Below are positions 1 through 64,000 of a DNA stretch of 64,000 nt, in pieces (position 1 is the first letter of the stretch; the number at the start of each line of letters is the position of its first letter). The notes under the pieces are model-generated. The model saw nothing but the letters and a program-made list of their open reading frames with translations. It searched no databases and had not been told where the DNA came from. A program made the position numbers and the translations under genes. Source of the stretch: Sulfitobacter marinus (GTDB taxonomy: Bacteria; Pseudomonadota; Alphaproteobacteria; Rhodobacterales; Rhodobacteraceae); NCBI RefSeq assembly GCF_900116285.1, contig NZ_FPAJ01000002.1, positions 558,001 to 622,000 of the forward strand, in the 5' to 3' direction.

Positions 1-54
1 AAAGGCCCAATTCGCATCTGCGGCAATGACGGTGCGCTGCAGATGCGCAGATAG
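1..54 (+). CDS. possible 3' end of an upstream gene (truncated by window start)
   Basis: Frame 1 is open from the first base to a TAG at 52-54 and would encode 17 residues ending in Met-Arg-Arg. This is too little to identify a family, and the open frame could be chance. Bases 55-127 show no further coding signal; they lie downstream of the J-domain gene, which reads leftward. A short inverted repeat (ATCTGCG at 16-22 and CGCAGAT at 46-52) overlaps the stop region and could form a hairpin. Confidence 0.2.
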   Translation, partial: KGPIRICGNDGALQMRR

Positions 55-127
55 TCGTAACTGGGGGCGTCAACCGGGCACCGCAGCCACTTGGTCCATG
101 CCAGACCAAGGGAGCGCGATGCCGCGG

Positions 128-757
128 TTATTTGTCTTTAAAGTTGCGGCTGACTTTGATTTGGTCCCAGGCCCAGACGACCTCTTGCAGCTGTTCTTCC
201 TGGCTGCGGTCGCCGCCGTTCATGTCAGGGTGCAGAACCTTGATCAGTGCCTTGTATGCTTTGCGCACTTCGGGTTTGGTCCATGTGTCCTTGGCCTCGA
301 GGATCTCGATGGCGCGGCGTTCTGTCGGGGGCAGGCGGCGGCCGGCGGCGGGGCCTTTGCCGGGGTTTTGGGTCGCGTTCTTGCCAAGCACCTGATGGGG
401 GTCTTCGATGCCCAAACGGGCCCAGGCGCGCGCCTCGGGATCGCCAAGCGGTTTGGTGGTGCGTTCCCAGACTTTGTCCTTGGATTGCTGCGCGTTCAGT
501 TCAGCCTCGGTGGTGCCGTCAAAGAAGTTCCACTTGAGGTTATATTCCCGCACATGCTGCTGGCAGAACCAGAAATAATCGTCCAGCACATCGGGGGCCT
601 TGGGCGCGCGGTACTTGCCGGGCTCTTGACATCCCTCGTGGGAACACAGCCGCTGCGATGTCTCGGATGCACCGGACATACCCCTGCGGCCACGGGGGTT
701 TTTCTTTTTAGAAGACGACACGGACATGTCGAATCCAAAGGGATCAGGCTTGGGCAT
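128..757 (-). CDS. J-domain (DnaJ-like) co-chaperone with a Cys/His N-terminal motif
   Basis: A 209-residue protein whose C-terminal 55 residues form a J domain with the diagnostic HPD tripeptide at about residues 176-178 (VLHPDMNGG). It has no Gly/Phe region, CR-type zinc domain or DnaJ C-terminal domain, so it is a short type III J protein expected to stimulate a DnaK-type Hsp70 on specific clients. The N-terminal part has C38-x4-C43 followed by C65-x2-H68, a spacing that could bind zinc. Residues 15-27 are strongly basic. It is divergent from bolA with 74 bp between the starts. The family call is firm; the client is unknown. Confidence 0.85.
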   Translation of the reverse strand: MPKPDPFGFDMSVSSSKKKNPRGRRGMSGASETSQRLCSHEGCQEPGKYRAPKAPDVLDDYFWFCQQHVREYNLKWNFFDGTTEAELNAQQSKDKVWERTTKPLGDPEARAWARLGIEDPHQVLGKNATQNPGKGPAAGRRLPPTERRAIEILEAKDTWTKPEVRKAYKALIKVLHPDMNGGDRSQEEQLQEVVWAWDQIKVSRNFKDK

Positions 758-831
758 GATATGGACCTTTCCGACTCAGGACGATCACTCTAAAGATTGC
801 AGCGCCAGATTGAAGGGGGCTTTGCGAAAAA

Positions 832-1089
832 ATGTCAGTAACACAAGAAATTGCCGACCGCTTGGAAGCCGCCTTTGCGCCAACGGAATTGAATGTGGTG
901 GACGATAGCGAAAGCCATCGCGGGCATGCGGGCTTTCAAGAGGGGGGCGAAAGTCACTTCAACGTAAAAATCAGGTCCGCAAAATTCAAGGGCATGAACC
1001 GGATTGCCCGCCACCGGGCCGTGCATCAGGCCTTGGGGGCCGAGTTGATCGGCCGTATTCACGCGCTGGCGCTGGATCTCGACGTTTAG
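832..1089 (+). CDS. bolA: BolA family protein
   Basis: An 85-residue protein covering the whole BolA fold. The SHRGHAG and SHFNV segments and the basic helix with RHRAVHQAL are typical of the family. BolA proteins pair with monothiol glutaredoxins to handle [2Fe-2S] clusters, and some act as stress or morphology regulators. The ATG at 832 is the only in-frame start upstream of the conserved region. The gene is divergent from the J-domain gene. Its stop overlaps the end of the convergent DUF4177 gene by 4 bp. The subclass (BolA or IbaG/YrbA-like) cannot be set confidently. Confidence 0.88.
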   Translation: MSVTQEIADRLEAAFAPTELNVVDDSESHRGHAGFQEGGESHFNVKIRSAKFKGMNRIARHRAVHQALGAELIGRIHALALDLDV

Positions 1090-1514
1090 TCTTTTGTGGA
1101 CGGTTCAGATTTGGGCTGTTTCGACTTGGGCTGTTCAGAGGCGGCTGGTGTCGAAGCAGGCGCGGTGTTTTGCTCTGCACTTTCCGCGTCGGACTTGTCG
1201 TCGCCAGTCGGGCCATCTTGCGCCGGTGCGTCGTCTTGCGGTGCGGGCAATAGCTCTGGGTTAAACGCACTTGTGTCGCCGGCGTTTGGGCGGCGGAACA
1301 CCAGCATATTGCGCCATGCTTGGGTGGTTCCGGTCAGGCCAGCACGTTCGGTAGACGGCAACGTTTCCGCACGCTGATATTCCCAGCCCTCGCTTGCAAG
1401 GCTGTTCATCTGGACTTCTAATGCATGGGAAAAGCGGGCTTCTGCGCCTTTGATATCTTTGCTCTTCAGGCCCTTCTTGGGTGCGGGAACGACTTTGTAT
1501 TCGTAGCGGGGCAT
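1086..1514 (-). CDS. DUF4177 domain-containing protein
   Basis: A 142-residue protein. Residues 1-80 match the pattern of DUF4177 proteins: a start with RYEYKVVPAP, then a helix ending in LASEGWEYQRAETLP and a strand with LVFRRP. The last 60 residues are a low-complexity Asp/Pro/Ala/Ser/Lys tail, probably disordered and not part of the domain. It has no signal peptide or membrane segment. The biochemical role of the family is unknown. The gene is convergent with bolA and shares 4 bp with it; the 105 bp on its other side show nothing definite. Confidence 0.75.
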   Translation of the reverse strand: MPRYEYKVVPAPKKGLKSKDIKGAEARFSHALEVQMNSLASEGWEYQRAETLPSTERAGLTGTTQAWRNMLVFRRPNAGDTSAFNPELLPAPQDDAPAQDGPTGDDKSDAESAEQNTAPASTPAASEQPKSKQPKSEPSTKD

Positions 1515-1619
1515 GACCGTCCTTTGGCGTTGTTCGCTGCGTCTTAGCCTATCACGAACTTCCGCACAACGTGTCGGGTGTTTTACTTTTGCAACTTAAC
1601 GGGTGATGCTTCTTGTCGG

Positions 1620-2087
1620 TTACTTTTTCAGTCCGATTTTGCGGCCAGCACGGTCGGGAAAGGGCAGGCTGCTGTGGGCTTGCTTCATCGCGTCAAGCTT
1701 GGACAGGATCGATTGCGGCATGGGGGTGACGCGGGGGCCGGACTGATCAACATGCAAGGTCAACGCCTCGCCGGTGGCGGCCAGCCAGCCGTCTTCGTGC
1801 CAGAGCTCGGTGAAAGTGTGGAACCGTTTTTCGTCGAAATCCAACAGTTGGAAGGTGCAATAGGTCTGAGCACCCTCATGTAGTTCGCGAATATAGCAGA
1901 TGTGAAATTCGGCCACATAGGTCGTGCAGCCCTGTTTCTGATAGTCGGGCCCAAAACCGATCTGTGTATAGGCATCATCGACGGCGTTATCCATCAAGAC
2001 CGAATAATAGGCCATGTTCAGATGGCCGTTAAAATCGATCCATTCAGGTTTCACGATCCGGGGGGAGGAGCGGAAAGGGGTGTCCAT
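1620..2087 (-). CDS. thioesterase family (hotdog-fold) protein
   Basis: A 155-residue single-domain protein with a 4HBT-type hotdog pattern. WIDFNGHLNMAYYSVLMDNAVDD contains the Asp-x-x-x-H/N region in which family members place their catalytic acid, and QLLDFDEKRFHTFTELWHEDG forms the central strands. Such enzymes hydrolyse acyl-CoA thioesters. The sequence resembles the thioesterases associated with carnitine/betaine metabolism, but no such genes lie nearby, so the substrate is left open. The gene reads leftward and precedes gatB by 532 bp of its own length plus a 96-bp gap, so it may be transcribed alone. Confidence 0.75.
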   Translation of the reverse strand: MDTPFRSSPRIVKPEWIDFNGHLNMAYYSVLMDNAVDDAYTQIGFGPDYQKQGCTTYVAEFHICYIRELHEGAQTYCTFQLLDFDEKRFHTFTELWHEDGWLAATGEALTLHVDQSGPRVTPMPQSILSKLDAMKQAHSSLPFPDRAGRKIGLKK

Positions 2088-2183
2088 TAGAAAGCCTTTC
2101 GAAAGATGTGGCTGAGGGCAGCGGGGCGCGCCGTTTTCTTTGAAAGAAAACGGGTCGGAATTTTTGAAAATTCCGCGTCTCCC

Positions 2184-3695
2184 TTAGCCGTTCAGCTTTT
2201 TCGCCACGATTTGGTTCACAGCTTTCGGGTTCGCCTTGCCACCCGTTGCCTTCATGGTTTGGCCAACAAACCAGCCTGCCAGCTTGGGGTTCTCGCGGGC
2301 TTTGGCGACTTGATCGGGGTTCGCTGCAATGATCTCGTCCACGGCGGCCTCGATCGCACCTGTATCGGTAACCTGCTTCATACCACGCTCTTCGACGATT
2401 ACCGCAGGGTCGCCGCCTTCGGTATAGATGATCTCGAACAGGTCCTTGGCGATCTTGCCGGAAATGGCGTCAGAGGCGATCAGATCGACCACACGGCCCA
2501 ATTGGGCAGGGGTGACAGGGCTGTCATTAATCGTCTTTTCATCTTTCTTGAGGCGGCCGAACAATTCGTTGATCACCCAGTTTGCAGCCATCTTGCCGTC
2601 GCGGCCTTTGGCCGTTTCCTCAAAATACCGCGCACTATCCAGATCAGCCGTCAATACCGAAGCATCATAGTCGCTGAGGCCGAAGTCGTTGATAAAACGC
2701 GCCTTCTTGGCATCTGGTAGTTCTGGCAAGTTCGCACCGATCTCATCGACCCACGCCTGTTCAATGACCAAAGGCAGCAGGTCGGGGTCCGGGAAATAGC
2801 GATAATCATGCGCTTCTTCCTTGGACCGCATGGAACGTGTTTCCATCTTGTCCGGATCAAACAGCCGGGTTTCTTGCGTGACTTCGCCGCCACCTTCAAC
2901 GATGGCGATCTGGCGTTTCGCTTCGACTTCGATTGCTTGTTGGATAAACCGCATGGAGTTCATGTTCTTGATCTCGCAGCGGGTGCCGAGATGGCCGAAA
3001 TCCTGTGTCGCCTGGTATTTTTCGTACTGGCCGGGCAGGCAAATCGACACGTTCACGTCTGCACGCATCGCACCAGACTGCATATCGCCGTTACACGTGC
3101 CCAGATAGCGCAGGATCTGGCGCAGCTTGGTCAGATAGGCGGCGGCCTCTTCGGGGCCACGGATGTCAGGTTTGCTGACGATCTCCATCAGGGCAACGCC
3201 TGTACGGTTCAGGTCAACGAATGACATGTTCGGGTCCATATCGTGAATGGATTTACCGGCGTCCTGTTCAAGGTGGATGCGCTCCACCCGCACCAGACGT
3301 GCCGTGTTGTCACCCATTTCAACCAATACTTCACCTTCGCCCACGATTGGATGGTAAAGCTGCGAGATCTGATAGCCTTGGGGCAGGTCAGGGTAGAAAT
3401 AGTTTTTGCGGTCGAACGCGCTTTCGAGGTTGATCTGCGCCTTCAGGCCCAGCCCCGTGCGTACTGCTTGTTCAACGCAGAATTCGTTCAATGTAGGCAG
3501 CATACCCGGCATCGCCGCATCCACGAAAGACACGTTGCTGTTCGGCTCGGCCCCGAATTTGGTAGAGGCGGCCGAGAACAGCTTGGCATTGGACAACACC
3601 TGCGCGTGGACTTCCATCCCGATCACCAATTCCCAATCATGTTTGGCACCGGCAATTGTGCGGACTTTGGGGGTGTCGTAGGTCAGGTCAAGCAT
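2184..3695 (-). CDS. gatB: Asp-tRNA(Asn)/Glu-tRNA(Gln) amidotransferase subunit B
   Basis: A 503-residue protein of normal family length. It has the GatB N-terminal signature [12 protein letters not shown] near residue 21, the [13 protein letters not shown] segment, the tail domain, and a C-terminal YqeY-like tRNA-binding region ([28 protein letters not shown]). GatB is the kinase/tRNA-binding subunit of GatCAB, which transamidates mischarged Glu-tRNA(Gln) or Asp-tRNA(Asn) in the cytoplasm. gatC and gatA are not in the window, so the complex is encoded at separate loci. The leader of 17 residues before WELVIG is common in alphaproteobacterial GatB. Confidence 0.97.
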
Positions 3696-3817
3696 CGGGG
3701 CACCTTTGGCAACTTTGGTAACATCGCTTGGTCATAAGACAGGGGGCGGGGTGCTGCAAGAGGTGCCTTGGCCGCGGCGGGGCAATAGCAACCGGCGTGC
3801 CGCGAAAGCGTGCCGGT

Positions 3818-5146
3818 TTAAAAAGCGTGCGCTTGGGGGCCGTCTTCGGTGAAAACGATATGTTTGCCCGCAGCGATTTCAGATTTGAACAGGCCCGCCA
3901 TAATGCGCATGGCGTCGTCACGGCCCGCTGCTGCAAATTTGCGTGGCGAGCTGATGCGCAGATTGTTGTCAAACCCATGTGCCGCATGGGCCCATACCAT
4001 CGGGTGCAATTCTGTCAGATGTTCGCGGACGATCCATTCGGTACAGCCCGCGATCTGGGCTCGGGCAGCGTTTGCCTTGTCGTTTCCGGTGAAACCCTGA
4101 CCAATGGTATTGGCGCAATAGGCCGCCAGAAGATTGGCGGTGTATGCGTTTTGATTGCGTCCCAAAATATCGTGTAGCCCGTCGATAAAGAACGGCAAAT
4201 CCAGATTGGCACATGCCTCGTCATCGCATGAAATCGCGTCGAACTGTACCCAGGTGTAACCGCCAGCGCCCCAAATCTGTTGGGTACGGGCGGCCGTGCG
4301 CCGGGCCTCAAGCTCAAGCTGTGCGTAGCTGCCGAACCAGCGTGGCAACAGATGATTGCCCATCGCGCGCATCGGGCCGGGGTTCAGCGGGTTGAGGTCG
4401 ATCAAATGTTCGTATCTGTCGGCCACGCGATCCTTGCTGGCCGGGCCGCTGACCTGCGCACAATGTGTGGCTGCAAGCAAAGGACTGTTGGCATGTTGCG
4501 CCAGAAAGGGCGTAATAATATCGTCAGCGCGGGCAAGATGTGCCTCGAACGCATCGCGATTACGCCGGGCGATGTCCTGATCCCAGCCGGTGCCACGCCA
4601 CGCCCAGCCGATATCGATATGGGCCTGCGCAACAATGCAGGCAATGATGTAGTCATCGGGGTGCTCTTCCAGCACATGTTCAAATTCTTCGATGCCGGTC
4701 AGGACTTCCTTGGCGACGCGGCGGTCGCTGTCGCGGATGGCATGTTCGGCGGCCAGAACCACATCGGCGCGCGCGCCAAAGGCGATCAGGTCGGCGACGG
4801 GCATCAACCCCGAAGTCAGGGTGCCAGCAAGGTCATATTCGCGGATGCGTTGGCTGAGGGCTGCCCAGTTTTCCTGACGGACCAGACGTTGCCCAGTTTG
4901 TTGAAACCCGTCACGGGCGCTTTCCTCGGCTGTGGGGTTGGGGCAGTCGATTTTTAGCACGCCGTTGCCTGTGCCGGTGGACCCATCTGCGGGGCCGGTG
5001 GTCTGACGGGCGCTGTGCAGGCGGCTTGGGGCGTGGGAGGCTTGTTCCGATACCCCAGGAACAGAAGGTGTTGCGGCATTGTCTGCAGTACCTTGCGGCG
5101 TCAAAGACGTTTGCTTTCGTTTGAAGAAGTTCTTGATCTGCAGCAT
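3818..5146 (-). CDS. hypothetical alpha-helical protein
   Basis: I do not recognise a named family. The frame is open up to 5293, but the ATG at 5146 (MLQIKNFFKRKQT) is the sensible start because the 49 residues before it look non-coding. This gives 442 residues. A basic N-terminus and a low-complexity Thr/Ser/Ala/Gly stretch are followed by about 350 residues of Ala- and Trp-rich helices that resemble tetratricopeptide-like repeats by eye. There is no signal peptide or membrane span. Several Trp/Gly motifs (DIGWAWRGTGWDQD, WGAGGYTWVQFD) would be good search seeds. It lies alone between gatB and a small membrane protein. Confidence 0.7.
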   Translation of the reverse strand: MLQIKNFFKRKQTSLTPQGTADNAATPSVPGVSEQASHAPSRLHSARQTTGPADGSTGTGNGVLKIDCPNPTAEESARDGFQQTGQRLVRQENWAALSQRIREYDLAGTLTSGLMPVADLIAFGARADVVLAAEHAIRDSDRRVAKEVLTGIEEFEHVLEEHPDDYIIACIVAQAHIDIGWAWRGTGWDQDIARRNRDAFEAHLARADDIITPFLAQHANSPLLAATHCAQVSGPASKDRVADRYEHLIDLNPLNPGPMRAMGNHLLPRWFGSYAQLELEARRTAARTQQIWGAGGYTWVQFDAISCDDEACANLDLPFFIDGLHDILGRNQNAYTANLLAAYCANTIGQGFTGNDKANAARAQIAGCTEWIVREHLTELHPMVWAHAAHGFDNNLRISSPRKFAAAGRDDAMRIMAGLFKSEIAAGKHIVFTEDGPQAHAF

Positions 5147-5382
5147 TTGTCGTCCAATTTCCGTTCGCCAGTTTTCGAGTGTGCATCCTGTCAGATCAAT
5201 CTGGTCCGAGATTCGGGCGCAAACATGGCTTTGCCAAGGTTCATCTGAGAAGTTTTTACAGCTTCCGCGTGTTTTACGGCTAAATTCTGGCAAGGTCTGG
5301 ACACCCGAAACAAGGGTGTTGTCGGGCGATAGGTGGCTGAAAACACAGCTTTGTGATGGATGCGACGACGGAATGCCTTCGG

Positions 5383-5408
5383 CGAGGATATTTTAGAGCC
5401 AGAGAAGC
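5383..5408 (+). repeat. dispersed intergenic box, GATATTT/GAGCCAGAGAAG subtype
   Basis: The sequence reads GAGGATATTTTAGAGCCAG then AGAAG and closely resembles the box at 35560-35584. It lies in the 269-bp gap (5147-5415) between two minus-strand genes and is antisense to them. This copy lacks the GC-rich hairpin seen beside other copies. The rest of the gap shows no gene I can support. Confidence 0.5.
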
Positions 5409-5415
5409 GAGGCGG

Positions 5416-5859
5416 TCATTGCTTGAGGCTGAAGTGATGGCGTTCGGTTTTCAAGTTGCGCGCGTTCAAAGCCTGTTCAAAGGCCTTGTGCGGTGGGGTC
5501 GCCTCGTACGGGATGCGGAGCTTGCGGCCCGTGTTGAGGATGACAGTCGCGCGGGTCGAAAAGTCGAGCCGCGTATCAAGGCGAATATGGCTGATTTCGG
5601 GCAGGCTTATCTCGGCGGTGCGGTTGCCGCTATGCCACGTAAGGCTGGTGGGGCTGAGGCTGAGACCCGCAGCGGGGTTCGCCACAACATCATAGAGTGC
5701 GGGGAGCGAACATATCCCGATGACACCGATGATCAGAGGCGCGGCGTCGAGAGACACCCAAGCGTAAAGCAACGCAGCCCAAAGTAAGATGAGAACAGAA
5801 ATGCCGAGGGAGTTGCGCCCCCGCCGTCCGTAGTTATAGCTTTCAGCCACCATATTCAC
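5416..5859 (-). CDS. small membrane protein, unrecognised
   Basis: A protein of 147 residues from a GTG at 5859, or 145 from the ATG at 5853; neither has a clear Shine-Dalgarno sequence. Residues 15-58 form a hairpin of two hydrophobic helices (LGISVLILLWAALLYAWVSL, then APLIIGVIGICSLPALYDVV). A soluble C-terminal domain of beta character follows (LSLSPTSLTWHSG, ISHIRLDTRLDFSTRATVILNTGRKLRIP), like the PH-like tail of many bacterial membrane-associated proteins. It lies 40 bp downstream of pepN on the same strand and may be cotranscribed with it. Function unknown. Confidence 0.7.
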   Translation of the reverse strand: MNMVAESYNYGRRGRNSLGISVLILLWAALLYAWVSLDAAPLIIGVIGICSLPALYDVVANPAAGLSLSPTSLTWHSGNRTAEISLPEISHIRLDTRLDFSTRATVILNTGRKLRIPYEATPPHKAFEQALNARNLKTERHHFSLKQ

Positions 5860-5899
5860 CGCTGGATATCGCGGGTCTGGGGCGGGCGGCCTGCATCTA

Positions 5900-8452
5900 T
5901 CATGCGCCTCTTATGCGGGTCAGCATCTCTTTGGTGTCGCGCGAAAGTTTTGGTTGCGCGAGGATGCGATCAAGTTCGGTTTTAATCATATCCTGCCGGT
6001 TTGCATCATAACGTTTCCACGTCTGGAAGGCAGAGCACATGCGCGCCGTGGTTTGCGGGTTCACGGGGTCAAGTTTGATCAGCCAGTCGGCCAGCAGACG
6101 ATAACCCGCACCCGATGCATGGTGGAACCCGGCGTGATTGGCGGCAAAGGCCCCCAGTACCGACCGGAACCGGTTGGGGTTCTTCCAGTTGAAATCGGCA
6201 TGTTTGGTCAAGGTTTCTACGACTTCATGCGCGTCTTCGGGGTCCGCTTCGGTGACTTGGAGGCCAAACCATTTATCCATCACCAGACGGTCGTTTCGCC
6301 ATTGTGCCTCAAAGACTTGCAAGGCGGTGCTGCCTTTGCCCACGCGGATGAGGTTGGCCAAGGCATTAAGCTGCTGGGTCATGTTATCAGCGGCGTCATA
6401 TTGTTTTTGCGCTGCGGTGCCACCATCGGTGCGGGTGAGCAGCGACAGGGCGGCATTGGCCAGCGCCCGTTTGCCCGATTGCGCAGCATTGGGTTGGTAC
6501 GCTTCGGTCACTGTGTGGCGCATATAAAGCGTCGGCACCAGATTGGCGTAGGATTTGGCCATCGCATCGCTGGTGGTCTCTACTGCGGCATAGATGATGT
6601 CGGGGTCGGGGGTATGGCCGTCTTCGGCCAAGGCGCGTGCCAGTTCGGATTGCGACGGCAGGCCCAGCATCAAGGCGCGGTAAGCAGGATCAAGATGTTC
6701 GTCGCCGATCACAGCGCGGATGCCTTGCAGCCAATCCTTGTTCGGGTTCTTCCCTTCAAGGATCATCGCGATCAGCGACTTGCGGGCCAAGATGCGGCCC
6801 TGTTCCCAGCGGTTGAAGGGATCGGTATCATGGGCCAACAGATGGGCACGGTCGGCATCGCTTAGGTCTTGGGTCAGCACAACAGGGGCGGAAAAGCCGC
6901 GCAGCACGGATGCGATGGGGCGGGTACCTAAGTTGTCAAAGACAAAGCTTTGTTCGGCTTGGGTCATCTCAAGCACCACGGTTGGCTCAACCTCGTCGCC
7001 GTCTTGGTCGATCAGGCCAACGGCGATGGGCAACACTTGCGGCTGCGGGTCCGGCGTGGCGGCGCTGGGCGGGGTGTGCTGCTTAAAGTTCAGCGTCAGC
7101 TTGCCGTGATCCCAGTCTTCGGTCACCGACAGACAGGGGGTGCCGGCTTGGGAATACCAGCGCTTGAATTGCGTCAAATCGCGGCTAGTGGTGTCTTCGA
7201 ACACTTTCAGCCAATCCTCGATCGTGCAGGCCTGACCATCATGGCGGTCGAAATAGAGATCAACCGCGTCTGAATAAGCCTGATCACCGACCAGTGATTT
7301 CAGCATGCCAATGACTTCGGCCCCTTTTTCATAAACCGTGGCGGTGTAGAAGTTGTTGATTTCCTGAAAGCTTGCCGGGCGCACGGGGTGGGCCAGCGGC
7401 CCTTGATCTTCGGGGAATTGACGGGCGCGCAGGTCGATTACATCGCCGATGCGTTTCACAGGGGCCGACCGCATGTCGGAGGTGAATTGACTGTCGCGGA
7501 AAACGGTCAGCCCTTCCTTGAGGCACAGCTGAAACCAGTCACGGCAGGTGATGCGGTTGCCTGTCCAGTTGTGGAAATACTCATGGGCGATAATCGCCTC
7601 GATCCGTTCGAAATTCATATCGGTCGAGGTTGCAGGCGAGGCGAGCACGGCGGAGGAGTTGAAGACGTTCAGCCCCTTGTTTTCCATCGCGCCCATGTTG
7701 AAATCATCCACGGCAACGATGTTGAACAGATCAAGGTCGTATTCGCGGCCATAGACCTCTTCGTCCCATTTCATTGAATCCTTCAACGCCTGCATGCCAA
7801 AGGCGCATTTGCCTTCGTCGCCGGGCCGCACATAGAGGTTAAGTGCAACATCGCGGCCAGATTTGGTTGTGAAACTGCCCGGGTGTGCGACCAAATCGCC
7901 GGCAACAAGGGCGAACAGATACGCGGGCTTAGGCCACGGATCGTGCCATTGCGCGCTGTGGGTGTCCGTGCTGATCGGATTGCCATTGGACAGCAGCACC
8001 GGATGCGGGCCGTTGATGGTGACGGTGAACACGGCCATCACGTCGGGCCGGTCGGGATAGTAGGTGATCTTGCGAAAGCCCTCGGCCTCGCATTGGGTGC
8101 AATACATGCCGTTCGACATATAAAGCCCCTCAAGCGCGGTGTTGCCGGTCGGGTCGATTTCAACCTCGGCCTCCCATAAAAACGGCCCATCAGGCACGTC
8201 GCAGGTCAGGCCCTCTGCGGTGAATTTGGGTGTGACAGGCTTGCCATCGATTTTTGCGCTGATCAGTTTCAGATTTTCCCCGTTCAGCAGGAACGTGGGG
8301 TCTGTGGCCTCGGGGTTGGGATGAAAGGCGATGGCGCTTTTGACGCGGGTGATGTGCGGGTCAAGGTCAAATTGCAGCGCGACGCTGTCGATAATAAAGC
8401 CGTAAGGCGTGTAATCGGCTAAGTATATCGTCTGATGGGCGTCTTCGCGCAT
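5900..8452 (-). CDS. pepN: aminopeptidase N (M1 family metallopeptidase)
   Basis: An 850-residue zinc aminopeptidase, about the length of E. coli PepN (870). It has the substrate-anchoring GAMEN motif at about residues 254-258 and the zinc site HEYFH at 290-294, with the third ligand Glu at about 313 (LKEGLTVFRD). The N-terminal beta domain and the long C-terminal helical domain are present, without a signal peptide, so it is cytosolic. It trims N-terminal residues from peptides. The start at 8452 (MREDAHQTIYL) is chosen over an upstream frame extension because an AAAGGAAA ribosome site precedes it. Peptide transport genes lie elsewhere in the window. Confidence 0.96.
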   Translation of the reverse strand: MREDAHQTIYLADYTPYGFIIDSVALQFDLDPHITRVKSAIAFHPNPEATDPTFLLNGENLKLISAKIDGKPVTPKFTAEGLTCDVPDGPFLWEAEVEIDPTGNTALEGLYMSNGMYCTQCEAEGFRKITYYPDRPDVMAVFTVTINGPHPVLLSNGNPISTDTHSAQWHDPWPKPAYLFALVAGDLVAHPGSFTTKSGRDVALNLYVRPGDEGKCAFGMQALKDSMKWDEEVYGREYDLDLFNIVAVDDFNMGAMENKGLNVFNSSAVLASPATSTDMNFERIEAIIAHEYFHNWTGNRITCRDWFQLCLKEGLTVFRDSQFTSDMRSAPVKRIGDVIDLRARQFPEDQGPLAHPVRPASFQEINNFYTATVYEKGAEVIGMLKSLVGDQAYSDAVDLYFDRHDGQACTIEDWLKVFEDTTSRDLTQFKRWYSQAGTPCLSVTEDWDHGKLTLNFKQHTPPSAATPDPQPQVLPIAVGLIDQDGDEVEPTVVLEMTQAEQSFVFDNLGTRPIASVLRGFSAPVVLTQDLSDADRAHLLAHDTDPFNRWEQGRILARKSLIAMILEGKNPNKDWLQGIRAVIGDEHLDPAYRALMLGLPSQSELARALAEDGHTPDPDIIYAAVETTSDAMAKSYANLVPTLYMRHTVTEAYQPNAAQSGKRALANAALSLLTRTDGGTAAQKQYDAADNMTQQLNALANLIRVGKGSTALQVFEAQWRNDRLVMDKWFGLQVTEADPEDAHEVVETLTKHADFNWKNPNRFRSVLGAFAANHAGFHHASGAGYRLLADWLIKLDPVNPQTTARMCSAFQTWKRYDANRQDMIKTELDRILAQPKLSRDTKEMLTRIRGA

Positions 8453-8554
8453 GATTTTTCCTTTGTGTCGGAACTTAGTGTTCGGATGGGACGTTAATCC
8501 TGCAACCAACCACCCGCAAGGCGGGAATAGGAAACGATTAACCGGAGAATGATT

Positions 8555-8794
8555 ATGTCAGCACCCGATACGAATATCGACAAGCAAGAGCATCAACACA
8601 AGCCCGCCCTACTGGGGATCAGGGGCGCGATGATATTTGGCGTCCTGATGGTTATGCTGCTGTTGTTCTTTGTTGTGGACAACGGACGTGAAGACATGGC
8701 GACAGAGGCTTCAGTGATTGAACAAGACGCAGGCGCCGCGAGCGTGGACGCAACGGCCGAACCCGTTGGAACTGTGACGACCGACAGCAACTAA
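8555..8794 (+). CDS. small single-pass membrane protein, unrecognised
   Basis: A 79-residue protein from the ATG at 8555. An in-frame ATG at 8549 is unlikely because GGAG at 8544-8547 is only 1 nt from it but 7 nt from 8555. One membrane helix (AMIFGVLMVMLLLFFVV) follows a charged, His-rich N-terminus; the C-terminal half is acidic and Ala/Val/Thr-rich. No family is recognised. It is divergent from pepN (102 bp between starts) and is followed by a good terminator, so it is probably a monocistronic gene. Confidence 0.65.
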   Translation: MSAPDTNIDKQEHQHKPALLGIRGAMIFGVLMVMLLLFFVVDNGREDMATEASVIEQDAGAASVDATAEPVGTVTTDSN

Positions 8795-8818
8795 AGGTTT
8801 TTGATTTTAAAGATTTCG

Positions 8819-8848
8819 GGCAGGTTCTGGCAACAGGGCCTGCCTTTT
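8819..8848 (+). terminator. intrinsic terminator after the small membrane protein
   Basis: GGCAGG (8819-8824) pairs with CCTGCC (8839-8844) and is followed immediately by TTTT. The loop is rather long (14 nt). Position and T-run fit termination of the gene ending at 8794. Confidence 0.55.
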
Positions 8849-8902
8849 CCTATGTCTTATGGATCTTTGTTAGGTCTCATTGAAAAACGCTGCCTAGGAT
8901 GG

Positions 8903-8925
8903 ATTGGTAATATAATTTTACCAAT
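8903..8925. promoter_or_regulatory. palindromic operator candidate upstream of malate synthase, overlapping a TATAAT box
   Basis: A perfect 8-bp inverted repeat, ATTGGTAA (8903-8910) and TTACCAAT (8918-8925), flanks TATAATT. The TATAAT at 8911-8916 could be a -10 element, so a bound repressor would cover it. ATTGGT/ACCAAT arms resemble operators of FadR-subfamily GntR regulators such as PdhR or GlcC, although the spacing here is wider. It lies 75 bp before the glcB start. The palindrome is seen directly; the regulator is inferred, and none is encoded nearby. Confidence 0.6.
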
Positions 8926-8999
8926 ACTGCTTGCCCAAGGGGGTGTTACCTCTTAAGAATTTCCAAAAGCGATCGCTGACGGAACCCAAGGAGCATTCA

Positions 9000-11153
9000 A
9001 TGACCCAACGCACAGATAAGAACGGCTTGCAGGTCGCGGACGAATTGGTCCGCTTTATCGAGACCCAGGCATTGCTGGGCACCGGTGTGAATGCAGATGA
9101 TTTCTGGGCGGGGTTTTCCGATCTGGTGCATGGGCTTGGCCCCAAGAACCGCGATCTGCTGCAAGTACGCGAAGACATGCAGGCCAAGATCGACGCTTGG
9201 CATAAGGAACGCGCAGGGCAAGATCATGATGCGGTGGCTTATACCACCTTCCTGCGCGAGATCGGCTATCTGGTGCCCGAAGGGCCTGCATTCTCGATCG
9301 ATACCAGTGGCGTTGACCCTGAAATCGCGTCTGTGCCCGGCCCGCAGCTTGTGGTGCCGATCACCAATGCCCGCTTTGCCCTGAATGCCGCCAACGCCCG
9401 CTGGGGCAGCTTGTATGACGCGTTTTACGGCACCGATGCCTTGGGCGATCTGCCGCAGGGCAAGGGCTATGACGCCGCGCGCGGTGCACGGGTTGTGGCC
9501 AAGGCCAAGGCGTTTCTGGACGAGGCCGCGCCGCTAGCATCAGGGTCCTGGGCCGATGTTTCCGGGATCACGGTTTCGGACGGTGCTTTGGCGTTGTCAG
9601 GTGCAGGCACCCTTGAAGACGCGGCGCAATTTGCGGGCTACCGCGGTGCGGCGGATGCACCTACTGCGGTTTTGCTAAAGCATAACGGCCTACATATCGA
9701 GGTGCAGATCGACGCGGAACACGCCATTGGCAAAACCGACCCTGCCCATGTGTCGGACGTGCTGATGGAATCCGCGCTGTCCACGATCATGGATTGCGAA
9801 GACAGCGTTGCCGCCGTGGATGCCGAAGACAAGGTTGTTGCCTATGGCAACTGGCTGGGCCTGATGAAGGGCGATCTGTCCGAGACCTTTGAAAAGGGCG
9901 GACAGCAGATCACGCGCGCCATGAACCCCGATCGCGAATACACCGCGCCGGATGGATCTGCGCTGACCCTCAAAGGGCGGTCGTTGATGTTAATCCGCAA
10001 TGTGGGCCACCTGATGACCAACCCCGCCGTGCTGGACCGTGACGGTCTGGAAGTGGGCGAGGGGCTGATGGACGCGATGATCACCACATTGATCGCGATG
10101 CATGACCTGCAAAAGACCGGCGGGATGCGCAATTCCGTTGCGGGTTCGGTCTATGTGGTCAAGCCCAAGATGCACGGGCCCGCCGAGGTCGCCTTTGCCG
10201 ACGAGATTTTCACCCATGTGGAAAACACGCTGGGTCTGCCTGCCAACACGGTCAAGCTGGGTATTATGGACGAAGAACGCCGGACCTCGGCCAATCTGGC
10301 CGAATGTATCCGCGCCGCAAAATCACGGGTAGCGTTTATCAACACCGGCTTCCTCGACCGTACAGGTGACGAAATCCACACCTCGATGGAGGCAGGGCCA
10401 ATGGTGCCCAAAGGTGAGATGAAAAACGCCGAATGGATCGCCGCCTATGAGGACCGCAATGTTGATATCGGGCTGGCCTGCGGCTTGCAGGGCCGGGCGC
10501 AGATCGGCAAGGGCATGTGGGCCATGCCCGACATGATGGCAGCCATGATGGAGGCCAAGATCGGCCACCCCAAAGCCGGTGCAAACTGTGCCTGGGTGCC
10601 ATCGCCCACCGCCGCGACCTTGCATGCGATGCACTACCATCAGGTCGACGTGCTGGCGCGCCAAGAAGAGATCAAAGCAGGCGGCCCCCGTGCGACGCTG
10701 GGCGCGCTGCTGCACATTCCGGTGCTGACTGGGCGCAATCTGTCCGATGCTGAAATCACCCAAGAGATCGAGAACAACGCCCAAGGTATTCTTGGCTATG
10801 TGGTGCGGTGGGTCGATCATGGTGTGGGATGTTCCAAAGTGCCAGACATCCATGATGTGGGCCTGATGGAAGACCGCGCGACCTGCCGGATTTCCGCGCA
10901 GGCGTTGGCAAATTGGCTGCATCATGGCGTGATATCCGAGGATCAGGTGATGGCTGGGCTGAAAAAGATGGCGGCCGTTGTGGACGGGCAGAATGCGGGT
11001 GATCCGCTGTACCGCCCCATGGCACCGGGGTTTGACGGGATTGCGTTCAAGGCGGCCTGCGATCTGGTGATGAAGGGCCGCGTGCAGCCGTCGGGCTATA
11101 CCGAGCCTGTGTTGCATGCGCGGCGGCTTGAATTGAAAGCCGCACAAGGTTGA
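9000..11153 (+). CDS. glcB: malate synthase G
   Basis: A 717-residue protein, close to E. coli GlcB (723). It condenses glyoxylate with acetyl-CoA to malate. Isoform-G features are the full-length four-domain layout, [44 protein letters not shown] and the C-terminal [29 protein letters not shown]. The start at 9000 (MTQRTDKNG) is set by AAGGAG 7 nt upstream; an earlier TTG-initiated frame is rejected. No isocitrate lyase is in the window, so glyoxylate may come from glycolate or purine routes or from an isocitrate lyase elsewhere. It is followed by a GlcG-like gene, as in the E. coli glc operon, and preceded by a palindromic operator candidate. Confidence 0.97.
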
Positions 11154-11159
11154 CGGGAC

Positions 11160-11216
11160 GGGAGCGAGGGGCCAGCCCCTCGCGCTCCCCGGAGTTTATT
11201 TGGCAAAATGAAAAGG
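11160..11216 (+). repeat. dispersed intergenic repeat: GC hairpin plus GGCAAAATGAA box
   Basis: A GC-rich stem (GAGGGGC-CA-GCCCCTC core, extended by GGGAGC/GCTCCC) at 11160-11189 is followed by CCGGAGTTTATTTGGCAAAA and TGAA at 11189-11212. The same two-part arrangement recurs at 47973-48019 and in variant form elsewhere. It sits between glcB and the GlcG-like gene on the same strand. Confidence 0.7.
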
Positions 11217-11223
11217 GTTTAGG

Positions 11224-11649
11224 ATGACGGTTTCCTTGGAACAGGCGCGGATTATCATTGCGCAGACGTTTAAAAAGGGCAGCGAGCTGGGATTAAAGCC
11301 CTTGTCGGTGGTTGTTTTGGACGCAGGAGGCCATGTACAGGCGTTCGAGCGCGAGGACGGTGCCGCACCGGGACGGTTTGCGATTGCCCATGGCAAGGCA
11401 TATGGCGCGGTGATGTTGGGCATGGCCGGGCGTGCGCAAATGGCGCGAGCCGAGGCGCAGGCCTATTTCATGTCGGCCGTAAATGGTGCCTTTGGTGGTG
11501 CAGTTGTGCCTGTGCCGGGCGGGATTTTGTTGCGCGATGATCAGGACGCCGTGATTGGTGCGGTTGGTATTACGGGCGACACTTCTGACAATGACGTTCT
11601 GGCAGGATTGGCCGGGATTGCTGCTGCTGGGTTGAAGGCGGAAGCCTAA
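11224..11649 (+). CDS. GlcG/HbpS family heme-binding-type protein
   Basis: A 141-residue single-domain protein of the GlcG/HbpS (DUF336) family. It has the SVVVLDAGGHVQAFEREDGA strand-turn, a central helix with FAIAHGKAYGAVMLG and the C-terminal GAVGITGDTSDND motif. Family members include the heme-binding HbpS of Streptomyces and GlcG of the E. coli glycolate operon, whose exact role is not settled. It has no signal peptide. AGG three bases before the ATG at 11224 gives only a weak ribosome site. Its place directly after glcB mirrors glcG-glcB pairing and suggests a link to glyoxylate metabolism. Confidence 0.82.
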   Translation: MTVSLEQARIIIAQTFKKGSELGLKPLSVVVLDAGGHVQAFEREDGAAPGRFAIAHGKAYGAVMLGMAGRAQMARAEAQAYFMSAVNGAFGGAVVPVPGGILLRDDQDAVIGAVGITGDTSDNDVLAGLAGIAAAGLKAEA

Positions 11650-11727
11650 AAATAGCATTTTAAGAGGTGTTGAGGTCGCGTGGAGGACGCGCTAAGCTTT
11701 GAGCTAATCGTAAGTTTGAGGCTGTCT

Positions 11728-12504
11728 ATGTCACGTCCTGTCGTCGGTATCATTGGCAACACAAGTCTTTTGAACGATCAGTACCCAATCCACGCCGCTG
11801 GCACGATGAACACTGTGGCTGTGGCGCAGGTGTCGGGATGTATGCCGCTGATTGTCCCCAGCGATCCGGCGCTGGTATCTGTGGATGAACTGCTGGAGAC
11901 CTGTGACGGATTTTTGTTCACCGGCGGGCGCCCGAATGTCCACCCCGAGGAATATGGCGAGGCGGAGACGGAGGCGCATGGCACCTTTGACCGGGCGCGT
12001 GATGCGCTTGCTTTGGGGCTGATCCGCAGATGTGTCGACCGGGGGCAACCTTTTTTCGGGGTTTGCCGCGGTTTTCAGGAGGTCAATGTCGCGATGGGCG
12101 GGTCGCTATACCCCGAGATACGTGATCTGCCGGGGCGCATGAACCACAGGATGCCCCCGGACGGCACGATCGAAGAGAAATTCGAGCTGCGCCATGATGT
12201 GACATTCACCCAAGGTGGTGTTTTTCACGATGTTTTGGGTGCGACTAAGGTGCGGACCAACACTTTGCATGGGCAGGGTATCAAGGAGCCGGGCGCACGG
12301 ATTGTCATCGACGGTTTCGCCGATGATGGGACGCCTGAGGCAATCTATGTTAGGGGTGCGGCTGGTTTTACCCTTGCAGTGCAGTGGCATCCTGAATGGG
12401 ATGCTGCAAATGATCCCGTATCGCGGCCGTTGTTCCAGCGTTTCGGCGCGGCGGCGCAGGTCTGGGCCGACGGCAAGCGGCAAGGGTTGTTGCAGTCAGC
12501 GTAA
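11728..12504 (+). CDS. gamma-glutamyl-GABA hydrolase-like class I glutamine amidotransferase (peptidase C26)
   Basis: A 258-residue protein with a class I glutamine amidotransferase triad: nucleophile Cys113 in FFGVCRGFQEVNV, and His221 and Glu223 in QWHPEW. The LFTGGRPNVHPEEY loop and LHGQGIK segment are typical of PuuD, which hydrolyses gamma-glutamyl-GABA in putrescine catabolism. No other puu gene is near, so the substrate is tentative. The ATG at 11728 (MSRPVVGIIGN) is preferred to a GTG at 11680. It follows the GlcG-like gene by 78 bp on the same strand. Confidence 0.85.
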   Translation: MSRPVVGIIGNTSLLNDQYPIHAAGTMNTVAVAQVSGCMPLIVPSDPALVSVDELLETCDGFLFTGGRPNVHPEEYGEAETEAHGTFDRARDALALGLIRRCVDRGQPFFGVCRGFQEVNVAMGGSLYPEIRDLPGRMNHRMPPDGTIEEKFELRHDVTFTQGGVFHDVLGATKVRTNTLHGQGIKEPGARIVIDGFADDGTPEAIYVRGAAGFTLAVQWHPEWDAANDPVSRPLFQRFGAAAQVWADGKRQGLLQSA

Positions 12505-12690
12505 CGCGCGACGCGGGCGCAAGGCGAAGCTGAAATCAAAGGTATGACGGGGCGCGGGGGCTGCTGATTTGCGCCGCGATCGCCAGACAAACCCGGGCGG
12601 GTTCTGCTGGGGCCGCTGCAGCGGCGGAAAGCCTGCGCCATTATCGCGTAATCTGGCAGCCTTGCGGCGGCTTTTGAAGGACAGTGTCAT
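12496..12690 (-). CDS. possible small basic protein (uncertain)
   Basis: A 64-codon frame from the ATG at 12690 in the 302-bp gap between two convergent genes; its end overlaps the amidotransferase gene by 9 bp. The product would be Arg/Pro-rich, with a segment GFPPLQRPQQNPPGFVWRS that looks more protein-like than chance. AGG lies only about 1 nt before the ATG, so translation is doubtful. I recognise no family. The rest of the gap (to 12806) shows nothing definite. Confidence 0.25.
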   Translation of the reverse strand: MTLSFKSRRKAARLRDNGAGFPPLQRPQQNPPGFVWRSRRKSAAPAPRHTFDFSFALRPRRALR

Positions 12691-12806
12691 CCTGCGCGCG
12701 CCCCGTTTGAACAACGAGGAACGCGCAAGAGGCGGGCGGGGAGTAGAAGGAAATTAACCATCTTTCGACCTTAGCAGGACGTTGGTTAATGAAACCTGAA
12801 CCCCTG

Positions 12807-13559
12807 TTACATATGGCCGCCGGTGATCTGAATGCATTGTCCATTGATGCTTTGCGATCCGGGGCCGGTCAGCCACGCTGCTGCCGCTGAGACTTCGGAG
12901 ACCTCAATCAGCCGCTTATGCGGGTTTGAGTTTACCATGATCGCGCGGGCTTTCTCTTCGGATATGCCGGCGCGTTCTGAAATTGATGCGGTGTTGCGGG
13001 TGATGATCGGCGTGTTCACATAGCCGGGGCAAATCGCGTTGAACGTATAGGGTTGGCCCATGTAATCCTCGGCCAGCGACCGTACCAACCCGATCATCCC
13101 GTGTTTGGACGCGGAATAGGCGGCGGCACCGGGCAGCCCGCGCAATCCGGCCATCGAGGATATTGCGATCACTCGGCCCCAATCGGTTTCGCGCATGGAT
13201 TTCAATGATTCGCGGATGGTGAGGAACGCGCCGTCCAGATTGGTCGACATCATATTGCGCCAGAATTCCATATCGGTCTTATGCACGGCTTTGCCTTCGG
13301 CGATGCCAGCGTTGGGAATGCAAATCTGGATCGGGCCGTGGGCGGCAACGGCGGCGGCGATCTTGGCGACCACGTCTTCTTCGTTGCGCACATCCATTGC
13401 GACCCCGGTCATGTTCGGGCCTGCGACCTCGTCCAGCACCTCTTGGCGGCGGCCGGTGATGGTGACATGCGCGCCTTTCGAAGCCAGGTCTTGGGCAATG
13501 GCCAGACCGATGCCCGTACCGCCGCCGGTGATAAATGCGTGTTTTCCGTTCAGGTTCAT
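12807..13559 (-). CDS. short-chain dehydrogenase/reductase (SDR)
   Basis: A 250-residue classical SDR. It has the cofactor-binding TGGGTGIG near residue 10, an NAG motif (IPNAGIAEG), the catalytic Ser in ISSMAG and YSASK, and a C-terminal GQCIQITGGHM. It is expected to be a soluble NAD(P)-dependent oxidoreductase. The sequence resembles 3-hydroxyacyl-CoA or 3-hydroxybutyrate dehydrogenases, but the substrate cannot be set. A GGGAGG ribosome site fixes the start at 13559; the open frame upstream to 13772 is not coding. It is divergent from pntA with 234 bp between. Confidence 0.88.
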   Translation of the reverse strand: MNLNGKHAFITGGGTGIGLAIAQDLASKGAHVTITGRRQEVLDEVAGPNMTGVAMDVRNEEDVVAKIAAAVAAHGPIQICIPNAGIAEGKAVHKTDMEFWRNMMSTNLDGAFLTIRESLKSMRETDWGRVIAISSMAGLRGLPGAAAYSASKHGMIGLVRSLAEDYMGQPYTFNAICPGYVNTPIITRNTASISERAGISEEKARAIMVNSNPHKRLIEVSEVSAAAAWLTGPGSQSINGQCIQITGGHM

Positions 13560-13793
13560 TATGTCCTCCCTTTGAATTTTGGGCATGCTGGCGATTGGGG
13601 GGTAAGGGCGCAAGCCATGCAGCTTTGTCACGCAACGTCGCAAACCCATAAAAGGGGCTTTAGCGCTCGCAGGACGGCGAATTGGCCTTCTATCCGGGGC
13701 CACATCTTGTACTATTGGAACCCAAGCGGTACTGCTCAGCGTAATATTGTTGCGCCACGGTGGACGTAACACGGCAACACGGGGGAATCTGGA

Positions 13794-15368
13794 TTGAAGA
13801 TCGGGACGCCAAAGGAAGTATTTGAGGGGGAACGCCGCGTTGCGATGACCCCTGAGTCAGCGCTTCAGCTGCAAAAACTGGGTCATGAGTGCTTGATCGA
13901 AACCGGTGCCGGTCTGGCATCTGGTTTTGACGATGCCGCCTATACCGCAGCTGGTGTAAAGGTCGTCAAAACGGCAGCGGCACTTTGGAAAGCTGCTGAT
14001 GTGGTGGCGAAGGTGCGTGCACCCGATGATGCGGAGATGAAGAAACTGCGCAGCGGTCAAACGCTGATCTCGTTCTTTAGCCCTGTCGCGGACGAAGCCA
14101 AGATGAAGGCGGCTGCCGAAAAAGGGGCCACTGTTGTTGCGATGGAAATGATCCCCCGGATCAGCCGCGCGCAAAAGATGGATGCGTTGTCGTCCATGGC
14201 GAATATTGCAGGCTACCGTGCGGTGATCGAGGCGGGCAATAACTTTGGTCGCTTCTTTACCGGTCAGATCACGGCAGCGGGCAAGGTGCCCCCGGCCAAG
14301 GTTCTGGTGGTTGGTGCCGGTGTTGCCGGTCTTGCCGCGATTGGCACGGCCACATCGCTGGGTGCGATCACCTACGCATTTGACGTACGGCCCGAAGTGG
14401 CCGAGCAGGTCGAATCCATGGGCGCAGAATTCGTTTACCTTGATTTCGAAGAAGAACAGCAGGACGGATCTGCTTCTGGCGGCTATGCGTCTGTGTCTTC
14501 GCCAGAGTTTCGCGAGGCACAGCTGGCCAAGTTCCGCGAGCTGGCACCTGAGGTTGACATCGTCATCACCACTGCGTTGATCCCCAACCGCGAAGCGCCG
14601 GAGCTGTGGACCGAAGACATGGTCGCTGCAATGAAGCCTGGTTCGGTGATTGTCGATCTGGCGGCGGAAAAGGGCGGCAACTGTAAGCTGACCAAGATGG
14701 ACGAGAAATTCGTTACAGATAACGGCGTGACGATCATCGGCTACACCGATTTCCCAAGCCGGATGGGGGCGCAGGCCTCGACGCTATATGCGACCAACAT
14801 CCGCCATTTGATGACGGATCTGACGCCGGAAAAAGACGGTGTGATCAATCACAACATGGAAGACGACGTGATCCGTGGCGCGACCATAGCCTACGCAAAC
14901 GAAGTCACCTTCCCGCCGCCACCACCCAAAGTGGCCGCGATTGCCGCTGCCCCGAAAAAGGCAGCCGTGAAAGAACTGACGCCCGAAGAAAAGCGCGCCG
15001 CTGAAACGGCAGCGTTCAAGAAGCAAACCAAGTCTCAGGTTACATTGCTGGCCATTGGTGGCGCGTTGCTGCTGGCGGTTGGTCTTGTGGCCCCGGCCAG
15101 CTTTATGCAGCACTTTATCGTGTTTGTTCTGTCGGTATTTATCGGTTTCCAAGTTATCTGGGGCGTGGCGCACAGCCTGCACACACCATTGATGGCGGTG
15201 ACAAATGCGATCTCGTCGATCATCATTCTGGGCGCGCTGATGCAAATCGGATCGGGTTCTTTCTTGGTGATTATTTTGGCGGCTTTGTCGGTCTTCATGT
15301 GTGGGATCAACATATTCGGCGGCTTCCTCGTGACACGGCGCATGCTCGCCATGTTCCAGAAATCTTAA
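13794..15368 (+). CDS. pntA: NAD(P) transhydrogenase subunit alpha
   Basis: A 524-residue protein combining the NAD(H)-binding dI domain with the first membrane block, as in E. coli PntA. The start [19 protein letters not shown] and the dinucleotide fold [13 protein letters not shown] are diagnostic. After a Lys/Ala/Pro linker near residue 380, four hydrophobic helices follow. With PntB it uses proton influx to drive hydride transfer from NADH to NADP+ at the inner membrane. Translation begins at a TTG (13794), with GGGGGA 4-9 nt before it; no in-frame ATG fits. pntB starts 14 bp downstream. Confidence 0.97.
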
Positions 15369-15381
15369 GGGGGCAGGGATC

Positions 15382-16821
15382 ATGGATTTTGGTTTCACAA
15401 CAGCGGCTTATGTCGTCGCAGCAATCCTGTTTATCCTGTCGCTTGGCGGGCTAAGCGGACAGGAAAGCGCAAAGCGCGCGGTTTGGTATGGCATTGCCGG
15501 TATGGCCTTGGCCGTAGCTGCAACGCTGATCGGGCCGGGCTCTGGCTATTGGCTATTGTCGATCATTCTGATCGCGGGTGGCGGTGCCATCGGTTATCAA
15601 CTGGCCACCAAGGTGCAGATGACGCAAATGCCGGAACTGGTTGCCGCGATGCACAGCCTTGTCGGTCTGGCAGCGGTGTTCGTCGGCCTGATCGCACATT
15701 TCGAAATTGGCCGCGTCGGTGGTTTCCTCGCGGAGGGCGGTGACGTCAAAGAACTGGGCACTTTCGCGGCGTTGATCGCCAAGAAATCCGGGGTCGAGCT
15801 TAGCATCCTGCGTGTCGAGTTGTTCTTGGGTGTGTTCATCGGTGCGGTGACATTCACCGGTTCCGTCATTGCCTATGGCAAGCTGGCGGGTCGTGTGTCT
15901 TCGGCTGCTGAAAAGCTGCCCGGTGGTCACATGCTGAACATCGCGGCGGCGGCTGTCGCTGTGCTGACGTTGATCTGGTACTTTAACACGGGTGCCTTCC
16001 TGCCGCTGTTCCTGATGACGCTGGCGGCCTTGTTCATTGGCTACCATCTGATCATGGGTATCGGTGGTGCGGACATGCCGGTGGTTGTGTCCATGCTGAA
16101 CAGCTATTCCGGCTGGGCGGCGGCGGCGATCGGCTTTAGCCTTGGTAATGATCTGTTGATCGTTGTGGGTGCGCTGGTTGGCTCATCAGGTGCGATCCTG
16201 TCTTACATCATGTGTAAGGCGATGAACCGGTCCTTTGTCAGCGTGATCTTGGGCGGCTTCGGTGGCCCTGCGGGCGAACAGATGGCCGTTGAAGGTGAAC
16301 AGGTCGCGATTGAGGCGGACGGCGTTGCCACGATGCTGAACGAAGCGGATAGCGTCATCATCATTCCCGGTTACGGGATGGCGGTTGCGCAAGCACAGCA
16401 AGCGGTCAGCGAGCTGGTCAAAAAGCTGCGCGCCCAAGGCAAGAACGTGCGTTTCGCTATTCACCCGGTTGCGGGGCGTTTGCCGGGCCACATGAACGTG
16501 CTGCTGGCCGAGGCCAAAGTGCCCTATGACATCGTGATGGAGATGGACGAGATCAATGACGACTTCCCCAACACGGATGTTGCCATTGTAATCGGGTCCA
16601 ACGACATCGTGAACCCTGCTGCACAAGAGGACCCGAACAGCCCCATCGCGGGTATGCCGGTTCTGGAATGCTGGAAGGCCAAAAACGTGATCGTGTCCAA
16701 GCGCGGTCAGGGCACAGGCTATTCGGGCATCGAAAACCCGCTGTTCTTCAAAGACAATACGCGGATGCTCTATGGCGATGCCAAGGCCAGCTTGGACAAG
16801 CTGCTGCCGATGATCGACTGA
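15382..16821 (+). CDS. pntB: NAD(P) transhydrogenase subunit beta
   Basis: A 479-residue partner of PntA. The first 260 residues carry eight or nine membrane helices forming the dII proton channel. The C-terminal 200 residues are the NADP(H)-binding dIII domain, with [35 protein letters not shown] and the late [16 protein letters not shown]. Together pntAB supplies NADPH for biosynthesis and redox defence. It follows pntA by 14 bp with GGGGGCAGGG as ribosome site, and ends before a strong terminator at 16861. Confidence 0.97.
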
Positions 16822-16860
16822 TGCATTAGGTAGGGTTGCGACCTTGCTGACATTAAACTG

Positions 16861-16893
16861 AAACGCCTCGTCAGAAATGGCGGGGCGTTTTGC
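16861..16893 (+). terminator. intrinsic terminator of pntAB
   Basis: AAACGCCTCGTC (16861-16872) pairs with GGCGGGGCGTTT (16879-16890) through a 6-nt loop, with two G-T wobbles, and runs into TTTTGCGTTT. It lies 40 bp after the pntB stop. Confidence 0.75.
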
Positions 16894-17059
16894 GTTTGGC
16901 CCCTGCGCCACCTTTGGCGGGGTGCTGTTCTTCGCGCTTCGTGAATGACGCGCGAAGATATTGACGAAGCCAGCGGGTCGTTCGCGCAACAGCGCTGGCA
17001 ATGACTGGGGGAGCTGTCAGGTGTTCTGAACATCAACCAGTCGTGAAAGGATGTTCGAC

Positions 17060-17527
17060 ATGACCCGCCTGATTACCGATGCCCCGCTGTGGGTTTGGCC
17101 GCTTTTTACAGTGCTCTTGCTTGTCGGATTACGGGCGCGGCGCGATCGCGAGGTTCCGGTCCTTCTGATCTATGCCTTACCCCTGCTTAGCCTTCTTTCG
17201 CTGCACTCGATCTATGTGACGGGGCCAACCGGCTGGATCTGGGTTCTGTTCATTGCGGCATCCGTTGTAGGGGCCGTGGCGGGCCATAGGATGCAAGAAA
17301 GGTGGGTGCTGGCGCGCACAGGCCGCACGGTCTACCTTGCAGGAGAGAGCGTGACCCTGCTGGTGATCATGACGCTTTATTGGTCGAACTTTGCAGGGGG
17401 CGCTTTGCGTGATCTCGCGCCCGACCTATACGCTAATGCGGGGTTCCACGCGGCGCTTTCATTGGTGCTGGGGCTGTTCTCGGGCAGCTTTCTGGGGCGT
17501 GCTCTTAGGGTTTGGCGCATGGCTTAG
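17060..17527 (+). CDS. integral membrane protein, unrecognised
   Basis: A 155-residue, strongly hydrophobic protein with about five membrane helices (for example WPLFTVLLLVGLRA, VLLIYALPLLSLLSL, WVLFIAASVVGAVAGH, VTLLVIMTLYW, AALSLVLGLFSGSFLG). I do not recognise its family with confidence. The ATG at 17060 is chosen over 17051 because AAAGG ends at 17050, directly against the earlier ATG. The gene stands alone between the pntAB terminator and a 275-bp gap. Confidence 0.65.
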   Translation: MTRLITDAPLWVWPLFTVLLLVGLRARRDREVPVLLIYALPLLSLLSLHSIYVTGPTGWIWVLFIAASVVGAVAGHRMQERWVLARTGRTVYLAGESVTLLVIMTLYWSNFAGGALRDLAPDLYANAGFHAALSLVLGLFSGSFLGRALRVWRMA

Positions 17528-17757
17528 GCGCGCAAGCTTTCGCTACGTCTTGGTGCCGCCAATCACGAACTGTCTGCCTCTCGCATCTGTCCATTGCTCT
17601 GCGGAGTGGCGTTTTCGTGGCTCACTTAACCGGCAAACTTACGGACGGGGTCGGAACGAGATCGCGGAAAAGCCACGCAAAGGGCCGTTTGGTATTCCGT
17701 TGTACACCGTAAGGCGCTGTAACCATTCAATTTTTTTTCTGTCCTTTACCGCTGATT

Positions 17758-17778
17758 GTTGTATCTTAAAGGTACAAC
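17758..17778. promoter_or_regulatory. inverted repeat upstream of the DUF3422 gene
   Basis: GTTGTATC (17758-17765) and GGTACAAC (17771-17778) form an imperfect palindrome (7 of 8 pairs, 5-nt centre) 24 bp before the ATG at 17803, where a repressor or 5'-UTR hairpin would act. An eight-T run lies at 17731-17738. The remaining gap (17528-17757) shows no gene. Confidence 0.4.
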
Positions 17779-17802
17779 CGTTTTGCCGGACAAGGACACG
17801 GA

Positions 17803-19086
17803 ATGGCTGCGATCAAGGACCACCCCCTGCGCTATGCGCTCAACAGCGAATTGCACGCGCGCCCGTTCCCGTCGCTGAGCGCCCCCCAAGTTGCCGCCTA
17901 TATCGCGCTGCGCACCCCGGGCGATGCAGCCACCCGCGACCGGTCCGTTGATCTTGAACACCTCACGGCGCTGCTGAAACACTACGGCGCACCGCTGCCT
18001 GCTGAACATGCCACCCATTACTATGGCCCCATGGGAAAATACGCGCTGAAGTGGGAGCAACACACCGAATTTGTTACCTATACCGTGTTCTCCGACCAGA
18101 TCGGCGACCGTCCCTTTGACCCCGTTGAATTCGATGTCTTTCCCGCCGAATGGCGCAGGGGCCTGAATGCAGAGCGCATCACCTCGATCCTATTGCGCCT
18201 CGTGGATCGACCTGAAACGGACGATCAGGTCGTGGACGCTCTGAACGATTGGTTCGTCCCCGAAAGCCTGGCTGTGGCGAATGTGCTCGATGATGCCGCC
18301 GTCGTTGCCAGCGATTTCCGTATCGATTCAGCGGGTCATATGCGGATGGCGGTCTTTGCCGCGCCAACTACCGGTGAACGGCGTATGGGTCGTATCGTCC
18401 AGCGGATGTGCGAGATTGAAACCTATAAGTCCATGTCGATGCTAGGCTTTGCCAAGGTGCGTGATTTTGGCGGGCAGTTGAATGATCTGGACACGCAATT
18501 GAACAACCTGATGGCGGCAATGCGGGCGTCGGATGCCATCGCCGAAGAAACGTTGCACAAGCTGCTCGATGTCTCGGTTCAGCTTGAAACCCTATCGGCT
18601 GAAACCTCCTACCGGCTTGGCGCGACCGAGGCTTATCAGGCCATCGTCAACCAGCGTATCTCGGCGCTGCGCGAAACGCGGTTTATGTCACGGCAAGGGT
18701 TTGATGAGTTTATGATGCGCCGCTACGAGCCTGCCATGCGGACGGTCAAATCCTCCGAGACGCGGCTGCAATTGATGGGCGCGCGGGCCATCCGTGCGTC
18801 TGAACTGCTGCGGACGCGTGTGGATGTGGAACGATCTGCCCAGAACCAAGAGATACTGGCAAGCATGGACAAACGCTCGGACCTGCAACTGCGTCTGCAA
18901 CACACGGTCGAGGGGCTCTCTGTCGTTGCGATCAGCTATTACGCGGTCTCGCTGGCGAGCTATATGCTTTATCCGCTGGCAGAACCCTTTGGCGTCAGCA
19001 AAGGCCTTTTAACGGCCCTCGCTGTGCCAGTTGTCGTCGTGTTGGTATGGGGGATTTTGCGACGCCTGCGCCGCAAAATCCAGTAG
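17803..19086 (+). CDS. DUF3422 family membrane-anchored protein
   Basis: A 427-residue protein matching the DUF3422 pattern from its first residues (HPLRYALNSELHARPFPSL), with KWEQHTEFVTYT and a long helical middle part rich in Glu/Arg/Leu. Two hydrophobic helices occupy the C-terminal 60 residues (LSVVAISYYAVSLASYMLYPL and LLTALAVPVVVVLVWGI), giving a C-terminally anchored cytoplasmic domain. Family function is unknown. GGACAAGGACA before the ATG provides the ribosome site. The stop is 4 bp from the end of the convergent yeeE-type gene. Confidence 0.88.
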   Translation: MAAIKDHPLRYALNSELHARPFPSLSAPQVAAYIALRTPGDAATRDRSVDLEHLTALLKHYGAPLPAEHATHYYGPMGKYALKWEQHTEFVTYTVFSDQIGDRPFDPVEFDVFPAEWRRGLNAERITSILLRLVDRPETDDQVVDALNDWFVPESLAVANVLDDAAVVASDFRIDSAGHMRMAVFAAPTTGERRMGRIVQRMCEIETYKSMSMLGFAKVRDFGGQLNDLDTQLNNLMAAMRASDAIAEETLHKLLDVSVQLETLSAETSYRLGATEAYQAIVNQRISALRETRFMSRQGFDEFMMRRYEPAMRTVKSSETRLQLMGARAIRASELLRTRVDVERSAQNQEILASMDKRSDLQLRLQHTVEGLSVVAISYYAVSLASYMLYPLAEPFGVSKGLLTALAVPVVVVLVWGILRRLRRKIQ

Positions 19087-19090
19087 TGCG

Positions 19091-20137
19091 TTAGCCGAGT
19101 GCAACACGGCTAGCGGGTACCGCACGCAAGGCGGCATTCGTGGCCAACACACCAATCCCGATCATCAAAATTGCCAGGATTGCAGCCAAGGACAGGGTGG
19201 GCACACCGGACAGACCTGCACCCAAGGTACAGCCGCCCGCAAGCACACCGCCGACGCCCATCAGCGCGGCACCGGCCATATAACGGCCAGTCTGGGCGGG
19301 GCTTTCAAAGCTCTGCCACCCAAACCCGCCAAAGATCATGCTTGCAATCAACGCGCCAACCAGCACGCCGCCTACAAGGCCGACACCAAAACCGGCCGGT
19401 ATCGCGCTGCTTGCAACGACCCAAAACAGGCCCTCGGCAGCGGGGGATGTGAAAGACAGGCTTTCCATCGCAATGGGGTCGAATTCGTCGAACAGGATAA
19501 ATCCGGTGCCGACCCAGGCTAGCGGTGCGAGTAGGCCGATGATGGCGGCCATGATCAAGGTGCCAACACCATTGCCCGACCGCAGCGCATATATCAGCGC
19601 AGGCACGGCAATTACAGCACTCCACAGCCACGCGCCGCCGGGCAGGGCCGCAAGGCTGATGTTCTCACCCATGTCGACGGTCACACGGCCCAAGGCCACG
19701 CGCAGGGGGGCCAACACGCCCTTAAGCGTCGCATGGGCCACAATGGCAAAGACAACGACGACCAGTGCGGCACGCAGGTTACCTGAGCCGGCCAGAATGG
19801 TCAGACGGGACACACAGCCACAGGTCAACACCATGCCCGCGCCAAAAATCAAACCGCCAATCACAATGGCCGCAATCGGCAACTCAGCGATCATAAAGCG
19901 ATGCTCAGCAAAACTGATCCATCCCATCGAGACCGCCGCCTGCGTTCCAACAATGGCAAAGGCGAGGGCGGTTAACCAAACCCCTGCTGCAGAAACGCGG
20001 TCCTCACCAATCAGGGATCTGCGAAAACAGAACTTGGTAATCTGGCCAAAGGCACCAAATAGCGCACCGATGATGATGGCGAGCAGAACAGATGCCTGCT
20101 GCGGCGTGGTGTTTTCAAAACCGAATGACTCAAACAT
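19091..20137 (-). CDS. YeeE/YedE family transporter (thiosulfate-type sulfur uptake)
   Basis: A 348-residue polytopic protein with nine or more membrane helices and two YeeE/YedE half-repeats. Conserved cysteines are at 37 (KFCFRR), 106/108 (LTCGCVSR) and 303 (AGGCTLGAG). In the structurally studied YeeE, three cysteines with similar spacing pass thiosulfate through the membrane, so transport is plausible here. There is no adjacent TsuB/TusA-like partner gene. It is convergent with the DUF3422 gene; a small hairpin (TAGCCG 19092-19097 with CGGCTA 19107-19112) lies in its last codons. Two palindromes lie upstream of the start. Confidence 0.88.
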   Translation of the reverse strand: MFESFGFENTTPQQASVLLAIIIGALFGAFGQITKFCFRRSLIGEDRVSAAGVWLTALAFAIVGTQAAVSMGWISFAEHRFMIAELPIAAIVIGGLIFGAGMVLTCGCVSRLTILAGSGNLRAALVVVVFAIVAHATLKGVLAPLRVALGRVTVDMGENISLAALPGGAWLWSAVIAVPALIYALRSGNGVGTLIMAAIIGLLAPLAWVGTGFILFDEFDPIAMESLSFTSPAAEGLFWVVASSAIPAGFGVGLVGGVLVGALIASMIFGGFGWQSFESPAQTGRYMAGAALMGVGGVLAGGCTLGAGLSGVPTLSLAAILAILMIGIGVLATNAALRAVPASRVALG

Positions 20138-20149
20138 CGCCTGATCCTC

Positions 20150-20216
20150 TTGGGAATGGAATAATTTCCCAATTGGCGCGAAAAAACGCTGATATCAAGC
20201 AATTCATATATGTATT
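20150..20216 (-). promoter_or_regulatory. palindromes in the promoter region of the YeeE-type gene
   Basis: TTGGGAA (20150-20156) and TTCCCAA (20166-20172) form a perfect inverted repeat 13-35 bp before the start codon. A second near-palindrome, AATTCATATATGTATT, lies at 20201-20216, a typical place for an operator near the -35/-10 elements. ArsR-type sulfide sensors often control such genes, but I cannot match a known consensus. The gap to 20347 contains no gene. Confidence 0.4.
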
Positions 20217-20347
20217 ACCGCGGCTCTATCGGAATATAATTCTGCTTCGCGGCGCCTGCGCAAAAGTATGTTCTGCGTCATAGCCAACATAAATGTGCCC
20301 GTTCTAACAAAGGGCCGCTCCGAGCTGATCCCGTTCTTATTCGCCGC

Positions 20348-20374
20348 AAAAAAAGGGAGGACTACAATCCCCCC
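20348..20374 (-). terminator. intrinsic terminator of the opp operon
   Basis: Read on the minus strand, GGGGGGA and TCCTCCC (plus-strand 20368-20374 and 20355-20361) pair across a 6-nt loop and are followed by seven T residues (A-run 20348-20354). It is placed about 60 bp after the oppC stop, so it ends oppABC transcription. Confidence 0.75.
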
Positions 20375-20375
20375 T

Positions 20376-20404
20376 TCACCCTTTCCTAAATACTCAAATC
20401 CGCC
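20376..20404 (-). repeat. degenerate copy of the dispersed intergenic box
   Basis: On the minus strand the sequence GAGTATTTAGGAAAGGGTGA followed by AGG resembles the GAGTGTATTTGGCAAAATGA box at 50662. It lies directly before the opp terminator. The similarity is partial and judged by eye. Confidence 0.35.
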
Positions 20405-20435
20405 ATCAGCCCAGAAGACCCAAGCATGCCTCGGC

Positions 20436-21434
20436 TCACCGCCCCCGCAAACGCGGATCCAACGCATCGCGTAAACCGTCGCCGAGATAGTTCACACTCA
20501 GCACCGTCAGCGAAATTGCGATGCCCGGCAACAAGACCCGTTCGGGGAATTCCTGCATCCGGCTGACCGCATCCGACAACAGCTTACCCCACGTGGGGAA
20601 GTCCGACGGGAAGCCCACACCCAGAAAGCTTAGCGCGCTTTCGGTGATGATCGCGGTGGCCAGACCCAAGGTCGCGGAGACCATGATGGGCGAGATGACG
20701 TTGGGCAGCAGGTGCCGGCGGATGATCTTACCCGACCGTGTCCCGATGGACCGTGCGGCCAGAATGAATTCACGCTCTTTCAGGGCCAGAATATCACCAC
20801 GCACGATCCGTGCGGTTTGCATCCAGGATGTCAGGCCGATGATGCCCACGATCAGAATGAACATGCCACCTTCGGGGCCGAAACGGGAATTTAACGGCTG
20901 GCGGAACAGTGTCACGGCCAGCAATGTCAGTGGCAGGATCGGCAAGGACAGTACCAGATCGGTGAAACGCATCAGCCAGAAATCCAGCTTTTTGAAGTAG
21001 CCCGAGATGATTCCAATCGCCGTCCCAATCAGCAAAGCCAGCGCCATCGCCAACCAGCCCACGGCCATCGACACCTGACCACCTGCAATCATCTGCGCCA
21101 TGATGTCACGGCCCAACTGATCCGTGCCAAATGGATGTGCCCAGCCGGCCTTGGCCTCGCTATCAAACAGCAGCTGATAGATGGGCCGCCAGTTTTTGTT
21201 GCGTATATCCAGCGCCTTGGGGTCCACGTCCCACAGGAAGGGGCCGAAAATCACCGCCAGCGTAATGAACAGCAAAAAGCCGCCGCCGAACACAGCGCCT
21301 TTGTGTTTACGGAATTGCTGCCAGACGTCGACCCATTGGCTGCGCGGTGGTTTGGACGGTTCTTTGTCGACCAGCGCACCAAAGGTTTCGATGTCAGCCT
21401 CGATGGGGCTTGCGGGAATGGCTTGCTTAGTCAT
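20436..21434 (-). CDS. peptide ABC transporter permease, OppC/DppC type
   Basis: A 332-residue inner-membrane permease. A cytoplasmic N-terminal segment is followed by six hydrophobic helices, the OppC-type loop with PFGTDQLGRDIMAQMI, and the EAA motif ILAARSIGTRSGKIIRRHLLPN that docks the ATPase. The start at 21434 (MTKQAIPASP) overlaps the oppB stop by 8 bp, implying coupled translation; the open frame to 21476 is inside oppB. It forms the membrane channel with the preceding OppB for import of di-/oligopeptides or related substrates. Confidence 0.93.
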   Translation of the reverse strand: MTKQAIPASPIEADIETFGALVDKEPSKPPRSQWVDVWQQFRKHKGAVFGGGFLLFITLAVIFGPFLWDVDPKALDIRNKNWRPIYQLLFDSEAKAGWAHPFGTDQLGRDIMAQMIAGGQVSMAVGWLAMALALLIGTAIGIISGYFKKLDFWLMRFTDLVLSLPILPLTLLAVTLFRQPLNSRFGPEGGMFILIVGIIGLTSWMQTARIVRGDILALKEREFILAARSIGTRSGKIIRRHLLPNVISPIMVSATLGLATAIITESALSFLGVGFPSDFPTWGKLLSDAVSRMQEFPERVLLPGIAISLTVLSVNYLGDGLRDALDPRLRGR

Positions 21435-22494
21435 AGCGGATCCTTGGGTCAAGCAGGCCGTATAGAACATCGGCAATCAGGTTAAACAGAACGATCATGA
21501 TGGCGAAGATGAAGGTCAGGGTCATCACCATCGGCAGGTCATTGGCGAAGAGGGCTGTCAGCAGCAGCTGGCCGATACCGTTCACCTTGAAGACGTTTTC
21601 GGTGATGATCGCGCCGCCGAAAATCGCGGGCATGCCCAAGGCAATCACGGTCACAACGGGGATCATCGAATTGCGCAGCACATGTACCATCACGACCGAG
21701 GATTCTTTCAGGCCTTTGGCCCGTGCCGTGCGCACGTAATCCTGGTTCAGGTTGTCCAGCATGGCCCCGCGCATGTAGCGGCTGATCTGGGCGGTGGTTT
21801 GCAGTGCCAGCACCATGACGGGCATGATCATCTGCATGAACTGCACCTTAAAGCTGGCCCAGTCGGTGACCACATGGGTTGTGTCATAGATCGATGGCAA
21901 CCAGCCCAGCGTCACCGAGAACACCACAATCAGCAGCGGTCCGGTAAAGAAGGGTGGGATCGAAAAGCCGACCATGGTGATGAATGTACCGGCCTGATCA
22001 AACAGCGAATAATGGCGGTAGGCGGAATAGATGCCGATCGGAATGGCGATCAGAATGCCCACGATATAACTTAGGCCCACAACCCACAGGGTCTGTGGCA
22101 TCCGCTGGATCACGATATCCATGATCGGGCTGCGGGTCTGCCAGCTGATGGTGCGCTGCACGGGACGCACGGCACCGGTATCAGGGTCAATAAAGGTCGA
22201 AAAATTTGTATCCGGCAACCAGCCCAGCAGGAACGTTTCGCGCGTCGCCCAGTCCAGGAACACCTGGGGTTCAACCCAGAAAAACTGGATCAGCCACTTG
22301 TAGTATTGCACATAGATCGGCTGACCAAGGCCAAGCGCCTCGCGCATTTTTTGCTTGACTTCGGGGGGCACGGTCAGGGGCACCTGTGCCATCGGGTCGC
22401 CAGGGGCAAGCTGGAGCAGCAGGAATATAACCATACTGATGAACAAAAGCGTCGGGATCGACAATAGCAGTCGTCGAATGGTGAAAGTCAGCAT
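21427..22494 (-). CDS. peptide ABC transporter permease, OppB/DppB type
   Basis: A 355-residue permease beginning with the typical MLTFTIRRLLLSIPTLLFIS helix. Five more helices and the EAA loop (VRTARAKGLKESSVVMVHVLRNSMIPVV) follow. Compared with E. coli OppB (306 residues) it has a larger periplasmic loop after the first helix (about residues 50-120). It pairs with the OppC-type protein encoded downstream. It is separated from the binding-protein gene by 103 bp containing a strong hairpin, so it is probably expressed at a lower level than that gene. Confidence 0.93.
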   Translation of the reverse strand: MLTFTIRRLLLSIPTLLFISMVIFLLLQLAPGDPMAQVPLTVPPEVKQKMREALGLGQPIYVQYYKWLIQFFWVEPQVFLDWATRETFLLGWLPDTNFSTFIDPDTGAVRPVQRTISWQTRSPIMDIVIQRMPQTLWVVGLSYIVGILIAIPIGIYSAYRHYSLFDQAGTFITMVGFSIPPFFTGPLLIVVFSVTLGWLPSIYDTTHVVTDWASFKVQFMQMIMPVMVLALQTTAQISRYMRGAMLDNLNQDYVRTARAKGLKESSVVMVHVLRNSMIPVVTVIALGMPAIFGGAIITENVFKVNGIGQLLLTALFANDLPMVMTLTFIFAIMIVLFNLIADVLYGLLDPRIRYD

Positions 22495-22557
22495 GCGCGG
22501 CGCCTTTGCAGGTCAGTCTGTTGTAGATGTAGTCATGGTTTTTTGGTCGGTACGAGA

Positions 22558-22584
22558 GAGGGGAGCGTAATACACGCTCCCCTC
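22558..22584 (-). promoter_or_regulatory. intercistronic hairpin between binding-protein and permease genes
   Basis: GGGGAGCGT (22560-22568) and ACGCTCCCC (22574-22582) form a perfect 9-bp stem with a 5-nt loop; two more pairs extend it. It lies 14 bp after the binding-protein stop and has no T-run. Such structures protect the upstream mRNA or partly terminate transcription, giving excess binding protein over permease. Confidence 0.65.
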
Positions 22585-22597
22585 CAGAAGGAAAGTA

Positions 22598-24319
22598 TTA
22601 ATCCTTCATGCGGTACCAATCTGCGGCATTCCAAAGCTCGGAATCCCAAGTATTAAGCACAACGCCGCCCAAAGTGGTGGAGGCAGCGGATACACGACCA
22701 CGGTCAACCAGTGGAACGATTGTCATGGTTTCTTTGGTGATGATGTCGTTCAGACGCTTGGCGATCTCGCCACGCTTGGACAATTCACCTGTGCGGGACA
22801 ATTCGTCCAGCAGTGCATCATACTCTTCGTTACAGAAGCGGTTGATGTTCTCACCCTGCCATTGGCTGGATGGTTTTGGTTCGCCACCACAACGGTAGGC
22901 CGACAGATATGCCTGTGGGTCTGTGCCGTCAAAGTTGTTGGCGTACATTTCAACGTCCGCATAGAATTTTTGGAACGTGTCAGGCGAACCTGGGTCGCCG
23001 CCAAAGAAGACCGACGCGTCAAGGTTGCGCAGTTCGACTTCGACACCGATTTGGTTCCACCAGTCTTTGATCAACGCTTGGAAATCCTGACGGACAGCAT
23101 TGGTCGAGGTTTGGTAAAGAACCGAGAGCTTAACGCCATCTTTTTCACGGACACCGTCGCCATCGCTATCTGTGTAGCCTGCTTCGTCCAGCAGTGCCTT
23201 TGCGCCTTCGATGTCTTGCGTCAGGCATTCGGTGTTGTCGGATGCATAAAGTGCAGGAGCAGGAACAAGGTTACAGGTCGGACGACCGGCTTGGCCATAG
23301 CCAACTTCAACCAGAAGTGGGCGGTCGATTGCCATGGAAAGCGCCTTGCGGACTTTGAAATCCGACAGGAACGGATGCGGGTGCATCACAGTCGAACGCT
23401 CGCCTTCGGGCAGGTCTGCCGACGGGTTGGTCAGGTTCATCTCAAGACGTTCGACCAAAGTGCCGAATGCAGAGATAGGTACACCTTTGCCGCCTTCGGC
23501 CATTTTCGCCAGCACGTCAGGTGCCAGTTGCATGTTCCAGGCGTAATCGTATTCACCGGTTTCCATAACCGCACGGCCCGCCGCTGTTGCGTCGCCGCCA
23601 CCTTTGAAGGTCAGGGATGCAAATGCAGGTTTGTTCGGATCACGGTAGTTCGGGTTCGCAACCATCTGGATAACGTCGTTTGGACGGAAATCCGTAACCA
23701 TGAACGGGCCAGTGCCGATCGGGTTAAAGTTGGCGTCAGTACATTCAGGTGCTTTTGCGCCCAAGCATTCTGCGAATTGTGCCGCTTGAATGATCGGGGA
23801 TTGCGCACCCATGAATGGGCCGTATGGGTTTGGTTTGGCGTCGGTGAAGTTCACGGTCAGCGACAAGTCGTCGATGATGTCGATGCTTTCCACGCCGTCA
23901 AATTTGGAGGCCTGTGCGCAACCGCCTTCGGGGTGCATACAGTATTCAGCAGTGAACTTGACGTCCGCGGTTGTCACTGGTGTGCCATCGGACCACAGCA
24001 GTCCTTCTTGCAGCTTCCACGTGATGGATTTCAGGTCTTCCGAAACACCACCGTTTTCAACGGTCGGGATTTCAGCGGCCAGATATGGAACCAACGCGCC
24101 GTTTTCGTCGTACCGGCCCAAAGGTTCAATCACGAGGCTGGCGGCCTCGAGGTCCTTGGTACCGCCCGACAGATATGGCGTCATGATCGAAGGCGCTTGC
24201 CAATAGATGATCTTGACCTCGCCGTCGCGTCCGCGCTCGCCTTCATGGGCGGCTGCGAAAGCAGCGGGGGCAAGAGCCGTAGAGGCAACTGCACCCATCA
24301 AAAGGGTTCTCAACTTCAT
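22598..24319 (-). CDS. peptide ABC transporter substrate-binding protein (SBP family 5)
   Basis: A 573-residue periplasmic protein. A Sec signal peptide (LLMGAVASTALAPAAFAAAHE) is probably cleaved after AFA. The mature part shows the family 5 pattern: WKLQEGLLWSDGTPVTTADVKFT, IGTGPFMVTDFRPNDVIQMVANPNYR and VRKALSMAIDRPLLVEVGYG. It captures the peptide-like ligand for the OppBC permease. AAGGAG precedes the ATG. It is the first gene of oppABC and diverges from the ATPase gene across 325 bp. Ligand specificity cannot be read from the sequence; the neighbouring M20 hydrolases suggest N-acylated or modified amino acids. Confidence 0.93.
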   Translation of the reverse strand: MKLRTLLMGAVASTALAPAAFAAAHEGERGRDGEVKIIYWQAPSIMTPYLSGGTKDLEAASLVIEPLGRYDENGALVPYLAAEIPTVENGGVSEDLKSITWKLQEGLLWSDGTPVTTADVKFTAEYCMHPEGGCAQASKFDGVESIDIIDDLSLTVNFTDAKPNPYGPFMGAQSPIIQAAQFAECLGAKAPECTDANFNPIGTGPFMVTDFRPNDVIQMVANPNYRDPNKPAFASLTFKGGGDATAAGRAVMETGEYDYAWNMQLAPDVLAKMAEGGKGVPISAFGTLVERLEMNLTNPSADLPEGERSTVMHPHPFLSDFKVRKALSMAIDRPLLVEVGYGQAGRPTCNLVPAPALYASDNTECLTQDIEGAKALLDEAGYTDSDGDGVREKDGVKLSVLYQTSTNAVRQDFQALIKDWWNQIGVEVELRNLDASVFFGGDPGSPDTFQKFYADVEMYANNFDGTDPQAYLSAYRCGGEPKPSSQWQGENINRFCNEEYDALLDELSRTGELSKRGEIAKRLNDIITKETMTIVPLVDRGRVSAASTTLGGVVLNTWDSELWNAADWYRMKD

Positions 24320-24644
24320 AACTTACTCCTTGTTGGGCACCGGTGAGACATTTTTTGTGGTGCCACTCTTTTTTACGTCGGATGCCATTTTTTGACATGG
24401 CCGCGACTTTCTTATGATCGCGAAGGAAAGGTCAAGGGGACGAAACACAACTGTTCAATTAAATGTTCGTTACGGTTCGTCACATTGCGTTTCCCATCGC
24501 GGGTGGCGCTATCGAAGCAGAATTTGCGCAAAATGCAAGCACTGAGAAAGTGCAAGCTCATGCGCGCCCTGTCTCGTTTGACACTGGGTGAAGAATGGTC
24601 TTAGCGTCTGCGCAACAATTACATCACCAGCGCTGGATACCCGA
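24320..24644. promoter_or_regulatory. divergent promoter region of the transport/hydrolase cluster
   Basis: This 325-bp gap separates oppABC (minus) from the ATPase-argE-oxidoreductase-amidohydrolase genes (plus). It is A/T-richer than its surroundings near 24345-24400, as expected for promoters. TTGACC on the minus strand (24435-24430) could be a -35 element for oppA. GTTC half-sites occur at 24452, 24464 and 24475, the first inside ACAACTGTTCAAT, which also occurs upstream of the isovaleryl-CoA dehydrogenase gene. No coding sequence is supported here. Confidence 0.4.
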
Positions 24645-26477
24645 ATGCTTGACGACAGCACATCTACACCAATTGCACAAATACAAGGGCTTAGGGTCGA
24701 ATTTCAAACCCAGGACGGCCCTGTTTTGGGGGTCGAGAATGTCAGTTTCGACATCAATTCGGGTGAAACCGTTTGTGTGGTCGGCGAATCTGGTTCCGGA
24801 AAATCGGTGTCGTCACTGTCTTTGATGCGTTTGGTTGAGTTCGGCGGCGGAAAAATTGCCGGCGGTCGCCTATTATTTGATCGCAAGGGCAAGCCGGCCG
24901 TCGATTTGGCGCAGACCGATCAGGACCTGATGCGCGAAATTCGCGGCAATGAGATCGGTATGATCTTTCAAGAGCCAATGACGGCGTTGAATCCCGTGTT
25001 TACCGTGGGCCGCCAATTGACCGAAGGCCTGCGTTTGCACAAGGGTATGACCAAGGCCGAGGCCGAAGCCCGCGCGCTGGAATTGTTGACCGAGGTGCGA
25101 ATCCCCCAGCCGGACCAACGGCTTAAGCAGTACCCGCATGAATTGTCCGGCGGTATGCGTCAGCGTGTTGTGATCGCAATGGCTCTGGCCTGTTCGCCGC
25201 GTTTGTTGATCGCAGATGAACCCACGACGGCGCTGGATGTAACCATTCAGGCCGAGATTCTGGCCCTGATCGACCGGTTGAAACGTGAAACCGGCACCGC
25301 CGTGATGTTCATCACACATGACATGGCGGTTGTGGCGCAAATGGCCGACCGCGTGGTCGTGATGTTCCGCGGTAACAAGGTTGAAGAGGGCACCGTCGAG
25401 GAAATCTTCGAAAACCCGCAGCACCCCTATACCAAGGCATTGTTGGCCGCAGTGCCAAAGCTGGGTGAAATGACCGGCAAAGCCTATCCCGAACCGATGA
25501 AGCTGTTGGGCAGCAAGGATAAAGAGATCAAGCCGATCAAAGGCACGACCGAAACCTTGCTGACCGTGAAAAATCTGACGACCCGCTTCCCGGTCAAGGG
25601 CGGGTTTTTTCGCCGTACCATTGCAAATGTCCACGCGGTCGAAGACCTGTCTTTCACCATCAACAAAGGCCAGACGCTCAGTCTTGTTGGCGAATCCGGT
25701 TGCGGGAAATCCACTGCCGGCCGGTCCATCCTGCGTCTTGTTGAACCGCTCTCGGGTGAGATCGACATCGGCGGCAAGGATATCATGGCGCTCGATCCCC
25801 ATGACCTGCGCGAAGCACGGCTTGATATGCAGATGATCTTTCAAGACCCGTTTGCCTCGCTCAACCCGCAAATGCAGCTGTCCGATCAGGTTGCCGAACC
25901 GATCCACAACTACGGCACGCTGAAAGGTGCTGAACTGACAAAACGCATCGAAATGCTGTTTGACCGGGTCGAATTGCCCCGCAGCTTTATGCGCCGTTTC
26001 CCGCATGAACTGTCCGGCGGCCAGCGCCAGCGCGTCGCCATTGCCCGCGCCTTGGCTCTGAACCCCAAGCTTATTATCGCAGACGAAGCCGTATCCGCGC
26101 TGGATGTGTCTGTGCAGGCGCAGGTCGTGAACCTGATGCTTGAGCTGCAACAAGAGATGGAGCTGTCGTTCCTCTTTATTAGCCACGACATGGCCGTGGT
26201 GGAACGGGTCAGCCATCAGGTTGGCGTTATGTATCTGGGCCGCATTGTTGAGTTGGGGTCGCGTCAGCAGGTGTTCGAGAACCCGCAGCACCCCTACACC
26301 CAAGCGTTGATGAAGGCCGTGCCCATCGCCGATCCTCGCAAGCGCAAAAAGGAAAGCGAGCTGAACTTCAAGCCGATCCCGTCGCCGATCCATCCGGTCA
26401 GCTACACACCCGAACCCTCCGTCTACAAAACCGTATCCCCCGGCCATCAGGTGCTTTTGACCGATAGCGGATACTAA
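24645..26477 (+). CDS. fused peptide ABC transporter ATPase with two nucleotide-binding domains (DppD-DppF type)
   Basis: A 610-residue protein with two complete ATPase domains. The first has Walker A GESGSGKS, signature LSGGMRQR and ADEPTTALD. The second has GESGCGKS, LSGGQRQR and ADEAVSALD. Each is followed by the oligopeptide-transporter C-terminal extension (FENPQHPYTKALL and FENPQHPYTQALM). It supplies both ATPases for OppBC in one chain, like GsiA. The start at 24645 (MLDDSTSTP) is used because the earlier GTG frame adds residues unlike the family. It heads a plus-strand run; argE follows 11 bp later. Confidence 0.94.
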   Translation: MLDDSTSTPIAQIQGLRVEFQTQDGPVLGVENVSFDINSGETVCVVGESGSGKSVSSLSLMRLVEFGGGKIAGGRLLFDRKGKPAVDLAQTDQDLMREIRGNEIGMIFQEPMTALNPVFTVGRQLTEGLRLHKGMTKAEAEARALELLTEVRIPQPDQRLKQYPHELSGGMRQRVVIAMALACSPRLLIADEPTTALDVTIQAEILALIDRLKRETGTAVMFITHDMAVVAQMADRVVVMFRGNKVEEGTVEEIFENPQHPYTKALLAAVPKLGEMTGKAYPEPMKLLGSKDKEIKPIKGTTETLLTVKNLTTRFPVKGGFFRRTIANVHAVEDLSFTINKGQTLSLVGESGCGKSTAGRSILRLVEPLSGEIDIGGKDIMALDPHDLREARLDMQMIFQDPFASLNPQMQLSDQVAEPIHNYGTLKGAELTKRIEMLFDRVELPRSFMRRFPHELSGGQRQRVAIARALALNPKLIIADEAVSALDVSVQAQVVNLMLELQQEMELSFLFISHDMAVVERVSHQVGVMYLGRIVELGSRQQVFENPQHPYTQALMKAVPIADPRKRKKESELNFKPIPSPIHPVSYTPEPSVYKTVSPGHQVLLTDSGY

Positions 26478-26488
26478 AGGATCGCCCC

Positions 26489-27649
26489 ATGGCTGAACGT
26501 ATGACCCCCTTTGCCCTGATGGAAAAGCTGATCAGCTTTCCCACGGTGTCCCGCGATACCAATATCCCGCTGATCGATTGGGTGGCCGATTATCTCGCCA
26601 GCCACGGCATCGAAAGTCACCGCTATATTGACCCCGATCAACCAAAACACGCGCTGTTTGCCCATGTCGGCCCTTGGGTCGAAGGGGCGGTGGTCTTGTC
26701 GGGCCATACCGACGTGGTGCCGGTCGACGGCCAGCCGTGGGGCACCGACCCGTTTACCGTCGTTGAACGCGATGGCCGCTACTACGGGCGCGGCACTTGC
26801 GACATGAAAGGCTTTGACGCTCAAGCCATCTGGGCACTGGTCGAGGCGAAATACGCCGATATCAAACGCCCGCTGCAAATCGCGCTCAGCTTTGACGAGG
26901 AAATCGGCTGCACCGGCGCGCCGCCCATGATAGAGGCCATGCAAAAGGTGCTGCCCAAGGGCGATCTGGTCGTCGTAGGCGAGCCGTCGATGATGCAGGC
27001 GGTCACAGGGCACAAAGGCGGCTGTGGCTTCAACACCCATGTGGTCGGGTTCGAGGTCCACTCGTCACTGCTGCACACCGGCGTAAACGCGATCATGGCG
27101 GGGGCCAAACTGATCGAATGGGCCAATGAGATGAACACCGAAAACTTCGCGCGCAAACCGTCTGAAATGGCGGCGATGTTCGATCCGCCCTTTACCACCT
27201 GCCACGTCGGGCAGATTTCCGGGGGCACCGCTCATAACATCACCGCCAAGGATTGTTACTTCGGAATGGATTTCCGCGTAGTCCCGGGCGAGGATAAAGA
27301 CGCGTGGGGCACCGCCTATCTGAAAAAGGTGCGTCAGGTCGAAAAGCAGATGCAAGAAGTCGTGCCCGAAACCTATATCGAAGTCACGCCGCGCTTTGAC
27401 GTCCCCGCATTGCAACCTGAAAAAGACGGGCTTGCCGAAACCTTTGTACGTCAAATCACCGGCGATAATGCCAGCCACAAGGTCAGCTACGGCACCGAGG
27501 CCGGCCAATTCCAAGAAGCAGGCTACAGCGCTGTGATTTGCGGTCCGGGCGACATCGCGCAGGCCCATCAACCGAATGAATATATCGAAGTCTCACAATT
27601 CGAGGCGGGGCATCAATTCATGCGAGACCTGGTTGAACGTCTGAAATGA
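26489..27649 (+). CDS. argE: acetylornithine deacetylase-like M20 peptidase
   Basis: A 386-residue M20 metallopeptidase of the ArgE/DapE group. The metal-site segments are SGHTDVVPVDGQPW, GRGTCDMKGFDA and DEEIGCTGAPPMIE; a dimerisation domain with GHKGGCGFNTHVVGFEVHSS follows. ArgE removes the acetyl group from N-acetylornithine in arginine synthesis. Here, 11 bp after a peptide-transporter ATPase and followed by more M20 enzymes, a catabolic role on imported N-acyl amino acids is equally possible, so the symbol marks homology rather than proven role. Confidence 0.85.
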   Translation: MAERMTPFALMEKLISFPTVSRDTNIPLIDWVADYLASHGIESHRYIDPDQPKHALFAHVGPWVEGAVVLSGHTDVVPVDGQPWGTDPFTVVERDGRYYGRGTCDMKGFDAQAIWALVEAKYADIKRPLQIALSFDEEIGCTGAPPMIEAMQKVLPKGDLVVVGEPSMMQAVTGHKGGCGFNTHVVGFEVHSSLLHTGVNAIMAGAKLIEWANEMNTENFARKPSEMAAMFDPPFTTCHVGQISGGTAHNITAKDCYFGMDFRVVPGEDKDAWGTAYLKKVRQVEKQMQEVVPETYIEVTPRFDVPALQPEKDGLAETFVRQITGDNASHKVSYGTEAGQFQEAGYSAVICGPGDIAQAHQPNEYIEVSQFEAGHQFMRDLVERLK

Positions 27650-27670
27650 CACAGATCGCCCCTCCCACGC

Positions 27671-27736
27671 TTTTCATTCCAAATGGAAATAAATCCCGGG
27701 GGAGGGGCCGCAGCGCGGCACCGGGGGCTGGCCCCC
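27671..27736 (-). repeat. dispersed intergenic repeat, variant copy on the minus strand
   Basis: The palindrome GGGGGCTGGCCCCC at 27723-27736 is the hairpin core of the family. On the minus strand it is followed by CCCCCGGGATTTATTTCCA and GGAATGAAAAG (27671-27705), a variant of the GGAGTTTATTTGGCAAAATG box. It occupies most of the 121-bp gap between the argE-like gene and the oxidoreductase, and is antisense to both. Confidence 0.55.
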
Positions 27737-27770
27737 ATCCCCGGCCCCTCACATATAGAACGCGCACGTG

Positions 27771-29114
27771 ATGCACTTCCCCATCAACACCACGACCCCC
27801 ATCACCTATCCCGGCCCGCACAGCAGTCAAGCCGACTTTGTCGTTATTGGCGGCGGCGTGATTGGGGTTTGCACGGCGCTGTTTCTGGCGCGAGGCGGCG
27901 GTAAGGTCATCCTGCTGGAGAAAGGCCGCATCGCAGGCGAGCAATCCAGCCGCAACTGGGGCTGGATCAGGCAACAGGGCCGTGACCCGGACGAGATGCC
28001 GATTATGGCCGAGGCACAGCACCTCTGGCGCGAACTAGCAGGGCAAACCAACATCGACATCGGCTTGCGTCAGGGTGGGATCACCTATTTCGCGGATAAG
28101 CCCAGCCATGTCGCCGATTACGAGGAATGGTTGTCCCATGCGCGGGCAAATGGGGTGGACAGCAAAATCCTGTCCTCTGCTCAGGTCAAGACCATGTTCC
28201 CCGGCATGGCGAAGCCCGCGTTGGCGGCCTTGGTCACGCCGTCGGATATGCGCGCGGAACCTTGGGTCGCGGTGCCTGCCTTGGCCGCCATTGCGGCGCG
28301 TGACGGGGTCGAGATTGTTGAAAACTGCGCCGTGCGCGCGCTGGATATCGCTGGCGGTCGTGTTGCTGGGGCGATCACTGAAACCGGTCGGATCAGCGCC
28401 CCGCAGGTGGTGTTGGCTGGGGGCGCGTGGTCCTCGATGTTCTTGCGCAATCACGGCGTCAGCATCCCGCAGCTTTCGGTGCGTGAAAACGTGGCGGCCA
28501 CTGAACCCTTGCCCGAAATTTATGCAGGTGCCGCCGCCACACGAAAAGTTGCGTTCAGACGGCGCGAGGATGGGGGTTATACGCTGGCCCCACCCGGCGC
28601 GCCGGATCTGTTCATTGGCCCTGACGCCTTTCGCAGTTTACCCCATTACCTGACCCAGCTTCGCGCTAATCCGTTTGGTCAAGTGTTGTACCCTTACGGA
28701 CCCAAAGGTTTCCCAGACGCATGGGGCACCAAGCGGCGGTGGCGCGGCGATGAAACCACCCCGTTTGAGGCGATGCGCATCCTGAATCCGACCCCGAATA
28801 TGCGCAAAATCAACCGCCTTTTGCGTAATTTTTCAGCACTCTTTCCGGATCTGCCGCCGGTCCGGCTCAAGGCGGCTTGGGCAGGGATGATTGATACGAT
28901 GCCCGATATCGTGCCAGTCGTGGATCATGTGCCCAGTTTGCCGGGGTTGACCGTTGGCACGGGCATGTCAGGCCATGGGTTTGGCATCGGTCCGGGCATG
29001 GGGCGCGTCTTGGCGGCGCTGGCCATGGGGCGCGATGTGGGGCATGATCTGACACGGTTCCGCCTGTCGCGCTTTAGCGACGGCAGCCCAATGGTTTTGG
29101 GCCCAAACGTTTGA
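27771..29114 (+). CDS. FAD-dependent oxidoreductase (DadA-like, DAO family)
   Basis: A 447-residue protein of the D-amino-acid dehydrogenase/glycine oxidase (DAO) family. The Rossmann motif VVIGGGVIGVCTALFLARGG with a downstream acidic residue (LLEKGR) binds FAD, and GTGMSGHGFGIGPGMG is the C-terminal FAD site. It probably oxidises a secondary or D-amino acid, or an opine-like compound, to an oxo acid. GTG (27768) is followed at once by ATG (27771); the ATG is used, but the ribosome site is weak. Clustering with a peptide transporter and M20 hydrolases suggests a catabolic module. Confidence 0.88.
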   Translation: MHFPINTTTPITYPGPHSSQADFVVIGGGVIGVCTALFLARGGGKVILLEKGRIAGEQSSRNWGWIRQQGRDPDEMPIMAEAQHLWRELAGQTNIDIGLRQGGITYFADKPSHVADYEEWLSHARANGVDSKILSSAQVKTMFPGMAKPALAALVTPSDMRAEPWVAVPALAAIAARDGVEIVENCAVRALDIAGGRVAGAITETGRISAPQVVLAGGAWSSMFLRNHGVSIPQLSVRENVAATEPLPEIYAGAAATRKVAFRRREDGGYTLAPPGAPDLFIGPDAFRSLPHYLTQLRANPFGQVLYPYGPKGFPDAWGTKRRWRGDETTPFEAMRILNPTPNMRKINRLLRNFSALFPDLPPVRLKAAWAGMIDTMPDIVPVVDHVPSLPGLTVGTGMSGHGFGIGPGMGRVLAALAMGRDVGHDLTRFRLSRFSDGSPMVLGPNV

Positions 29115-29133
29115 TTTTATTACCGGAGTGACC

Positions 29134-30303
29134 ATGCCGATCAAGAACCGCTTTGCCGAAACCCATGCTGATATCACCGCATGGCGTCGCCACCTGCATA
29201 CGATCCCGGAATTGCAGTTCGATCTGCCCAAGACCGCGGCTTTCGTGGCTAACAAGCTGCGCAGCTTTGGCATCACCGACATCACCACGGGCATCGCGCA
29301 AACCGGTATCGTCGCGGTGATCGAAGGGAAAACGAACACGTCCGGCCGTACCATCGGGCTGCGCGCGGATATGGATGCCTTGCCGATTTCCGAGGCAACA
29401 GGGCTTGAGTATGCATCGACACATCCCGGAAAAATGCATGCCTGCGGCCATGACGGTCATACTGCTATCTTGTTGGGGGCGGCGCAGTATCTGGCGGAAA
29501 CCCGCAACTTTGATGGCCGCGCCGTTCTGATCTTTCAACCCGCCGAAGAGGGCGGCGGTGGCGGCAATGTCATGGTCGAGGAAGGCCTGATGGAGCGTTG
29601 GTCGATTGATGAGGTTTACGGCTTACACAATATGCCGGATCATCCGGTGGGCGAATTCGCGATCCGCTCCGGCCCTTTGCTGGCTGCCGCTGATGAATTC
29701 GACATCACCATCACAGGGCAGGGCGGTCACGCCGCCGCCCCGCACGAGGCGATTGATACCAATCTTGCCGCCGCCCATGTGGTGGTCGCCTTGCAATCCA
29801 TCGCCAGCCGCAATGTTGATCCGCTGAAACAGGTCGTCGTGTCGGTTTGCACCCTGCGCTCTGACACCGACAGCCACAATGTCTTGCCGCAAACCGTGCG
29901 CTTGCGCGGCACGGTGCGCACGCTGAATGCGGGGATTCGCGATCTTGCGCAGGAACGGCTCGAGGCGATTGTGACCCACACTGCCGCAGCCTATCAATGC
30001 AGCGTCGATATCACCTATGAACGCGGCTATCCCGTGACCGTTAATGCCGAAGATAACACCCATTTCGCCGCGGAAGCTGCCGAAAAGGTGACCCCCGGCG
30101 TGGACCGCGACACCCCGCCGATCATGGCCGGCGAGGATTTTTCCTATATGCTGAACCAGCGGCCGGGGGCCTATATCATGCTGGGCAATGGCGATGGTCC
30201 GACGGTCCATCACCCGATGTATAATTTCAACGATGATGCCATTCCCGCCGGTTGCAGCTGGTTTGCCGAAATGGTTGAAACGCGACTACCCAGCGTGGGC
30301 TGA
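29134..30303 (+). CDS. M20 family amidohydrolase (hippurate hydrolase-like), copy 1
   Basis: A 389-residue M20D amidohydrolase. Metal-binding and active-site segments are GLRADMDALP, MHACGHDGHTAILLGAA and FQPAEEGGGGG, with HHPMYNFNDDAIPAGC at the C-terminus. These enzymes hydrolyse N-acyl amino acids such as hippurate or indoleacetyl conjugates. GGAG 7 nt upstream fixes the start at 29134 rather than the GTG at 29128. It is a close paralogue of the next gene (same motifs, collinear throughout), from a tandem duplication. It starts 19 bp after the FAD oxidoreductase. Confidence 0.93.
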   Translation: MPIKNRFAETHADITAWRRHLHTIPELQFDLPKTAAFVANKLRSFGITDITTGIAQTGIVAVIEGKTNTSGRTIGLRADMDALPISEATGLEYASTHPGKMHACGHDGHTAILLGAAQYLAETRNFDGRAVLIFQPAEEGGGGGNVMVEEGLMERWSIDEVYGLHNMPDHPVGEFAIRSGPLLAAADEFDITITGQGGHAAAPHEAIDTNLAAAHVVVALQSIASRNVDPLKQVVVSVCTLRSDTDSHNVLPQTVRLRGTVRTLNAGIRDLAQERLEAIVTHTAAAYQCSVDITYERGYPVTVNAEDNTHFAAEAAEKVTPGVDRDTPPIMAGEDFSYMLNQRPGAYIMLGNGDGPTVHHPMYNFNDDAIPAGCSWFAEMVETRLPSVG

Positions 30304-30348
30304 ACCGCCCCTGCATCACAGATAAAAACCTCCCAAAAAGGAACTACA

Positions 30349-31512
30349 ATGCCTGTTAAAAACCGCTTTGCGGAACTTCACGATGATATCACTGTATGGC
30401 GTCGTGATTTGCACGAACATCCTGAGATTTTGTTCGAAACCCACCGCACATCCGCCACCGTCGCTGAAAAACTGCGCGCCTTTGGCTGTGACGAGGTCGT
30501 CGATGGCATTGGCCGCACAGGCGTGGTTGGCGTGATCAAGGGCAATGCGACCAAGTCGGGCAAGGTGATCGGTTTGCGCGCCGATATGGATGCGCTGCCC
30601 ATTCATGAACAAACCGGTGTTGAATATGCGTCAAAAACACCGAACGCGATGCATGCCTGTGGCCATGACGGTCACACTGCAATGTTGCTGGGGGCAGCGC
30701 AATATTTGGCCGAAACCCGCAATTTCGACGGCACCGTCGTGGTGATTTTCCAGCCCGCCGAAGAAGGTGGCGGCGGTGGGCGCGAGATGTGCAAAGACGG
30801 AATGATGGACCGTTGGGGGATCCAAGAAGTCTATGGCATGCACAATTGGCCGGGCATGCCAGCGGGCAGTTTCGCCATTCGCCCCGGCCCGTTTTTTGCC
30901 GCAACCGATCTGCTTGAGATCGAAGTCGAAGGTCTGGGCGGTCACGCCGCCAAACCGCACGAAACCATTGATACCATGGTGGTCACCGCGCAAATGATCA
31001 CCGCGCTGCAAACCATCGTCAGCCGTAATGCTGATCCAATTGGCAATATCGTTGTGTCCATCACCTCGATTGAATCGTCATCCAGGGCGTTCAACGTGAT
31101 CCCACAGCGGGTGAACCTGCTGGGCACGGTGCGGACCTTGTCCAATGATCTACGCGATCTGGCAGAAAAACGCGTGACGGAGATTTGCGAAGGGATCGCT
31201 GCGACCTTCGGGGCGACGGCCAAGGTGAACTATATCCGCAACTATCCGGTGATGGTAAACCACGAGGAACAAACCGAATTCGCGGCCGATGTGGCGCGCG
31301 GTATTTCCGGTCAATGTGACGAGGCCCCTCTGGTGATGGGCGGCGAAGATTTCGCCTTTATGCTCGAAGAACGTCCCGGTGCGTATATTCTGGTGGGCAA
31401 TGGCGACACGGCCATGGTGCACCATCCGATGTATAACTTTAACGATGACGTTATTCCGGTCGGGTGCAGCTGGTGGGCAGGTATTGCTGAACAGCGCATG
31501 CCAATGGGCTAA
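30349..31512 (+). CDS. M20 family amidohydrolase (hippurate hydrolase-like), copy 2
   Basis: A 387-residue paralogue of the preceding gene. It shares VKNRFAELHDDITVWRRDLHE at the start, GLRADMDALPIHEQTG, MHACGHDGHTAMLLGAAQYLAE, FQPAEEGGGGGREM and HHPMYNFNDDVIPVGCSW at the end. Retention of all metal-site residues in both copies suggests that both are active, possibly with different acyl or amino-acid preferences; the region after the catalytic domain differs most. AAAAAGGAACTACA before the ATG is a good ribosome site. It ends the plus-strand cluster. Confidence 0.93.
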   Translation: MPVKNRFAELHDDITVWRRDLHEHPEILFETHRTSATVAEKLRAFGCDEVVDGIGRTGVVGVIKGNATKSGKVIGLRADMDALPIHEQTGVEYASKTPNAMHACGHDGHTAMLLGAAQYLAETRNFDGTVVVIFQPAEEGGGGGREMCKDGMMDRWGIQEVYGMHNWPGMPAGSFAIRPGPFFAATDLLEIEVEGLGGHAAKPHETIDTMVVTAQMITALQTIVSRNADPIGNIVVSITSIESSSRAFNVIPQRVNLLGTVRTLSNDLRDLAEKRVTEICEGIAATFGATAKVNYIRNYPVMVNHEEQTEFAADVARGISGQCDEAPLVMGGEDFAFMLEERPGAYILVGNGDTAMVHHPMYNFNDDVIPVGCSWWAGIAEQRMPMG

Positions 31513-31522
31513 GCATTGCGTG

Positions 31523-31549
31523 CATGGGGCGGGTAATCCCCGCCCTATG
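31523..31549. terminator. GC-rich hairpin between convergent genes
   Basis: GGGCGGG (31527-31533) and CCCGCCC (31539-31545) form a stem extended by CAT/ATG pairs. It lies between the second amidohydrolase and the end of the convergent glycosyltransferase gene, whose stop codon it overlaps. It has no T-run, so if it terminates it does so weakly; it may block read-through in both directions. Confidence 0.4.
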
Positions 31550-32606
31550 CGGCCAGCAAGCTGCGGTAGATTTTGACCAATGCGGCGGCTTCGCGCGCGA
31601 TAGAGAAATCCGATATCACGTAGGCGCGCCCTGCATCAGCCCAAGCGGCCAGACGGTGCCGGTCGGACAGGGCATTGCGGGTCGCGGCCTCTAGCGCGGA
31701 AATATCGTCGGGGTCTACCAGCAGGCCCGTCGTACCTTGCACTACAAGTTTGTCAAACGCGCCCACACGGGTGGCAACGACTGGCACACCGCAGGCCATC
31801 GCCTCGATCGGTGTGAGGCCAAAGCCTTCCCAGCGTTGTGGTGCGACGTACAGATCCAGCACGCGGTAGAAATCTGCCATGTCGCCCACGGGCACCTCTG
31901 GCAGAAACAGCATGCGGTCAGACAGCCCTTCGGCACGGGCACGATCTTTCAAGCCCTTCTCGAAGGCTTCGAATTTTTCGGTCGCGCGGCCCATCACAAG
32001 GGCCACGACATCAGGATTGTCCCGCAGGATCGGCAGCATGGCTTCGACAAAGGCATCGGTGCCCTTTTGCGCGCGGATACGGCCATAACAGCCCACCAGC
32101 GTCGCGTTCACCGGCAGCTTCAGTTCGGCGCGCAGCGCTGCACGGTCGGCTGAGGGGGCGAAGCCTTCGGTGTCGATCCCGTGCATGATCACATGGCCAG
32201 GTTTTTCTAGATAGGCGTTCGTGCGGTCCGAGGTCGCAACCACGGCGTCCATCCGCCGGATCAACCAGCGTGTCAGCCCGCTTTGCTCGCGTTGGCTGGC
32301 CGAGGTGAACATCAGCTTCAACCGCTTGCCTAGCAGATAGCGCAGCGCCAGCCCGCCGAGCATCTCGACATTGCGCCGCGCGTGCCAGACCCGCCAGCCA
32401 GAGGCCGAGGGCCCCCGTCGTGACATGGTAATCAGCGACGATAGCGGTACCTGCGGTACGTCATCGGGGACGACAGGGCCGGTGGCCGTAATCGCAATGT
32501 CACGCGATTGCACGGGCACAAGCCGCATCACGGTCGCAGTAACGCCGCTGAGCCGTCGTTTGAAGTTCGGGGCGATCACGTCGGTGTGTGCAAGGGGGTG
32601 TGTCAT
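31545..32606 (-). CDS. lpcC: LPS core mannosyltransferase-like glycosyltransferase (GT4)
   Basis: A 353-residue GT-B fold enzyme of family 4. The N-terminal VIAPNFKRRLSGVTATV is characteristic of the rhizobial LpcC group, which transfers mannose onto Kdo of the LPS inner core. Donor-site features are GCYGRIRAQKGTD and the E-x7-E motif region EGFGLTPIEAMACGVPVVATRVG. Its start overlaps the waaA stop (ATGA, 4 bp), so the Kdo transferase and this enzyme are translated together, which supports the LPS core assignment. The exact sugar is inferred from homology. Confidence 0.82.
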   Translation of the reverse strand: MTHPLAHTDVIAPNFKRRLSGVTATVMRLVPVQSRDIAITATGPVVPDDVPQVPLSSLITMSRRGPSASGWRVWHARRNVEMLGGLALRYLLGKRLKLMFTSASQREQSGLTRWLIRRMDAVVATSDRTNAYLEKPGHVIMHGIDTEGFAPSADRAALRAELKLPVNATLVGCYGRIRAQKGTDAFVEAMLPILRDNPDVVALVMGRATEKFEAFEKGLKDRARAEGLSDRMLFLPEVPVGDMADFYRVLDLYVAPQRWEGFGLTPIEAMACGVPVVATRVGAFDKLVVQGTTGLLVDPDDISALEAATRNALSDRHRLAAWADAGRAYVISDFSIAREAAALVKIYRSLLAA

Positions 32607-33889
32607 GGGGTATCCAACTTGAGAGTGGTGATCAGACGGCTGGCGATGATATCGAGCTGGTCGTCTTGCGCGGCGACAAAGCGTTCGGCGGCGTCGGTCA
32701 TGTCAGTCAAATCTTGCGGGGTCGACAGCAGCTTGGAAAGCGTCTCGGCCAGATCATCGCCGTCTTCAACAAATTGCGCCGCGCCCTCGGCCTCTAGCTG
32801 GGCGTAGGTTTCGGCAAAGGCGGTGACATGGGGGCCAGACAGCACTGCGGCACCCGTTTGGGCCACCTCGAACGGGTTGTGCCCGCCAATCGGCAATAGT
32901 GAGCCGCCCAAAAATACAATATCCGACATCGCATACCATAGGCCCAATTCACCCAAGGTATCGGCGAGATAAACCTGCCCGCCGGGGGCGTCACCGCGGC
33001 TGCGCCGGTTGCAGGTCAGACCCGCCGCCGTCACCAACCCTTCGACGGCATCGCCGCGCTCCGGGTGGCGTGGGGCTAGGATCAGGCAGAGATCGGGGAT
33101 CTTCTTGAGTAACGCATGATGCGCCTGCAAAACGGTGTTTTCTTCGCCCTCGTGGGTCGAGGAAGCAACCCAGACCAGCCTGTGCCCCAGTGCCACACGG
33201 GCGTCAAACAGCGCGTCTTCATCCACGGGCAGGGGGCCTGCCATTGATTTTAGGTTGATGCCCCGCGCAACCCGATCTGATGGGGCGTGCATGCTAACCA
33301 TCTTATGGGCCATCGCGTCATTTTGGGTCAGGATTAGGTCGAATACACTAAAGAGATAGCGCGCCATCTTCGGATGCTTGCGCCATGTCTCGACCGATTT
33401 GTCCGATAGGCGGGCGTTGACCAGCGCCATCTTCGCGCCCGTGCCATGGGTCCGGCGCAGCATTTGCGGCCATAGTTCGCTTTCAACAAAGATCGCGGCA
33501 TCTGGCTGCCAGTGACGCAAGAACCGTTTCAGCGGGCCGGGCGCATCAAGGGGGGCAAACTGGTGCACGGTACGCGGCGGCATACGTTGGGCCACCAGCG
33601 CGGCTGAAGTGGCTGTACCAGATGTGATCAGAAATTGCGCGCGGGGCAAGATCATTCCCATGCGTGTGATCAGCGCCAGCACGGACAGGCTTTCTCCGAC
33701 GGAGGCGGCGTGCAGCCATATCAGCGGGCCTGATCCTTGACGGTCCTGTGTGGCATGGCCCAGCTTTTCATGGGCGCGGCGCACCGGCACCCCTTGTTCG
33801 CGCAGCTTGGCGGTTTGTGACCGCGCGAAGAACGGGACCAACCCCACGCTGGCGATGACCCAGGCACGATAGAGAAAAGGCACGGACAT
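32603..33889 (-). CDS. waaA: 3-deoxy-D-manno-octulosonic acid (Kdo) transferase
   Basis: A 428-residue WaaA/KdtA enzyme that adds Kdo to lipid IVA at the cytoplasmic face of the inner membrane. It has a short N-terminal hydrophobic helix, LIWLHAASVGESLSVLALI, the VESELWPQMLR segment, LVNARLSDKSV, and the late SLLPIGGHNPFEVAQTGAAVL nucleotide-sugar site. Length is normal for the family. It lies 7 bp downstream of moaA and overlaps lpcC by 4 bp. Pairing with lpcC makes a Kdo-mannose inner-core unit likely. Confidence 0.95.
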   Translation of the reverse strand: MSVPFLYRAWVIASVGLVPFFARSQTAKLREQGVPVRRAHEKLGHATQDRQGSGPLIWLHAASVGESLSVLALITRMGMILPRAQFLITSGTATSAALVAQRMPPRTVHQFAPLDAPGPLKRFLRHWQPDAAIFVESELWPQMLRRTHGTGAKMALVNARLSDKSVETWRKHPKMARYLFSVFDLILTQNDAMAHKMVSMHAPSDRVARGINLKSMAGPLPVDEDALFDARVALGHRLVWVASSTHEGEENTVLQAHHALLKKIPDLCLILAPRHPERGDAVEGLVTAAGLTCNRRSRGDAPGGQVYLADTLGELGLWYAMSDIVFLGGSLLPIGGHNPFEVAQTGAAVLSGPHVTAFAETYAQLEAEGAAQFVEDGDDLAETLSKLLSTPQDLTDMTDAAERFVAAQDDQLDIIASRLITTLKLDTP

Positions 33890-33896
33890 GTTCCTG

Positions 33897-34904
33897 TCAG
33901 CCGCCGGTGTGGCTCATGTGGCGCGGCATTTGCCCGTCCAGCTTTTGGCGGGAATAGTCGAAATCATGGCCCTTGGGCTTTAGATTGATCGCCGCGCGAA
34001 TGGCGTCTTTGAGCGGCGCATCTTCATCTGGGTTGTTGCGTAGGGGCGCGCGCAGGTCTGCCACGTCTTCTTGACCCAGACACATGTATATCTCTCCGGT
34101 GCAGGTAATCCGCACGCGGTTGCAGCTTTCGCAGAAATTATGGCTAAGCGGGGTGATGAAGCCGATTTTCTGGCCGGTTTCCTCAAGTCGCACGTAGCGG
34201 GCGGGGCCACCGGTGTTTTCCAGCAAATCAGTCACCGTATAGCTGTCTTCATAGGCGCGACGCACGTCTTTGAGGGACCAATATTGTCCCAGACGGTCCT
34301 CGTTGCCCAAATCACCCATGGGCATGACTTCGATCCAAGTCAGGTCAATGCCGCGATCCGCACACCATGCGGTCATGCTGGGCAGTTCGGATTCGTTAAA
34401 GCCTTTGAGCGCCACGGCGTTAATCTTTACCCGTAAACCTGCCGCCTGCGCCGCATCAATGCCACGCAATACTTGGGGAAGCCGACCCCAACGCGTGATG
34501 TCGGCGAATTTCTGATCATCTAGCGTATCCAGCGAGACATTCACGCGGCGCACGCCAGCGGCATAAAGATCGCTGGCAAAGCGTTCCAGCTGGCTGCCAT
34601 TGGTGGTCAGGGTCAATTCCTTGAGCGTGCCCGCATCCAGATGGCGGGTCATGCTGTCAAAGAAGGTCATGATACCCTTGCGCACCAAAGGCTCCCCGCC
34701 GGTGATGCGCAGTTTTTGAACGCCAAGATCAATGAAATTGGTGCACAGGCGGTCCAATTCCTCAAGCGTAAGAAGTTCCTTTTTAGGCAGGAAATTCATA
34801 TTCTCTGACATGCAATAGACGCAGCGGAAATCACAGCGGTCCGTGACAGAGACACGCAGGTAGGTGATCGCGCGGGCAAATGGGTCAATCAAGGGTGCGT
34901 TCAT
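33897..34904 (-). CDS. moaA: GTP 3',8-cyclase (molybdenum cofactor biosynthesis protein A)
   Basis: A 335-residue radical SAM enzyme for the first step of molybdopterin synthesis from GTP. The N-terminal cluster motif is C24-x3-C28-x2-C31 (CDFRCVYC). The C-terminal second cluster is in [19 protein letters not shown], and the chain ends in the conserved Gly-Gly. All these features are intact. It is the first gene of a moaA-waaA-lpcC run, although its pathway is unrelated to LPS. It is divergent from a lipoprotein gene. Confidence 0.97.
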
Positions 34905-34990
34905 ACCTCATAGGTAAACATCGGCTCATCGCGGGGCAAGGGACAATAAGGTGATTGAAGCAACACCTGTGGGCGGCTATCCAGCGCCTT

Positions 34991-35500
34991 ATGAAACACT
35001 GTGTTATTCTTTGTATGATTTGCCTTGGGCTGTCTGCCTGTGGCGCTGTGACAGAACGGCTGGACCTTGAGGGATCTGGGACCGAGAAAACGGCAGCTGT
35101 CCGGGATATCGCGGACATGGATAAAGCGACCTATGACCCCGTAACATCTGCGCCACGGCCACCCGCCGCGGCCCGCACGGTTGAGGCGCTGGACACCACC
35201 ACCGCCGAACAGCGCGCGGCAGCGGTGACTCCTGCGGCGGCGGGGGCGCGTGCTTTGGGCACAACGGTTGTATCCTTGGGCAGTGCTACTGAACCGGGGC
35301 TTTGGATTAAAACACCCTTGGTTAAGGCCGAAATGCAAGGTCGCGTCACAAACCCCGCCACGGGAAGATCATCTACCGTGATGCTGATCCCGATTCATGG
35401 GCCTGTCACAGCAGGAAGCCGCATGTCCCTTGCCGCGTTGCGTTTGATTGGGGCGTCATTGACCGATTTGACCCGCGTCGAGATATCGACGCTGAAGTAA
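34991..35500 (+). CDS. putative lipoprotein, unrecognised
   Basis: A 169-residue protein with a lipoprotein signal peptide, MKHCVILCMICLGLSACG, whose lipobox LSAC places the acylated Cys at residue 17. A Thr/Ala/Pro/Arg-rich linker (about 40-90) is followed by a compact domain with RALGTTVVSLGSATEPGLWIKTP and SRMSLAALRLIGASLTDL. It is probably anchored in the outer or inner membrane facing the periplasm. The ATG at 34991 is chosen for the signal peptide; upstream TTG/GTG starts would put extra residues before it. Function unknown. Confidence 0.65.
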   Translation: MKHCVILCMICLGLSACGAVTERLDLEGSGTEKTAAVRDIADMDKATYDPVTSAPRPPAAARTVEALDTTTAEQRAAAVTPAAAGARALGTTVVSLGSATEPGLWIKTPLVKAEMQGRVTNPATGRSSTVMLIPIHGPVTAGSRMSLAALRLIGASLTDLTRVEISTLK

Positions 35501-35534
35501 GTAAGACCAGGTACCGTCTTTTATTGCAACGAAC

Positions 35535-35584
35535 GGGGGGCCAGCCCCCCGAGACCCCCCGGGATATTTATGAGCCAGAGAAGA
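35535..35584 (+). repeat. dispersed intergenic repeat: GGGGGGCCAGCCCCCC hairpin plus GAGCCAGAGAAG box
   Basis: A perfect hairpin, GGGGGGCCAGCCCCCC, at 35535-35550 is followed by CCCCCCGGGATATTTATGAG and CCAGAGAAGA at 35555-35584. It lies between convergent genes, 4 bp from the alkD-like stop. The box matches the copy at 5383-5408. Confidence 0.7.
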
Positions 35585-35588
35585 CGGG

Positions 35589-36302
35589 CTAAGCCTCGGG
35601 CTGGGTTTCTGTCGTTTCTGACACGGGCGGCAGGTGGCGCGAGGCCTCCTTGATCGCGTAGGGTTTCATGTGGTGGCTGTTTTCATCAATGAAGAGTTGC
35701 GCGCGGGCGGGATCATGGCGGCTGAGGTCGCGGACCCACCAGGCGATGGCCTTTTGCATGATACCGTTTTTGACCGGTAGGTAACCTGCGGCCCAGCCCA
35801 AGATGCGGTCACGTGCTGCCAGTTCTTCGGGCTTTGGATTGTTCTGTTTGGTCCAGGGCAAGGTCGCCACAAGGGCGGCGCGCTTGGTCCAAAGGTGATC
35901 TGAGGTTGTCCAGTTTTCGACGGTGTCGAGACGGGATGGATCGGCGATCAGACGTTTTTGGATGGCCATGCAGACGTGATCGGCGATGGCCCAGCTGTCA
36001 AAATCGGGCACCCAGCTTTGCAGCATTTGCCAAGCGGCCTCATCATCGGGGCGCAGGCGTGCTTGGGTCAACAGTTTGGCGGCGGCGACGCGGGCCTCGA
36101 ATATATCGGTTTGCCAAAGTGCATCGGCAAGGGTGATGCGGACGGTCAAATCCAGTTCAGCCCGCCATGTTTTTGTCAGGTCGTTTATGTCCGGATTGGT
36201 CACGCCCAGATAGGGGCGGTCGATTTTGTGATAGGCGTGCATCTGTTCGACGCGTGCCGGATCGGCAAGCGCGCTGAGTTGCGCGAGATAGGGCTCATGC
36301 AT
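35589..36302 (-). CDS. DNA alkylation repair protein (AlkD-like HEAT-repeat glycosylase family)
   Basis: A 237-residue all-helical protein of the AlkD family. Typical segments are KTWRAELDLTVRITLADALW, SWVPDFDSWAIADHVCMAIQKRL, DHLWTKRAALVATLPWTK and VKNGIMQKAIAWWVRDLSRHDP. AlkD removes positively charged N3- and N7-alkyl purines by wrapping DNA in HEAT-like repeats. The start at 36302 overlaps the upstream PNPOx-like stop by 8 bp; the long upstream open frame is not coding. The last 15 residues are a low-complexity Thr/Glu tail. Some family members lack glycosylase activity, so the activity is not certain. Confidence 0.82.
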   Translation of the reverse strand: MHEPYLAQLSALADPARVEQMHAYHKIDRPYLGVTNPDINDLTKTWRAELDLTVRITLADALWQTDIFEARVAAAKLLTQARLRPDDEAAWQMLQSWVPDFDSWAIADHVCMAIQKRLIADPSRLDTVENWTTSDHLWTKRAALVATLPWTKQNNPKPEELAARDRILGWAAGYLPVKNGIMQKAIAWWVRDLSRHDPARAQLFIDENSHHMKPYAIKEASRHLPPVSETTETQPEA

Positions 36303-36852
36303 CGGGTTTGTCCTGAATGATATATGTTGGCAATCCGTCAATCGTGGTGTGATTGCGTTCGCCCCAATAGGTTTCAATCGCGCTTGCGCCTTTGTCATCG
36401 GCCCATTTCTTGAGCACGTCGCGGTCGCCAGCGTGGTCGTAAAACGGCACGGCATAGCCGCAGCTGGTCTGGAGCATATCAACGTTCATGTCATAGATTT
36501 GTCGGGTGCCGAGCGCCGCCGGAAACAGATCTTGCAACGATGCGAAATCAGCGTCGCGGGGGTGCAGCGCCCGCGCGGTGCCATAGGCGCGCATGATCAT
36601 CGGGCGCTTTTCAAACCCGCACCACATCAGTGTCATACGGTTGACGCGGGCCAGATGCCCGGCGGTTTCATTGCCCGACCCCGTCATATTGCACCAAATG
36701 ATGCGGTTTGGTTCCAGCACACGCAGGCTGTCCATCCCTTTGGGAGAGATGTTAACGCGTCCATCTTCTGCTGCGGTTCCGCAAAAGAACAGGTGCTGCG
36801 CTTGGATAAAGTCGCGCTGGTCATCGCTGATGTGATCAAATTGCTTTGCCAT
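36295..36852 (-). CDS. pyridoxamine 5'-phosphate oxidase-fold protein
   Basis: A 185-residue split-barrel flavin-binding type protein. Recognisable segments are HLFFCGTAAEDGRVNISPKGMDSLRVLEPNRIIWCNMTGSGNETAGHLARVNRMTLMWC and the C-terminal WGERNHTTIDGLP. The group probably uses FMN or F420-like cofactors, and its substrate is unknown. Its ATG overlaps the glmS stop (TAATG), and its stop overlaps the alkD-like start by 8 bp, so it is translationally coupled on both sides. The start at 36852 is fixed by that coupling. Confidence 0.82.
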   Translation of the reverse strand: MAKQFDHISDDQRDFIQAQHLFFCGTAAEDGRVNISPKGMDSLRVLEPNRIIWCNMTGSGNETAGHLARVNRMTLMWCGFEKRPMIMRAYGTARALHPRDADFASLQDLFPAALGTRQIYDMNVDMLQTSCGYAVPFYDHAGDRDVLKKWADDKGASAIETYWGERNHTTIDGLPTYIIQDKPDA

Positions 36853-38672
36853 TATTCGACTGTCACGGATTTGGCCAAGTTGCGCGGCTGGTCGACATCC
36901 GTGCCCTTGGCGATGGCCGTGTGATAGGCCAGCAGCTGCGCAGGGATGGCATAAAGGATCGGTGTCAAAGCATCGGCGACGGGGGGCATTTCGATCTGCG
37001 CCCATGTGCCCTCGGCCGCTTCCTCGAGGCCCGCGCGGTCGGAGATCAGGATGACCTTGCCCTTGCGTGCCATGACCTCTTGCATGTTGCTGACGGTTTT
37101 ATCGAACAGTCTATCACGGGGGGCCATAACGACCACCGGCACGTTTTCATCAATAAGCGCGATAGGGCCGTGCTTGAGCTCGCCTGATGCATAAGCTTCG
37201 GCATGTATATAGCTGATTTCTTTTAGTTTTAACGCGCCTTCAAGTGCGAGCGGGAACATCGCGCCACGCCCCAGAAACAGCACGTCACGGGCCGGGGAAA
37301 GCTTTTGCGCGGCGTCGCGGATGGCTGCATTTTGTTCAAGCGCAATGTTGATCAGTGATGGCATAGAGCGCAGCGCTGATATGTGATCGGCCAGTTGATC
37401 TTGGGTGATGGTGCCGCGGTCTAATGCAGCTTTGAGTGTCATCAGGAAGAGCACGGTCAGCTGGCAGGTAAAAGCCTTGGTTGATGCGACGCCGATCTCG
37501 ACGCCCGCGTGGATCGGCAAGGCTAGATCGCTTTCGCGCGCAATGGTGGATTCGATGACATTGACGACCGATGCAATTTTGTCCGCCTTGCCCTCACAAT
37601 AGCGCAATGCGGCGAGGGTATCGGCGGTTTCACCGGATTGGCTGACGAACATCGCCAACGTGCGGCCTGGAATGGGCGGTTCACGGTAGCGGAACTCAGA
37701 GGCGAAATCGACTTCGACCGGCAGACGCGCGATCTGTTCGAACCAGTATTTCGCAGTGAGACAGGCGTAGTATGCCGTGCCGCAGGCGACCATGGTGATG
37801 CGGTCAAACTTGGTAAAGTCGAGGCCGGGGTCGGGCAGGGAAATCGTATTGTCCGCCGCCACATAGTGGCTCACGGCTTCGCCGATGACGCCGGGTTGCT
37901 CTGAGATTTCCTTGGCCATGAAATGTTTATGTCCGGCCTTGTCCGCGCGCGCGTTGTCCAGACTGATGGTCTTGATGGCGCGGTTCGCGCGCGATCCATT
38001 GGCATCGATAATATCGACCGAACTGCGTGTCAGAACCACGCGGTCGCCTTCTTCGAGATAGGTGATACGGTTGGTCATTGGAGACAGGGCAATCGCGTCG
38101 CTGCCAAGAAACACTTCATTGTCGCCGTGGCCCACGGCCAATGGAGCACCCTTGCGCGCGCCGATCATCAGGTCTTCTTCACCGTCGAAAAGGAAGGCCA
38201 AGGCAAAGGCCCCTTCAAGGCGGCCTAGGGTCTTGGTGGCCGCATCAACAGGGCCAAGCCCCTGCGACATATGGTGCTGGGTCAGCAGGGCGACGGTTTC
38301 GGTATCGGTTTCAGTGACGAATGTCGCACCGAGTTCTGCCAATTCAGCGCGCAATTCACGGAAGTTTTCGATTATGCCGTTGTGAACGACAGCCACAGGG
38401 CCGGCCTGATGCGGGTGGGCGTTGGTGACGGAGGGCGCGCCATGGGTGGCCCAGCGGGTGTGACCGATGCCAGACTTGCCAGCCAGCGGTTCATGCACCA
38501 GTAAATCCGACAGGTTCACCAGCTTGCCCACCGCACGACGGCGATCAAGTTTGCCGTCATTAATCGTGGCGATACCGGCGCTGTCATAGCCGCGATATTC
38601 TAGACGTTTTAGCGCTTCAACAAGGATGGGTGCAGCTTCATGCTGGCCAAGGACCCCTACAATACCACACAT
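36852..38672 (-). CDS. glmS: glutamine-fructose-6-phosphate aminotransferase (isomerizing)
   Basis: A 606-residue enzyme of normal length that makes glucosamine-6-phosphate from fructose-6-phosphate and glutamine, the entry step to UDP-GlcNAc. The Cys2 nucleophile of the N-terminal amidotransferase domain is exposed after Met removal (MCGIVGVLG), with GHTRWATHG downstream. Two SIS isomerase domains (VACGTAYYACLTAKYWFEQ; LGRGAMFPLALEGALKLKE) and the C-terminal KSVTVE complete it. It starts 2 bp after glmU, so both ends of the amino-sugar pathway are made from one mRNA. Confidence 0.98.
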   Translation of the reverse strand: MCGIVGVLGQHEAAPILVEALKRLEYRGYDSAGIATINDGKLDRRRAVGKLVNLSDLLVHEPLAGKSGIGHTRWATHGAPSVTNAHPHQAGPVAVVHNGIIENFRELRAELAELGATFVTETDTETVALLTQHHMSQGLGPVDAATKTLGRLEGAFALAFLFDGEEDLMIGARKGAPLAVGHGDNEVFLGSDAIALSPMTNRITYLEEGDRVVLTRSSVDIIDANGSRANRAIKTISLDNARADKAGHKHFMAKEISEQPGVIGEAVSHYVAADNTISLPDPGLDFTKFDRITMVACGTAYYACLTAKYWFEQIARLPVEVDFASEFRYREPPIPGRTLAMFVSQSGETADTLAALRYCEGKADKIASVVNVIESTIARESDLALPIHAGVEIGVASTKAFTCQLTVLFLMTLKAALDRGTITQDQLADHISALRSMPSLINIALEQNAAIRDAAQKLSPARDVLFLGRGAMFPLALEGALKLKEISYIHAEAYASGELKHGPIALIDENVPVVVMAPRDRLFDKTVSNMQEVMARKGKVILISDRAGLEEAAEGTWAQIEMPPVADALTPILYAIPAQLLAYHTAIAKGTDVDQPRNLAKSVTVE

Positions 38673-38674
38673 AA

Positions 38675-40027
38675 TTAGCTGCCTCTTTGCTGTTTTGCCT
38701 TCTTGGCCTTTAACATTTCGAACAATTTGCGCGCCATGCCCGGTTTTTCAACCTGCGGCGCGCGCGATAGGGCCAATGCGTCGGCGTCGACGTCGGATGT
38801 AATCACCGAACCCGATCCGGTCATCGCCCCGTCGCCAATATGCACAGGGGCTACCAGCATGGTGTTCGACCCGATAAAGGCGTTGGCACCGATATGGGTG
38901 TGATGCTTCATCACGCCATCATAATTGCAGGTGATTGTTCCCGCGCCGATGTTCGTTTTCTTGCCGACCGTTGCATCGCCAATATAGCTCAGGTGGTTGA
39001 CCTTTGCCCCTTCGTCGATCTGGGCATTCTTGACCTCAACGAAATTACCGATGCGCACATCTTCGGCCAGCTCGGTGCCGTGGCGCAGGCGGGCGTAGGG
39101 GCCGATGATGCCGCCGCGCGAGATATGGCAGCCTTCAAGATGGCTGAAGGCGCGGATCGTGGCACCGTTTTCGATGGTCACACCGGGGCCGAATACGACA
39201 TTGGGTTCAATCACCGTGTCGCCGCCAATATAGGTGTCGCGGGCGAAATAGACGGTTTCTGGGGCCATCAAGGTAACCCCTTCTTCCAGCATGGCTGCAC
39301 GGGTGCGGGCCTGAAATGCGGCATCTGCGGCGGCGAGATCGGCGCGCGAATTCACACCCATTGTCTCGGCCTTGGGGCAGGTCACTGCGGTGGCTTTCAG
39401 CCCGCGCGCGCGGGCGATGCCGACGATGTCGGTCAAGTAGTACTCTTCGGAAGCGTTCTCATTTCCAACGGCATCAATGAGGTCAAACAACAGCTCTGAA
39501 TTGCAGGCAACAACCCCGCTATTGCAAAGGGTTATGCCGCGCTCTTCATCTGTGGCATCTTTGAATTCGACAATCCGGTCGAGGCTGTCCCCTTGCATCA
39601 CCAGACGGCCATAGCGTGCTGGGTCAGCAGCCTCGAACCCCAAAACAACCACGTCATTTTGGCGCAATGCATCGCACATCGCCTCGAGCGTTTCGGATCT
39701 AACGAATGGTGTGTCGCCGTAAAGAACAATCGCCGTGCCGTCAAAACCTGCCAGCGCCTCGCGGGCCTGTCCAACGGCGTGGGCGGTGCCGAGCTGCTCT
39801 TCTTGGACAACGACCTGTGCGTCTTCGTCGAAGGCTTGGGCGGCGGCGCGCACTTGATCAGCCCCGTGGCCTGCAACAACGACTGTGCGCGCGGGCGATA
39901 GGGCCGCACCGGACGCCATCGCATGTTCCAGCAGTGGCGCGTGGGCAAGGGGATGCAGGACCTTTGGCAGATCTGATTGCATCCGCGTGCCTTTACCTGC
40001 GGCCAAAAGGATAAGTGCGATGTCCAT
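38675..40027 (-). CDS. glmU: bifunctional UDP-GlcNAc pyrophosphorylase / GlcN-1-P acetyltransferase
   Basis: A 450-residue protein. The N-terminal uridyltransferase domain has LLAAGKGTRMQSDLPKVLHPLA, and GTAHAVGQAREAL lies near the nucleotide. The C-terminal left-handed beta-helix shows hexapeptide repeats (INIGAGTITCNYDGVMKHHTHIGANAFIGSN is the family signature region). It makes UDP-GlcNAc for peptidoglycan and lipid A. The ATG at 40027 (MDIALILLAAG) is used; a longer frame to 40102 lacks family similarity. It leads the glmU-glmS-PNPOx-alkD operon and is divergent from gph. Confidence 0.97.
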   Translation of the reverse strand: MDIALILLAAGKGTRMQSDLPKVLHPLAHAPLLEHAMASGAALSPARTVVVAGHGADQVRAAAQAFDEDAQVVVQEEQLGTAHAVGQAREALAGFDGTAIVLYGDTPFVRSETLEAMCDALRQNDVVVLGFEAADPARYGRLVMQGDSLDRIVEFKDATDEERGITLCNSGVVACNSELLFDLIDAVGNENASEEYYLTDIVGIARARGLKATAVTCPKAETMGVNSRADLAAADAAFQARTRAAMLEEGVTLMAPETVYFARDTYIGGDTVIEPNVVFGPGVTIENGATIRAFSHLEGCHISRGGIIGPYARLRHGTELAEDVRIGNFVEVKNAQIDEGAKVNHLSYIGDATVGKKTNIGAGTITCNYDGVMKHHTHIGANAFIGSNTMLVAPVHIGDGAMTGSGSVITSDVDADALALSRAPQVEKPGMARKLFEMLKAKKAKQQRGS

Positions 40028-40144
40028 ATAAAACTCTATAATAAATTGACTGGCGCTCTCTTTACCTTGTTGGCGTTTGTGCGCAAGGCTAGCGCCGATC
40101 AAAGAAGATTTCGGCCTGCAACATGACTAAGCAAAGGAGCGCCG

Positions 40145-40816
40145 ATGAAAACGGTTGTATTCGATCTGGACGGCACATTGGCAGACACGAGCGGTGATCT
40201 GATCGCCGCCGCCAACGCATGTTTTCGCGACATGGGGGCGGGTGATTTGCTGGATGCCCGGAAGGATGCTGGCACTGCGCTGAAAGGCGGGCGTGCGATG
40301 CTGCGGCTTGGATTGGACCGGCTTGACCACGCAGACGGTGCCGCAATGATAGAGCGGTATTATCCATTTCTCTTAAAGGCTTATGGTGAAAGCATCGACA
40401 CGCATACTGTGCTGTACCCCGGCGCGATGGACGCGGTCGAGGCGTTGAAGATCGCAGGCTACCGTGTGGCGATCTGCACCAACAAACCCGAAGGGCTGGC
40501 GCATACATTGCTGACCCGTCTGGGGGTGCGCGATGCGTTCGGGGCAATGTTGGGGGCAGATAGCCTTGCGGTGCGTAAGCCCGACCCAGAACATTTGTTC
40601 GAGACTGCGCGCCGCGCAGGGGGTGATCCTGCGCAATGTTGCTTGGTTGGTGATACCGTTACAGACCGTGATACTGCCGTAGCGGCAGGCGTGCCCTGCA
40701 TTCTGGTGACGTTCGGCCCGTCGGGTGAGGATATGGCCGCCCTCAATCCCGAAGCATTGCTGCACGATTACACGCATCTGCCCGCCTTGGTGCCCAGCCT
40801 GATCGGAGAAATCTGA
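40145..40816 (+). CDS. gph: phosphoglycolate phosphatase-like HAD hydrolase
   Basis: A 223-residue HAD-superfamily phosphatase. Motif I is VFDLDGTLADT (nucleophile Asp), motif II lies in AICTNKPEGLA, and motifs III/IV are RKPDPEHLFE and VGDTVTDRDTA. The helical cap between residues 15 and 80 is of the Gph type. It probably dephosphorylates 2-phosphoglycolate, but related HAD enzymes share this architecture. GCAAAGGAGC precedes the ATG. The next gene starts 4 bp after its stop. The glycolate product would link to glyoxylate and malate synthase earlier in the window. Confidence 0.85.
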   Translation: MKTVVFDLDGTLADTSGDLIAAANACFRDMGAGDLLDARKDAGTALKGGRAMLRLGLDRLDHADGAAMIERYYPFLLKAYGESIDTHTVLYPGAMDAVEALKIAGYRVAICTNKPEGLAHTLLTRLGVRDAFGAMLGADSLAVRKPDPEHLFETARRAGGDPAQCCLVGDTVTDRDTAVAAGVPCILVTFGPSGEDMAALNPEALLHDYTHLPALVPSLIGEI

Positions 40817-40820
40817 CCGC

Positions 40821-42011
40821 ATGGAGATATTCAAAGGCAGTTTTACCCAGCAAGAACCCATTCCAGAAGACGCAATTGAAGCTGCAATTGCGGTCATGCG
40901 CCATGGCCGGTTGCACCGTTATAACACCGCTTCGGATGAAATCGCCGAAACGGCCCTGCTAGAGCAGGAATTCGCGGCGCTGGTGGGGTCGAAATACTGC
41001 GTGGCTGTCGCCTCGGGTGGGTATGCCATGGCGACGGCATTGCGCGCGGTGGGGGTGAATCCGGGTGACCGGGTGCTGTCAAACGCCTTTACACTGGCAC
41101 CTGTGCCGGGGGCCATTGCCGCTGTCGGGGCTGAACCGGTGTTTGTGGATGTGACCGACGGGCTGGTGATTGATCTGGATGATCTGGCGGGCAAGCTGGA
41201 CCAAGCGGATGTTTTGCTGTTGAGCCATATGCGCGGGCACATCTGCGATATGGATGCGCTGATGGCGCTGTGTGATGCGGCGGGTGTGACGGTGATCGAA
41301 GACTGCGCCCATACGATGGGGGCGGCGTGGAACGGTGTGCCGTCCGGGCGTCACGGCACGGTGGGCTGTTATTCCTGCCAGACCTATAAGCATGTCAATT
41401 CGGGCGAGGGCGGTTTGCTGGTCACCGATGATGCCGATGTTGCCGCGCGCGCGATCATGCTGTCGGGGTCGTATATGCTATTTGAAAAGCATCTGGCAGC
41501 GCCTCCGGCAGAGGCATTTGCAGAGATTAAATACGAGACGCCCAACATTTCGGGCCGCATGGATAATCTGCGCGCCGCGTTGCTGCGGCCACAGTTGCGC
41601 GACCTGAACACGCAGGTGGCCCGTTGGAATGAGCGTTATTTTGCGGTCGAGGCCGGATTGCGCAACACGCTCGGATTGACCGTGATTGAACGGGCGGCTC
41701 AGGAAAGCATTGTTGGATCATCGATCCAGTTTCTGTTGCAGTGTTGGCAAGCCGAGAGCGTTCAAGAGGTATTGGCCCGTTGCTTGGCCCGCGGGGTCGA
41801 GTTGAAATGGTTCGGCGCGGCAGAGCCGTTAGGGTTTACCAGCCGCTATGACAGCTGGCGATACGTGCCGATTGCATCACTGCCCAAAAGCGATGCCGTG
41901 TTGGCCGGGCTGATCGACATGCGTGTTCCGCTGACTTTCAGCATCGAGGATTGCACGTTGATCGCACGTATCATCCGTGAAGAGGTCAGCGCCGTATTCC
42001 AGCAGGCGTAA
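40821..42011 (+). CDS. DegT/DnrJ/EryC1/StrS family aminotransferase
   Basis: A 396-residue PLP enzyme of the sugar-aminotransferase fold. The cofactor Lys lies in SCQTYKHVNSGEGG, the phosphate-binding part in VAVASGGYAMATALRA, and EDCAHTMGAAWNG holds the acidic residue contacting the pyridine ring. Most relatives transaminate nucleotide-linked keto-sugars, but no nucleotide-sugar genes lie beside it, so the substrate is unknown. It begins 4 bp after gph and is probably cotranscribed with it. Confidence 0.85.
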   Translation: MEIFKGSFTQQEPIPEDAIEAAIAVMRHGRLHRYNTASDEIAETALLEQEFAALVGSKYCVAVASGGYAMATALRAVGVNPGDRVLSNAFTLAPVPGAIAAVGAEPVFVDVTDGLVIDLDDLAGKLDQADVLLLSHMRGHICDMDALMALCDAAGVTVIEDCAHTMGAAWNGVPSGRHGTVGCYSCQTYKHVNSGEGGLLVTDDADVAARAIMLSGSYMLFEKHLAAPPAEAFAEIKYETPNISGRMDNLRAALLRPQLRDLNTQVARWNERYFAVEAGLRNTLGLTVIERAAQESIVGSSIQFLLQCWQAESVQEVLARCLARGVELKWFGAAEPLGFTSRYDSWRYVPIASLPKSDAVLAGLIDMRVPLTFSIEDCTLIARIIREEVSAVFQQA

Positions 42012-42015
42012 AACG

Positions 42016-42040
42016 AAAAAAGGACGCTCTAAAGCGCCCT
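42016..42040 (-). terminator. intrinsic terminator of the minus-strand PNPOx gene
   Basis: AGGACGCT (42021-42028) and AGCGCCCT (42033-42040) pair at 7 of 8 positions around a 4-nt loop. On the minus strand the stem is followed by six T residues. It lies 27 bp after the stop of the gene at 42067-42537. It may also stop transcription from the DegT-type gene on the other strand, although no T-run follows in that direction. Confidence 0.7.
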
Positions 42041-42066
42041 GATTTCATTGTGTTTGCTGTGACCGC

Positions 42067-42537
42067 TTAGAAACGGATCGTGCCATGCTGGCCCATATCA
42101 GGCTTTTCGTCGGTAATCTGCGCTTTGGCGATCTCGTACAGGAACGTCAGGCTGCCACCGGTGGCCCAAACTTCGGCTTGCGACAGGTCAAAGCGTACCA
42201 GCTGCACGTCATCGTCTTGACGCCCATCCTCGAACCAAGCGCCTGCAACGACGGACCACAGCTCGTCCAGCTTGGCGGGGTCGGTCACCGCTTGAACCTT
42301 GCCGTCGATGCGTGCGTATAGATGTTCGTCATTGCTGATCACAACATATTCAGCTTGCGCACCCGTCTGTGCGGATTTCGCCAGATCGGTGCCGTTAGCC
42401 GTGATGAACCACAGAACGTTTGCGTCCTTGTCGACATAATGGGTCATGGGAACAGCGCGTGCGTCACCGGCGGCCAGCATGCCCGTACGGATATCTTCGA
42501 TGCGGTCCCAGAATTCTTCCTTCAATGTATCAGCCAT
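42067..42537 (-). CDS. general-stress-type pyridoxamine 5'-phosphate oxidase family protein
   Basis: A 156-residue split-barrel protein of the general stress protein 26 group. It starts with LKEEFWDRIEDIRTGMLAAGDARAVPMTHYVD; LWFITANGTDLAKS and AEYVVISNDEHLYARIDGKVQAV form the barrel, and ELWSVVAGAWFEDGRQDDDV is a typical helix/loop. The family probably binds FMN or FAD; its reaction is unknown. It is divergent from the leucine-degradation operon and has its own terminator. Confidence 0.88.
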   Translation of the reverse strand: MADTLKEEFWDRIEDIRTGMLAAGDARAVPMTHYVDKDANVLWFITANGTDLAKSAQTGAQAEYVVISNDEHLYARIDGKVQAVTDPAKLDELWSVVAGAWFEDGRQDDDVQLVRFDLSQAEVWATGGSLTFLYEIAKAQITDEKPDMGQHGTIRF

Positions 42538-42613
42538 TATAAATATCCCTTAATTTGCGTTCCATGCCCAACGAAGAAAGCGGCTTTTGGGTTCCCAATT
42601 GCTTGAGATTTGC

Positions 42614-42659
42614 TTGACCAAACTCTTCAAGGGTGTAAGGTAATGAACAACTGTTCAAT
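42614..42659 (+). promoter_or_regulatory. promoter and operator candidate of the leucine-degradation operon
   Basis: TTGACC (42614-42619) and TAAGGT (42636-42641), 16 bp apart, could be -35 and -10 elements; the -10 is weak. Just downstream, TGAAC-AACT-GTTCA (42644-42657) forms an inverted repeat that would cover the transcription start. ACAACTGTTCAAT within it also occurs at 24447-24459 before the peptide-transport cluster. GGGAGGGG before the ATG at 42678 is the ribosome site. Confidence 0.4.
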
Positions 42660-42677
42660 AAACTCTGGGAGGGGTCC

Positions 42678-43841
42678 ATGTTCAACGCCAGCATGAAATT
42701 TGATTTGGGCGAAGATGTGAATGATCTGCGCGATATGGTGCACCGCTGGGCGCAAGAGCGGGTCAAACCCATGGCCGCCAGCATTGACCAAACAAACGAG
42801 TTCCCGCCCGAGCTTTGGGAAGAAATGGGCAGCCTTGGCTTGCTAGGTATGACCGTGAGTGAGGAATTCGGCGGCACCGGCATGGGCTATGTCGCGCATA
42901 CCGTCGCGGTCGAGGAAATCGCGCGGGCCTCGGCCTCGGTCTCTCTGTCCTACGGGGCGCATTCCAACCTTTGCGTCAACCAGATCAGCCTGAATGGCAC
43001 GCCCGAGCAAAAGGCGAAATTTCTACCCGGTCTGTGTACCGGTGCTCATGTGGGCGCGCTGGCCATGTCGGAGCCATCTGCGGGCAGCGATGTCGTATCG
43101 ATGAAGTTGCGCGCCGAAAAGCGTAACGATCACTACCGTCTGTCGGGCAATAAATACTGGATCACCAATGGGCCTGATGCCGATACGCTGGTGGTCTATG
43201 CCAAGACCGACCCGGATGCGGGGTCCAAGGGGATCACGGCATTCCTGATCGAGAAATCGATGAAGGGTTTCACCACCAGCCCGCATTTCGACAAGCTGGG
43301 GATGCGCGGCTCAAACACCGCCGAGCTGATCTTTGACGATGTCGAGGTTCCGTTCGAGAATGTCTTGGGCGAAGAGGGGCGGGGCGTTCGGGTTCTGATG
43401 TCGGGGCTGGATTATGAACGTGTGGTTCTGGCGGGCATCGGTCTGGGCATCATGGCGGCGTGCTTGGATGAGATTATGCCTTACATGGTCGAACGTAAGC
43501 AGTTTGGTCAGCCCATCGGAAACTTCCAGCTGATGCAGGGCAAGATGGCGGATATGTATACCGCGATGAACTCCGCCCGCGCCTATGTGTACGAGGTCGC
43601 CAAGGCCTGTGATCGTGGCGATGTGACCCGCGCGGACGCAGCGGCCTGCTGTCTTTATGCCAGCGAAGAGGCGATGAAACAGGCGCACCAAGCGGTGCAA
43701 GCCATGGGCGGTGCCGGCTATCTGTCTGACAACCCCGTGGGCCGTATCTTCCGCGATGCCAAGCTGATGGAAATCGGCGCAGGCACCTCTGAAATTCGCC
43801 GCATGTTGGTGGGTCGCGAGATGATGGGATCGATGGGATGA
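42678..43841 (+). CDS. ivd: isovaleryl-CoA dehydrogenase
   Basis: A 387-residue acyl-CoA dehydrogenase that oxidises isovaleryl-CoA to 3-methylcrotonyl-CoA, passing electrons to ETF. Family segments are [39 protein letters not shown], and [15 protein letters not shown], which contains the glutamate position used as base in isovaleryl-CoA dehydrogenases. The C-terminal [34 protein letters not shown] is typical. Its place at the head of an operon with mccB, mccA, hydratase and HMG-CoA lyase confirms leucine degradation. Its stop overlaps the next start (ATGA). Confidence 0.95.
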
Positions 43842-44326
43842 TCTGGCTGGCTGCCGTCTTGGCGCTGGTGGCATCACCTGTTGTTGCGCAGGAAATGCAG
43901 TATTCTGACAGCGCGACGCAATCTTGTCTGGAAGCGGCCGAAAGCTATGGCGCAAAGATTGATTGCGCCGGTGCGTCGGCAGGGCAGTGCATGGAAGACA
44001 CCCCCGGCGGCTATAGCACCGTTGGAATGGGCGGCTGTCTGGATCGCGAACTGGCGTATTGGGATGGCCTGCTGAACAGCCATTACAAGGCGGCGATGAC
44101 GCGGGCCAAAAACCTTGATGCCGACCGCCCCGCATCGATGAAAGATGTACCGGGTGCGGCGGTTGCGTTGCGCGACATGCAGCGGGCGTGGATACCTTTC
44201 CGTGACAAGGCCTGCGGATACGAGGCGTCGCTTTGGGCGGGCGGCACGGGGCAGGGACCGGCGACGCTTGGCTGTCTTTTGCAGCAAACCGCCAAACAGG
44301 CGCTTATTCTTGAGCCTTGGGGCTAG
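43838..44326 (+). CDS. LprI-like (DUF1311) secreted protein
   Basis: A 162-residue protein with a short signal peptide ([18 protein letters not shown]). It has an LprI/DUF1311 domain: [21 protein letters not shown], a second helix with [19 protein letters not shown], and six Cys after the signal peptide that could form disulfides. In Mycobacterium, LprI inhibits lysozyme; most relatives are uncharacterised. Its ATG overlaps the ivd stop, so it is translated with a leucine-catabolic enzyme although it should be periplasmic. Confidence 0.78.
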
Positions 44327-44329
44327 AGG

Positions 44330-45853
44330 GTGGCTGGCTCTTTACCCGGTTTGGATGCGGATGGCGCGTGGGACATTCCTGCGCGGCTGAATATGGCGGC
44401 CCAATGTCTGGCACATGATGCGGGGCAAGCCGCGATCATCGATTTGACAGGTGGCGCGCGCCGCGATGTAACCTATGGCGAATTGTCTGAAATGGCCGAT
44501 GGTTTGGCGCGGTTTCTGATGCCGCGCGTGCAGCCAGGCGGGCGCGTCGGCGTCTTGCTAAGCCAAAGCCCGTGGTGCGCGGCGGCACATCTGGCGATCT
44601 GGAAAATCGGCGCGATTTCAGTGCCTTTGTTCAAGCTCTTCAAGTATGATGCGCTAAAGTCGCGCGTACTGGATGCGGGTATTAATCTTGTCCTCACCGA
44701 TCCCGAAGGGCGTGATCTGTTGGGCGATCTGGCCGAGGCCTGGATGGCTGATAGCGTGGGTATTGCGGGTGATCCCATTCCCTATGCCGATACCGAAGCG
44801 GATGATCCGGCGGTGCTGATCTATACGTCTGGCACAACGGGCAGCCCCAAGGGCGCGGTGCATGGGCATCGCGTGCTGACGGGTCATTTACCCGGCGTGT
44901 CGCTAAGCCATGATCTTTTGGGCGCACCGGATGATTGCCTATGGACTCCTGCGGATTGGGCGTGGATCGGCGGGCTGTTTGATGTGCTGATGCCGGGGCT
45001 GGCCTTGGGCGTGCCGGTCGTGGCCGCGCGGATGGCTAAGTTCTCGGCCTATGACTGCGCGCGCATTGTCGCCGACGGCGGCGTGCGCAACGTGTTCTTT
45101 CCACCCACAGCGCTGCGTATGCTGAAAGCAGAGGGCGTGACCCTGCCCGGTTTGCGGTCAGTCGCATCGGGGGGCGAACCGCTTGGCGCGGAAATGCTGG
45201 CGTGGGGGCAGGGCGCGTTCGGCCTCGCGATTAACGAATTTTACGGCCAGACCGAATGCAACATGGTGGCGTCCAGTTGCGGCAGCCTGTTCCCCGCGCG
45301 CCCCGGATGTATCGGCAAGCCCGTACCGGGCCATGATGTGGCCGTGATTGATGAGACTGGCATGCCGACGTCGGACGAAGGTGACGTCGCGATCCGGCGT
45401 GGATCAGCGGCGATGATGCTGGGCTATTGGCATCGCCCGGGCGCCACAGCCGAGAAATTTCGCGGCGATTGGATGGTCACCGGCGATCGTGGCATCTGGG
45501 AGGGCGAGTATCTGCGTTTTGTCGGCCGCGAGGATGATGTCATTACCTCGAGCGGATACCGCGTTGGCCCTGCCGAGATCGAGGATTGCCTGCTGACCCA
45601 TCCGGGGGTTGCGACCTGCGGCGTGGTGGGCAAACCCGATGCCCTGCGCACCGAAATCGTCAAAGCCTATGTCGTGCGTAAATGCGGCAGTGACGTGAGC
45701 GCCGAAACCTTGCAAACATGGTGCAAAACCCGTTTGGCCCGTTATTCTTATCCGCGGGAGATCACCTTTTTGGAGGCGCTGCCCATGACCGTGACCGGCA
45801 AGGTGATCCGCAAAGACCTCAAAGCGCTTGCCATAGGCGAGCTGACCGCATGA
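44330..45853 (+). CDS. acyl-CoA synthetase (AMP-forming)
   Basis: A 507-residue adenylate-forming enzyme. The ATP motif is LIYTSGTTGSPKGAVHGH; NEFYGQTECNMV, TGDRGIWEGEYLRFVGREDDVITSSGYRVGPAEIE and the C-terminal PMTVTGKVIRKDL with the catalytic Lys follow. It resembles medium-chain or acetyl/propionyl-type synthetases and could activate isovalerate or another branched acid to feed Ivd. It begins at a GTG (44330) just after the LprI-like stop. The next in-frame ATG (44393) would cut into the conserved RLNMAAQCL region. Confidence 0.88.
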   Translation: MAGSLPGLDADGAWDIPARLNMAAQCLAHDAGQAAIIDLTGGARRDVTYGELSEMADGLARFLMPRVQPGGRVGVLLSQSPWCAAAHLAIWKIGAISVPLFKLFKYDALKSRVLDAGINLVLTDPEGRDLLGDLAEAWMADSVGIAGDPIPYADTEADDPAVLIYTSGTTGSPKGAVHGHRVLTGHLPGVSLSHDLLGAPDDCLWTPADWAWIGGLFDVLMPGLALGVPVVAARMAKFSAYDCARIVADGGVRNVFFPPTALRMLKAEGVTLPGLRSVASGGEPLGAEMLAWGQGAFGLAINEFYGQTECNMVASSCGSLFPARPGCIGKPVPGHDVAVIDETGMPTSDEGDVAIRRGSAAMMLGYWHRPGATAEKFRGDWMVTGDRGIWEGEYLRFVGREDDVITSSGYRVGPAEIEDCLLTHPGVATCGVVGKPDALRTEIVKAYVVRKCGSDVSAETLQTWCKTRLARYSYPREITFLEALPMTVTGKVIRKDLKALAIGELTA

Positions 45854-45887
45854 CCGCCGCCCCCTTTAGCCACCCAAGGAGACCGAC

Positions 45888-47492
45888 ATGAAGTTGACCT
45901 CGCAGGCGCTGCCCTCATCCACAGGCTTCAAAGCCAACGAAGCTGCCCATCTTGAAGCGTTGCAAACCGTGCGTGACGCATCGGACGCCGCCGCATTCGG
46001 GGGCGGCGAGAAATCCCGCGCCCGCCATGAAAGCCGGGGCAAGATGCTGCCGCGCGAACGGGTGGCGAATTTGCTCGACCCCGGATCGCCTTTCCTTGAG
46101 GTCGGCGGGTTGGCGGCACACGGGTTGTACGGTGGGGCGGCACCATGCGCGGGTGTGATCGCGGGCGTGGGTCAGGTCCATGGCATCGATTGTATGATCG
46201 TGTGCAATGACGCGACGGTTAAGGGCGGCACGTACTTCCCGATGAGCGTCAAAAAACACCTGCGCGCCCAAGAGATCGCCGAGGAAAACCATCTGCCCTG
46301 TATCTATCTGGTGGATAGTGGCGGCGCGAACTTGCCCAACCAGGACGAGGTGTTCCCCGATCGTGATCACTTTGGCCGGATTTTCTATAACCAAGCGCGG
46401 ATGAGCGGTAAGGGCATTCCCCAGATTGCGGTCGTCATGGGCTCGTGCACGGCGGGCGGTGCCTATGTGCCTGCCATGTCCGACGTGTCGATTATCGTCA
46501 AAGAACAGGGCACAATCTTTTTGGCCGGCCCGCCGCTGGTCAAGGCCGCGACAGGCGAAGTCGTGACAGCCGAAGACCTTGGCGGCGGTGACGTGCACAC
46601 GCGGCTCTCCGGTGTGGCCGATTATCTGGCCGAGGATGACGCCCATGCGCTGGCCCTTGCCCGCCGTGCCGTCGCGGGGCTGAACCGTGCTAAACCTGCG
46701 ACAGTGCAATGGCAGCCAAGCGAAGAACCGGACTATGACCCGGCTGAAATGCTTGGCGTGGTGCCTGCCGATCTGCGCACGCCCTATGACATTCGGGAGG
46801 TGATCATGCGGCTGGTCGATGGCAGCCGGTTTGACGAATTCAAAGCGCGCTATGGCGAAACGCTGGTCTGCGGGTTCGCCCATGTCAAAGGCTGCCCCGT
46901 GGGGATCATCGCCAACAACGGGGTGCTGTTTTCGGAATCCGCCCAGAAAGGCGCGCATTTCGTCGAACTGTGTTCGCAGCGCAAAATCCCGCTAGTGTTC
47001 TTGCAAAATATCACCGGTTTCATGGTGGGCCGCAAATACGAGAACGAAGGCATTGCGCGCCACGGGGCCAAGATGGTGACCGCTGTGGCATCGACCAACG
47101 TGCCGAAAATCACCATGCTTGTGGGCGGGTCATTCGGCGCGGGTAACTATGGCATGGCGGGGCGGGCCTATTCCCCGCGCTTTATGTGGACATGGCCGAA
47201 TTCGCGGATTTCCGTCATGGGCGGCGCGCAGGCGGCAGGGGTTCTGGCGACCGTCAAACGTGACGCGATTGAACGCGCAGGCGACAGCTGGAGCGCTGAG
47301 GACGAGGCCAAATTCAAGCAACCTACCATTGATATGTTCGAGGAACAGTCGCATCCGCTTTATGCTTCTGCCCGGTTATGGGACGATGGTGTGATCGACC
47401 CGCGCAAAAGCCGCGATGTGTTGTCGCTGTCGCTTTCGGCCAGTCTGAATGCACCGATTGAGGATACACGCTTTGGCGTGTTCCGGATGTAA
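45888..47492 (+). CDS. mccB: methylcrotonyl-CoA carboxylase beta subunit (carboxyltransferase)
   Basis: A 534-residue carboxyltransferase. It has an N-terminal [28 protein letters not shown], the acyl-CoA and biotin regions with [16 protein letters not shown], and [27 protein letters not shown] followed by [25 protein letters not shown]; all are typical of MccB. It transfers CO2 from biotin on MccA to 3-methylcrotonyl-CoA, giving 3-methylglutaconyl-CoA. AGGAG precedes the ATG. The alpha subunit gene follows after an ASCH gene. Confidence 0.95.
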
Positions 47493-47502
47493 GGGGATCG
47501 CT

Positions 47503-47919
47503 ATGACCAAGACATTGCAAGAGATCGTCGATGCCAACCCGGACGCGGAAACATTCCGTTTTGGCGACAACCCGAAACTCTGCGCGGATATCATCGCGCT
47601 GGTGCGCGCGGGCAAGAAAACCGCCACCTGCGAGGCTGCGTCAGCCTACGGCGCGGGCGGCGATGCCTACCCCGAGGTCGGCCGCCGCGATATCGCGCTG
47701 AACTGGGACGGCACGCCTGCCTTCATGATCGAAACGGTCGAGGTCTCCACCCGTCGTTTCAGCGAAATGGACGCCGAATTCGTGGCTGCACAGGGGGAGT
47801 TTCGCGATCTGAATGACTGGCGCGCAAGTTACGAGGCGTATTTCCACCGCACCTGCGGGTTCAAACCCGACATGAAGCTGATGTGCGAACGCTTTACCCT
47901 GATTGAGGATTACGCCTGA
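47503..47919 (+). CDS. ASCH domain protein
   Basis: A 138-residue single-domain protein. The ASCH pattern is FRFGDNPKLCADIIALVRAGKKTATCEAASAYG, with RDIALNWDGTPAFMIETVEVSTRRFSEMDAEF forming the PUA-like barrel and AYFHRTCGFKPDMKLMCERFTLI ending it. ASCH domains are PUA-related and are thought to bind RNA or modified nucleosides; some hydrolyse N4-acetylcytidine. The start at 47503 has AAGGGGATCGC upstream and lies 10 bp after mccB. Its presence between the two carboxylase subunit genes is unexplained. Confidence 0.85.
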   Translation: MTKTLQEIVDANPDAETFRFGDNPKLCADIIALVRAGKKTATCEAASAYGAGGDAYPEVGRRDIALNWDGTPAFMIETVEVSTRRFSEMDAEFVAAQGEFRDLNDWRASYEAYFHRTCGFKPDMKLMCERFTLIEDYA

Positions 47920-47972
47920 TGGGGCATGATGCTTGGCTGTTGGGGGATTGGGTTCCTGACGGGGATGTAAAT

Positions 47973-48019
47973 GGGGGCCAGCCCCCAAACCCCCCGGAGT
48001 TTACTTGGCAAAATGAAGA
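47973..48019 (+). repeat. dispersed intergenic repeat: GGGGGCCAGCCCCC hairpin plus GGCAAAATGAAG box
   Basis: A perfect hairpin, GGGGGCCAGCCCCC, at 47973-47986 is followed by CCCCGGAGTTTACTTGGCAA and AATGAAGA at about 47992-48019. It shares the full arrangement with the copy at 11160-11216. It lies between the ASCH gene and mccA, ending 25 bp before the mccA start. Confidence 0.7.
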
Positions 48020-48043
48020 TAGAACGGACCGAAGGAGAGGCGC

Positions 48044-49993
48044 ATGTTTGACACGATCCTGATCGCAAACCGGGGCGAGATTGCCTGCCGGGTGATGGAA
48101 ACGGCCCAAGCCATGGGCGTGCGTTGTGTCGCGGTATATTCTGATGCGGACCGCGCCGCGAAACATGTCGCGATGGCGGATTTGGCCGTGCATATCGGCG
48201 GGTCTGCCCCGGCGGAGAGTTATTTACGCGGTGATGTGATTATTCAGGCGGCGCTGGATACGGGCGCGCAAGCGATCCATCCCGGCTATGGGTTTCTGTC
48301 TGAGAACCCTGATTTCGTTGAAGCGGTCGAGGCAGCGGGTCTGGTCTTTATCGGGCCCTCCGCAAAGGCGATCCGTGCGATGGGGTTAAAAGACGCCGCT
48401 AAGGCGTTGATGGTAAAGGCGGGTGTGCCGGTTGTTCCTGGCTATCACGGTGCGGATCAGGACAACGCGTTACTGGCGGCCGAGGCGGGCAAGATCGGCT
48501 ATCCGGTGCTGATCAAGGCCGTCGCGGGCGGCGGTGGCAAGGGTATGCGTCTGGTCGAAGCGGCGGTCGGATTTCAGGCGGCGCTGGACAGTGCGCGGTC
48601 CGAGGCGAAAACCGCCTTTGGCAATGCCGATGTGCTGGTCGAGAAATTCGTGACCAAGCCGCGCCATATCGAGGTGCAGGTGTTTGGGGACGGCAAAAAT
48701 GCGGTTCATTTGTTTGAGCGCGATTGTTCGCTGCAACGGCGCCACCAAAAGGTGATAGAGGAAGCACCGGCCCCAGGCATGACAGCCGAAATGCGCGAGG
48801 CCATGGGGCAGGCAGCAGTGACGGCAGCCGAGGCGATCGGCTATGCCGGTGCGGGAACCATCGAGTTTATCGTGGACGGGTCTGATGGCCTGCGCCCCGA
48901 CGGGTTTTTCTTTATGGAGATGAACACGCGGTTGCAGGTTGAGCACCCGGTGACAGAAGCGATTACCGGCGTTGATCTGGTCGAATGGCAATTGCGCGTG
49001 GCGGCGGGGGAAGATCTGCCGATGCGTCAGGATGAGTTGGGCATTCAGGGCCATGCCTTTGATGCGCGGCTATACGCGGAGGACGTGCCAAAAGGGTTCC
49101 TGCCTGCGACGGGCACGTTGACCCATCTGACATTCCAGCAAGGCTGCCGTGCCGATAGTGGTGTGCGGGCAGGCGATACGATTAGCCCGTTTTATGATCC
49201 GATGATTGCCAAGATCATTGTCCATGGGCCGACGCGGGATATCGCCTTGTCCAAATTGCGGGCGGCGTTAAAGCAATGCGAAGTTGGCGGAACCGTGACG
49301 AACCTTGCGTTTCTGGGGGCGCTGGCAGGCCATGATGGTTTTGGGGCGGGCGACGTGGATACTGGCCTGATCGGCCGCGAAATCGACACCCTGACCGTCG
49401 CACCTGACGTGCAGCCGCGCCACGCGGCGCTGGCGGGGATGGCTGCGTTGGGCCTGCTGGATCCTGCGGAGGATGCGGGGTTCACCTTGTGGCAACCGTT
49501 ATTGCGTCAAGTGGGGCTGACTTGGGGTGGGGAGGATCACCTGCTGAAGGTACAGGTTATGTCGTCGCGCAAGCAGATTTGGCACGTGGACGGAACCGAG
49601 ATCACGGCTCTGCGTGTCAGGGGCGGCTGGCAGGTCGGCGGGCAAACCGCTGCGGCAGTCGCGATACACGGTGGGCAGGTCACAGTGTTTGACGGCTATG
49701 GGCTGGTTTTTGAGGTGATCGACCCGCTCGCCCGTGCTGCTGGCGGCCATGGTGATGGCAATCTGGTCGAGGCACCAATGCCGGGGTTGGTGCGCAGCGT
49801 CGATGCCGTTGTCGGGCAAGCGGTTGCCAAGGGGGACCGTTTGGCGGTGCTTGAAGCGATGAAGATGGAACACAGCCTGCTGGCCGCGCGCGATGGTGTT
49901 GTGGCCGAGGTGCTGGCAGTTGCAGGGGATCAGGTTGAAGCGGGAGCGGCATTGGTCCGGCTGGAGGCCGCAGCCGAGGAAGGCGCGGCATGA
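48044..49993 (+). CDS. mccA: methylcrotonyl-CoA carboxylase alpha subunit (biotin carboxylase and carrier)
   Basis: A 649-residue protein. The biotin carboxylase part (residues 1-450) shows MFDTILIANRGEIACRV, the ATP-grasp loop KAVAGGGGKGMRLV, and MNTRLQVEHPVTE. The C-terminal carrier domain has EAMKMEH with the biotinylated Lys near residue 607. With MccB it carboxylates 3-methylcrotonyl-CoA. Family membership in other biotin-dependent acyl-CoA carboxylases is possible, but the mccB, hydratase and lyase neighbours settle the role. Its stop overlaps the next gene (ATGA). Confidence 0.95.
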   Translation: MFDTILIANRGEIACRVMETAQAMGVRCVAVYSDADRAAKHVAMADLAVHIGGSAPAESYLRGDVIIQAALDTGAQAIHPGYGFLSENPDFVEAVEAAGLVFIGPSAKAIRAMGLKDAAKALMVKAGVPVVPGYHGADQDNALLAAEAGKIGYPVLIKAVAGGGGKGMRLVEAAVGFQAALDSARSEAKTAFGNADVLVEKFVTKPRHIEVQVFGDGKNAVHLFERDCSLQRRHQKVIEEAPAPGMTAEMREAMGQAAVTAAEAIGYAGAGTIEFIVDGSDGLRPDGFFFMEMNTRLQVEHPVTEAITGVDLVEWQLRVAAGEDLPMRQDELGIQGHAFDARLYAEDVPKGFLPATGTLTHLTFQQGCRADSGVRAGDTISPFYDPMIAKIIVHGPTRDIALSKLRAALKQCEVGGTVTNLAFLGALAGHDGFGAGDVDTGLIGREIDTLTVAPDVQPRHAALAGMAALGLLDPAEDAGFTLWQPLLRQVGLTWGGEDHLLKVQVMSSRKQIWHVDGTEITALRVRGGWQVGGQTAAAVAIHGGQVTVFDGYGLVFEVIDPLARAAGGHGDGNLVEAPMPGLVRSVDAVVGQAVAKGDRLAVLEAMKMEHSLLAARDGVVAEVLAVAGDQVEAGAALVRLEAAAEEGAA

Positions 49994-50643
49994 TCACGCT
50001 GCATCACGCGGAGCAAACCCGTTCGATGCGCACATTGTGGTTGCTGAATGAGTTGGAGGTGCCGTTCGAGGTGGTGGTGCACCCCTTCGACAAATCCTTG
50101 CGCGACCCTGCCTATCTGGCGATTTCCCCTGCCGGGCGTGTGCCATCGCTGGAAATCGACGGGGAAACCATGTTCGAGACAGGGGCCATTGGCGAATATT
50201 TGTGCGAGCGCTTCAGCCCTGAGGGGCTTGGCCGTATGCTTGGATCAGAGGACCGGATGGCGTGGCTGACTTGGATGCATTTCGCCGAGACCCTGTCGCA
50301 ACATTGTGCTGCATTGACCCAGCAGCATATCGCTCTGCGCGACGACACCATGCGCAGCCCGATTGTAATGAAGCTGGAAGCCGCTAGGGTGGTGAAATGC
50401 TATGATGCGATTGAGGCGCGGCTGGAGGGTCGCGATCATTTGCTAAGCAGTGGCTTTACGGCGGCGGATATCGGGGTGGGGCAAGCGGTCTATATGGCGC
50501 AACATTTCGCCAGGCTGGACGCGCATCCACGGGTGGCGGAATGGTACGGGCGCATTTCAGCGCGCGCGGGATTCCAGAAATCACTGCCCCAAGGGGCACC
50601 TTTGTTTGCGCAGTCGTTCTTTGAACCGTGGCCAGTCGTTTGA
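49990..50643 (+). CDS. glutathione S-transferase family protein
   Basis: A 217-residue protein with a thioredoxin-like N-terminal domain (ITLHHAEQTRSMRTLWLLNELEVPFEVV; PSLEIDGETMFETGAIGEYL carries the conserved cis-Pro/Glu-Thr glutathione site) and an all-helical C-terminal domain. It is soluble. Its start overlaps the mccA stop by 4 bp, so it is part of the leucine operon. It may detoxify reactive enoyl or other electrophilic intermediates, but this is inference. The actual substrate is unknown. Confidence 0.88.
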   Translation: MITLHHAEQTRSMRTLWLLNELEVPFEVVVHPFDKSLRDPAYLAISPAGRVPSLEIDGETMFETGAIGEYLCERFSPEGLGRMLGSEDRMAWLTWMHFAETLSQHCAALTQQHIALRDDTMRSPIVMKLEAARVVKCYDAIEARLEGRDHLLSSGFTAADIGVGQAVYMAQHFARLDAHPRVAEWYGRISARAGFQKSLPQGAPLFAQSFFEPWPVV

Positions 50644-50661
50644 GGCTCGTGGCGTTACTTT

Positions 50662-50686
50662 GAGTGTATTTGGCAAAATGAAGGGG
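50662..50686 (+). repeat. dispersed intergenic box without hairpin
   Basis: GAGTGTATTTGGCAAAATGA followed by AGGGG lies between the glutathione transferase gene and mvaB. The TATTTGGCAAAATGAA core is shared with copies at 11189 and 56393. It ends 10 bp before the mvaB start, and its GGGGAGG end supplies the ribosome site. Confidence 0.6.
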
Positions 50687-50696
50687 AGGTACGGAG

Positions 50697-51554
50697 ATGG
50701 ACAAAGGCGTCTGTGAGATATTCGAGGTGGGGCCACGTGACGGGCTTCAGAACGAGGCACGCGAAATTCCGGTGGCCGAGAAGGTCGCACTGATCGATGT
50801 GCTAAGCCGGGCGGGGTTTTCACGGATTGAAGTCGCCAGCTTTGTCAGCCCCAAATGGGTGCCGCAGATGGCAGGATCGGGCGAGGTGTTGGCCGGGATC
50901 AAACGCGCCGAGGGTGTCCGCTATGCTGCGTTGACGCCGAACATGCGTGGGTACGAGGATGCGGTGGCGGCCAGGGCAGACGAGATCGCGATCTTTGCCT
51001 CGGCCAGTGAAGGGTTCAGCCAGAAGAATATCAATGCCAGCATCGACGAAGCGTTCGAGCGTTTTGCCCCCATTCTGGAAGAGGCGCGTCATGTGGACAT
51101 GCCGGTTCGTGGATATGTGTCTTGCGTCATAGAATGCCCCTATGACGGGGCCATCGCGCCTGCGCAGGTTGCGGCTGTGGCCGACAGACTGTTTGCGATG
51201 GGCTGTTATGAGGTGTCTTTGGGCGATACCATCGGGGCGGGGACGCCTGACACGATTGCAAAGATGTTGCTGGCGGTGCGCGATGTGGTGCCGGTGGGGC
51301 GGCTTGCGGGGCATTTTCACGACACCAACGGCCGAGCGATTGATAACATCGATGCGTCGCTGTCTATGGGGGTGCGTGTGTTTGATGCGGCTGTGGGTGG
51401 TCTTGGCGGCTGCCCCTTTGCGCCCGGTGCTGCGGGGAATGTCGCGACCGAAGCGGTGAATGCCCATCTGACGGCATTGGGATATGAAACGGGGCTGGAT
51501 CAAGAACTGATCGAGGAAGCTGCAACCATGGCACGGCAGATGAGGAACGGTTGA
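50697..51554 (+). CDS. mvaB: hydroxymethylglutaryl-CoA lyase
   Basis: A 285-residue TIM-barrel lyase of the DRE-TIM family. EVGPRDGLQNEAREIP carries the metal-binding Asp and catalytic Arg, GHFHDTNGRAIDN holds the metal-binding His pair, and GGCPFAPGAAGN contains the catalytic Cys at about residue 239. It cleaves HMG-CoA to acetyl-CoA and acetoacetate, the last step of leucine breakdown. GGGGAGG lies upstream of the ATG. Its TGA overlaps the next ATG by one base. Confidence 0.95.
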   Translation: MDKGVCEIFEVGPRDGLQNEAREIPVAEKVALIDVLSRAGFSRIEVASFVSPKWVPQMAGSGEVLAGIKRAEGVRYAALTPNMRGYEDAVAARADEIAIFASASEGFSQKNINASIDEAFERFAPILEEARHVDMPVRGYVSCVIECPYDGAIAPAQVAAVADRLFAMGCYEVSLGDTIGAGTPDTIAKMLLAVRDVVPVGRLAGHFHDTNGRAIDNIDASLSMGVRVFDAAVGGLGGCPFAPGAAGNVATEAVNAHLTALGYETGLDQELIEEAATMARQMRNG

Positions 51555-52339
51555 TGTTCGAGACGATCAAGATTGAAACGGACCCGCGCGGTGTCGCCAC
51601 GCTGACCTTGGCCCGCGAGGAAAAGCACAACGCCATGTCTGCGCAGATGATCGCGGAATTGACACAGGCGGCGGCGAAGCTGGGCGCGGATGATGCGGTG
51701 CGGGTTGTTGTCTTGACTGGCGCTGGCAAAAGCTTTTGCGCGGGCGGCGATCTGGGGTGGATGCAGGCGCAGCGCGAAATGGATGCCGCGACACGGTCGG
51801 CTGAGGCAGGCAAGCTGGCTGCGATGCTGGGCGCGCTGAACGCGCTGCCAAAGCCGTTGATCGGGCGGGTGCAGGGCAACGCCTTTGGCGGCGGGGTTGG
51901 CATGGCGGCGGTGTGCGATGTGGCGATTGGTGTGAATACCCTCAAGATGGGGTTTACCGAGACACGGCTGGGTATCATTCCCGCCACCATCGGGCCCTAT
52001 GTACTTGCGCGTATGGGCGAAGGGCGCGCGCGTCGTGTGTTCATGTCGGCGCGTCTGTTTTCAGCGCAAGAGGCCGTGGATCTGGGGCTGTTGGCGCGGG
52101 TTGTAGCGGCAAGCGATTTGGATGCTGCGATTGAGGCCGAAGTCGTGCCTTATCTGTCTTGCGCCCCCGGCGCTGTGGCCGCCGCAAAGCAACTGGCCCG
52201 CGATTTGGGGCCGCGCATTGATGCGGATGTGGTCGGCCACACCATCGCAGCCTTAGCTGCTAGATGGGAGACCGAGGAAGCTGCCGAAGGTATCGGTGCC
52301 TTTTTCGACAAGCGCAAGCCAGCTTGGGTCAAGGGTTGA
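51554..52339 (+). CDS. liuC: enoyl-CoA hydratase, probable methylglutaconyl-CoA hydratase
   Basis: A 261-residue crotonase-fold protein. The oxyanion-hole segments AREEKHNAMSAQM and GAGKSFCAGGDLGWMQ, then GNAFGGGVGMAAVCD and FTETRLGIIPATIGPYVLARMG, are typical of the family. In this operon it should hydrate 3-methylglutaconyl-CoA to HMG-CoA. The start is the ATG at 51554, overlapping the mvaB stop (TGATG); a TTG just before it is unlikely. It is the last gene of the leucine set. Confidence 0.9.
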   Translation: MFETIKIETDPRGVATLTLAREEKHNAMSAQMIAELTQAAAKLGADDAVRVVVLTGAGKSFCAGGDLGWMQAQREMDAATRSAEAGKLAAMLGALNALPKPLIGRVQGNAFGGGVGMAAVCDVAIGVNTLKMGFTETRLGIIPATIGPYVLARMGEGRARRVFMSARLFSAQEAVDLGLLARVVAASDLDAAIEAEVVPYLSCAPGAVAAAKQLARDLGPRIDADVVGHTIAALAARWETEEAAEGIGAFFDKRKPAWVKG

Positions 52340-52394
52340 TTTGACCTTGCGCTAAGTTACGGTGCCTGTGAGCGCGAGGGATTAGGGAAACATC

Positions 52395-53294
52395 ATGCGG
52401 ATTTTGTTTACGGGTGGCAGCGGCAAGGCAGGGCGTCATGTGGTGCCTTATCTGATCGGGCAGGGGCATCAGGTGTTGAACGTCGATCTTGAACCGCTAG
52501 ATCATCCCGGCGTCGACAATCGCATCGCTGACATCACCGATGCAGGGCAGATTTTTGACGTGATGCAAAGCTATGCCAATCTGGGGGAGTTGGAGCAGGG
52601 CGAGGGCATCGCCGCCCTTGATGCTGTCGTTCATTTTGCAGCGATCCCGCGGATTTTGATCAAACCCGACAACGAGACATTTCGCGTCAACACAATGGGC
52701 ACGTATAATGTCATTGATGCCGCTCTGAAGGCAGGGGTGCGCAAGGTGATCTTTGCATCCTCCGAGACGACCTATGGCATCTGTTTCGCGGATGGAGAGA
52801 TGAAGCCGCAGTATATTCCCATAGATGAAGAGCACCCGACCGTTCCCCATGACAGCTATGCCATGTCCAAGGTTTGCAACGAGGCGACGGCGCGCAGTTT
52901 TCAGGCCCGGACGGGGGCCGATATCTATGGGCTTCGAATCAACAACGTCATCGAGCCTGATGAATATGCACGGATTTTTCCCAATTTTATCGACGACCCT
53001 GACCAGCGTCGCCGCAATATATTTGCCTATATTGATGCGCGTGATCTGGGTCAGATGGTGGCGCGCTGTCTGCAGGTCGATGGTTTGGGCTACGAGGTGT
53101 TTAACGTCGCCAATGACGACCATTCGGTGGACCGCACAACGGATGAGTTGATCGGGCACTATTATAGGGAGGTTCCGAAAACCCGCGAGATGGGCCAAAA
53201 CGAGACGTTTTACACCAATAAAAAGGCCCGCGACATGCTGGGCTTTGTCCCCGAACACAGCTGGCGGGACTATGTTGATCCGGCTGCAGGATAA
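52395..53294 (+). CDS. NAD-dependent epimerase/dehydratase family protein
   Basis: A 299-residue extended SDR. FTGGSGKAGRHVVPYL is the dinucleotide motif, ASSETTYG has the catalytic Ser/Thr region and YAMSK the Tyr/Lys pair; INNVIEPDEYARIFPNF lies in the substrate part. Relatives include UDP-sugar epimerases and uronate dehydrogenases. No sugar-nucleotide genes are adjacent, so the substrate is open. It follows the leucine operon by 55 bp with its own GGGA ribosome site and may be a separate unit. Confidence 0.85.
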   Translation: MRILFTGGSGKAGRHVVPYLIGQGHQVLNVDLEPLDHPGVDNRIADITDAGQIFDVMQSYANLGELEQGEGIAALDAVVHFAAIPRILIKPDNETFRVNTMGTYNVIDAALKAGVRKVIFASSETTYGICFADGEMKPQYIPIDEEHPTVPHDSYAMSKVCNEATARSFQARTGADIYGLRINNVIEPDEYARIFPNFIDDPDQRRRNIFAYIDARDLGQMVARCLQVDGLGYEVFNVANDDHSVDRTTDELIGHYYREVPKTREMGQNETFYTNKKARDMLGFVPEHSWRDYVDPAAG

Positions 53295-53375
53295 CACGTC
53301 TGACGTTTGTCAATATCGCCTCGCGCACGTTATGACTGTGTTAATGAATGGATGCTTCAAATGTGGCGGGTTCTG

Positions 53376-53404
53376 TTGACCCTGACGTAGCGTGGGGGTA
53401 AACC
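53376..53404 (+). promoter_or_regulatory. promoter candidate for the nuo operon
   Basis: TTGACC (53376-53381) and TAAACC (53399-53404) are 17 bp apart, 72 bp before the nuoA start. Directly after, GGGTAAACCCC could fold back on itself. The 181-bp gap 53295-53475 holds no gene. An alternative pair, TTGTCA and TATGAC around 53310-53340, cannot be excluded. Confidence 0.35.
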
Positions 53405-53475
53405 CCAATAAGTTGGGTTCGCCGCCTGACAGGTAAGGCGCATTGCCGCCCCCCATACGCAAAAGGAGCTTCCCC

Positions 53476-54368
<893 letters not shown>

Positions 54369-54377
54369 GGGGCTGGT

Positions 54378-54983
54378 ATGTCAGAACAACTGAACGAACT
54401 TGGCGCATATATCGAGGCAAAACGCCCCGACTGCATCTTGGGTTGGGAAATCGCCCATGGCGAGCTGAACATGGACGTGACCCAGGCAAATCTGCCGGGT
54501 CTGGTGGAGTTTATCAAAGGCGATGCAACTTGCCGTCTGACGTCTTTGGTCGATATCACAGCTGTGGATTACCCCGGTCGGGCCAAACGCTTTGACGTGG
54601 TCTATCACTTCTTGTCGATGTTCCAGAACCACCGCATTCGCCTGCGCGTCGCCGCCCGCGAAGAAGATATGGTGCCCTCGATTGTCGCCATCCACCCTTC
54701 GGCCAACTGGTTCGAGCGTGAAGTATTCGACATGTTCGGCATCCTGTTCGCAGGTCACCCGGATTTGCGCCGTCTGCTGACTGACTACGGGTTCCGCGGC
54801 CACCCGCTGCGCAAGGATTTCCCGACCACTGGCTATACCGAAGTCCGCTATGACGAGGTTGAAAAGCGCGTGGTTTATGAACCTGTGTCCTTGGTTCAGG
54901 AATATCGCCAGTTTGATTTCATGTCACCTTGGGAAGGCGCTGAATACATCCTTCCGGGTGACGAAAAGCCGGAGGCCAAATAA
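54378..54983 (+). CDS. nuoC: NADH-quinone oxidoreductase subunit C
   Basis: A 201-residue peripheral-arm subunit of the 30-kDa family. The signature [44 protein letters not shown] is complete. It is separate from NuoD, unlike the fused NuoCD of E. coli. It packs beside NuoD near the quinone site. Its TAA overlaps the ATG of the next small gene by one base (TAATG). Confidence 0.97.
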
Positions 54984-55156
54984 TGGGAGGCCTGTGGTGG
55001 TTCATTCTTTCGGCCCTGACGATTATCCCGATGGTGAAGATTTTGCCGTTTTTCGGCATCAACAAATATTGGTCCGTGGCCTGCGTGGTCCCCTTTGGCA
55101 CCATTGCGTTGCTGTGGTGGGTGGGCCTCAAACTGACCGAGTTGGAGCGTAAATGA
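54983..55156 (+). CDS. 57-residue membrane protein between nuoC and nuoD
   Basis: A short frame starting at the TAATG junction with nuoC and ending in an ATGA overlap with nuoD. The product has two hydrophobic helices ([20 protein letters not shown] and [19 protein letters not shown]) joined by FGINKYW, and a charged tail ending TELERK. CCGGAGGCC before the ATG is a ribosome site. Rhodobacter-type nuo loci are known to contain unidentified frames between subunit genes, and the tight overlaps here argue that it is real. It could be an assembly or accessory protein of complex I. Confidence 0.75.
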
Positions 55157-56379
55157 TGGACGGCACCAAAGGTTTCGAAGACGCCCTGACCGGCGAACAG
55201 AAGATCCGTAATTTCAACATCAACTTTGGCCCGCAACACCCGGCGGCCCACGGTGTTTTGCGTCTGGTACTTGAACTCGACGGCGAGATTGTCGAACGCT
55301 GCGATCCGCATATCGGCCTGCTGCACCGTGGCACTGAAAAGCTGATGGAAAGCCGGACATATCTGCAAAACCTGCCGTATTTTGACCGGCTGGATTATGT
55401 GGCCCCGATGAACCAGGAACATGCCTGGTGTCTGGCGATTGAAAAGCTGACCGGCGTCGAGGTGCCGCGCCGCGCCTCCTTGATCCGCGTGCTCTATTCC
55501 GAGATCGGCCGCATCCTGTCGCACCTGCTGAACGTGACCACACAAGCGATGGACGTTGGCGCGCTGACCCCGCCGCTGTGGGGCTTTGAAGAACGCGAAG
55601 ACCTGATGATCTTTTACGAACGGGCCTGCGGTGCGCGTCTGCACGCGGCCTATTTCCGCCCCGGCGGTGTTCATCAGGATTTGCCGCCCGCCTTGCTGGA
55701 TGATATCGAAGCTTGGGCTGAAAAGTTCCTGACCGGCTTTATGGTTGATATCGATGAGCTATTGACTGAAAACCGCATCTTTAAACAGCGCAATGTGGAT
55801 ATCGGCGTGATCAGCGCGCAAGACATCCAGGACTGGGGTTTCTCGGGCGTGATGGTGCGCGGCTCCGGGATGGCGTGGGATTTGCGCCGCGCAGAACCCT
55901 ACGAATGCTATGATGAATTTGAATTCCAAATTCCGACCGGTGTGAATGGCGATTGCTATGACCGCTATTTGGTCCGCATGGAAGAAATGCGCCAGTCTAC
56001 TTACATCATCCAGCAGGCGATCGCCAAACTGCGCGCGCCCGAAGGGCAGGGCGATGTATTGGCACGTGGCAAGATCACGCCGCCCAGCCGGTCCGCAATG
56101 AAGACCGACATGGAAAGCCTGATTCATCACTTTAAACTGTATACCGAAGGGTTCCACGTCCCCGCCGGCGAAGTCTATTGCGCCGTTGAAGCGCCCAAGG
56201 GCGAATTCGGCGTCTATCTGGTGGCGGATGGCACCAACAAACCCTACCGCGCCAAGCTGCGCGCGCCGGGCTACCTGCATCTGCAAGCGATGGATTACGT
56301 GGCCAAGGGCCACCAACTGGCGGATGTTGCGGCGATCATCGGTACCATGGATATCGTCTTTGGCGAGGTCGACCGTTGA
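55153..56379 (+). CDS. nuoD: NADH-quinone oxidoreductase subunit D
   Basis: A 408-residue 49-kDa-family subunit that forms the quinone-binding pocket with NuoB. Diagnostic parts are [46 protein letters not shown] and the C-terminal [12 protein letters not shown]. Two consecutive ATGs (55153 and 55156) are possible starts; the first overlaps the stop of the small upstream gene. The region to nuoE (81 bp) contains a minus-strand copy of the dispersed repeat. Confidence 0.97.
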
Positions 56380-56390
56380 GCCGGCCCTGC

Positions 56391-56425
56391 CTTTTCATTT
56401 TGCCAAATAAACTCCCGCCGGAGGC
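56391..56425 (-). repeat. dispersed intergenic box on the minus strand inside the nuo operon
   Basis: On the minus strand the sequence reads CCTCCGGCGGGAGTTTATTT then GGCAAAATGAAAAG, matching the box at 11189-11214. CCGGCGGG replaces the usual hairpin. It fills half of the nuoD-nuoE gap and is antisense to nuo transcription. Confidence 0.65.
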
Positions 56426-56460
56426 ACCTGCCGTCTCTGCCAGAACGAAAGCCTGATCTG

Positions 56461-57735
56461 ATGCTGCGCCGTCTACACCCTGACCAACCGACAAGCTTTG
56501 CCTTTACCCCTGACAATCAGGTATGGGCCGAAGCGCAGATCACCAAATACCCCGAAGGCCGTCAGGCATCGGCAATCATTCCGCTGCTCTGGCGCGCGCA
56601 AGAGCAAGAGGGCTGGCTAAGCCGTCCAGCGATTGAACATGTGTCCGAAATGTTGGGGCTGGCCTATATCCGCGGCCTCGAAGTCGCGACATTTTATTTC
56701 ATGTTTCAGTTGCAGCCCGTGGGCGAGGTGGCGCATTTCCAGATTTGTGGCACAACATCCTGCATGATCTGTGGTGCCGAAGACTTGATCAAGGTCTGCA
56801 AAGACAAGATCGCAGCGCAGCCGCATCAAATCAGTGCGGATGGCAAGTTTTCGTGGGAAGAAGTCGAATGTCTGGGCGCGTGTTCAAACGCGCCAATGGC
56901 CCAAATCGGCAAGGACTATTACGAAGACCTGACCACGGATGGCTTTGCTGCAATGATCGATGAGATGGCAGAGGGCAAAGTTCCGGTGCCGGGTCCGCAG
57001 AACGGCCGCTACGCGTCCGAGCCTTTGTCCGGTTTGAGCAGCCTTCAGGATCACGACAGCGGCAAAACCCAATATAACGCAAGCGTGCAGTTGGCCGTTG
57101 ATATTGGCGATACGATCAAGCGGATTGACGGGACCGAAGTTCCATTTACCGCCCCTTGGCAGGGTAAATCTGCCGATAAGAAAACATCAAAAACCGCCGC
57201 GCGTGAGGATCAAATGCCTCCTAGTGGCCCCGATGGTGCCCAAGGTGGACGCACGCCGGCAGAAGACGCCGCCCCACGTGACGTGGGCGACAGCTCGGAT
57301 CAAAAATCAGAAGCCCCGGGTGAAGCCAAGGGCGATAAGGCCATCGCCAAACCCGCCCAAGGTAGCGTCGCACCCGAACCCAAAACACCTGCGCGCAAGC
57401 CCGGCATTGCCGTATCAGCGGAAAAGAATGCTGCTGCGACGGGCACCAAACCTGCAACTCTGGACGCCCCGCGCGGCGGTGCTGCGGATAACCTCAAGCT
57501 GATCAAGGGCGTTGGTCCCAAGCTTGAAAAGCTGGTGAATGACCTTGGTTTCTTCCACTTTGATCAGGTTGCCAGCTGGACAGCGGATGAGCTGGCTTGG
57601 GTCGATCAGCAACTTAGCGGGTTCAAGGGCCGGGCCAGCCGTGACGGTTGGATTGACCAAGCGAAAAAGCTGGCTGCAGGCGAGGAAACAGAATTCTCGT
57701 CCCGCGCCAAAAAAGATGATATCTATAAAGGATAA
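56461..57735 (+). CDS. nuoE: NADH-quinone oxidoreductase subunit E with C-terminal helix-hairpin-helix-like extension
   Basis: A 424-residue protein; standard NuoE is about 160-240. Residues 1-170 are the thioredoxin-like subunit with [2Fe-2S] ligands C96 and C101 (ICGTTSC) and C137 and C141 (CLGAC). Residues 220-342 are a disordered Lys/Pro/Ala/Glu-rich linker. Residues 343-424 form a separate module with [26 protein letters not shown] and [10 protein letters not shown], of the helix-hairpin-helix/H3TH type found in DNA-binding proteins. The same module ends the next protein. NuoE is part of the NADH-oxidising arm; the role of the extension is unknown. Confidence 0.95.
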
Positions 57736-57767
57736 TAAATCATCTTAAATGGTATGAAGGGACGGAC

Positions 57768-58610
57768 ATGACAAGTTTAACGGAAAAAGAACAGTGTAGA
57801 CGTGGTTGTACGCGGTGGGGGGCTGGTATCGGCCTTGTTGCCGCTTTGTTGTTTTGGTTGGTTTTCGGCTGGGGCTTCTTGGTGTCGTTGATACTGGGGA
57901 TCGTTGTTGGTGTGGTCGCATATTTCGTGCTTGTCAGCATGTGGTGTAGCAAGATTGTTGATACGCCTGCTCAAGCTGCGGCACCTGTGTCTGCAGCCCC
58001 CCCATCGGGGTCGGATGTAACGGCGGCGGCTGATGTCGGCGGTGCTGCGACCGAAGCAACGGCCGGTACGTCCGCTGCGGCTGCCACAACAGAAAAGGCA
58101 GCATTTTCCGGCGTTCAACCCAGCACACCCCTGAAAGGCCAAGAAGAACTGGCCGCGCGCAAGGGCAGCTATAAGTACGAGGCCCCGAAAGCCGAGAAAG
58201 CCGCCCCCAAAAAAGCGGCGGCAAAAAAGGCACCTGCTAAAAAGGCTGCGCCCGCCAAGAAAGCGCCCGCTAAAAAGGCGACCGCTAAGAAAACGGCACC
58301 TGCCGCGGTGGCGGATATCCCTGCGGCTGCAGTTGAAAGCAAGCCCAAAACCCTCAAGAAGGCGCGGGCAAGCGGTGCGGATGACCTGAAACTGATCAGC
58401 GGTGTTGGACCGAAGCTGGAGCAGACCTTGAACGAGCTTGGCTTTTACCACTTTGATCAGATCGCCAAGTGGGGCCCGGAAGAAATCACTTGGGTGGATG
58501 CGCGGTTGCGTTTCAAAGGTCGCATTCAGCGCGACGACTGGATGGCGCAGGCGGCAACTTTGGCTGCTGGCGGTGAGACCGAATTCTCTGCCCGCAAAAA
58601 GAAAACCTAA
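57768..58610 (+). CDS. membrane-anchored Lys/Ala-rich protein with C-terminal HhH-like module
   Basis: A 280-residue protein of unknown function. Two membrane helices lie at about 19-38 and 40-58, followed by an Ala-rich linker. Residues 142-176 are histone H1-like KKAxAKKAPAKK repeats, and residues 205-275 repeat the NuoE C-terminal module (LKLISGVGPKLEQTLNELGF, FKGRIQRDDW); about 45 of 76 aligned residues are identical by eye. The architecture suggests a membrane protein whose cytoplasmic tail could bind nucleic acid or an acidic partner. It starts 33 bp after nuoE in the same operon. Confidence 0.85.
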   Translation: MTSLTEKEQCRRGCTRWGAGIGLVAALLFWLVFGWGFLVSLILGIVVGVVAYFVLVSMWCSKIVDTPAQAAAPVSAAPPSGSDVTAAADVGGAATEATAGTSAAAATTEKAAFSGVQPSTPLKGQEELAARKGSYKYEAPKAEKAAPKKAAAKKAPAKKAAPAKKAPAKKATAKKTAPAAVADIPAAAVESKPKTLKKARASGADDLKLISGVGPKLEQTLNELGFYHFDQIAKWGPEEITWVDARLRFKGRIQRDDWMAQAATLAAGGETEFSARKKKT

Positions 58611-58632
58611 AGCAGGATATGGTGCCTGACAA

Positions 58633-58860
58633 ATGACCGAAGAAGAAAACATCGCACTTGCCCGCAAGGGTCGGATGGTGGCTTTGGTCATTGCAGGCAC
58701 CATGTTGCTTTGGATCGCTGTGCAATGGATTGCGCCATATTTCGGTTTGCCCGGACGCTATGCATTGTTGTTTGATTTCGCGGCCTTGGCGGCGTTGATC
58801 TGGGCGATGGTGAATGTTTACCAAATGCGCAAGGCCCGCATGGCCAGCGGCGACGGTTGA
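58633..58860 (+). CDS. DUF5337 family small membrane protein
   Basis: A 75-residue protein with two hydrophobic helices (VALVIAGTMLLWIAVQWIA and YALLFDFAALAALIWAMVNVY) between a charged N-terminus (MTEEENIALARKGR) and a basic C-terminus. It fits the DUF5337 proteins found in rhodobacteral nuo loci. Function unknown; an accessory or assembly role for complex I is plausible from its place just before nuoF. It starts 22 bp after the preceding stop. Confidence 0.75.
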   Translation: MTEEENIALARKGRMVALVIAGTMLLWIAVQWIAPYFGLPGRYALLFDFAALAALIWAMVNVYQMRKARMASGDG

Positions 58861-58930
58861 ATAACGCGGTACGCCGCACAGGAATAGAACAGTAAGCGCA
58901 GCACGGCTGCGAGACATAAAGGGAAGCAAT

Positions 58931-60226
58931 ATGCTCCAGGATCAAGACCGCATCTTTACCAATATTTACGGTATGCACGACCGGACGCTTAAGGGCGCGC
59001 AGGCGCGTGGCCATTGGGATGGCACGGCGAATATCCTGAAGAATGGCCGCGACTGGATCATTGATCAGATGAAGGCGTCAGGCCTGCGCGGTCGCGGTGG
59101 TGCGGGCTTCCCGACGGGACTGAAATGGTCCTTTATGCCCAAGGAAAGCGACGGGCGCCCCAGCTATCTGGTGGTGAATGCCGACGAATCCGAACCGGGC
59201 ACCTGTAAAGACCGCGAAATCATGCGCCACGATCCGCACACGCTGATCGAAGGCTGCCTGATCGCAAGCTTCGCCATGCAGGCCAACGCCTGTTATATCT
59301 ATATTCGCGGTGAATATATCCGCGAGCGCGAAGCACTTCAGGCCGCGATTGACGAGGCCTATGATGCTGGTCTGGTGGGCAAGAACGCCTGCAAATCCGG
59401 GTATGATTTCGACATTTATCTGCACCACGGTGCGGGGGCCTATATCTGCGGCGAAGAAACCGCATTGCTGGAAAGCCTTGAGGGTAAAAAAGGCATGCCG
59501 CGCATGAAGCCGCCATTCCCTGCGGGGGCTGGCCTTTATGGTTGTCCGACCACGGTGAACAACGTGGAATCGATTGCCGTTGTGCCAACCATCCTGCGCC
59601 GCGGGCCCGAGTGGTTCTCGAGCTTTGGTCGCCCAAACAATGCCGGCACCAAGCTGTTTGCGATTTCCGGCCACGTCAACAACCCCTGCGTTGTCGAAGA
59701 GGCGATGAGCATCACCTTTGAGGAACTGATTGAAAAGCATTGCGGTGGCATTCGTGGCGGCTGGGATAACCTCAAGGCTGTGATCCCGGGTGGCTCCTCC
59801 GTTCCGATGATCCCCGGCGCACAGATGCGCGACGCGATTATGGATTTCGATTACCTGCGCGAGCAGCGGTCGGGGCTGGGCACGGCTGCGGTTATCGTCA
59901 TGGATAACTCGACTGACGTGATCAAGGCCATCTGGCGTTTGGCCAAATTCTACAAGCACGAAAGCTGTGGCCAATGCACGCCTTGCCGCGAAGGCACCGG
60001 CTGGATGATGCGGGTGATGGACCGTCTGGTTTCTGGCGATGCCGAACCGGCAGAGATCGATATGCTATTGGACGTCACTAAGCAGGTTGAAGGCCACACG
60101 ATCTGTGCCCTTGGCGATGCGGCGGCCTGGCCAATTCAGGGTCTGATCCGTCACTTCCGGGATGAAATCGAAGATCGCATCAAACATAAACGCACTGGCC
60201 GTGTCAGTGCCGTTGCTGCGGAGTAA
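58931..60226 (+). CDS. nuoF: NADH-quinone oxidoreductase subunit F
   Basis: A 431-residue 51-kDa subunit, the NADH dehydrogenase proper. The NADH and FMN site is [20 protein letters not shown]; the FMN loop has [18 protein letters not shown]; and the N3 [4Fe-4S] ligands are in [12 protein letters not shown] plus a later Cys ([13 protein letters not shown]). It takes electrons from NADH, forms the N module with NuoE and NuoG, and lies on the cytoplasmic side. GGGAAGC precedes the ATG. The next gene begins 5 bp after its stop. Confidence 0.97.
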
Positions 60227-60231
60227 TCGCT

Positions 60232-60639
60232 ATGGAAGCCTTCGCCACCTATAGCCATGCCATCACGTCCCTTGCCCTTTGGGCTTTGGTGATCACCGTT
60301 TTGAGTGGGTTCTCGACACGCGGGCGCATAGACGAAAACCGTGCTGAATGTGGCAAACCCAAGCGTAATTACGATGACCCTTGGTACCGTAGCGAACGCG
60401 CGTTCATGAACGCTGTTGAAACCTCCGGCCCCTTTATTGCGGCCACGGTCGCGGCCATTCTTATCGGCGCATCACCGTTTTGGGTGAACCTGTTCGCGTC
60501 GATCTTTGTCATTGCGCGTATTGCAATGGGCTTTGTCCACATTCGCACAACAAACCAACCAGCGCGGTCGATGTTTTTTGCGGTAGGGCTGGTGTGCATT
60601 CTTGGGCTGGTCGTACTGACAATCATGGCGGCGTTCTAG
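60232..60639 (+). CDS. MAPEG family membrane protein
   Basis: A 135-residue protein with four hydrophobic helices. The MAPEG pattern is visible: WYRSERAFMNAVETSGPFIAATVAAIL, then IFVIARIAMGFVHIRTTNQPARSMFFAVGLVCI. MAPEG proteins include microsomal glutathione transferases and many uncharacterised bacterial members. It lies 5 bp after nuoF, so it is surely cotranscribed with complex I. A role in complex I is not established; a membrane redox function is inference. Confidence 0.85.
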   Translation: MEAFATYSHAITSLALWALVITVLSGFSTRGRIDENRAECGKPKRNYDDPWYRSERAFMNAVETSGPFIAATVAAILIGASPFWVNLFASIFVIARIAMGFVHIRTTNQPARSMFFAVGLVCILGLVVLTIMAAF

Positions 60640-60732
60640 GCGGCGCATTACAGGGGGCAATTGCGCCCTTTTGGGTATCGCGCTGCTACGGCGTGGTGGA
60701 CGGCATTTGATCCCGAGCGGGAGGAGACGGCA

Positions 60733-61227
60733 ATGAAAGACATGCATCTGGCGGAACTCAACGTTGGTAGGCTTCTGGCCCCTACGGATGATCCGCGCGT
60801 CGCTGATTTCATGAATAACCTGGACCGGATCAACGGCTTGGGCAAACGGATGCCCGGTTTTGTATGGATGATGGAAGGGTCGGGGGAACCCGGCACTGGC
60901 AACACCGACGCCAAGATCGGCGGTGATCCGCAGTATGTGTCAAACCTGACCGTCTGGGAAAACGTCGAAACCCTTGAGAAATTTGTTTGGGGTACGATCC
61001 ACAAACAATTTTACGCCCGCCGCGCCGAATGGTTCGAGGTTTTGGGTAAAATGCATTTCGTGATGTGGTGGGTGCCAAAGGGCCACCAACCTACATTGGA
61101 GGAAGCATTGGCGCGTTTGGATCATCTGCGTGAACACGGCGACAGCGACCATGCCTTTGGCTGGGCGCATTTGAAACAGGCTACGCGTTGGCGCAACGAC
61201 GGATGCCAGCCCATAGCGGCGGAGTAA
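60733..61227 (+). CDS. DUF3291 domain protein
   Basis: A 164-residue soluble protein. The DUF3291 signature is MHLAELNVGRLLAPTDDPRVADFMNNLDRINGLGKRMPGFVW, with LTVWENVETLEKFVWGTIHKQFYARRAEWF and MHFVMWWVPKGHQPTLEEALARLDHL. It is a dimeric ferredoxin-like (antibiotic-monooxygenase-like) fold by pattern. The start at 60733 follows GAGGAGACGG; the open frame from 60661 is not coding. Function unknown; it sits between nuoF and nuoG. Confidence 0.82.
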   Translation: MKDMHLAELNVGRLLAPTDDPRVADFMNNLDRINGLGKRMPGFVWMMEGSGEPGTGNTDAKIGGDPQYVSNLTVWENVETLEKFVWGTIHKQFYARRAEWFEVLGKMHFVMWWVPKGHQPTLEEALARLDHLREHGDSDHAFGWAHLKQATRWRNDGCQPIAAE

Positions 61228-61231
61228 TATG

Positions 61232-61558
61232 ATGAGATTTTTCGTAATTGTTTTAACAATTGCTGCCGTTTTGGCGGGATGTACCTCTCAAGAGGAGCGG
61301 ATCGCTTTTGACGGCATATATTTCAACACCAAACTCAGCAAAGTGGATGGCCAAAGGGATGTATTCACGCTGCTGGTCAAGAATGCGTCGCAATCCATCG
61401 ATGGTGCCCGCGAAGCGGCCCGTTATGAGGCAACGGTGTATTGCGTGAACACATATGGCAGCTCTGACATTGTCTGGGTTGTGGGGCCTGACACGCCCGC
61501 GGATAATCTTCGTCTGGTTGATGATAGTTTGACCTTTTCTGGGTCTTGCCCTTCTTGA
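61232..61558 (+). CDS. small lipoprotein, unrecognised
   Basis: A 108-residue protein with a lipoprotein signal peptide, MRFFVIVLTIAAVLAGCTS, whose lipobox is LAGC. The mature part has a beta pattern (RIAFDGIYFNTKL, FTLLVKNASQSID, ATVYCVNTYG) and two further Cys. GGAG at 61221-61224 is 7 nt from the ATG at 61232 but only 4 nt from the one at 61229, so the second is preferred. It lies 4 bp after the DUF3291 gene. Function unknown. Confidence 0.65.
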   Translation: MRFFVIVLTIAAVLAGCTSQEERIAFDGIYFNTKLSKVDGQRDVFTLLVKNASQSIDGAREAARYEATVYCVNTYGSSDIVWVVGPDTPADNLRLVDDSLTFSGSCPS

Positions 61559-61673
61559 TGGATTGCGCGACACACCGGATGCAAACGGCTGATTTCGGTA
61601 TGTTATTGAATAGCAACGGTGTCAGTTCCCATATGCGGACGGGGCATTTGCCCCCCTGCATGAGGAGAGTAGA

Positions 61674-62075
61674 ATGCGTAACGTTTTGACTGCTGTATTA
61701 TCTGTGGCGTTGCTGGCCAGTCCGGCTGCGGCAAAGCCCGCTTTGCGAGATGTGGCTGCCGTTGATGACGCGCTGTTGGATTTGGGTTTGGCCGATCAGA
61801 TTCGCAAAGAGTGTCCCGATATTTCCGCCCGCTTTCTGCGCGCGATCAGCTATTTGAATAATATTCACCAAACTGCGAGATCCTTGGGCTATACAGAGGC
61901 CGAAATTGATGCGTACCGCAAAAGCCCCGAGGAAAAAGCGCGTATGAAAGCCCGTGGCGCTGCATATTTAGAGGCAAATGGGGTCGATACTTCGGACCCA
62001 CAAAGCTATTGTATGCTTGGGCGTACAGAAATCCAAAAATCGAGCCGTATCGGTTCGTTACTGAGAGCGAAATAA
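61674..62075 (+). CDS. DUF5333 family secreted protein
   Basis: A 133-residue protein with a signal peptide ([23 protein letters not shown], cleavage probably after AAA). It has a helical body with [58 protein letters not shown] and [10 protein letters not shown]; the two Cys may form a disulfide. This matches the DUF5333 proteins found in rhodobacteral nuo operons. GAGGAG precedes the ATG. It ends 4 bp before nuoG. Function unknown. Confidence 0.75.
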
Positions 62076-62079
62076 GCAT

Positions 62080-64000
62080 ATGAGCGATATCCGCAAGATC
62101 ATCATTGACGGTAAAGAAGTCGAAGTCGAAGGGGCGATGACGCTTATTCAGGCTTGCGAGGAAGTTGGCGTCGAGATTCCGCGTTTCTGCTATCACGAAC
62201 GTCTGTCGATCGCAGGTAACTGCCGGATGTGTCTTGTCGAAGTTGTGGGCGGTCCGCCCAAGCCTGCGGCATCTTGTGCGATGCAGGTGCGTGATTTGCG
62301 CCCCGGCCCCGAAGGCCAGCCGCCTGTCGTTAAAACCAATTCGCCCATGGTTAAAAAGGCCCGCGAGGGCGTGATGGAATTCCTGCTGATCAACCACCCG
62401 CTTGATTGCCCGATTTGCGATCAGGGTGGCGAATGCGATTTGCAAGATCAGGCAATGGCATACGGCGTTGATTTCAGCCGCTACCGTGAACCCAAACGCG
62501 CGACCGAAGACCTTGATCTGGGGCCGTTGGTGGAAACCCACATGACGCGGTGCATTTCCTGCACCCGCTGCGTGCGTTTCACCACCGAAGTCGCGGGCAT
62601 TCACCAGATGGGCCAAACCGGCCGTGGTGAAGATGCCGAGATTACAGCCTATCTGGGGCAAACGCTTGATTCGAACCTGCAGGGCAACATTATCGATCTG
62701 TGCCCCGTTGGTGCGCTGGTGTCGAAACCCTACGCCTTTACCGCGCGCCCATGGGAGCTGTCCAAGACCGAATCCATCGATGTGATGGACGCGCTTGGGT
62801 CCAACATTCGGGTTGATACCAAGGGCCGCGAAGTCATGCGCATGTTGCCGCGTAACCATGACGGCGTGAACGAGGAATGGATTTCCGACAAGACGCGCTT
62901 TGTCTGGGACGGCCTGCGCCGCCAGCGTTTGGACACACCCTATATCCGCGAAAACGGCAAACTGCGCAAAGCCGAATGGCCCGAAGCATTGGCCGCCGCG
63001 GCCGCTGCGATGAAGGGCAAAAAGGTTGCCGGGTTGGTCGGTGATCTGGTGCCGGTCGAGGCTGCCTTCGCGCTGAAACAGCTGATCGAAGGGCAGGGCG
63101 GTGTTGTCGAATGTCGCACCGATGGTGCAAAACTGCCTGCTGGTAACCGTTCCGGCTATGTTGGCACCGCCACCATCGAAGACATTGATGATGCCAAGGC
63201 AATTATGTTGATCGGCACAAACCCGGCTGTTGAAGCACCTGTTTTGAACGCCCGTATTCGCAAGGCCTGGGCGCGCGGCGCAGATATCGGTCATGTCGGC
63301 CCGGCGGCTGATCTGACCTATGATCATGCGCATTTGGGCAATGGCCCTGCTGTCTTGAAAGATCTGCTAAAGCGTGATCATTCCGACGTGGCTGATAAGC
63401 CGTCGCTGGTAATCGTCGGCATGGGCGCACTGGTCCGCGAAGACGGTGCTGCGGTTCTGGCCGCCGCAATGGCTTTGGCCGAGGCAACGAAATCCGGCTT
63501 TATGGTGTTGCACACCGCCGCGTCCCGTGTGGGTGCGATGGATATCGGCGCTGTGACCGATGGTGGCGTTGCCGATGTCGTATCTGCTGATGTTATCTAT
63601 AACCTTGGTGCGGACGAGGGCGATGTTCCTGCGGGCCCCTTCGTGATCTATCAGGGCAGCCATGGCGATCGCGGTGCACATCGCGCCGATATCATCCTGC
63701 CCGGTGCCGCCTATACCGAAGAAGCCGGGTTGTTCGTCAACACCGAAGGGCGCCCTCAACTGGCGGCCCGTGCCAGCTTTGCCCCCGGTCAGGCCAAGGA
63801 AAACTGGGCCATCTTGCGTGCACTCAGCGCCGAGATGGGCGCGACCTTGCCTTTCGATTCTCTGGTCGCCTTGCGCAAGGCGCTGGTGGCCGAGGTTCCG
63901 CATCTGGGAGATATTGATCAGGTTGCGGCGAATGAGTGGGTCGCGTTGCCACAGGCCGAAGTGGACAGCGCCGCCTTCCAACCAGCAATCGCTGATTTCT
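62080..64000 (+). CDS. nuoG: NADH-quinone oxidoreductase subunit G (3' end beyond window)
   Basis: At least 640 residues, truncated by the window end. The N-terminal [2Fe-2S] domain has [20 protein letters not shown]; the His/Cys-ligated cluster and the [4Fe-4S] clusters use [14 protein letters not shown] and [18 protein letters not shown] molybdopterin-oxidoreductase-like domain follows ([22 protein letters not shown] and beyond), without cofactor function in complex I. It carries electrons from NuoF toward NuoI. The ATG at 62080 is preceded by GAGAGCGAAATA. nuoH to nuoN should follow outside the window. Confidence 0.97.

Follow-up and report, generated by a model that had tools for sequence, protein, structure and literature searches.

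The nuo operon of Sulfitobacter marinus carries, between nuoE and nuoF, an additional gene whose product ends in the same way as NuoE itself. This raises the questions of what the additional protein is and of what a C-terminal module shared by a complex I subunit and its neighbour might do. They were addressed from the window, by which we mean the whole stretch of 64,000 nucleotides that was analysed (contig NZ_FPAJ01000002.1, positions 558,001 to 622,000), and from surveys of related genomes.

The gene downstream of nuoE encodes a protein-O orthologue

The gene order in the window is nuoA to nuoD (names assigned by eye), nuoE, the gene under study, a DUF5337 gene and nuoF, and the region resembles an ordinary nuo operon (Table 1). 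NuoE reached 592.7 bits against the NCBIfam model of extended NuoE, PRK12373, passing the equivalog cut-off of 514, and is of the extended type that this model already covers. The Rfam scan of the window gave no match at the gathering score. Between positions 57600 and 58960, the promoter scan returned no promoter-like site and the terminator scan returned 9 terminator-like sites, several of them within the repeat-rich coding stretch.

Table 1. Features of the nuoE to nuoF region, in window coordinates
Feature	Position	Strand	Basis
nuoE, extended form, 424 aa	56461..57735	+	NCBIfam PRK12373; Pfam 2Fe-2S_thioredx at 24-169
HhH-like module of NuoE	57487..57720	+	60% identity to the protein-O module; second row of alignment A2
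Protein-O orthologue, 280 aa	57768..58610	+	Module matches 8yy9_O and 9wqv_a; hairpin profile matches both
Predicted N-terminal two-helix membrane hairpin of protein-O, with Cys10 and Cys60	57768..57947	+	Profile A1; model; Cys pair
Ala/Pro/Lys-rich linker of protein-O, net charge +14 in the window strain	57951..58373	+	Charge varies among 62 relatives
HhH-like module of protein-O	58374..58607	+	AlphaFold2 model, pLDDT 93.2; BLASTP; alignment A2; fold matches
DUF5337 protein, 75 aa, neighbour between protein-O and nuoF	58633..58860	+	Pfam PF17272, 2.3e-31
nuoF, operon context	58931..60226	+	Pfam Complex1_51K

When compared with the PDB, the C-terminal module of the gene product matched 8yy9_O (2.4e-27) and 9wqv_a (2e-22). 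Regarding the N-terminal hairpin, a search with the single sequence found it in 7 of 61 family genomes at E up to 0.01 and was too insensitive, so the hairpin search was moved to a profile of 58 sequences with the window sequence as its first row (profile A1). This profile matched 8yy9_O (8.8e-10), 9lts_A, named Protein LRC (9e-9), and 9wqv_a (0.0055), the remaining 9 of the 12 PDB rows having E-values of at least 0.087. Entry 8yy9 is the RC-LH1 complex of Dinoroseobacter shibae, of which protein-O is one subunit (PMC12079452). Protein-O was described in 2025 in that report, which points out that its C-terminus resembles NuoE and calls its function unknown; in the structure the hairpin lies between the LH1 ring and subunit L, a Cys10-Cys59 disulfide is on the cytoplasmic side and the C-terminal domain is unseen in the map, and the gene is flanked by those of the complex I subunits E and F (PMC12079452). 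The window protein has the same architecture as this D. shibae protein, a Cys pair at the same places (Cys10 and Cys60) and a gene in the same place, between nuoE and nuoF, and differs from it in its length (280 versus 239 residues), in its Lys-rich linker and in that no reaction-centre genes were found in its genome. By sequence comparison, the identification of the gene after nuoE as an orthologue of protein-O is well supported; the preliminary description had missed this family membership.

The two membrane helices attributed earlier to this protein were recovered with modest confidence at residues 3-32 and 37-59 of a weak model of the hairpin (pLDDT 71, pTM 0.36), and the profile finds the hairpin of RC-LH1 complexes in the PDB. 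In a coarse count over 67 hairpins, both Cys of the pair were present in 54 and both were absent from 13, with no half state; L067, which has lost the first Cys site, was counted as keeping the pair through a neighbouring Cys14. Entries 9wqv and 9lts each contain an RC L chain together with a protein-O family member. Chain a of 9wqv is named as a 41 kd complex I subunit; the entry is not among the NuoF matches listed at 1e-100 but is among the RC L chains, and since it holds such a chain we consider it another reaction-centre entry with a protein-O family member. In the RC-LH1 complex of Rhodobacter sphaeroides, protein-U (protein-Y) has a hairpin at a place similar to that of protein-O (PMC12079452). 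The hairpin profile did not match protein-U at E up to 10, and sequence homology between the two hairpins was rejected. To our knowledge, protein-U has no helix-hairpin-helix (HhH) tail.

No match to PF00124 (reaction centre L/M) was obtained in the window genome, which is 95% complete in 12 contigs. For this reason the window protein was filed as a protein-O orthologue and not as an RC-LH1 subunit; it is possible that a photosynthesis plasmid was missed by the assembly.

The linker of protein-O had been described as carrying histone H1-like KKAPAKKA repeats. These repeats are present in the window strain but do not hold as a trait of the family, as a KKA..KK motif was found in 9 of 62 relatives, whose linkers span 60-286 residues with net charges from -25 to +34 (0 or less in 30 relatives, +8 or more in 17). 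The H1-like look of the linker is a trait of the window strain and of a few others. A role of protein-O as a histone-H1-like DNA tether acting through the repeats would agree with the Lys-rich linker of the window strain, of net charge +14; given the scarcity of the motif and the spread of linker charge among the relatives, it is hardly credible.

NuoE and protein-O end in a common module with a predicted HhH-like fold

The similarity of the NuoE C-terminus to that of the next protein, estimated by eye at about 60%, was confirmed by BLASTP, which aligned residues 329-418 of NuoE with 191-279 of protein-O at 54 of 90 identities (60%, E = 6e-33), far above chance. GVGPKLE, HFDQ and FKGR are common to both modules, and positions L5, G10, G23, Q29, G49, R50, R53 and W56 are invariant in the module alignment (A2). 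The mean net charge was +0.5 for 62 protein-O modules and -2.1 for 78 NuoE modules.

The AlphaFold2 model of the protein-O module has a pLDDT of 93.2. Among the folds compared with it by VIA-align, the N-terminal HhH domain of RadA/Rad51 ranked first (Z 7.3, 58 to 62 residues, 2.6-2.7 A) and NusA AR2 was tied close behind (Z 6.9, 61 residues, 2.3 A). It should be noted that these nearest folds are middling matches, with Z at most 7.3, that the top RadA and NusA rows are only 18-29% identical to the module and that all Foldseek E-values were at least 0.35. The Pfam HHH_5 cut-off of 27 bits was missed by protein-O (15.7 bits), no match being listed for NuoE, and a relative in L039 reached 28.5 bits. 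Based on the model and its nearest folds, the tail common to NuoE and protein-O is predicted to be an HhH-like domain, in agreement with the earlier proposal.

Both proteins also matched the C-terminal part of the NCBIfam model of the phasin PhaH (NF045508), NuoE at 1.4e-19 and protein-O at 2.1e-18, over stretches that include some linker. The matches concern this C-terminal part only, which is homologous to both modules; the N-terminal phasin part is unmatched, and the scores of 71.2 bits for NuoE and 67.3 bits for protein-O lie below the whole-protein cut-off of 250. According to a review, the N-terminus of Caulobacter PhaH binds PHB granules and its C-terminus binds DNA nonspecifically via an HhH domain (PMC13052382). 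Three loci have a third module-bearing ORF after protein-O (L039:8381-9358, L049:7777-8427 and L074:8043-8906, the last overlapping the end of protein-O in another frame); these were considered as PhaH candidates and rejected, their likeness being confined to the C-terminal part.

Two kinds of partner can be envisaged from these similarities. The module may be a protein-binding HhH of the NusA AR2 kind through which complex I, RC-LH1 and the other carriers recruit the same assembly or regulatory factor, with no nucleic acid involved. The aligned NusA AR2 (6ib8_C, 65 residues) was solved in complex with the protein SuhB, an analogy that counts against a nucleic-acid partner, and the modules are neutral to acidic. 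By contrast, the homologue PhaH binds DNA according to the review (PMC13052382), and the module is not known to have a partner. We consider this explanation possible, if rather doubtful. A module charge near zero or negative would be unusual for a DNA tether; the modules of L21 and S2 described below are likewise neutral or negative, so that charge does not decide.

Other proteins carry the same module

NuoE and protein-O also matched the NCBIfam models of L21 and S2. A third copy of the module in the window genome lies at the end of ribosomal protein L21 (L004:3010-3834, module at G000:C1:786633) and lacks the HFDQ signature. L21 with a C-terminal extension (PRK12278) and extended NuoE (PRK12373) thus have the same type of module behind a linker, on different carriers. 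At the level of the class, 25 module matches were found in 14 of 152 genomes of Alphaproteobacteria: 7 in L21, 1 in S2, 3 in NuoE, 2 in protein-O, 10 in nine other proteins with a membrane helix predicted from hydropathy, and 2 further matches, the carriers being named by Pfam for S2, by NCBIfam for the L21 of the window genome and by eye for the rest. The proteins with a module and a predicted membrane helix are in L145, L147, L148, L149, L150, L151, L154, L156 and L164, that of L149 carrying two modules. Judged from sequence, the NuoE and protein-O modules are one domain type that also ends PhaH, L21, S2 and diverse membrane-anchored proteins.

The two modules occur together and apart

The first survey covered the best 80 of 586 loci found with the NuoE core, which are close relatives (a Roseobacter sample). 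The set used for trees has 80 rows, made of 79 loci and the window; L086 was dropped; it is a nuoE region of Roseobacter type in a MAG named Hydrogenophaga, and the contig that carries it is probably misplaced. A full protein-O follows nuoE in 66 of these 80 rows, counting L057 and L087, whose hairpins escape the profile; it is absent from 11 rows and reduced to the hairpin in 3. The hairpin-only relatives (L024, L045 and L090) measure 117-141 residues and belong to genomes without a PF00124 match. DUF5337 look-alikes, recognized by eye, precede nuoF in many loci without protein-O.

The NuoE module was found without a full protein-O in 14 of the 80 rows (best 80 of 586), and the reverse, a module-bearing protein-O beside a NuoE without module, in G163, G191 and G205. 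Docking of NuoE on its neighbour, one of the roles put forward from the sequence, is not supported by these cases as the only role of the module. That each module also occurs without the other speaks against simple mutual binding and is better fitted by a shared third partner. Direct binding between the two modules, linking complex I to the membrane partner of protein-O, would agree with their common operon, their near-identical consensus and their correlated divergence; in view of the rows in which either module stands alone, it is very improbable.

This correlation was measured over 64 loci. Modules of NuoE and protein-O were slightly more alike within a genome than between genomes (identity 0.657 versus 0.643; 28 of 5000 permutations), and their divergences were correlated (partial Mantel r 0.27; 1 of 2000). 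The within-genome likeness could be due to old gene conversion. Recent gene conversion as a general cause was rejected; the longest DNA tracts common to both modules of one genome averaged 14.0 versus 12.4 bases (p 0.03). A recent conversion is likely in L058, whose two modules share an identical tract of 36 bases and 50 of 62 codons. In G250 (L143, L157), both modules have shifted jointly to one divergent type, identical at 56 of 64 residues yet at only 31 of those 56 codons, a pattern fitting selection for one partner and in this respect favourable to a protein-binding HhH. A division of the NuoE and protein-O modules into two clean clades was not retained, with 15 changes on the tree and one clade rejected at p-AU 0.025, weak evidence from a tree of 76 columns with few supported forks and long branches.

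Protein-O is neither limited to phototrophs nor required by them

In the first survey, PF00124 gave matches in 17 of 40 genomes and in another 16 of 40; many of these genomes are MAGs, and their completeness is not given, so that some absences may be false, and in L033 there is a single partial match at the end of a contig. Protein-O is present in each of the 33 phototrophs among the 80 rows (with its module in another frame in L061, and cut off by the locus boundary in L067), and the 14 rows where it is lost or shortened all belong to genomes in which PF00124 gave no match (Fisher p 0.0002; best 80 of 586). Together with the structural place of protein-O adjoining subunit L (PMC12079452), this distribution argues for a protein that is only an assembly or quinone-channel subunit of RC-LH1, the copies of non-phototrophs being relics of lost photosynthesis. 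However, independent pairs on the tree gave only 2 to 5 informative cases, which all point the same way (sign test p 0.06 to 0.5), and protein-O is present in 33 of the 47 rows without a PF00124 match (best 80 of 586).

The second survey comprised 149 genomes of the family, drawn evenly. The hairpin profile matched in 98 of them, PF00124 in 60, the module in 136, PufX over its cut-off in 34 and PufC in 24; only part of the 98 hairpin matches were checked for an adjoining nuoE, and the weakest had E-values near 1e-4. The hairpin was matched in 42 of the 60 phototrophs and in 56 of the 89 other genomes. Fourteen of the 18 phototrophs without a match were inspected, which excludes G022, G032, G204 and G227; 4 have a diverged protein-O and 10 have none, so that the protein is missing from 10 of 56 phototrophs of known state. 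Inspection of 6 of the 33 non-phototrophs without a match revealed one carrier, which raises the count to at least 57 of 89; the comparison of phototrophs with the others (Fisher p 0.024) leans towards phototrophs, since few of these non-phototrophs were inspected. Being present in non-phototrophs and missing from some phototrophs, protein-O is neither limited to phototrophy nor required for it in the family. A protein-O that replaces PufX or goes with PufC was also rejected, the hairpin being matched in 23 of the 34 genomes with PufX and in 18 of the 24 with PufC (one genome belongs to both sets).

Regarding constraint, the mean column identity was 65% in the module alignment, where both carriers are mixed, versus 41% in the hairpin alignment. 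A synonymous difference of 0.2 to 0.7 in both parts was required of the pairs, and in 530 of the 568 that remained omega was lower in the module than in the hairpin; these pairwise values are near saturation and the pairs are not independent. The median omega of the hairpin was 0.58 in 117 pairs of phototrophs and 0.61 in 149 pairs without reaction-centre genes, that is, about equal, and that of the module was 0.18 versus 0.24, slightly freer without reaction-centre genes. When the window was compared with L012, its nearest relative, omega was 0.14 in the hairpin and 0.06 in the module; neither genome has a PF00124 match. There is no sign of strong relaxation of protein-O where reaction-centre genes are missing, and it is well supported that the protein is under constraint in such genomes. 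The similar constraint with and without these genes, together with the presence of protein-O in non-phototrophs, makes it unlikely that photosynthesis is its only job; for the same reasons the copies of non-phototrophs are improbable as mere relics.

Discussion

Protein-O consists of a hairpin in the membrane, followed by a spacer and, at the C-terminus, an HhH-like module that, by the D. shibae structure, should face the cytoplasm. In the window strain, where no reaction-centre genes were found, the hairpin would need a different anchoring site in the membrane, most probably close to the respiratory chain, in whose operon it is encoded. Each carrier of the module may be tethered to one common partner, most likely nucleic acid in the form of nucleoid DNA and less likely a protein. 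Nucleic acid is placed slightly ahead because of the homology to PhaH; the neutral-to-acidic charge of the modules and their likeness to NusA AR2 weigh against it. The explanation that we tentatively prefer is that the module tethers each carrier to such a partner, perhaps the nucleoid DNA, with protein-O anchored near the respiratory chain. No experiment known to us assigns protein-O to a complex in a non-phototroph, and a full-text literature search, which covered few subscription papers, found no report of protein-O in non-phototrophs.

A broader and more speculative version of this tether, which we hold to be conceivable but unlikely, is that the mobile HhH module serves in alphaproteobacteria as a shared address tag, gathering complex I, the photosynthetic core, ribosomes, PHB granules and membrane-anchored proteins at one partner, such as the nucleoid or translating polysomes, and that protein-O is a tether of the respiratory membrane recruited by photosynthesis. 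If true, protein-O would not be photosynthetic by origin. Its constraint in genomes where no reaction-centre genes were found shifts the question of its role from photosynthesis towards the respiratory membrane, and opens a simple test, namely whether complex I, RC-LH1, ribosomes and storage granules may have a tether in common.
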